A stretch of 25,154 nucleotides of DNA, taken from positions 1 to 25,154 of the IMG/VR virus record IMGVR_UViG_3300046008_000629; one strand, 5' to 3'. The position numbers and the translations under genes were made by a program. Below are positions 1-25,154 of this stretch, one piece after another; the stretch's first letter is position 1, and every line of letters begins with the position of its first letter. This stretch comes from a virus. Under the pieces are notes generated by a model that saw nothing but the letters and a program-made list of their open reading frames with translations, was not told the DNA's origin and did no database searches.

Positions 1-1
1 G

Positions 2-226
2 TATGATTACGAGGATTTAAAGCCCGTGTTACATCCCGTTGAAGAAGATTTTCAAGCCAGTCGAATTGAAACGCTCAAGCAAAACAAAGCAGGAATTGAG
101 CAATTAAAAAAGGTTTCCGAGCTTGAGCTTTACGACCGCACACAGATTGACCTAAAACAGTTTGCGTTATCTAAGCAAATGCAGAAGAATCGCGCCGTCG
201 TTTCCTCATTGTCAATTTATGGGTGA
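2..226 (+). CDS. C-terminal end of an unrecognised protein (cut at the window edge)
   Basis: An open frame runs in from the left edge and stops with TGA at 224-226. The visible 74 residues are charged and look alpha-helical, with many Glu, Lys and Gln, ending in Ser-Ile-Tyr-Gly. A GTG at 26 is the first in-window start, but the frame is open upstream of it (codons from base 2), so this is more likely the tail of a longer gene than a 66-residue protein. It lies on the strand opposite to the virion genes, beside small accessory genes, and is followed directly by an intrinsic terminator, so it probably ends an early or accessory transcript. I do not recognise the family. Confidence 0.55.
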   Translation, partial: YDYEDLKPVLHPVEEDFQASRIETLKQNKAGIEQLKKVSELELYDRTQIDLKQFALSKQMQKNRAVVSSLSIYG

Positions 227-261
227 AAATAATTTTTGATGCGCCAGCAAACCCCTAACGC

Positions 262-290
262 CCCGATGATGAAAATTATCGGGCTTTTTC
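262..290 (+). terminator. Intrinsic terminator after the left-edge gene
   Basis: A 9-bp stem (262-270 with 275-283, one G-U pair) closes a GAAA tetraloop and is followed by CTTTTTC and more Ts. It sits 35 bp after the stop of the left-edge gene and before the four-gene small-protein cluster, so it separates the two transcripts at least partly. Confidence 0.75.
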
Positions 291-312
291 ATTTTTATAG
301 GAAACGAAAACA

Positions 313-549
313 ATGAATGACAAAAATGTTGTCAGAGCAGTTAAAAATTTTATGTTTTGTTGGTTTGTGACGTTGCTTTTAGGAGCGTATTGCTTGCTAG
401 CAGTTACGGTTCTAATGCCAGTTCGCTTTTTCGCCCACCGTGAAACCTTTGAATGGTGCGCCGAATATGAAGCAGATTATTTCAGTGACGCGATGTTGGA
501 ATTCACAATCAAAATGCGTGAAATCATTCTGATGCGTTGGAGTTCGTAA
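313..549 (+). CDS. Small membrane protein, hypothetical
   Basis: A 78-residue protein with one strongly hydrophobic stretch at about residues 13-38, rich in Phe, Leu and Val, followed by an acidic amphipathic C-terminus. This predicts a single membrane span with the C-terminal half as a small soluble tail. The start is an ATG preceded by an AGGAAA-type ribosome-binding site. Its stop TAA shares bases with the ATG of the next gene (TAATG), so the two are translationally coupled. It is the first gene of a four-gene cluster of very small proteins, a typical phage accessory position. No family is recognised; a role at the host membrane, such as superinfection exclusion, is possible but only a guess. 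Confidence 0.7.
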   Translation: MNDKNVVRAVKNFMFCWFVTLLLGAYCLLAVTVLMPVRFFAHRETFEWCAEYEADYFSDAMLEFTIKMREIILMRWSS

Positions 550-728
550 TGATTGAAGTAATAATCAAAGGTAGAGGAATCGAAGATTTTTATTTGCTCG
601 GAAATTCTCACCAACGCCGAAAGCAATTCAGAAGGCTACAACGGGATGCAAGGTACAAAATGGTTAGGTTCTGCGAAGGAAAAGCAAGGTGTTATTTGAA
701 ATGCGTGGGAGGTGGCAATGAAAGTTGA
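549..728 (+). CDS. Small basic protein, hypothetical
   Basis: A 59-residue, very basic protein (an Arg/Lys-rich middle with an Arg-Arg-Lys-Gln-Phe-Arg-Arg run) and two Cys in the C-terminal third. The ATG at 549 is preferred over an in-frame TTG at 537 because GGAG (539-542) lies 6 nt upstream and the ATG overlaps the previous stop as TAATG. Its own end overlaps the next gene, whose ATG at 718 precedes this stop. The charge suggests nucleic-acid binding, but no known motif can be read and the function is unknown. Confidence 0.65.
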   Translation: MIEVIIKGRGIEDFYLLGNSHQRRKQFRRLQRDARYKMVRFCEGKARCYLKCVGGGNES

Positions 729-978
729 TTTTAATAATGTCCGTATTGCAGCAGTTGATAGATATAACCAATTGACTGAAATTTTAAATGAAAAAATTGA
801 TTCAAGAGGTGTTATCGAATCGTTTGATGCAGATGAAATTCAAGGTGTAATGGACGCATTGAGAACAAACTTAGTCATCATTGCCGCATCATTTGAAGAT
901 GGAAATAATGATTTTATCGATGTTTGTGAAAATCTAAATTTCGTTGATTTTAACCCTGCAATTTATGAGGAGGGGTGA
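718..978 (+). CDS. Small acidic protein, hypothetical
   Basis: An 86-residue acidic protein, predicted mostly helical, beginning Met-Lys-Val-Asp-Phe. The ATG at 718 is chosen over the GTG at 712 because GGGAGG at 707-712 makes a textbook ribosome-binding site 5 nt upstream of it. The gene overlaps the previous one by 11 bp and its TGA overlaps the ATG of the following 26-residue gene. Sequence and context suggest a small cytoplasmic phage accessory protein; I recognise no family. Its acidity (many Asp and Glu) contrasts with the basic protein encoded just before it, so the two could be partners, but that is speculation. Confidence 0.65.
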   Translation: MKVDFNNVRIAAVDRYNQLTEILNEKIDSRGVIESFDADEIQGVMDALRTNLVIIAASFEDGNNDFIDVCENLNFVDFNPAIYEEG

Positions 979-1058
979 TGACAGGGATTGAATTATGGTT
1001 TCTTTGCGGTTTTTGTTTTGTTTTTGGCTATATGACTGGAGGTTGGAATGACAACTAA
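978..1058 (+). CDS. 26-residue single-span membrane peptide
   Basis: An ATG overlapping the previous stop (TGATG at 976-980) opens a 26-codon frame ending in TAA at 1056-1058. A strong ribosome-binding site, GAGGAGGGG, ends 2 nt before the start. The peptide is a hydrophobic Phe/Gly/Cys-rich segment with glycines spaced along one helix face, then a short polar end (Trp-Asn-Asp-Asn). It is probably a one-pass membrane peptide, resembling in style the very short DUF3789-type phage and mobile-element proteins, though I cannot assign it to that family. The good start site, coupling and the terminator that follows argue that it is real in spite of its size. Confidence 0.5.
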   Translation: MTGIELWFLCGFCFVFGYMTGGWNDN

Positions 1059-1108
1059 ACACTGCAATCGCTAAAGCCACCCAATAACTTTTGACAAAAA
1101 ACACGTTT

Positions 1109-1138
1109 CGCCATTCGTGTTGAATAATGGCGTTTTTT
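1109..1138 (+). terminator. Intrinsic terminator of the small-gene cluster
   Basis: A 7-bp GC-rich stem CGCCATT/AATGGCG (1109-1115 and 1126-1132) with a 10-nt loop is followed directly by six Ts. It closes the 313-1058 cluster and abuts the inverted repeat in front of the next gene. Confidence 0.8.
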
Positions 1139-1197
1139 ATTGTAGCGTTTCGATACACTATTGTTTATTATTGTAATTCATCGAAACGCTACAATAA
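1137..1197. promoter_or_regulatory. 18-bp perfect inverted repeat, likely operator of the winged-helix/J-domain gene
   Basis: TTATTGTAGCGTTTCGAT (1137-1154) is repeated exactly as its reverse complement at 1180-1197 across a 25-bp AT-rich spacer. The arm ends 8 bp before the ATG at 1206. The motif TATTGT also recurs in the spacer at 1159 and 1169, giving same-strand copies spaced 21 and 10 bp apart, about whole helical turns. This looks like a site for a dimeric regulator or an iteron-like initiator, more than a terminator, since no T-run follows. A convincing -35/-10 pair could not be fixed inside it. A rearranged copy of the two half-motifs occurs at 1760-1778. Confidence 0.55.
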
Positions 1198-1205
1198 TAA
1201 ATCAC

Positions 1206-1757
1206 ATGAAACGACTAACAAAAAATAGAATTGATATTTTGCGTTGCTTAACCGAAGGGCATCACGATTGCGGCTTGCCTCCTTATACAGTTAGCGATAT
1301 TCACTATATGCTTTATAGTTTTGATGAAAATGGGCAATACCTGCTATCAAAAACTGATAAAACACGCGAAAAAACACAGAAAAATCAAATCCGCAGAACA
1401 TTAGAAGAATTTGCAATGGAAGGCATTGTTGTCATGTCACGCGAATTAAACGATATTCACAACGACTTGTTGCCGTACTGGGAAAAGAAATATCAAATCG
1501 CGGCAATGGTTGAAGCAAATTTCCTTGAGCAAGAAATAAAAGATATTGAAAGCAAAGTGTCACGCGCAAATGGCATTGAAATTTTTGGAGCTGTGTTTGA
1601 TGCAGGAAAATTGACAGAATCAGAAATGAACGACTTAACAATTCGTGTAAAGCGCATGATTCAAAAAACACACCCCGACAAAGGCGGTAAAGCAGAGCAT
1701 TTTCATACCATGAAAAAATGCCTTGATATGTTGCGAAAAATGCCTGTTAAAAAATAG
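1206..1757 (+). CDS. Winged-helix-like protein with C-terminal J domain (DnaJ-type HPD motif)
   Basis: A 183-residue protein. Residues about 5-80 resemble a winged-helix DNA-binding fold: a helix near Arg-Ile-Asp-Ile-Leu, a second around Thr-Val-Ser-Asp-Ile, and a recognition-like helix near Gln-Ile-Arg-Arg-Thr-Leu before Gly-Ile-Val-Val. A helical linker covers about 100-125. Residues about 138-177 form a J-domain core: a basic helix II, the diagnostic His-Pro-Asp (156-158) followed by Lys-Gly-Gly, then a helix III. J domains stimulate DnaK-type Hsp70 ATPase through HPD. The ATG at 1206 is preferred over a TTG at 1161, which lies inside the 18-bp inverted repeat. The gene stands alone between a terminator and the C4-like module. 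A regulator or replication initiator that recruits host DnaK is the inference; neither is shown. Confidence 0.7.
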   Translation: MKRLTKNRIDILRCLTEGHHDCGLPPYTVSDIHYMLYSFDENGQYLLSKTDKTREKTQKNQIRRTLEEFAMEGIVVMSRELNDIHNDLLPYWEKKYQIAAMVEANFLEQEIKDIESKVSRANGIEIFGAVFDAGKLTESEMNDLTIRVKRMIQKTHPDKGGKAEHFHTMKKCLDMLRKMPVKK

Positions 1758-1759
1758 CC

Positions 1760-1778
1760 TTTCGATAGACTACAATAA
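1760..1778. repeat. Rearranged copy of the upstream operator half-motifs
   Basis: TTTCGAT (1760-1766), a 3-bp gap and CTACAATAA (1770-1778) are both blocks of the 18-bp inverted repeat found upstream of the winged-helix/J-domain gene, here in a different mutual orientation. The site sits 5 bp before a putative -35 box for the C4-like RNA, so the same protein may bind both places. Confidence 0.4.
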
Positions 1779-1783
1779 AACTA

Positions 1784-1813
1784 TTTACATCGCCTTTGTT
1801 TTTAGGTTATGCT
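1784..1813 (+). promoter_or_regulatory. Putative promoter of the C4-like RNA and icd/ant leader
   Basis: TTTACA (1784-1789) and TATGCT (1808-1813) are separated by 18 bp and match four to five positions of the sigma-70 consensus boxes. Initiation near 1820 would give a terminated RNA of about 77 nt ending in the T-run at 1890-1896, which is close to the known length of P1 C4 RNA. The promoter is assigned by motif and spacing only. Confidence 0.45.
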
Positions 1814-1819
1814 TTTACC

Positions 1820-1896
1820 GCAGTCACGAGATTGCACTGGCTTGAACACCAGTTTTGTAAAGCGTTACCCGCACACGAAAGCCAAGCGGTTTTTTT
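1820..1896 (+). ncRNA. c4: C4-like antisense RNA controlling the antirepressor
   Basis: Two hairpins are visible: ACTGG/CCAGT (1836-1840, 1849-1853) and CCGC/GCGG (1869-1872, 1886-1889), the latter followed by seven Ts as an intrinsic terminator. Three segments are complementary to the downstream leader in strictly antiparallel order: 1842-1849 (TTGAACAC) with 1995-2002, 1856-1862 (TGTAAAG) with 1985-1991, and 1872-1878 (CACACGA) with 1939-1945. This is the layout of the a'/b' antisense segments of P1 and P7 C4 RNA, which block translation of icd and ant and so keep the antirepressor off in lysogens. The RNA, a small coupled leader gene and a BRO-N gene lie in the expected order. Exact ends are inferred. 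Confidence 0.68.
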
Positions 1897-2061
1897 ATGC
1901 CCCAGTTTTCACGATTCGCCGTATTTGCGGTAAAATCGTCGTGTGAATTGGAGTTGTTGAGAATATCCAATATCAACAGCAGCACTTTACAGCTGTGTTC
2001 AACCTCCAATTCACGCCACTTCGGTGGTATTTATGAACAAAATGTAAGGATTCAAAAATGA
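1897..2061 (+). CDS. Icd-like leader peptide gene coupled to the antirepressor
   Basis: An open frame from ATG at 1897 to TGA at 2059-2061 encodes 54 residues; the frame is open back to 1861, so the exact start is uncertain, and no good ribosome-binding site precedes 1897 (it directly follows the C4 terminator). A GGAG at 1950-1953 might serve a non-ATG start further in. The TGA overlaps the antirepressor ATG as ATGA. P1 icd likewise sits between C4 and ant and overlaps ant, and its translation is needed for ant expression; it also inhibits cell division. The peptide contains a His-Phe-Gly-Gly motif like that of short Icd/Ash-type phage proteins. All three C4-complementary segments fall within it. 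Role in coupling is well supported by layout; a division-inhibitor role is inference. Confidence 0.5.
   Translation: MPQFSRFAVFAVKSSCELELLRISNINSSTLQLCSTSNSRHFGGIYEQNVRIQK
1939..2027 (+). promoter_or_regulatory. Structured leader and antisense target upstream of ant
   Basis: GTGAATTGGAG (1943-1953) pairs perfectly with CTCCAATTCAC (2004-2014), an 11-bp stem around a loop holding two of the three C4-complementary segments. A separate CCAC-UUCG-GUGG hairpin (2016-2027) follows. When C4 RNA binds, the long stem would be opened or displaced, so the leader can take two mutually exclusive folds. This sits within the icd-like frame and 30 bp before the ant ATG. Confidence 0.55.
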
Positions 2062-2801
2062 TTATTTCAACATCAGCTTTAACCTTCAACGGCGTAACTC
2101 TTTCGCCAATTTCACATAAAAACCAAACTTGGTTGTCAGCCGCAGAATTATCTAAGGCTTTAGGATACGCAAAATCTGATGCCGTATCTCAGGTTTATGA
2201 CCGTAATTCTGATGAATTTAACGACAGTATGACGACTGTTTTACGAGACACTCAAATTGAGGGTCTGGGGAAAAATAGCGGTTTGCAGAAGGAGCAGCGC
2301 ATTTTCTCACTTCGTGGTTGCCACTTAATCGCCATGTTTGCAAAGACAGTAATTGCTAAACAATTTCGTGTTTGGGTTCTTGATATTTTGGACAAAGAAG
2401 TTAATCCAAAACCTTACGGCTTGAAAGAATTGCCAGTGATTTGTCCTTTTGCAAATCAAAGTCAATCTACACCTGTTACAGCACCTGCTGTCGAGCTAAT
2501 CACTAACCAACAACGGGTGAAACTTGAGGATATTGTTTCAAAAATTCTTTCATGTGTGCATTTTGAAAGCTCTGCAAAATGGAACATTTACGCATCAATT
2601 CGTGAAATGTATAAAATCGAATCAATTGATAAATTGCCAGCGCGGCATTTTGATGCCGTGCATAGCAATCTATCGGTTGTGTATGAATTGGCAAAACAAC
2701 ACCATAATCTGTTGTGCGAGGCGGATAAAAATTTCATTAAATCAGTAATGAAGAAACAGCAGTTTCAATTACCACCACAGCAATATGGCTTGTTAGCGTA
2801 A
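2058..2801 (+). CDS. ant: Phage antirepressor, BRO-N domain
   Basis: A 247-residue protein. Residues about 8-115 match the BRO-N fold of phage antirepressors: Trp-Leu-Ser-Ala-Ala-Glu-Leu near 25-31, Ala-Leu-Gly-Tyr at 34-37, Ser-Leu-Arg-Gly at 84-87 and a terminal helix with Phe-Arg-Val-Trp-Val-Leu at 103-108. The C-terminal part (about 145-215) resembles the ORF6C/Ant-type domain that often follows BRO-N. Antirepressors bind and inactivate the phage repressor or act as DNA-binding regulators, promoting lytic growth. AAGGA (2046-2050) lies 7 nt before the ATG, and the upstream icd-like frame overlaps by ATGA, so both independent and coupled initiation are possible. Control by the C4-like RNA is the likely regulation. 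The gene ends 1 bp before the convergent parB-like stop. Confidence 0.85.
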   Translation: MIISTSALTFNGVTLSPISHKNQTWLSAAELSKALGYAKSDAVSQVYDRNSDEFNDSMTTVLRDTQIEGLGKNSGLQKEQRIFSLRGCHLIAMFAKTVIAKQFRVWVLDILDKEVNPKPYGLKELPVICPFANQSQSTPVTAPAVELITNQQRVKLEDIVSKILSCVHFESSAKWNIYASIREMYKIESIDKLPARHFDAVHSNLSVVYELAKQHHNLLCEADKNFIKSVMKKQQFQLPPQQYGLLA

Positions 2802-2802
2802 T

Positions 2803-3444
2803 CTAACGACTAGGATAAAGCGGTATCGTTTTCAAGCAATCATTGAGAACGTGCCGCTTTTCGCCGTCGGTTAAACCCTGCAAAATTTCCATAATTAAAT
2901 CTTGTTTGGTTTTTTCAATCGAGTTTGTCACAGATTGTGACGGACTTCTTTCAACTGGTAACGCCTCAGTTGCCGCGCTTTTCTCGGCAACTGGCAATGG
3001 TAAACTTTCACCTTTTCGTTTTGCTATTTGCTTTTTCACTTCGGCAACAGGTAGGTTTTTACCTTTTGCATATTCGTATATTTCTTCTGCAATATCAGCG
3101 TTAATTGGGGCTGAAATTTCGTAAGCGGCTGATATGCCAATACCAGCCAAATCACGGGCTTCAAAAAATCGTGCTAAATTTATTAAACGTGTTCTTTGTG
3201 GTTGGCTACCCAAACAAATTGATTGGGTACACCATTGCCCAAATTCTTTATCACTTTTAAACCGCTCACGCGCTTCGAGTAATATCCTGCCTTGTAATAA
3301 TTGTCCCTGTTGTTCAATCTCTTCAAATCGGTATGCCAACTGTTCAAGTGTTAATGCTTTTAAATTATCCTGCTCGACAGCTTCAACAAATGCCATTTCT
3401 TTTTTATCATGTTCAGACTTTGGAATTCTATTTTTTATTGCCAT
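2803..3444 (-). CDS. ParB-like / plasmid partition accessory protein
   Basis: A 213-residue protein read from ATG at 3444 with AAGAGG 9 nt upstream, starting inside the end of parA (10-bp overlap). It lacks the classical ParB box. Residues about 30-100 contain a helical Glu/Gln-rich region followed by Phe-Gly-Gln-Trp and a segment with Gln-Arg-Thr-Arg-Leu-Ile-Asn-Leu-Ala, resembling the DUF3102-type helix-turn-helix where a recognition helix follows a Trp-containing helix. A Lys/Arg-rich segment lies near 130-145, then a Ser/Pro/Ala linker and a C-terminal helix likely used for dimerisation. Pairing with parA makes a centromere-binding partner the best reading. The family is not recognised with certainty. 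Confidence 0.6.
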   Translation of the reverse strand: MAIKNRIPKSEHDKKEMAFVEAVEQDNLKALTLEQLAYRFEEIEQQGQLLQGRILLEARERFKSDKEFGQWCTQSICLGSQPQRTRLINLARFFEARDLAGIGISAAYEISAPINADIAEEIYEYAKGKNLPVAEVKKQIAKRKGESLPLPVAEKSAATEALPVERSPSQSVTNSIEKTKQDLIMEILQGLTDGEKRHVLNDCLKTIPLYPSR

Positions 3445-4070
3445 GATAAAACCTCTTTCATCAATTTTTTAATTTCAGACGTTGCTTTGGAGTTATCCAT
3501 TTCAATCACACCCGCACCAACCGCCAAAGCGTCACGGTAAATTTTACGCTCACTAATAATTGTTTGAATGGGGTTAAGGATTTCAAAACGTGATAGATAT
3601 TCGCGTGCTTCTGAAATTTCTGTGACGATCGGATTAGTCGAGGCTTTTGTGATGATATACGCTGCTTTGAGTGTTTCGTTTAATTCGCTGGCATCTTTGA
3701 TAACGCCAACAACTGACGACATCGTGTCTAAATCTGCTTGTGAAGGACAGCAGGGGATAATGGCTAAATCAGCGGCAAGCAATCCTGTTCGCAATTCAAG
3801 TGAATCACGACCTTGGCAATCAACCACTACATAATCGTAGTGTGCCGACATATCCCGTAACGTGGATTTGATGTTGTCATATTTTTGCACGCATGAAATA
3901 TAAACGTAATCAGATTCACTACGATCGTGCGCCCAATTTGAAGAAGTGGATTGCCTATCAGAATCGACTAAAACAATCTTTTTGCCATTAACTGCCAAAA
4001 ATGCAGCAATGTTTGTTGCAAGCGTTGATTTCCCAACGCCACCTTTTTTAGAACCAATTAAAATAATCAT
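3435..4070 (-). CDS. parA: ParA-family partition ATPase
   Basis: A 211-residue P-loop ATPase. The deviant Walker A motif Lys-Gly-Gly-Val-Gly-Lys-Ser-Thr is at residues 9-16, Val-Asp-Ser-Asp-Arg-Gln-Ser at about 35-41 matches the ParA A'' signature, and Val-Val-Asp-Cys-Gln-Gly-Arg-Asp at about 81-88 matches Walker A'/B of plasmid ParA proteins. It has no N-terminal helix-turn-helix, so it is the short (type Ib) form that does not itself bind an operator specifically. ParA binds ATP and nonspecific DNA and, with its ParB partner, spreads plasmid copies to daughter cells. The gene lies 50 bp downstream of the late operon on the same strand, after a 7-bp inverted repeat, and no clear ribosome-binding site was seen before its ATG. 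Confidence 0.88.
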   Translation of the reverse strand: MIILIGSKKGGVGKSTLATNIAAFLAVNGKKIVLVDSDRQSTSSNWAHDRSESDYVYISCVQKYDNIKSTLRDMSAHYDYVVVDCQGRDSLELRTGLLAADLAIIPCCPSQADLDTMSSVVGVIKDASELNETLKAAYIITKASTNPIVTEISEAREYLSRFEILNPIQTIISERKIYRDALAVGAGVIEMDNSKATSEIKKLMKEVLSWQ

Positions 4071-4071
4071 T

Positions 4072-4104
4072 TTAAAACCGCTCGTCGTTGGATTAAAACG
4101 AGCG
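4072..4104 (-). repeat. Inverted and direct repeat in front of parA
   Basis: CGCTCGT (4079-4085) is mirrored by ACGAGCG (4098-4104), a 7-bp stem with a 12-nt loop. TTAAAAC also occurs twice in direct order (4072-4078 and 4093-4099), 21 bp apart. Read on the minus strand the stem is followed by GTTTTAAAA, a weak terminator tail for the late operon. It could instead be the parA operator or a partition site; the parA start codon begins 9 bp beyond it. Confidence 0.45.
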
Positions 4105-4120
4105 ATTCTAAGCCTATTTG

Positions 4121-4414
4121 TTAACGATTCAAAATCCGCAAATAAAAAGTCCTTTCGTCGATGCGACCTGACGCTGTTGTGATTTGAATGGTAAAACTGG
4201 CAAGCTCGTTAAGCGTTCCGCCCGATATAATCGGCGTGATAATGCCGTTTTGAGCCACGCTTGAATCAATCACAATATCACCGCTTTTGGTTATCGTGTG
4301 ACTTGCATAACTATCCGTTTCAAGCCACGCGCTAAAATCAATGGGGAAATCAAGCGTTGCATTAACATCTTTAACACCTGTCATTTTCCCGTTTATGTTT
4401 GTCCAAAATTTCAT
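4121..4414 (-). CDS. Phage fibre-tail adaptor-like protein
   Basis: A 97-residue all-beta protein. An Asp-Phe-Ser-Ala-Trp-Leu segment (26-31), a region Ile-Ser-Gly-Gly-Thr at about 64-68 and a closing Thr-Ala-Ser-Gly-Arg-Ile-Asp-Glu-Arg (about 80-88) match the pattern of small immunoglobulin-like phage fibre-tail adaptor proteins, in which Asp-x-Ser-x-Trp-Leu and Ser-x-Gly-Arg are conserved. Such proteins link fibres to the tail tip. Its ATG overlaps the stop of the repeat protein upstream (ATGA), and it is the last gene of the virion operon before parA. The assignment rests on remembered pattern, not a search. Confidence 0.6.
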   Translation of the reverse strand: MKFWTNINGKMTGVKDVNATLDFPIDFSAWLETDSYASHTITKSGDIVIDSSVAQNGIITPIISGGTLNELASFTIQITTASGRIDERTFYLRILNR

Positions 4415-5148
4415 ACAACAAAACTCCTGTTTTCTGTGTTGACGACATACTTACGACTTTCAATTGGGACAACATAACGACGCAACGCAGACGAAACAAA
4501 AACCGCACTGGGATTGATTGAACCCGTTGAACAAAAATGCCGCTGTAATGAATTTGCACCGATCAGATTATGTGCTTGTGAAATTGCGCCCGAAGAACAC
4601 AAATTAACCTGAATGCCGTTATCAGCAATTAAATCAATCGCAACCGTGCCTGTGCTAATTGCGCCCGTTGAACTAATGTTATTTTGAGTTGAATCTAACG
4701 TTAATAAATCATGCGCTTGACTAATCGAACCTGTTGAACAACCGTTATTTTGCGTGCTGTTTTCAGCGGATAACGTGACAGTTGAATCGGTTGAAATTGC
4801 ACCCGTTGATGACGTGTTTAACTGACTGCTATTTGCACCACTTAGCGCGTGGTTTTGAGATATTGAACCCGTTGAGCAACTGTGATTTTGTGCCGATGCC
4901 GCGCCTGTTAAATTATGCGTTTGCGAAATGGCATCAGTTGAAATAATCACAACTTGATTGCAATTTTCACCACTTAGCGCATGATTTTGTGTGATTGCAC
5001 CTGTTGATGATGTGTTGCTTTGTGTTGCATTCTGACCAACTAAATCAACCACCCCACCGCTAACAACAGGAATCTCAACTGACCCGCTAGATGCAGATAA
5101 GTATTTCGCTTCGACTGTGAAGCCTGAAAAGGGATTTAAGTAACTCAT
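4411..5148 (-). CDS. Tandem-repeat tail/fibre protein
   Basis: A 245-residue protein. After a short N-terminal part (about 1-32), eight copies of a 22-residue unit run to about residue 215, each centred on a Cys/Ser-Ser-Thr-Gly-Ala/Ser-Ile-Ser motif and often followed by Gln-x-His and Leu-x-Gly. The Gly (or Asp) of this motif falls at residues 50, 72, 94, 116, 140, 162, 187 and 209. The C-terminus has a 9-residue pattern, Arg-x-Tyr-Val-Val, repeated three times. This suggests a beta-solenoid or strand-repeat shaft. The gene overlaps both neighbours by ATGA and lies between a beta-helix protein and the fibre-tail adaptor, so a role in the distal tail is likely. The molecular function is unknown. 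Confidence 0.7.
   Translation of the reverse strand: MSYLNPFSGFTVEAKYLSASSGSVEIPVVSGGVVDLVGQNATQSNTSSTGAITQNHALSGENCNQVVIISTDAISQTHNLTGAASAQNHSCSTGSISQNHALSGANSSQLNTSSTGAISTDSTVTLSAENSTQNNGCSTGSISQAHDLLTLDSTQNNISSTGAISTGTVAIDLIADNGIQVNLCSSGAISQAHNLIGANSLQRHFCSTGSINPSAVFVSSALRRYVVPIESRKYVVNTENRSFVV
4504..5055 (-). repeat. Eight tandem 22-residue coding repeats
   Basis: The repeats within the tail/fibre protein are mostly 66 bp long; two intervals are stretched to 24 and 25 codons. The DNA copies have diverged (Cys or Ser, Ala or Ser variants) but keep the reading frame throughout, so they look selected as protein repeats rather than a recent DNA expansion. Confidence 0.75.
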
Positions 5149-6431
5149 GTTAAATAAGCCGCATAGTCAACATGGATTGTTTCGCTCGGGCCACCAACAC
5201 AAACTCTGACGTAAATGTTACCCGCTTTGGCAGGTGTGATAGTGAGTTGAAGTTTTTGTTTCTCAGCTAAACCATTTGTCCACGCTACACTTGAGGTCGG
5301 GTGATTAGTCGTCGCAACAACAGGTGAGGCTCGTTTATTTGTTGCAAAACTACCTTTATCCGTTGCGCCGAAGAAATCCACGTCTAACCAAATGTGTGAA
5401 TCGTTTAATGTTACACCACAAGTCACATCGACATTTACAGTAACAGGTGTGTCAACCGTCTCATTTGGAATCGTGATAATGTCACTTTTAACATAATTCA
5501 CGGCTTCATTCGCATCGGCGTTGGTAATAAATTTCCAACTATACCCTGCTGAACCTTCTGTTGCACCTGAGTTTTTGTAAACGCCACTATCTGCAATAAT
5601 CATCCCGCCTGACATTTCACACTTGTATAAATACGCGCCGCAATTCCACATCGTTGCACGGAATTTTGGATTGATAGGTCGTGTCGCGCCGCAAATGTTG
5701 GCTGACCAGCTTGAGGGCATTTTACAATTGATAAATTTAACTTCACCGCATGACGCATTAGTTGTAGCGATTAGCACAGATGTTGATGCAAAATTTGAAA
5801 AATCAAAATCTTTGAATTCAATATCTGAAACACCTGTTAGATTTAAAAAACCTGTTGGCGTTACTGAACCAGAGGCAATGTTCCCACCTTCAAACCGTAA
5901 CGTGGTGTTACCAGGTGTGATTTTTTGTGCAGCTTGTCCAAAACGAAACGTACAGTTCTTAAATTCTATCGAGCTTTCTTGTGCAAACGCAGTATTACCC
6001 ATGTTGAATGCAGAACCCGTACCTGTTGATAGAAGCAAAAGACTACAGTTTTTAAACACTAAATGTGTTTGGTCAACAGTAACAATGAAGTTAGCTGTAT
6101 TTGTGCCTGTTCCGATATTAAAAGAGATATTTTCAATATAAGCAACGCCCGAGAACGACATTGAACTTGCGGCTGTTGTCGTGACGGTGCCTGTTGCAGG
6201 TACGCCGCTCGAATCATTCACGGCAACAACTTTGACAGGGTTTCCAAAACTTCCAGCAAAAGCAAAGGTTTGAGAAACGGATAATGATTCAGCGTGCGCT
6301 TGGCTCAAATAAATCACATCACCAGCGACATCAATTGCTGTTGCACCTGCCAATGTCGCTTTGGCTAACGCCCATGTTTCACCATTATCTGTGTCTAAAC
6401 CATCCGTGCTTCTAACGTAAATATCAGGCAT
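5145..6431 (-). CDS. Beta-helix tail structural protein (possible receptor-binding or tailspike-like)
   Basis: A 428-residue protein. The N-terminal Ile-Tyr-Val-Arg-Ser-Thr-Asp-Gly is typical of phage proteins of this type. Residues about 90-270 hold repeated short strands of the kind Ile-Glu-Phe-Lys-Asn-Cys and Val-Lys-Phe-Ile-Asn-Cys, the rung pattern of a right-handed parallel beta-helix. About 285-428 look like a beta-sandwich domain ending in Ala-Ala-Tyr-Leu-Thr. Beta-helix phage proteins commonly form trimers that bind or cut host surface sugars. No catalytic pair can be identified, so enzymatic activity is not claimed. Its ATG overlaps the preceding gene by 8 bp and its stop overlaps the following ATG. 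Confidence 0.7.
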   Translation of the reverse strand: MPDIYVRSTDGLDTDNGETWALAKATLAGATAIDVAGDVIYLSQAHAESLSVSQTFAFAGSFGNPVKVVAVNDSSGVPATGTVTTTAASSMSFSGVAYIENISFNIGTGTNTANFIVTVDQTHLVFKNCSLLLLSTGTGSAFNMGNTAFAQESSIEFKNCTFRFGQAAQKITPGNTTLRFEGGNIASGSVTPTGFLNLTGVSDIEFKDFDFSNFASTSVLIATTNASCGEVKFINCKMPSSWSANICGATRPINPKFRATMWNCGAYLYKCEMSGGMIIADSGVYKNSGATEGSAGYSWKFITNADANEAVNYVKSDIITIPNETVDTPVTVNVDVTCGVTLNDSHIWLDVDFFGATDKGSFATNKRASPVVATTNHPTSSVAWTNGLAEKQKLQLTITPAKAGNIYVRVCVGGPSETIHVDYAAYLT

Positions 6432-6864
6432 CTAGCACCTCACCTACTCTTTCACTTGCTAAAATTCCTGCAAACACTAACGCTTGCAAACCCGCTTGCG
6501 TCAACGGGTCATTGCGATAAATCTGCGTAGTCTTATTAAACACTTCACGAAAATAAACAATGTTTGCATCCGTTGATGCTTGAAACGCCGCCCATTCTGC
6601 GGGTGACAAGCGACGCATTACTTCAACAGGTGTCAGAGGAATTTCAAAATTTGTGGCTTCTTGTAATACCCGTTCACGTCTTGCAAGCTCTAAGCCGATT
6701 TGAAAACCTCGCTCAATACAAACTGCTTCAATCAAACTTGCGTCAGTTGACAAGTAAGTTTGCAGATAAGTCTGACCATTTGAATCTGTGTGTTCTTCTG
6801 TGACAAGAATCGAACCGTCCGCTTGGACTGATTGAGATTTAACAACTGATGAAATAATGGTCAT
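6424..6864 (-). CDS. Distal-tail region protein, hypothetical
   Basis: A 146-residue protein with a short beta-rich N-terminus (about 1-40) and a helical rest, with a Leu-Ser-Pro-Ala-Glu-Trp-Ala-Ala-Phe motif near 85-93 and a final helix rich in Ala and Leu. A ribosome-binding site, AGGTG, precedes the ATG. It is placed between a small virion-like protein and the beta-helix protein in the distal tail/fibre block. Proteins of this type recur in that block of siphoviruses, where a small structural or assembly role is probable, but I do not know a defined function. Confidence 0.6.
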   Translation of the reverse strand: MTIISSVVKSQSVQADGSILVTEEHTDSNGQTYLQTYLSTDASLIEAVCIERGFQIGLELARRERVLQEATNFEIPLTPVEVMRRLSPAEWAAFQASTDANIVYFREVFNKTTQIYRNDPLTQAGLQALVFAGILASERVGEVLDA

Positions 6865-6874
6865 AAATCACCTA

Positions 6875-7261
6875 CTAAGTTGGCTGATTAGCTGTGTAAG
6901 TCAACGACGACGGAAAATTAACAGGATTTCCAGCCGTCACAGGTTGATTTGATGTTTCGTCTGTTACCCAAAGCACCCGCGACGCATCAACAAATGCAAT
7001 ATGCAAATCGGGTGTTCCTAGTGCGCTTGCATTTGCCGCGCTGTCTGATTTACCACTTGCCACAGTTAATACCCGCGCCGCGCCGTCAGCACCTGCGATT
7101 GTAAAATCAGTGGATGTCATAGCGACTTCGGCAACTAAATTCGTTGTTGTCGCGGTCGTGAAATTGGTGGTGTAAGCAGATAATAAAATCATTTTTGTAC
7201 AACTGTTTTTAATGACATTTAAACCGCCGTCTAAAACATCAATGTGTGCATATTTAGCCAT
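6875..7261 (-). CDS. Small virion-associated protein of the fibre block
   Basis: A 128-residue, Thr/Ala/Ser-rich, mainly beta protein starting Met-Ala-Lys-Tyr-Ala. The pattern Asp-Val-Leu-Asp-Gly-Gly-Leu (9-15), Ser-Ala-Tyr-Thr (28-31), a central Ala-Ser-Gly-Lys segment and Val-Leu-Trp-Val-Thr-Asp-Glu-Thr (about 96-103) resembles a recurrent protein of phage fibre blocks that I recall only as a putative structural protein. Its ATG overlaps the upstream gene by 8 bp. A capping or decorating role at the tail tip is possible; the function is unproven. Confidence 0.6.
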   Translation of the reverse strand: MAKYAHIDVLDGGLNVIKNSCTKMILLSAYTTNFTTATTTNLVAEVAMTSTDFTIAGADGAARVLTVASGKSDSAANASALGTPDLHIAFVDASRVLWVTDETSNQPVTAGNPVNFPSSLTYTANQPT

Positions 7262-7550
7262 GTTTGAAAGCTCCTAAAATTTGAATCGGAATAAAAAGCA
7301 ACGCACAACCAATAATGGCGACGATGCTTGTTGTGAAAAGGTTGTCTGTTGTATCAATGTCATCATCAGCAAGCATTGACATCAGACAATGATTTTTCTC
7401 AATCGCCGCAAACGTGAAATCAATCATCTTTTCGAGCTTGCGCCAATTCATGACTGCAACGTGACCGCTAATCGTACAATCAGGATTGCCGCCGATAACG
7501 GTGTTGAAAAACTGGTCAATGCTGATTAAAAGATTAAGCGAGTATTTCAT
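7254..7550 (-). CDS. Small membrane-anchored phage protein (lysis-region-like)
   Basis: A 98-residue protein. The N-terminal half has a Leu-Ile-Ser-Ile-Asp-Gln-Phe-Phe-Asn motif (8-16), an Asn-Pro-Asp-Cys-Thr-Ile-Ser segment and a Lys-Asn-His-Cys near residues 53-56. A hydrophobic span of about 20 residues lies near the end (about 74-94), with a basic tail. Similar small proteins with Asp-Gln plus His-Cys motifs occur in phage fibre and lysis regions. With no holin or endolysin gene in the window, this is a weak candidate for a membrane or lysis-linked role. It is coupled by ATGA to the gene upstream. Confidence 0.55.
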   Translation of the reverse strand: MKYSLNLLISIDQFFNTVIGGNPDCTISGHVAVMNWRKLEKMIDFTFAAIEKNHCLMSMLADDDIDTTDNLFTTSIVAIIGCALLFIPIQILGAFKHG

Positions 7551-7942
7551 AACACTGACGCATCACTAAAAAACAAATCCATATCTGAATCTGTCATGCT
7601 TAATGCACTTTGCAATGCTGAAACCAACGGATTACTGCGTTGAACTTCGGTGGCATATTCCCACTCGATTTGTGCGGTTTGTGACATCGTTGAAATTTGA
7701 GCATTAACAACATCAAGCAAATTCATGCTTAATAACCGCAAGCGTGCTTGACGCATTGAAATGTGCGTAATTTCAGGTTTAATTATGATTTGAGGTTGTT
7801 TGATAAAATCCGTCCCGTCGAAATCGTCCCCGATTCCAAAATCATCAGGAATCAAAACCATGTTAAAACCATCAACAGCACTTTCGGATTCAACGACATT
7901 AACTACTTTACTGTTTTCAATAATTGCGTATCTTTTTAACAT
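7547..7942 (-). CDS. Tail fibre assembly-like protein
   Basis: A 131-residue protein. The ATG at 7942 is preferred to an in-frame GTG at 7954, which overlaps the previous stop; Met-Leu-Lys-Arg-Tyr-Ala is a usual beginning. The N-terminal third is beta-like; the C-terminal part has Ser-Met-Arg-Gln-Ala-Arg-Leu-Arg-Leu-Leu, then Ile-Glu-Trp-Glu-Tyr-Ala and a final Asp-x-Asp-Leu-Phe-Phe, a pattern common in small phage proteins encoded just after tail fibres (Gln-Ala-Arg-Leu ... Glu-Trp-Glu ... Leu-Phe). These are thought to be fibre chaperones or caps. Its position right after the fibre gene supports this. Confidence 0.65.
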   Translation of the reverse strand: MLKRYAIIENSKVVNVVESESAVDGFNMVLIPDDFGIGDDFDGTDFIKQPQIIIKPEITHISMRQARLRLLSMNLLDVVNAQISTMSQTAQIEWEYATEVQRSNPLVSALQSALSMTDSDMDLFFSDASVL

Positions 7943-7947
7943 TCTAA

Positions 7948-9564
7948 TCACCACTCAATAATAACAATGCCGCCAGTTGCGGTGAAACTGGAAGATGTGG
8001 CTATATTTCCACTCGTGACAACTCTTCCACCCGCACCACCGCCATACCCGTTTGCAGCTCCTAGTGTTGGATTTGACAGGAGCGACGAACCACCTAAGCC
8101 TGGCTGCGATAATCCAGTATTTCCAAAGGCGGCAGCACCGCCTTGTGCATTTATATCTCCGCCTGATGCTGTCCCTCCCGCCGAAGTACCGCCACCATTG
8201 GCGGTAATAGTGCTAATTACACCGCCCGAAAAAGAGCTATTTCCACCAGAAATTGGACTTGCATTTAACGTGCTTGCGACTACTGCGGCAGCTCCAACGG
8301 TTGCTGTGTATGTCGTACTAGGAACAACAGTTAAATTAAATTTGATAGCAGTTCCTGCTCCATAACCACCTAGGTTGGAATAATTATCACTTGTTGATCC
8401 AGTGCCACCACCACCAACAACCGTTACCTTGATTTTAGTTACACCTGCTGGGCAAACCCATGAATTAACGCCGTTTGTGTAAATTTGAGTATTACCTGAT
8501 TCGAGAGATATATCACCTGAACCGAGAAGTGATACACCGTTAATAGTTTTAATGTCTGTGCCTGACTGAACTGGCGTGAATGCTCCCGTGCCGTTGCCTT
8601 TCACCAGTCCTGTTAAAGTCGTTACACCTGTTCCACCGCTAGAAACCGCCAATGTAGTTGATAATCCTGCTGCCGTACCTGTTGTATTTTGATTTAAAGT
8701 GGGAAATGTACAATTGCCAAGATTGCCGCTTTGTGGTGTCCCCAAAACTGGTGATGTTAGAGTTGGTGATGTTGACAACACCACGTTTCCAGAGCCAGTT
8801 GATGTGCCAACCCCCGTCCCACCCTGAGCAACAGTCACGAGAGCCGCTGTCGTTAGTACCGTTCCAGTTGAAGCAGGGAAAGTTATCGTGTAATTTGTTG
8901 CACTACTATTAGCTGATGTAAATGTACTTTTACCCGTTGAGCTTCCTTTTAAAGTAATACCAGACGCGGCAAAATCCTGAACTACCGTGAAAATGTTAGT
9001 GTTTGTAATGCCCGCATAATCAGTTCCTGCAACAGCGATAGTGTGCTGCCCAGTTGATGTTGTATTTTTTAAAAGTCCTGTCCCTAAAGCTGTTGTTGGC
9101 TCTGCGTAATCGGTTCTAACGGTTGCTGTTGTCAGATCCCCAGCATTATTACCTTTTAAAATAGCGGTTGTTGTTGGGATTAGTGTTTGCCATGTTGCAG
9201 ATGTAGCAGAAATCGCTCTTAACACCTGTTTTGCTGCTGGCGGGGACGCTGCCGAAGTTACAACGACCGAGCCTGTTGTTTGCAACCCTGTTGTTGCGCC
9301 AATTGTGTTGACTTGCGTGGCACTTGTAGCCGCCGCGTTTGCGCTATTTAGTGCGTTTTGGGCGTAGGATTGAGCAAGCCCTGTGTTACTCACAATGGAT
9401 GCTGCTGTATTTTTTACCCAAATTGCGATATTGACGGCTTGCCGAAACATCGGCACAAGTCGAATGATGTGACCGCCGTTAAATAAGCCTGTCACATCAT
9501 TATCGTCGTCCGTGTAATTCGAACCATCGCCACCGACGCTTGTGTCAGCATGAAATAATGCCAT
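7948..9564 (-). CDS. Tail fibre protein with glycine-rich C-terminal tip
   Basis: A 538-residue protein. The first ~70 residues form an alpha-helical attachment region with an Ala/Asn/Ser-rich coiled segment. The middle (about 80-350) is Thr/Ser/Gly-rich and contains Gln-Gly-Gly-Thr-Gly-Val, a Ser-Pro-Thr-Leu-Thr-Ser-Pro-Val-Leu block and an Ile-Asn-Gly-Val-Ser-Leu-Leu-Gly-Ser-Gly-Asp-Ile motif, all seen in many phage fibre shafts. From about 365, Pro-Ala-Gly-Val-Thr-Lys-Ile-Lys-Val-Thr-Val-Val-Gly-Gly-Gly-Gly starts a glycine-rich domain that runs to the end and probably forms the receptor-contact tip. The start immediately follows the upstream stop (TAAATG). Fibres bind the host surface at adsorption. 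Confidence 0.8.
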   Translation of the reverse strand: MALFHADTSVGGDGSNYTDDDNDVTGLFNGGHIIRLVPMFRQAVNIAIWVKNTAASIVSNTGLAQSYAQNALNSANAAATSATQVNTIGATTGLQTTGSVVVTSAASPPAAKQVLRAISATSATWQTLIPTTTAILKGNNAGDLTTATVRTDYAEPTTALGTGLLKNTTSTGQHTIAVAGTDYAGITNTNIFTVVQDFAASGITLKGSSTGKSTFTSANSSATNYTITFPASTGTVLTTAALVTVAQGGTGVGTSTGSGNVVLSTSPTLTSPVLGTPQSGNLGNCTFPTLNQNTTGTAAGLSTTLAVSSGGTGVTTLTGLVKGNGTGAFTPVQSGTDIKTINGVSLLGSGDISLESGNTQIYTNGVNSWVCPAGVTKIKVTVVGGGGTGSTSDNYSNLGGYGAGTAIKFNLTVVPSTTYTATVGAAAVVASTLNASPISGGNSSFSGGVISTITANGGGTSAGGTASGGDINAQGGAAAFGNTGLSQPGLGGSSLLSNPTLGAANGYGGGAGGRVVTSGNIATSSSFTATGGIVIIEW

Positions 9565-10458
9565 TTATACAATCTCCTCAAGTTGCAGTGCTGTTTGATA
9601 GCCATTAACGTAAGGCAATTCAATCGGACTTAATGCCGAAAAATTGCACATAAACGTTTGGGCATAAAAATTCTTATCTTTTGTCATATTTAAATTGCCG
9701 ATGTATTCAGGCTTTGAAAACGCATACAGCAATTCGCCTGTTAAGCCAATTGACCTATAAGCGTCATAAAAACCGCTAAACGCCTCATCTTTTGAAAGAT
9801 GTTTTAGCACGCAAGATACAGTACGCATTTTCGGTTTTAAAAAGCCGTATTTTGTGTTGTTTGCACTGCGACGTATTTCACTCAAATCGACATAACCCTG
9901 GTTATAATCGCCGTAAGCGGGGTTGTTTTTTGGTTCGACGGTTCTGCCTAAAAAAATACGTCCGATTTCTAAAAAACCGTCTGTATTAACAGGATCAACC
10001 ACATCAATCACGATGGTCTTGCACATCTGATTACTTTCAGGATAGTACGTTGCAAGCGCGGTATAGCTTTTGCGCTGATTTTCTTCGACTGTTCCAAGAA
10101 ACCAATTGCTTGATTCAAACGGGACAACGCCAGTTTCAATAGGAAACAAAATCGGATAAGCGCGATATTCATCGCCGCTATCAAATCGCAATGTTCCCGA
10201 ATTTGAATAACCGCGAAAACGCACTTTCGCGTTTATCGAAAAATTATGATTTGCCAACGCTACGCAACCAATTTCACGTTCTTCTTGAGCAAGCGTGATT
10301 GTGATTGAAAAACTCGATGTGCTTGTGGTTCTCGCCACCCGTTGCAATACTGGGTTTTTGATATTATTAAGCGGTAATTTCGTTACAAATGTGCCTGTCG
10401 AGGCAAGTGTGCATTCAGAAATTCTGTTATCATAAGAAATAGAAATGTTACTAGCCAT
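9565..10458 (-). CDS. Distal tail structural protein
   Basis: A 297-residue protein, mainly beta, with conserved-looking segments Leu-Ala-Asn-His-Asn-Phe (about 67-72), Gly-Arg-Ile-Phe-Leu-Gly-Arg (about 170-176) and a late Ala-Phe-Ser-Lys-Pro-Glu-Tyr. It lies between the tail-tip protein and the fibre, where siphoviruses keep tail-tip or distal-tail components. Its start is unusual: the ATG at 10458 lies 8 nt inside the endonuclease gene, just 4 nt after a run of ten Gs that serves as the only ribosome-binding region, so translation may vary with the length of that run. No enzymatic motif is seen. Confidence 0.65.
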   Translation of the reverse strand: MASNISISYDNRISECTLASTGTFVTKLPLNNIKNPVLQRVARTTSTSSFSITITLAQEEREIGCVALANHNFSINAKVRFRGYSNSGTLRFDSGDEYRAYPILFPIETGVVPFESSNWFLGTVEENQRKSYTALATYYPESNQMCKTIVIDVVDPVNTDGFLEIGRIFLGRTVEPKNNPAYGDYNQGYVDLSEIRRSANNTKYGFLKPKMRTVSCVLKHLSKDEAFSGFYDAYRSIGLTGELLYAFSKPEYIGNLNMTKDKNFYAQTFMCNFSALSPIELPYVNGYQTALQLEEIV

Positions 10459-11449
10459 TCAACCCCCCCCCCTCTAAAAGTTTTTTTTGTATATTTGCAA
10501 TCCTTGTTGCTTTTCTTTTTTCGATTGTTTCTTTTGATGCAGGGGGTCTGTTTTTTGCCAACATTGACATTCTTTTTTTGACTTCTTCTGTATGTTTCTT
10601 TCCGACGTTTTTTCCCTTCATTGATTCGGATATTTTTAGTCTTGTTTCTTCTGAAGCTGAATAATTTGATTTAGCTCTTGATTCCTTCATTTTTTCACGC
10701 ACTTCTTTTGAAATCGGTGGTCTTGATTTTGCAATGATTGACATTTTTTCTTTTGTTTCATCGCTATGAACTCTACCACTTGCAGCTTTTGATATTTTTG
10801 CACGAGCTTCTGATGTGTGTTTTTTTCCTAAGCTATGTTTATTGCCCTTATTTGCCGATGCTATTTTTGCAATATGCTCTGGTGATAGTTTTTTTCCAGT
10901 GTTGGCTGCAATACATTTTTCCACTTGCTCTCGCGTCATTTTCCTACCGATGTTTGCATTCCGTATCTTATTTTTTGTTTCTTCAGAATGCTTTTTTCCC
11001 AACATATTTTTGTTTCCAATTTTTGCGTCTGATATTTTTTTGCAGGTTTCCTTGCTTCTGCTGCTTTGAATTTTTGACATTTTAATAATTGATTCTGGTG
11101 TGTGAATCCTTCCAGTTGCCATAGCCTTTCTTTTGGCTCTTGTTTCATCAGAACATACAATTCCACTTGCCCCTTCGCCGCCATCAGTTAAATTAACCAA
11201 CTTCACGCCACCTTGACGCAATGCCGCAATCATTCTGACTTCCAAATCAAAGGCATGTTGTTCTGAACGGCATAACATGGTTTTGACAATGATGTTTTCT
11301 TTCCCGTATTTCGCAACGATGTTTGTGTGATGTGGATTTGATTTTCTGTCAATAAATTTGATTCTTCTCGCGCATCCTTTTCCAACATAAAAAGGCGGTT
11401 TTCCAAAAATAGAATGTGTGTAGACGTAGTAATCTTGTGACTTTTTCAT
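10451..11449 (-). CDS. GIY-YIG homing endonuclease with NUMOD3-type repeats
   Basis: From ATG at 11449 (AGGG about 10 nt upstream) this is 332 residues. The frame is open to an ATG at 11563, but the extra 38 residues do not resemble coding sequence, so the later start is preferred. Near the new N-terminus Tyr-Val-Tyr (8-10) and Tyr-Val-Gly-Lys-Gly (21-25) form the GIY-YIG core, with a following Arg and a Glu within Phe-Asp-Leu-Glu-Val-Arg as likely catalytic residues. A Leu-Thr-Asp-Gly-Gly-Glu-Gly motif closes the nuclease. The rest is about ten short Lys/Arg-rich repeats (Gly-Lys-Lys-His, Ser-Glu-Glu-Thr), the NUMOD3 DNA-binding type. It is a selfish free-standing enzyme inserted between two tail genes. 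Confidence 0.85.
   Translation of the reverse strand: MKKSQDYYVYTHSIFGKPPFYVGKGCARRIKFIDRKSNPHHTNIVAKYGKENIIVKTMLCRSEQHAFDLEVRMIAALRQGGVKLVNLTDGGEGASGIVCSDETRAKRKAMATGRIHTPESIIKMSKIQSSRSKETCKKISDAKIGNKNMLGKKHSEETKNKIRNANIGRKMTREQVEKCIAANTGKKLSPEHIAKIASANKGNKHSLGKKHTSEARAKISKAASGRVHSDETKEKMSIIAKSRPPISKEVREKMKESRAKSNYSASEETRLKISESMKGKNVGKKHTEEVKKRMSMLAKNRPPASKETIEKRKATRIANIQKKLLEGGGLNG
10463..10472 (-). repeat. Poly-G tract (10 Gs on the minus strand)
   Basis: Ten C residues on the plus strand read as ten Gs on the minus strand, coding Gly-Gly-Gly near the endonuclease C-terminus and lying 4-13 nt before the ATG of the next tail gene. An A8 tract (10481-10488) lies just upstream on that strand. 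Tracts of this length are prone to polymerase slippage and also to sequencing error. Confidence 0.9.
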
Positions 11450-11567
11450 ATTGTGCAATCCCTGAATGAGGTGGATTATTGAATGATGTTTGGTGTGTGA
11501 AAATCGGTCATTCATTCCGACTTGTCGCCCGCTAAAGCTATTCACACAATTGATATTATACATTATT

Positions 11568-13052
11568 TTACCCGACCAATGATAAGCTGATAATTTTCAT
11601 TTTCGTATCAATTTCAAAGCCGATAATGGTTAGCAAACGCCCTGCGTCATAACCGATTCGGCTGTAATAAATCGTGACACCATCGCCAATGTTGAATGTC
11701 GGAATGTCAAACACAATCGCAGTTATTTTTACCGTGTCACAACGCACTTTTGCCAAATTTAACAAACGAGTTGCAACAGCGGTCGCGCTCGATTCTGAAA
11801 TTAAAACCGATTCAATTTTGAGTGACGTAGCGAGTGGATGACGGGTTAATGTCGGCGCGTCTTTAATCGTGACTTTTCGGGTTTGCTGTGCAAGTAACGC
11901 CTTTTTTGCCGCTGAAACCGTTGCTGATAATTCCGTTTCTTGTTGCACGGTTTCAATTTTTGCGTAATCAAAAACCACGCTTTCAATCGGTAAGTTATTC
12001 TTACCCAAGCCGATACCGCTACGTTCACAACTGACAATTTCACTGTCGGTTAAATCAAACGCACTGGTGGTTGCTAATTGTGTTAGCCGAGCATGAATCA
12101 CATCGCCAATGAAATACCAATGCGCCCCGCACGATGCCGCGATTAAGTCCAATAACTGCGTGGTGCTGGTTTCGGAATTAACATAAATACCCACTTCGCC
12201 AACCGCATTTAGTGTTGTTTTTGATGTGGCATTAAATGAAATCGGCGGGGTTAATTCATTCAAAATCGCTTCAAATGCATCACCTGCATTTGTCGTTGAA
12301 TCGGTGCAATCGCCTGTCACCGTGCCGAGTGGTGTTGTGCCTAATTTCACAAACCCCATACAACGATTGAATTGTCCTGTTGTTGGCACGGCGGTTTCAA
12401 AAGTTGAAAAATTGGCTTGCGTGTAAGTCGTGCCTAGCGTGTAAGGCGAACCCTTGTCATAAACGGCATTGACTGTACAAGTTGGACGGTCAGAAAACTG
12501 ATAAATCAATCGTGCGGTATTTACAAAAACAGGCGTGGCATTCGTGACCTTGCCAAAAACTTTTGGCTTTATGTTGCCTTTTATATCTGCTGTAACACCT
12601 TCAACACCAGCGGGTAGTACATTAGAACCTGTATATTTTGTTGAAGTATGCGGACGTGATAACACTTCCATTGTCGATTTAATCGTTAAAAACAAGCTCG
12701 AATCATTGTCGTGCATCGATTCAATTTTTCCCGTTAAATACAAATTTTCAACGCCTGTGCTGTCAACGTAAACCAGTTCAAAATCACCATTATCGAGCGC
12801 GTAATCACACAGAAAATTTAAATAGCCGTCTACGTTTATCAATTCAATTTCACCAATCGACGGACTTGAAAACACACGCAACACGCCACCGTCACTTGGC
12901 GAGGCTTGCACTAATGCAGGTTTATCCATTCTGTCTTCATAGTAGTTTTGGTCTACGTCAACGTAAGGCACATCGCTAAAATAAAGGATTTTTGCATCGT
13001 TGTTTTCATCGAGTACATTCACACGACACGCCCATAAATTCGTATTTTTCAT
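11568..13052 (-). CDS. Tail-tip / baseplate hub-like protein
   Basis: A 494-residue protein directly after the tape measure (starts overlapping its stop as ATGA). The N-terminal third is beta-rich and has a Val-Asp-Gly-Tyr-Leu-Asn-Phe segment and a Leu-Thr-Gly-Lys-Ile-Glu-Ser near 104-110; the C-terminal portion (about 400-494) has an Asn-Ile-Gly-Asp-Gly-Val-Thr-Ile motif, typical of hub proteins of phage tail tips, and a closing Leu-Ser-Leu-Val-Gly. The position after the tape measure is where siphoviruses encode the distal tail and hub proteins, which start tail assembly and bind the fibres. I assign the class from location and general architecture, not from a specific family match. Confidence 0.65.
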   Translation of the reverse strand: MKNTNLWACRVNVLDENNDAKILYFSDVPYVDVDQNYYEDRMDKPALVQASPSDGGVLRVFSSPSIGEIELINVDGYLNFLCDYALDNGDFELVYVDSTGVENLYLTGKIESMHDNDSSLFLTIKSTMEVLSRPHTSTKYTGSNVLPAGVEGVTADIKGNIKPKVFGKVTNATPVFVNTARLIYQFSDRPTCTVNAVYDKGSPYTLGTTYTQANFSTFETAVPTTGQFNRCMGFVKLGTTPLGTVTGDCTDSTTNAGDAFEAILNELTPPISFNATSKTTLNAVGEVGIYVNSETSTTQLLDLIAASCGAHWYFIGDVIHARLTQLATTSAFDLTDSEIVSCERSGIGLGKNNLPIESVVFDYAKIETVQQETELSATVSAAKKALLAQQTRKVTIKDAPTLTRHPLATSLKIESVLISESSATAVATRLLNLAKVRCDTVKITAIVFDIPTFNIGDGVTIYYSRIGYDAGRLLTIIGFEIDTKMKIISLSLVG

Positions 13053-16000
13053 GAACGCGCACCGATTCTAATTTTTGCCGCTGTCGTTTGACTTGCTGTT
13101 GTTTGACTTTGATTTTCTTTTAGCGTCGCTTGATTTAATGCAATCAACGCGGCTAACTGTCTATTTTGCTCTTGCAATTGACGATTTGATTCTTTGAGTT
13201 CTGCAACCAATTCGGCTGTATCAACATTAGAATCGTTTGCTGCTGGACGGTTTAACGTCACAGGAATTGAGCGACCATCGGGCAATGGCACAGCCGCTTC
13301 TGCTCCCGCTTCACCGAAAATGGCAGGGACGTTAGAAATACCGCCTTTGGCAAATTTTTGATATGTTTCGCCGTAATACCCGTCATTTGCGTTAATAAAC
13401 TCCCCGTAACTCAAAAGTTCACCGCTATAAATCGGGTGTTTTAATCCAGCCACCTTGATTTGATTTAGCATTGCGTCAAAATTTGTGTAGTCGCCTGAGT
13501 ATCCTGCCCGATGTACCGCATAACCTTCAAAGCCGTCAAATGAGTAAATGGTTGGTCTGCTGCTAACAGGAGATACAACAAGGGGGGCAATAGGTGCTGG
13601 CGTTGCTATTGAATCAGACACAATGTTTTTACCAAGTTTTTTATCCATGTAACTGTCAAATTCATCCATGCCACTAAGTCCTAATGATTTCAACATTCCC
13701 TGCGTATCGGTAAAATCGCCACTAAATCCATTACCGTAATTAGTTGCCTCGCCTTCCAACCATGACGAACCGTAAGCAGAATCACGGGTTTTCTCCGTGA
13801 CGACAGGCGATGTAACAGGAGATGTAACAGGTGGCGGCGTTGCTGTTCCCGCTTGTTGCAATGCAAGCAATTCTCTCATGCTGCTTATCGCTGAATTGAT
13901 TTGACTTGAATCAATGTTAATTGCACCGTTAATTGCCATTGATTCTGTTTGTTTTGATACTAAATCAGTCAAGCCAAGATTGGCGTTAAACACATCTTGA
14001 TTGTTGACACTGACTTTTCCATCAATCGACGTTGATGTATTTTGCCATGACACTAACTCGATCATGCCAAGAACACCAAGATAAGCCTGTGTGTAATCAA
14101 TTTTAACTAAGCCTGCAATCGACAACGATTCAAATTGATTAGCTATCAATTCTTCAGTTTTTAAAATAGCAAGATGCACGTCGGAAATGTCAATTTTTAC
14201 ATCTGAGATTATGTTGCTAATGGCAACCTGAGAATCAATCAGTGTGTTTGCCGCAGAAATAGCATCATTGACATTTTTAAGCGGCACGTCGATTTCAAAA
14301 ATGGTGTACACATTAGAAGTTAATTGTCCGTAACTGGCTACAATCAAATCCAATCTGTCCTGCAATTCCTTCCCATCGAAATCTAACTGTACCTGCTTAA
14401 TTGATAGCAGTGTGTCATCAAATCCATTGATTAGATTATTGATGACACCTTCTTTTTGCATCAACGTTAAATTTGATTGGTCAAGCACGACTTTAATTGA
14501 TGCTTCTAATCCTTTTTCACTCACGACAGCATCAATCATGCGACTTAAAATAGCCCCATCAACGCCGTTTTTGTAAGCGTTGTCGAGCGTCAAAATCATT
14601 TTTGTGTATGCGTCAAAGGTTAATTGATTTTTTCCAGTTGGATTTTTTTCATACTCTGCTTTTGCTACGCCAAACCGTTCAAATAACAATTCCATTCCGC
14701 TGGGTATTTCATACACGCCATCTCTGATTTTTGTGAGTAGGTCAACCGTTTGCTGTTGCAGTGAAACGGTTTTCGGCAAGTTTTTAACCGAATTCACCAC
14801 GCCTTCAATCAAGTTTGCGCCTGTTTCGCCATGCGCGTACATTTGCTCGATTTTTGAAATGTAAGCATCAGCACTGCCCGTAATATCTGACATCGCCTGT
14901 GTTAATTGCTCTGGTGTCGAGCTTGAATTTCTTAAAATGCCCAGTGTTTTGTTGAAGTCATCTTGTGCAATTTTAAGCTGCGTTTCAGGTGTGCCGAGCT
15001 GGGTAATTTGTTTGTTTAGCACCCATTTTTCGATTGAATCTTTAAACCCGCTAATGGATTTTTTAAGCGTTTCAATCATTTTTTCCTGCTCGCTTGTCAC
15101 CAATTTAATGGTTTTGGTCAAGCCGCTAAATTGATTGATATTTTTAGCAATCGAATCATTTACCACTTCTAAACCCGCCACAAATTTTTGAACGCCATCA
15201 ATCGTGTCGGGCAATGCAAAACCTAAATCATTTACCAACTTTGCTAATTCAGGACTTTCCCAGCGTGCTTTATCGAACTGCGTTTGTGAGCTTTTAAAAT
15301 CAGAATTTGCTTTTGCGTAATCGAGTAAGCCTTGCCACATTTTGACGTTAATAGCTTTTGTGCCTTCGATTTCACCAGCCAAAGATTTACCCGAACCGAC
15401 TAAAGCCGCTTTTAATGATTCAGTCGTGATGTCTTTGCCTAATCCAAGCAATGTATTTTTTGTTGCACCTGAAAAATAACCCGCAAAGTCTTTCAAGGTT
15501 TTATCAATATCGTTTTCAGGTTTTGCATTCGTCGCGGATTTAAAACCGCCCAATACCGTACTGACTGATTCAAGCGAGCCTTTTAAATAATCAACCACTT
15601 TTAGCGCGTCAGCGTCAGTTGTAATAGATTTTGGAATGCCTTTTTCGGCAGGAATTTTCAACGCATCCATGAAATCTTGCGTGGCTTTTTTAGCGTCAAT
15701 CAATTTTTGGCTGTCAGATGTGAATGCGTTGTAAATGTCATCAAATGCGGATTGCATTTCTTTTAAACCGCCCATTGCATTAGCTAACGAATCGCTAAAT
15801 GACACCAAACCTAAACCCGACAATTTGACTGTCATGCCTAATTTTTCAAAACCTGACTTTGCAACAACGGCTTGACTTGCTAAACGTGCTGTTGTTTCTG
15901 CCATGCCTTCACCGAGTTTTTGGAACGCAGAAAAATAACGACCTAACGCTTGTGAGGCAATATCATCAGTGGCTTTATTGATAGCATCTTCGATTTTCTT

Positions 16001-19000
16001 TTGATTTTCTTCGGTGTATTTATCGCCTTTTTTGAGGCTCAATTTCATTTTTGCTAACGTAATATCTTTGTTTATCAAGCTCTCAACATTTAATACTTTT
16101 GAGGCTTCTAAAATCGAGCCTTCAACTTGTGCAAACACGCCTGTGAACAATTTGGTCAACGGATTATTCATCCCGTTAATGACATCAAAATACGTCACAT
16201 CATCACTAAACCAGCCTGTAACGGTTTTCTTGATTTTGCTGTAATCGTAGACCGCGACGGCTTGTTGCATTCCGTCTAAAACAAAGTTTTGAGCGTTCGT
16301 GATAATGCCACCGCCAACCGCTTCAAATTTGACTTTACCGATGCCGAGCAGTTTTGATAAGCCGTAAATTGCGCCACCGATTAGTAAGCCAATTCCACCC
16401 ATTGCAGCGGCAGCCGCTAAACCACCTGACGCTAACGTTGTGCCTAGGCTAACCATGCCAGTTGCAATTGTGCTACCAGCAGAACCCATTGTTGTGGCTA
16501 ACGATATTGCAGCAGCGTCTAATGCGGCAACCGCTAAACCTGTTCCCATGCCAGCCCCAGCCAACCCTGCACTAATCGCAGTCGTTCCTAGCCCCATTAA
16601 AAAGCCTTTTTCACTTGCGCCCGTGTTTGACGATTGCCCGTTCATACCTTTCATTGAGTATTTCACGCCGCCCATATCACGCAACGCTAATGCCGTGCCT
16701 TTGGTTGTCGATTCAACCAAGTTTTTAAAGTTGTCATTGAGCGATACTAATTCGCGATATTCGGTCGCGTGAATTGAATTGAGCGTATCGACGATATTTT
16801 TAATGGAATTTGATGCACTGTCAGAACCCAAAACACTACCTGTTAGTGCTGTTTCTGGTGTGGTTAAATCCGTGACTTTGCCTTTGAAAACGCTTTGCAA
16901 TAATCCAACAACTACACTTCCTGCCATTGATGCAAAACCTGCTAAGAAATTGCCCGACATCATTGATGTCATGCCAAAATTCATTAGCCCATCACTGATT
17001 TTGGTCATGGTGTTTTTGAACATATCGCGTAACGCGGTGGTAAATGACATTCCTTTTGTCAAAACGTTACTAAACATCGTGCCAAATGAGCTTGAAATAG
17101 CACGCATCGACAAGCCAATGTCATCTTGTAATTTCGTTACTTCCCACTTATCACGCAAATCAGAAAGTTGTTTGATTTGTTCGTCGCTGTAAAGGGCTTG
17201 CTTGCCATCACTGGTTTTTTTGCCACGCAAATCACCGATAAACTTATCCGCATCCGACATCGTTAGGTCGCGCATTAACTGTTGAATGCCCTCGCGTTCT
17301 GCGTCAAAGGCTTTTGTATTTTCTTCTGCGTATTTTTTGAGTTGGTTATCAATCGGCTTGTTTAATTGGTCTTGAAAACGTGCAATGGCTTGTGTGTATT
17401 GCTCAAGACTGAATTCTCCATCATTAAAGCCAGTGGTGTAACGTTCGATTGAACTCATGAATTTTTGTTCAGGCGTGGCAATCGCATCAAGCAATGACTT
17501 ATGTTCTGCTAATCCTTTTTTGATATTGCCGCTGATTTCTTTTTGAATATCGTCTTCGTCTTTAGCAATTTTTTTAGAAAAATTGTAGGTGTCTTGCGCG
17601 GCTTTTTCTTGTTCGTGAAGGGATTTTTTTGCGGCTTGCTCGACTTGTTTATAGCCTTTTGTCGTGTCACTTAGCGATGAATTTAAGGACTTTAAGGCGA
17701 TTTCAACTTTTGGCGAATACTCGCGTCCCTCCAAACTCAATAAGGCTTGATTCAGTACGCCGTTATTTTCTTTTAGATTTTTAAGCGTCTTTTTTGTTTC
17801 GCCTTCATGGTACAAAGCAATGACGGTTTCCCAGTTGCGATATTTGGCATAAAGGTTATCGAGTAACTTTGCCGCCGCTTCAATTGATGTCGTTTCATCT
17901 TTTAATTGTGATTCAGAGAATCCAAGATTTGCACCACCTTTATTGGCAGGTTTAACTTGCATCATGCCAACCGCGCCAGCACTGCTTGTTAATCCATTTT
18001 GTAGCTTTGATTCAACGATACCGATTGCTTTTAAAATATCGGCAGGGACTTTATATTTTTCGCCAATGCGCTCAAATTTGTCGCTCAATTCCTTGGTCAT
18101 TTTTTGTGCGGCAGAATCGGCATCTTTTTGAAATTTATCAGAATCAAACAGCACGCTAACTTTTGGCTTAATTGTTTTTAATCCGCTGTTTAATTCCCAG
18201 ATTTTGTAATCATTCGCGCCTTTCTTTTCAAATTCTTCATTTTCTTTGAGTAAGTCGCGCAACTGAGCTTGGTCGGAAATTTTTTTTGAAATTATTGGGT
18301 CATCACCGTTAAACGCATTATTGATAACCGTTAATGGCGTTGGTAAATTAAGCATGAAATTATTCATTTTTGCCAACGTGCTGTGTTTCAACCAGAAATC
18401 ATCAATCGCTTGCGTTGCGGTATTTATTTTTTCTTTAATGTTATCCCAAACAGTTTCTACTAAACTGCCAACGGTTACTTGCGATTCACCGACCTTTACG
18501 GCTTCTTCTCGAAAGGTAAATAATGCACCTGTCGCTAATCCTAATGCCGTGACGACTGCGCCGATTGGATTTTTAAGTAATGCGCCATTTAATGCGAGCG
18601 TTGCGATTTCAGCTCCAATTGCCGCCGCCTTGTAAGCAATATAGCCCGATACTGCAATTTCAATTCCTTGTGATAATTGCACAAAGTTTTTAGCTAAAAA
18701 TTGAACGCTTTCTGATATGCCTGTTGCAACGCCGCTTGACTGTCCACCTTTGCCAATGAATTCCGTCATGGCATTGCCCAATAACGTGAACGACTGCCCA
18801 ATGGTTACTGGCATCATTCCGAATTCTTTGTCTATTTTGCCTGACATTTTAGAGAGTGAGCCCATTACAACATCGGTAGTTAATGCGCCAGCCTCTGCCA
18901 TTTTTTTGAATTCAGCCGTTGTTACGCCCAGCCCATCACGAATTGCCGTCACTAAATGTGGGGTTTGCTCTGCCATGGAGCGCAATTCATCACCGCCCAA

Positions 19001-19555
19001 ACGATTTGAACCCAATGCTTGCCCAAATTGGATAAGGGCGTTTTTGGCTTCGATCGTTCCTGAACCACTGATAATGATTGCTTTGTTTGTCGTTTCGGTT
19101 AAGCGCAATAATTCAGTCTGAGATTTTCCCGCCTCTTTGGTGGCTTGCGCCATTTTGAAATATAAATTTGTTGTAGCTTCTAAATCGGTGCGTGTTGTTT
19201 GTGCGACTTTCGACAAGCCTTCTTGTGCTTTTTGGAGTTCATTGGTGGATTGTGTAACAAGTCGCAAGCGACCTTCCATTGATGACCATGCGTCCATTTG
19301 CTTGATGATTTCGTGCAAACCAAATGCGCCAGCTAATGATGTTAATGCACTTGATAGACCAGAAAATGCACCTGCTGCACGCCTTGCTGCGTCACCTGTT
19401 GAATTGATGTTTTGCGTGATATTGCTGACGTGATTACTGGTGTTGTTGGTAATCGTGCCAGTTTGTGAAATTGTCTGATTAAGGTTGCGAATGTTGTTGA
19501 TTGCACCACTGGCATCTGCGCCGATTCTAATAACTAAACTGGGTTGTGATGACAT
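13049..19555 (-). CDS. Tape measure protein with embedded lytic transglycosylase domain
   Basis: A 2168-residue protein, the largest in the window. The N-terminal 260 residues match the tape-measure fold (Asp-Ala-Trp-Ser-Ser-Met-Glu, then Asn-Arg-Leu-Gly-Gly-Asp-Glu-Leu-Arg). Hydrophobic segments fall at about 285-350 and 985-1075. An SLT-type lytic transglycosylase lies at about 495-600, with the catalytic Glu at 515 in Ile-Val-Glu-Ser-Lys and the Gly-Met-Met-Gln-Val motif after it; it would open peptidoglycan during DNA entry. The C-terminal third has 31-residue tandem repeats (from about 1786) and two Gly-Phe/Tyr-Ser-Gly-Asp repeats (about 1942 and 2015), and the end (about 2068-2095) is the usual Gly-Glu-Ala-Gly-Ala-Glu-Ala segment. 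Length sets tail length. AAGGA precedes the ATG. Confidence 0.93.
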   Translation of the reverse strand: MSSQPSLVIRIGADASGAINNIRNLNQTISQTGTITNNTSNHVSNITQNINSTGDAARRAAGAFSGLSSALTSLAGAFGLHEIIKQMDAWSSMEGRLRLVTQSTNELQKAQEGLSKVAQTTRTDLEATTNLYFKMAQATKEAGKSQTELLRLTETTNKAIIISGSGTIEAKNALIQFGQALGSNRLGGDELRSMAEQTPHLVTAIRDGLGVTTAEFKKMAEAGALTTDVVMGSLSKMSGKIDKEFGMMPVTIGQSFTLLGNAMTEFIGKGGQSSGVATGISESVQFLAKNFVQLSQGIEIAVSGYIAYKAAAIGAEIATLALNGALLKNPIGAVVTALGLATGALFTFREEAVKVGESQVTVGSLVETVWDNIKEKINTATQAIDDFWLKHSTLAKMNNFMLNLPTPLTVINNAFNGDDPIISKKISDQAQLRDLLKENEEFEKKGANDYKIWELNSGLKTIKPKVSVLFDSDKFQKDADSAAQKMTKELSDKFERIGEKYKVPADILKAIGIVESKLQNGLTSSAGAVGMMQVKPANKGGANLGFSESQLKDETTSIEAAAKLLDNLYAKYRNWETVIALYHEGETKKTLKNLKENNGVLNQALLSLEGREYSPKVEIALKSLNSSLSDTTKGYKQVEQAAKKSLHEQEKAAQDTYNFSKKIAKDEDDIQKEISGNIKKGLAEHKSLLDAIATPEQKFMSSIERYTTGFNDGEFSLEQYTQAIARFQDQLNKPIDNQLKKYAEENTKAFDAEREGIQQLMRDLTMSDADKFIGDLRGKKTSDGKQALYSDEQIKQLSDLRDKWEVTKLQDDIGLSMRAISSSFGTMFSNVLTKGMSFTTALRDMFKNTMTKISDGLMNFGMTSMMSGNFLAGFASMAGSVVVGLLQSVFKGKVTDLTTPETALTGSVLGSDSASNSIKNIVDTLNSIHATEYRELVSLNDNFKNLVESTTKGTALALRDMGGVKYSMKGMNGQSSNTGASEKGFLMGLGTTAISAGLAGAGMGTGLAVAALDAAAISLATTMGSAGSTIATGMVSLGTTLASGGLAAAAAMGGIGLLIGGAIYGLSKLLGIGKVKFEAVGGGIITNAQNFVLDGMQQAVAVYDYSKIKKTVTGWFSDDVTYFDVINGMNNPLTKLFTGVFAQVEGSILEASKVLNVESLINKDITLAKMKLSLKKGDKYTEENQKKIEDAINKATDDIASQALGRYFSAFQKLGEGMAETTARLASQAVVAKSGFEKLGMTVKLSGLGLVSFSDSLANAMGGLKEMQSAFDDIYNAFTSDSQKLIDAKKATQDFMDALKIPAEKGIPKSITTDADALKVVDYLKGSLESVSTVLGGFKSATNAKPENDIDKTLKDFAGYFSGATKNTLLGLGKDITTESLKAALVGSGKSLAGEIEGTKAINVKMWQGLLDYAKANSDFKSSQTQFDKARWESPELAKLVNDLGFALPDTIDGVQKFVAGLEVVNDSIAKNINQFSGLTKTIKLVTSEQEKMIETLKKSISGFKDSIEKWVLNKQITQLGTPETQLKIAQDDFNKTLGILRNSSSTPEQLTQAMSDITGSADAYISKIEQMYAHGETGANLIEGVVNSVKNLPKTVSLQQQTVDLLTKIRDGVYEIPSGMELLFERFGVAKAEYEKNPTGKNQLTFDAYTKMILTLDNAYKNGVDGAILSRMIDAVVSEKGLEASIKVVLDQSNLTLMQKEGVINNLINGFDDTLLSIKQVQLDFDGKELQDRLDLIVASYGQLTSNVYTIFEIDVPLKNVNDAISAANTLIDSQVAISNIISDVKIDISDVHLAILKTEELIANQFESLSIAGLVKIDYTQAYLGVLGMIELVSWQNTSTSIDGKVSVNNQDVFNANLGLTDLVSKQTESMAINGAINIDSSQINSAISSMRELLALQQAGTATPPPVTSPVTSPVVTEKTRDSAYGSSWLEGEATNYGNGFSGDFTDTQGMLKSLGLSGMDEFDSYMDKKLGKNIVSDSIATPAPIAPLVVSPVSSRPTIYSFDGFEGYAVHRAGYSGDYTNFDAMLNQIKVAGLKHPIYSGELLSYGEFINANDGYYGETYQKFAKGGISNVPAIFGEAGAEAAVPLPDGRSIPVTLNRPAANDSNVDTAELVAELKESNRQLQEQNRQLAALIALNQATLKENQSQTTASQTTAAKIRIGARS
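13853..14200 (-). repeat. 31-residue tandem repeats in the tape measure
   Basis: Units begin at residues 1786, 1817 and 1848, exactly 31 codons apart, with a partial fourth from 1879 and a degenerate copy before the first. Each has a Lys/Ser-Ile/Val-Asp/Asn start, a central Glu/Asp-Leu-Ile/Val-Ser/Ala and a Ser-Ile-x-Gly end. The exact period without gaps points to a repeated helix unit that can lengthen or shorten the ruler. Confidence 0.75.
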
Positions 19556-19570
19556 GGTGCTAATCCTTTT

Positions 19571-20310
19571 TTATTTATCTTTTTTGCGTTTTTCGTTCAC
19601 AGCATTTAAAAAACCGCGCTCAATTGCGCTGACTTCGTGGAGCAAATCCAAACGGGATTTTTTCTTTGCGTACAGCTCGATGACGCTAATCACGCCGCTG
19701 TAATTCAACCCCGTTATGCCATCCATTGAGTACATCCACTGCGTTTGGCAAGCATTGAAGATTTCAAGGGCTTTTTGCCCGTCATGAAACAATACAAAAT
19801 CATCGCTTTCATCATCTTCCATCGGCACGGATTCAAGCGTAACGCCCCAAGAATCCGCGCTATCTTGCAAACTTTGTGGATCTTTCGGGCTATCACCAAT
19901 ACCCAAGTAATAACCCGCGCCAATCAGTTTTTTAGCTTTGCCTGCTTATAGGCTTTTGGCGATAACACACCAGCTTGAACTTTCCAAAATTCGGACATAA
20001 TCGGATGGCGAATCCACAAGGTTGAAGTCAACAATTCGCGTACATCATCGTTGTAAGACAGTGAATTACCGTCTTCATCTTTCAAGCCTTCAACACTGAC
20101 AATCGAGTCGAAAATTCTTGATACTTGCAAATCCGAATCGTAAATTTCACTTTCTTTATCGCCGATAGCTTCAATTTCTTTCACTTCATCAAGCGGCAAA
20201 ATTTTGAATTTAATGTCTACGGTGTGACGGGTGTATTTATCAAAATCATGTGCTTCATCGATATTGACACGAACCGTTCTTTCATTTTTTTTACCTACTA
20301 CTAATGCCAT
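19571..20310 (-). CDS. Tail assembly chaperone G-T-like fusion (programmed -1 frameshift product)
   Basis: The 128-residue frame (20310-19924) and the downstream 111-residue frame are joined by a -1 shift at A_AAA_AAC (19927-19933), giving about 246 residues. The downstream frame is open from the heptamer onward (codons CTG-ATT-GGC), while its only upstream start, a TTG at 19906, lacks a ribosome-binding site and falls in a stem-loop. This matches lambda gpG/gpGT, which bind the tape measure and help the tail tube polymerise around it; the T part has a Tyr-Leu-Gly-Ile-Gly-Asp start and an Ala-Trp-Gly-Val-like pattern of the DUF1799 type. Its stop is 15 bp before the tape measure start. Confidence 0.8.
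19886..19933 (-). promoter_or_regulatory. -1 frameshift signal: slippery heptamer, spacer and stem-loop
   Basis: Reading on the minus strand: the heptamer A_AAA_AAC (19933-19927, in zero frame as CTA-AAA-AAC), a 9-nt spacer that holds the zero-frame TGA, then an 11-bp stem (19917-19907 with 19896-19886, two G-U pairs) around a 10-nt loop. This is the standard arrangement for efficient -1 frameshifting. Confidence 0.85.
19924..20310 (-). CDS. Tail assembly chaperone G-like protein (unshifted product)
   Basis: The 128-residue product that stops at TGA 19924-19926 when no shift occurs. It has an N-terminal beta-like part (Val-Arg-Val-Asn-Ile-Asp, Val-Asp-Ile-Lys-Phe-Lys) and an acidic middle with Asp-Glu-Val-Lys-Glu-Ile-Glu, then helices ending in a Lys-rich tail that includes the slippery codons. 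In lambda, gpG is made in excess of gpGT and both are absent from the finished virion. GGAG lies 9 nt before the ATG. It follows the tail tube and precedes the tape measure, the normal position. Confidence 0.8.
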   Translation of the reverse strand: MALVVGKKNERTVRVNIDEAHDFDKYTRHTVDIKFKILPLDEVKEIEAIGDKESEIYDSDLQVSRIFDSIVSVEGLKDEDGNSLSYNDDVRELLTSTLWIRHPIMSEFWKVQAGVLSPKAYKQAKLKN

Positions 20311-20324
20311 TTTTAAAGCTCCAA

Positions 20325-21278
20325 TTAAGTTAAAGTGATTTTGATTTCATCATTGCCAGCATCTGTTGGAATGAAAGTTAATCCCATATCAAGCATTACA
20401 ACGCCGTCATTGTCGGCATATTTAGGTGCGTCAATACCTAAGCCGTTTGTTGCGGATTCGATTTTGATAATGTTGCCTGCCGTTAAGCCGTGCGTAATCG
20501 CCAAAGTGCCAAGCGTTGAATTTTGTGCAATGGTGAAAAAGTTTTTTGTTGCGAGTGTTGGTTGTTCAAATTTGATTGTGCCTTTTGGCTTTCTGTCAGA
20601 GATGATGACCGATTCACTACCTACCAATGCTCTAAATTTCACATCGTTAGCTACGTCAAGCGAGAAAGATTCCATTACAGGTGTATGACCGTGAATCGTG
20701 ACAGGCGTGGTATTGGCTGATGAAACTGCAACAGGTGCAGCCCCTACATAAGCAAGCCCTGCGGTTGATAATGCGCTATCCGAAATCGTACCGAGTAATC
20801 CTGTGAAGGTGAATTTGATTTTGGGTAATTGCTTAACGGTTAAATCAAAACTTGCTGAACCTCTCGCCCCTAATAAAACGTGTTTCACGCCGTCACGCTG
20901 AAAATAAATTGACGCGCTCGTGCCTGCTTGTGTGACGCTGGTTAATGTAATCGGTAAATAAGTGACGCTGATTGTTGCGACAATGGTTTCAGCAAAGCCA
21001 CACGCTTTTAATAACCCACCAAACGCGGGTGCTGTCCCAGCCGCGCCACTTCCTGCATATTCCACCTCAAAATCAATCGTGACGTATTTTGTCACCATGA
21101 TGTTTTGCGAATTACCAAAATACGGCTTGATGATATTGCGCGATACTGTGTCGCCCGCAAGTGGTGTGATTGAAATATCACCCGTTAAAATCGCGTTTAG
21201 CGCGTTCGTTGGCGTGGCATCTGTACCGTAAGTGGTTTCGACCTTTGCCAAAATTAACTGTTTTCTTGTTAAGCCCAT
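20325..21278 (-). CDS. Phage tail tube protein
   Basis: A 317-residue protein. The beginning Met-Gly-Leu-Thr-Arg-Lys-Gln-Leu-Ile-Leu-Ala-Lys-Val-Glu-Thr-Thr-Tyr-Gly is a hallmark of siphovirus tail tube proteins, followed by Thr-Asp-Ala-Thr-Pro-Thr-x-Ala-x-Asn-Ala. Mostly beta with Gly/Ala/Thr-rich segments and a final Asp-Ala-Gly-Asn-Asp-Glu-Ile-Lys. It forms the hexameric rings stacked along the tail to a length set by the tape measure. The start has GAGG about 9 nt upstream, which overlaps the end of the 51-residue gene. It is immediately followed by the chaperone pair, the expected order. Confidence 0.85.
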   Translation of the reverse strand: MGLTRKQLILAKVETTYGTDATPTNALNAILTGDISITPLAGDTVSRNIIKPYFGNSQNIMVTKYVTIDFEVEYAGSGAAGTAPAFGGLLKACGFAETIVATISVTYLPITLTSVTQAGTSASIYFQRDGVKHVLLGARGSASFDLTVKQLPKIKFTFTGLLGTISDSALSTAGLAYVGAAPVAVSSANTTPVTIHGHTPVMESFSLDVANDVKFRALVGSESVIISDRKPKGTIKFEQPTLATKNFFTIAQNSTLGTLAITHGLTAGNIIKIESATNGLGIDAPKYADNDGVVMLDMGLTFIPTDAGNDEIKITLT

Positions 21279-21281
21279 TTT

Positions 21282-21437
21282 TTAATCCTCAATCGGTGTG
21301 CGCTTGCCTGTGAACGGGTCAACGCTGTAACTGCCGCCTTGCCCCCAGTATTCGTCTTGTTGCCAAATCGCTTGTAATTCACTCTCTGTGAGAGGCTTTT
21401 TGGCGGTTTTAATCGTATTTTCTTCGTCTTCTATCAT
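21282..21437 (-). CDS. 51-residue protein between tail terminator and tail tube
   Basis: The frame opens at ATG 21437, overlapping the previous stop as ATGA, and ends with TAA at 21282-21284, 3 bp before the tail tube start. The product is acidic at the N-terminus (Glu-Asp-Glu-Glu), with a Leu-Thr-Glu-Ser-Glu-Leu segment and a C-terminal Tyr-Trp-Gly-Gln-Gly-Gly and Val-Asp-Pro-Phe-Thr-Gly-Lys-Arg. Coupling on both sides and the open frame fill an otherwise empty gap in the operon, so it is probably a real gene; a minor joining or assembly peptide is a guess. I do not recognise it. Confidence 0.55.
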   Translation of the reverse strand: MIEDEENTIKTAKKPLTESELQAIWQQDEYWGQGGSYSVDPFTGKRTPIED

Positions 21438-21862
21438 GTTGGCATTTTTATAAAGTAATAACTGGTGGTGAAAACATCAGACCAGCGCATGGTGAAATTA
21501 TCAAAGCCATTCTGTTCACCTACGACAAAATCAACTGGAATTTCTGCATCTTTTGGTTGCCATCCACATAATGCAAACCGCACTTCATCTCGTACATTTT
21601 TTAACGCAATGTGTGCCGCGCCACCTCGAGCATCTGATTTGTTCGTGACAGCGATGGAGATTCCAATTTTTGAGGTTATTTTTTGGCGGTGTCCTGGAAA
21701 GGTACTATTTTCTTTTGCACTTTCAGCCATTGGAATAACAAACGCACACGGGGTTTGCATTGAATTTGTTGTTGCAACAGCCCTTTCAGCCGCTCCAAAA
21801 ACACGACCTTGTAAAGATGGGCATTCATTTTTTAATCTTTCAATCCATTCTCCGATTTCCAT
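21434..21862 (-). CDS. Tail terminator / Mu gp37-like protein
   Basis: A 142-residue protein with a first helix (Glu-Trp-Ile-Glu-Arg-Leu-Lys), a Cys-Ala-Phe-Val-Ile-Pro motif near 39-44, a central Ile-Ser-Ile-Ala-Val-Thr strand and a final beta segment Ser-Asp-Val-Phe-Thr-Thr-Ser-Tyr-Tyr. This resembles Mu gp37 (Gp37/DUF1834) and tail-terminator proteins, which cap the tail tube and join it to the head. The order gp36-like, gp37-like and tail tube matches the Mu-type block. AGGG 8 nt before ATG gives a usable ribosome-binding site. Confidence 0.65.
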   Translation of the reverse strand: MEIGEWIERLKNECPSLQGRVFGAAERAVATTNSMQTPCAFVIPMAESAKENSTFPGHRQKITSKIGISIAVTNKSDARGGAAHIALKNVRDEVRFALCGWQPKDAEIPVDFVVGEQNGFDNFTMRWSDVFTTSYYFIKMPT

Positions 21863-21871
21863 GCTTTAGCC

Positions 21872-22297
21872 CTACATTCGATTGAGTAATGAATCGCTAA
21901 ATGTGGCTGCAGAAGATGTGACTTTAGGCAACGATGTTTTAACTGTAATTTCCGCTATATCATTTACTTCGACAGGAAGAACCGCTTTGCCATTTGCAAG
22001 GTCTCGTAAAAATATCACTGCGCGGTTATAGCGGTCTTTTGCAGCATCAATTACATCGTCACGCATCAATCTGTAACGCACAATGTCACAAGAAATTGCT
22101 AATAATTCAGGTGGAATAACTAACAAAGGCAATTTGTATCGAGCGCGTAACGCGCTGTTTATCTCACCGTCTGAATCTGCAATTGCTTGGTCAACAATGG
22201 ATTGGTTAATGGCATTCAATCCATCAAAATCCGAGAGCTGAATAATCTCCAGCTCGCCAAATCGATTGACTAAATCTTGCGTAGTGCAATAAGTCAT
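21872..22297 (-). CDS. Mu gp36-like head-tail joining protein (DUF1320)
   Basis: A 141-residue protein with a helical N-terminus containing Leu-Val-Asn-Arg-Phe-Gly-Glu, then Asp-Ser-Asp-Gly-Glu-Ile-Asn-Ser-Ala-Leu-Arg-Ala-Arg-Tyr (about 41-54), and a later Ile-Val-Arg-Tyr-Arg-Leu. This is the pattern of Mu gp36 (DUF1320), a head-completion or connector adaptor. It lies directly after the capsid gene (1-bp gap), where these genes are usually found. Confidence 0.8.
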   Translation of the reverse strand: MTYCTTQDLVNRFGELEIIQLSDFDGLNAINQSIVDQAIADSDGEINSALRARYKLPLLVIPPELLAISCDIVRYRLMRDDVIDAAKDRYNRAVIFLRDLANGKAVLPVEVNDIAEITVKTSLPKVTSSAATFSDSLLNRM

Positions 22298-22298
22298 T

Positions 22299-23285
22299 TT
22301 AGGTTTCGGTTAATTTGATAATTGCTGCGGGACGCGTGCAGAGATTGAGTGGGTTGGATTGCGCTTCGATATTTACGCCTTTGTTCATTTCCATCGGTTC
22401 AACTTTGGCGTAATATGGAATTCCTTTTGTGTTTACTGTTTCAACGTAGTTTGCTGGAGCAAATCGCGTAATAAACAAATCACTCACACCAGTTGGTACT
22501 GCATACGCTTCGGTATCTGCAATTTTCACTGCTGTTGTGCCGCGATAACGAATGAATCGCAAACCACCAAAGCTGATAGGGTTTCGTGGGTCGGCACGCA
22601 AATCAGCTGCTGCATTCCAGTTAAGAACGGTTTGTTTTAATGCACTATGTTCGATTAGCGAAGTCCAAAAAGTAGCACCGCAGTAAACATCAATACCTGA
22701 AAATGGAATGCCATCAAGTGTGGTTTCGATAGCGTTGATGATTTGCTGACATTTTGTACGCACTGGCGTTGTTGAGGTTGGTAATGCCATTGCTACCGTT
22801 TGCTGAGAAACGCCAAATTCGGTAAATAATGAGGTGACGTTACCTGCTGCATCGTAGTAGTTACCCATTAACGCAGCTAAACGATGAGATTCAATCGTAT
22901 AATCAATTTGGCGGCGCATTTTTAAAAGGCGTTCATCTCGAATGGCGTTAATTGACTGCGAAACATTTTCACTGCCAAAGGCTCGAATTCCTTGAACTTC
23001 ATCTGCCATAATGTGTCCACGCTCTGGCAAATGCGGAACTCTAAACGAGCGAATAGCACGTTTATCGCCAACAACAACTTGTGGTGGGGCGTTACGCGGT
23101 TGAACAGCAACTAAGCCAACTGTTTTACCGTCAGATTCAATTGATACATCAAGCGTTGTCACGCCTTCTTCTTGAAATAAGCCGCTATCAGCTAAAACGG
23201 CTGGCGTGTAAGCCTGTGCGTTAATTGCCGCCGTTAGCGACATAAGACTAAATCCGTCGGATTTAAAAGGGTCAAAACCAGCCAT
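22299..23285 (-). CDS. Major capsid protein, lambda gpE family
   Basis: A 328-residue protein, close in length to lambda gpE (341). Conserved features of the family include Asp-Pro-Phe at 5-7, Leu-Thr-Ala-Ala-Ile-Asn near 17-22, Gly-Leu-Phe-Gln-Glu-Glu-Gly-Val (about 35-42), Val-Pro-His-Leu-Pro-Glu-Arg near 83-89, a long helix, and a C-terminal Tyr-Ala-Lys-Val-Glu-Pro-Met-Glu-Met. It assembles the icosahedral head and follows the decoration protein gene, as lambda E follows D. The start overlaps nothing and is 3 bp from the decoration stop. Confidence 0.88.
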   Translation of the reverse strand: MAGFDPFKSDGFSLMSLTAAINAQAYTPAVLADSGLFQEEGVTTLDVSIESDGKTVGLVAVQPRNAPPQVVVGDKRAIRSFRVPHLPERGHIMADEVQGIRAFGSENVSQSINAIRDERLLKMRRQIDYTIESHRLAALMGNYYDAAGNVTSLFTEFGVSQQTVAMALPTSTTPVRTKCQQIINAIETTLDGIPFSGIDVYCGATFWTSLIEHSALKQTVLNWNAAADLRADPRNPISFGGLRFIRYRGTTAVKIADTEAYAVPTGVSDLFITRFAPANYVETVNTKGIPYYAKVEPMEMNKGVNIEAQSNPLNLCTRPAAIIKLTET

Positions 23286-23288
23286 TTT

Positions 23289-23654
23289 TTAAGTTCTCAC
23301 AATAATGTTGTTAGTTGCTAATGCAGCGATGGCTGCTGTTTTGTTTGGTGCTGTAATTCCCGCCATATAAATCAAACGAGCATCAGCGACTTCTGCTAAC
23401 CGCGCCACGATAACGCACGCTGTATCTGCTGTTGATGCGTCACAGTCAGAGCGTAAAATTGCCGCCGCTGTTTGCGAACCATCCGCCGCACCAGTGTTAT
23501 GTCTGGTATATTTCCCTGATGCAGTGATTTTTCCCAAAACTGTGCCTGACAATAGGTTTTGACCACTGATAAGCGTTACTTTTTCAAGGCTTAAGTTTTC
23601 TTCTTGGTCAAGAATGAATTCTCCGTCATGAAATGTTTCTAATTTTGTAGCCAT
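23289..23654 (-). CDS. Head decoration protein, lambda gpD family
   Basis: A 121-residue protein whose segment Val-Thr-Leu-Ile-Ser-Gly-Gln-Asn-Leu-Leu-Ser-Gly-Thr-Val-Leu-Gly (about 26-41) and the following Ala-Asp-Gly-Ser-Gln-Thr-Ala-Ala-Ala-Ile-Leu (about 57-67) are typical of head decoration proteins. gpD trimers bind the expanded capsid at three-fold sites and stabilise it. Its ATG overlaps the protease stop (TAATG), and it lies just before the capsid gene as in lambda. Decoration proteins are absent from classical Mu, so the head cassette is a mosaic. Confidence 0.85.
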   Translation of the reverse strand: MATKLETFHDGEFILDQEENLSLEKVTLISGQNLLSGTVLGKITASGKYTRHNTGAADGSQTAAAILRSDCDASTADTACVIVARLAEVADARLIYMAGITAPNKTAAIAALATNNIIVRT

Positions 23655-24016
23655 TATTTTTTACCTTGTGGCTTGCGAGCGTCGTAAATTGCCGAAAAAT
23701 TCAATTGCGGCTCTGTTGGTTTAGTTTCGCCATCATTGGCTTGTGCGCTGAATAAATGTTCAGGTAAATTAGGCTTTTGTTCGCCTTTTTGTGCCATTAA
23801 ATCGGCTGATACAACCTTGAATTGATCCGCAGAAAATTCAAAATAAGGCTTGGCTTTTTCTTCGCTGTATTCCCGACCTAATGAGGCGAACAACGATTTG
23901 ATTTCAGTTTCACGCGCTGATTTTTTTGCGCTGTCTAAATCAGCTTTGAATTGCACATTTTCAGCTTTTGTTTTTTCCAGTTCTTTCTGTAGTTTTTCTG
24001 CTTCTTCGGGTGTCAT
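23654..24016 (-). CDS. Possible separately initiated scaffold (Mu Z-like)
   Basis: An in-frame ATG at 24016 would make a 120-residue coiled-coil-rich protein, the C-terminal part of the protease gene. An AGGA lies about 10 nt upstream, which is long but usable. Such an internal product is known for Mu gpZ. The evidence is by analogy plus the position of the ATG exactly at the start of the coiled coil. Confidence 0.35.
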   Translation of the reverse strand: MTPEEAEKLQKELEKTKAENVQFKADLDSAKKSARETEIKSLFASLGREYSEEKAKPYFEFSADQFKVVSADLMAQKGEQKPNLPEHLFSAQANDGETKPTEPQLNFSAIYDARKPQGKK

Positions 24017-24553
24017 ACTTGATGATTCCTGTGGTTTAGTGGGTTGAGCGTTAAAAACAGTGGCGGAAGTTTTGTCGTCAGCCCCAAGCGTGACAAACGA
24101 CACTTCTCTTATTCGATTTTGTTTTAAAAGGGTGATTTCGCCAGTAAAGGACTGACCATTGATACTGTGGGTTTGTGTACCATTCAGGCGTTCAGTTGCC
24201 CCTGAAAAAATGCCAACAGATAATTGCCATTTGATGCCACGGTCAGCTTTGACTGCGATGTCTTTGGCAACATCGTCAATGTCGGCAAATAAACGTCCTG
24301 CGATTTCGATTTGTGTGCCGATTGACACCGTTTCGATAACACCAATAGGTGAGCCGCCGTGATTGAAAAGCAAAGGCAAAGGCGTTTCTGCACTGGTTGT
24401 GACCAAATCAAACGCCACCGCGCTGTACCATGAGTGGTCAGTGATTACGCCGCCAGCATAGGCAACGCCGCTAAACGTGCGTTCGCCTGTAGTGGTAGGT
24501 TTTGAAAGCTGAAAGTCAGCTAAAAAATGGATAATTTGATTTTGTGTTTTCAT
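23654..24553 (-). CDS. Prohead protease with fused C-terminal scaffold
   Basis: A 299-residue protein. Residues 1-165 resemble a prohead serine protease: His 65 in Leu-Leu-Phe-Asn-His-Gly-Gly, Ser 112 in Gln-Leu-Ser-Val-Gly-Ile and Glu 150 in Arg-Glu-Val-Ser-Phe-Val are the likely active-site residues. About 180-220 is a charged coiled coil with many Glu and Lys, followed by a region resembling a scaffold and a Lys-rich end. The enzyme trims scaffold and capsid proteins as the head matures. In Mu the scaffold Z is the in-frame C-terminal part of I; here an ATG at 24016 (residue 180) could play that part. No strong ribosome-binding site precedes the ATG at 24553. Confidence 0.8.
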   Translation of the reverse strand: MKTQNQIIHFLADFQLSKPTTTGERTFSGVAYAGGVITDHSWYSAVAFDLVTTSAETPLPLLFNHGGSPIGVIETVSIGTQIEIAGRLFADIDDVAKDIAVKADRGIKWQLSVGIFSGATERLNGTQTHSINGQSFTGEITLLKQNRIREVSFVTLGADDKTSATVFNAQPTKPQESSSMTPEEAEKLQKELEKTKAENVQFKADLDSAKKSARETEIKSLFASLGREYSEEKAKPYFEFSADQFKVVSADLMAQKGEQKPNLPEHLFSAQANDGETKPTEPQLNFSAIYDARKPQGKK

Positions 24554-24661
24554 GCGCGATAGATTGCCTATGTAATAAGACTTTTTCTAATCGCGTGATT
24601 TAGTAATTTAGGCGAAATTTCGACAATAAACCCCGCGCTTTATTTCACCAATGAGGAGTTT
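24554..24661 (-). other. Gap of 108 bp between gpG-like and protease genes
   Basis: This is the only sizeable non-coding stretch inside the late operon. It holds short partly self-complementary elements (an AATAAA/TTTATT pair around a GC-rich loop, and CGAAATTTCG) but no convincing promoter or terminator. A second promoter for the head genes is possible; I see no clear -35/-10 pair. Confidence 0.35.
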
Positions 24662-25078
24662 TCAAACTGCTAGGAAGTTATTGAGAACATTCATCACGTC
24701 ACTTTCCCATTCTAGTGGTAAGTTTTCGGATGGAAAAAATGGGCGGGCGGGAATATCGCCCCATAAATTCGGGAATTGCGCTTTTGTGCCGCCGAAATTC
24801 ATCATGGCAGCATATTCAACATCGGTGGTGATTTCAACGTGTGAATTGGTGGCAACATGAGCAAATGAACCTTTCAATCTGCCCGTATCATTAAGGATTT
24901 TGTCTGAATTATTGCGCCGTTGTTTTATTGTTGCTGGTGACAACACTGCCCAGTTGATACCGTCAGGCGATTTTTCATCACGAAAACATGCGGCAACATT
25001 GTTTTTAATATCCTCACCAATTGCATTTAAAGGGGTTCCATTACTAAAAGTACGAAAACGTACGCTAAGGAATTTCAG
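24662..25078 (-). CDS. Mu gpG-like virion morphogenesis / tail completion protein
   Basis: The C-terminal 94 residues read from a GTG at 24946, but the conserved Ser-Pro-Asp-Gly-Ile-Asn-Trp motif lies just upstream in the same open frame, which extends to a stop at 25085-25087. No ATG, GTG or TTG occurs there; CTG at 25078 is the best start, giving 138 residues, close to the Mu gpG family. Later motifs are Asp-Thr-Gly-Arg-Leu, Tyr-Ala-Ala-Met-Met-Asn-Phe-Gly-Gly and Pro-Ala-Arg-Pro-Phe-Phe, typical of the phage virion morphogenesis family. It overlaps the end of the upstream gene. It helps finish heads or tails for joining. A non-standard start, a frameshift from the upstream gene or a sequence error are all possible. 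Confidence 0.75.
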   Translation of the reverse strand: MKFLSVRFRTFSNGTPLNAIGEDIKNNVAACFRDEKSPDGINWAVLSPATIKQRRNNSDKILNDTGRLKGSFAHVATNSHVEITTDVEYAAMMNFGGTKAQFPNLWGDIPARPFFPSENLPLEWESDVMNVLNNFLAV

Positions 25079-25154
25079 CCATATTTAACGGTCTAAGTTT
25101 TCCTTTTTCGATTTGTTCAGAAAGCGTAAATGAGTAATGTCCAAGCACATTGAT
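25065..25154 (-). CDS. C-terminal end of a late gene, possibly a Mu gpF-like head morphogenesis protein (partial)
   Basis: The frame enters from the right edge and stops at TAG 25065-25067. Twenty-nine residues are visible, ending Leu-Arg-Pro-Leu-Asn-Met-Ala-Glu-Ile-Pro. By Mu-like gene order (F before G) this would be the head morphogenesis gene, but the visible part is too short to recognise it directly. Confidence 0.45.
   Translation of the reverse strand: MNVLGHYSFTLSEQIEKGKLRPLNMAEIP

Follow-up and report, generated by a model that had tools for sequence, protein, structure and literature searches.

The stretch analysed here, called the window, comprises all 25,154 nucleotides of the IMG/VR record IMGVR_UViG_3300046008_000629. 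This 25-kb virus contig encodes tape-measure, head and minor-tail proteins, which is consistent with a long-tailed phage and agrees with the siphovirus origin proposed in a first-pass annotation made from the letters alone. The same annotation recognized a BRO-N gene at 2058-2801, and both protein resources concur, its product matching Pfam Bro-N at 37 bits (cut-off 25.6) and the anti-repressor Ant family phrog_5060 at E=4.7e-37. The closest homologue of this gene, ant, is found in locus L004 (91% identity, 363 nt of ant), the leader of which is unrelated to that of the window. Further upstream, 1206-1757 encodes a 183-aa protein with a C-terminal HPDKGG J-domain-like motif; it has no relatives in viral contigs and no confident family, and the upstream gene P0001, used as search bait, returned zero relatives. 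A homing-endonuclease-like gene (phrog_314), flanked by tail genes, lies on the minus strand at 10451-11563.

The region 5′ of ant is organized as follows, segment names being those of P1, where b′ is the hairpin-2 loop and a′ the single strand 3′ of hairpin 2.

1762-1777, plus strand: operator-like 16-mer TCGATAGACTACAATA, directly 5′ of the −35 box of the leader promoter
1784-1813, plus strand: sigma-70-like promoter TTTACA-18-TATGCT (consensus match only)
1820-1896, plus strand: leader RNA resembling isrK/c4-a1b1, two hairpins (weak isrK match, layout)
1842-1849, plus strand: target a1, TTGAACAC, complementary to a′ at 1995-2002
1856-1862, plus strand: target b1, TGTAAAG, complementary to b′ at 1985-1991
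1897-2061, plus strand: open frame of 54 codons, overlapping ant as ATGA
1942-2015, plus strand: C4-like antisense RNA (R2 covariance model, fold, covariation)
1943-1953/2004-2014, plus strand: its outer stem, 11 bp (folding)
1955-1960/1973-1978, plus strand: hairpin 1 stem (folding)
1961-1972, plus strand: conserved 12-nt loop of hairpin 1, GAATATCCAATA (folding, comparison)
1979-1983/1992-1996, plus strand: hairpin 2 stem, 8-nt loop (folding)
1985-1991, plus strand: antisense segment b′, CTTTACA, within the loop of hairpin 2 (detector, fold)
1995-2002, plus strand: antisense segment a′, GTGTTCAA, linking hairpin 2 to the outer stem and largely single-stranded
2015-2028, plus strand: small hairpin with a TTCG loop, separating the antisense RNA from a2/b2 (folding)
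2034-2039, plus strand: target a2, TGAACA, complementary to a′
2043-2049, plus strand: target b2, TGTAAGG, with five Watson-Crick pairs (2043-2047) plus a G-U extension
2058-2801, plus strand: ant, antirepressor with a BRO-N domain, 247 aa (Pfam, PHROGs)

Promoter, leader and the assignment of the C4 RNA

Transcription is predicted to start near 1820, the position at which the alignment to the isrK model also begins. Related copies of the 16-mer preceding the promoter occur at 1138-1153 (minus strand), 1169-1184 (minus strand) and 1181-1196 (plus strand); with at most three mismatches the window contains four matches, a number reached by none of 100 shuffles. By analogy, the 16-mer is an operator candidate comparable to P1 Oc4. 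Two further repeats are present: a near-perfect 22-nt inverted repeat bearing the operator-like 16-mer at 1133-1201, 5′ of the gene at 1206-1757, and a perfect 10-nt inverted repeat, TTTTACCGCA (1813-1822) and TGCGGTAAAA (1926-1935), located mostly 5′ of the predicted transcript start.

In the leader RNA, a1 lies mostly in the loop of the second hairpin and b1 is single-stranded. The Rfam isrK model (RF01394) aligns with 1820-1896 at 12.4 bits, well under its cut-off of 50, so that the leader is not an isrK member by that measure. Its putative terminator pairs CCGC with GCGG in a short stem around a 13-nt loop, and T7 follows. The terminated two-hairpin RNA described in the first-pass annotation is plausible by its fold, and its layout and terminator recur in seven related leaders (L137, L107, L114, L139, L142, L143 and L144); the generic terminator scan, however, did not call the terminator, which is still a doubtful, weak assignment.

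The open frame at 1897-2061 ends in ATGA at the ant start, as first noticed, and has been taken for a coupled leader gene. That role is not supported: the frame begins directly 3′ of the T-run with no Shine-Dalgarno sequence before its ATG, has no family match in Pfam or PHROGs, and comparable frames are absent from most other loci. Nor does it occupy the place of icd, which follows the antisense RNA, whereas this frame extends across that RNA. A real parallel does exist in orf45 of Gifsy-1, a frame of 45 codons with the same ATGA overlap with the antirepressor gene and whose translation matters (PMC4825925), but in the window the frame is probably incidental.

The identity of the antisense RNA is clarified by the order of parts in relatives. 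In the P1 record the annotated order is a1, b1, c4, a2, b2, icd. In L004, an Rfam isrK match of 33.8 bits (cut-off 50) is followed by an above-threshold C4 match of 47.2 bits directly 5′ of ant. The isrK-C4 tandem is annotated in APSE-8 and detected by Rfam in Vibrio phage 1F53_PE003, PhiR26_1, P1 and Gifsy-1, and the order promoter, leader, C4, ribosome-binding site (RBS), ant, annotated in P1, is also found in Gifsy-1, APSE-8 and L004. It follows that the targets reside in the terminated upstream RNA, the leader, and that the C4 RNA is the gene-proximal element. In the window, the leader at ~1820-1896 is therefore the target or decoy RNA and the C4-like antisense RNA is 1942-2015. The first-pass annotation had rightly seen that a tailed phage here carries a C4 antirepressor switch like that of P1/P7, but had swapped the roles of its RNAs, taking the terminated RNA for the antisense partner.

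The swapped arrangement, in which a terminated RNA at 1809-1885 would be the C4 antisense RNA and repress the downstream leader through three contacts, is very unlikely. The segments are indeed complementary, the fold makes a short, terminated two-hairpin RNA credible, and trans action on the downstream leader is documented for IsrK, its Gifsy-1 equivalent (PMC4825925). Yet P1 and all other related loci examined place the C4 fold and the C4 model matches on the downstream element, the effect of IsrK on anrP in trans is activation and not repression (PMC4825925), and the third of the three contacts is at chance level.

The C4-like element at 1942-2015 shows the same topology as 21 other loci. 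In all 22 folded loci the outer stem encloses two hairpins, the second of which has b′ in its loop, and a′ stays unpaired before the outer stem closes. The distance from the element to the ATG is 44 nt in the window, within a range of 34-83 nt among loci. A hairpin at the position of 2015-2028 also occurs in L107 and L114, and a TTCG-loop stem is visible in L137.

Four contacts between antisense and target segments

The complementarities named in the first-pass annotation are all exact in the sequence, and the first two, a1:a′ and b1:b′, exceed chance jointly with a2 and b2, a second target at the ant Shine-Dalgarno sequence that had been overlooked. In P1 the second target is the functional one. 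Both a1/b1 upstream and a2/b2 downstream address the a′/b′ segments of the same RNA, b2 being short; a1 and b1 are offset by 14 nt, as in P1, and b2 (2043-2049) overlaps the Shine-Dalgarno sequence AAGGA at 2046-2050. The antirepressor gene follows downstream, as in a C4-ant immunity operon.

A blind detector seeking only antiparallel a1/b1, b′/a′ and a2/b2 segments recovered the annotated a1, b1, a2 and b2 of P1 exactly. It assigns the four-contact module of the window a score of 26, a value attained by 25 of 10,000 dinucleotide-shuffled leaders; adding the structural demands of a looped b′ and an unpaired a′ inside eight or more enclosing pairs lowers the frequency to 2/20,000. Negative results of the detector carry little weight, as it is blank for the clear C4 loci L008, L009, L010, L046 and L096. 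The L006 score, which derives from A/T runs, was discarded. L006, L012 and L013, all Acinetobacter phages, and many Arc-containing loci have no C4 module in the leader and were set aside.

Specificity of the contacts is also apparent when segments are exchanged between loci. For 19 of 20 loci, the structure-defined a′/b′ fit their own locus better than do the segments of 19 other loci. The own-fit sum of the window is 26, equalled or bettered by none of the 19 foreign segments (random window segments, 0.00085), though b2 taken alone is not significant, 10 of the 19 foreign segments matching it equally well. The exact pattern of the window b′-a′ segment has no match in viral contigs.

The third pairing, CACACGA at 1872-1878 with 1939-1945, had been read as an extra contact but stands at chance level: shuffled leaders average 1.26 7-mer pairs of this kind. 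Positions 1872-1878 belong to the terminator loop, where L137 has ACACG and the other related leaders have ACCCG, and no equivalent of the pairing is seen in L137 or L107.

A C4-like subtype outside Rfam

The Rfam C4 model (RF01695), which the first-pass annotation had named as a check, gives no match at E<=10, whether the whole window or 1740-2080 by itself is searched, the sub-threshold isrK match to the leader being all that Rfam returns there. The model (cut-off 45 bits) performs as expected on positive controls, with 68.8 bits for P1, 47.2 for L004 and 69 for Gifsy-1. R1, a model built from 14 canonical C4s, likewise has no plus-strand match at the element; this is a weak negative, R1 having been built without hairpin 2 because MAFFT misaligned that hairpin in alignment A3. 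By contrast, R2, a covariance model made from L107 and L114 only, with the window excluded, gives 1942-2015 a score of 45.4 bits (E=4.1e-10), against 11.6 bits for the runner-up in the window. L107 and L114 share with the window the 12-nt hairpin-1 loop, AAATATCCAATA in the former and GAATATCCAATA in the latter. The window is thereby a member of a C4-like subtype, defined by R2 and characterized by an AATAYCCAATA loop, that Rfam 15 does not recognize.

Compensatory changes in the paired segments had also been proposed as a check, and L137 (LR797314, an uncultured freshwater phage) provides them in large part. It was found with the window leader by blastn, through a match at the terminator (E=3e-6), and independently by R2 (26.7 bits, E=1.1e-5). 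Its 72-nt element sits 5′ of a BRO-N antirepressor and keeps the window fold and the hairpin-2 stem GCAGC/GCTGT. Its a′ TGTATGAAG and b′ CTGTTGG differ from those of the window, and a1 CTTCATACA and b1 CCAACAG are re-matched to them, as is a2 over 6 nt; b2 follows only partly, over 4 nt.

R2 searches of genomes found L139, L142, L143, L144, L145, L146 and L140. Ten members of the subtype, compared pair by pair, have 94.9% of cells paired, and 16 of 20 pairs have changed on both sides; none of 500 shuffles reaches any of five measures, and slid controls lie far lower. It is extremely improbable that the leader is a decaying or chance structure devoid of regulatory function. Such a reading could draw on the failure of Rfam to recognize the element, on the weakness of b2 and on the single record; it is opposed by the match to an independent model at E=4e-10, by the compensatory changes in ten members and by the joint shuffle frequency of 2/20,000.

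At E<=1, Rfam finds nothing at the element in L107, L137, L139, L142, L143, L144 or L145, a sub-threshold sRNA-Xcc1 match in L114, and sRNA-Xcc1 in L140. R2 also matches the sRNA-Xcc1-type locus L120 (22.2 bits, E=0.011). Judged from these sequence matches, the subtype thus appears to stand between C4 and sRNA-Xcc1. A pattern search for the terminator plus loop returned L114 as the sole match, and a DNA similarity search in plasmids returned nothing meaningful.

Two members have particular settings. In L145, a stand-alone C4-like element (1501-1577) lies directly 3′ of its own TTGACA/TATGCT promoter, and no antirepressor or matching targets are seen nearby; it is possibly a solo immunity RNA. 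In L146 (1501-2057, minus strand), a canonical isrK plus C4 is followed directly by a module of the window subtype and then by a KilA-N gene, and the a′ of this locus is identical to that of the window.

Proposed mechanism and related systems

Taken together, a C4-type antisense immunity module of an RNA subtype outside Rfam 15 very probably controls the BRO-N antirepressor. The promoter at 1784-1813 would give rise either to the short terminated leader (~1820-1896, carrying a1/b1) or to a read-through mRNA, from which RNase P would probably free the C4-like RNA (1942-2015), the route known from P1 (Hartmann et al. 1995, as related in PMC4919922 and PMC5320573). In the window, GTGAATT is not preceded by the GG described for the RNase P site of A. 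baumannii C4 (PMC5320573). The b′ loop and the a′ strand would then pair with b2 and a2, covering the ant Shine-Dalgarno sequence and blocking translation. With no antirepressor made to meet its presumed partner, lysogeny would hold, also against superinfecting relatives. The leader a1/b1 would compete for the same a′/b′ segments.

The energetics qualify this scheme. The duplex of b′-a′ with the a2/b2 region amounts to −13.9 kcal/mol, while cofolding of the folded C4-like RNA with the RBS yields zero energy gain, so that the contact requires opening or kissing kinetics. The competition for a′/b′ is visible in cis, as the minimum-energy fold of the whole leader (1820-2070) pairs a1b1 with a′b′. 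This cis pairing matches ‘structure A’ of Gifsy-1 IsrK, which silences anrP (PMC4825925).

Such a fold also suggests an IsrK-like cis switch with no free C4 RNA acting, an unlikely but not negligible alternative. Here, a1b1:a′b′ pairing would keep ant silent, formation of the C4-like stem would be the active state, the short leader RNA would be an activator and the 54-codon frame would be translated. Besides the minimum-energy fold, it agrees with Gifsy-1, which has the same order of parts and compensatory mutants for a1:a′, and with the frame ending in ATGA at ant that the window and Gifsy-1 each possess. It leaves unexplained, however, a2/b2 at the Shine-Dalgarno sequence, targets found blind in P1, APSE-8 and others, and it relies on a frame that has no Shine-Dalgarno sequence of its own and is missing in most loci. 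The cis mode may operate together with the C4 mode, not instead of it.

The C4 mode of action itself is known from P1 and P7 (RF01695, RF03163), and the window shares with these systems the order a1, b1, C4, a2, b2, antirepressor, the spacing of a1 and b1, a long outer stem, two hairpins with b′ in the second loop, a single-stranded a′ and a second target at the RBS. It differs in sequence, lying outside both the Rfam and the canonical model, and in hairpin 1, which has the conserved 12-nt loop where P1/P7 have a tetraloop. It also has no icd gene, in keeping with a target that lies directly on the ant Shine-Dalgarno sequence. The subtype, in contrast to the kind, appears to be undescribed in Rfam 15.

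Similar parts have been described under other names. The IsrK-orf45-anrP locus of the Salmonella prophage Gifsy-1 (RF01394) also has a terminated leader with a1 in a hairpin loop, a C4-fold element and an antirepressor, and within this locus (L016, 34131-34329) Rfam C4 (69 bits) and c4-a1b1 are both present. The published account presents IsrK as a trans-activator and also as a 30-nt cis switch (PMC4825925), and the term ‘C4 RNA’ was not found in the text of that paper. From their positions in the sequence, its compensatory mutants isrK G28/orf45 C162 and isrK G31/orf45 C159 appear to be a1:a′ contacts. AaHKsRNA82 (RF02900), at 2268-2348 in L008 and 2759-2839 in L046, occupies the isrK/a1b1 leader position 5′ of C4.

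sRNA-Xcc1 (RF02221; Xanthomonas, Xylella) has the position of C4 upstream of BRO-N genes (L044, 2880-2968; L050, 2874-2962) and shows the four contacts in both loci; unlike that of the window, its hairpin 1 carries an insertion. It is treated in the literature as a virulence-linked small RNA (PMC2996969, PMC12189769). In L140 (865-952, minus strand), sRNA-Xcc1 with matching a1/b1 and a2/b2 precedes a gene unlike an antirepressor; switches of this type may control other genes. P22 sar (RF00262), also a small RNA repressing an antirepressor, differs in being antisense on the opposite strand, whereas in the window the RNA and ant share a strand; the BRO-N locus of SPN3UB has a sar match instead of C4.

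Gifsy-1 IsrK, C4, c4-a1b1, AaHKsRNA82 and sRNA-Xcc1 thus appear to belong to modules of a single kind. Whether the window represents an undescribed C4 subtype bridging RF01695 and sRNA-Xcc1, all these RNAs forming one very widespread switch of phages in which the IsrK-type leader is a decoy that titrates C4 and turns the antirepressor on, is an evenly balanced proposition. In the open-licence literature no paper was found joining IsrK or sRNA-Xcc1 to C4 function, an absence that is not proof, and IsrK and c4 are entered as distinct RNAs in a review from 2025 (PMC12197685).

The locus extends the antisense immunity principle of P1/P7 to phages and prophages missed by current RNA annotation, and the L107/L114 covariance model together with the four-contact rule offers a means to find such switches. 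With a′ and b′ diverging under a conserved fold, every variant would define an immunity specificity of its own. For IsrK, AaHKsRNA82 and sRNA-Xcc1, hitherto filed as unrelated small RNAs, a shared module suggests a function that is directly testable, namely titration of C4 by IsrK and control of an antirepressor by sRNA-Xcc1.
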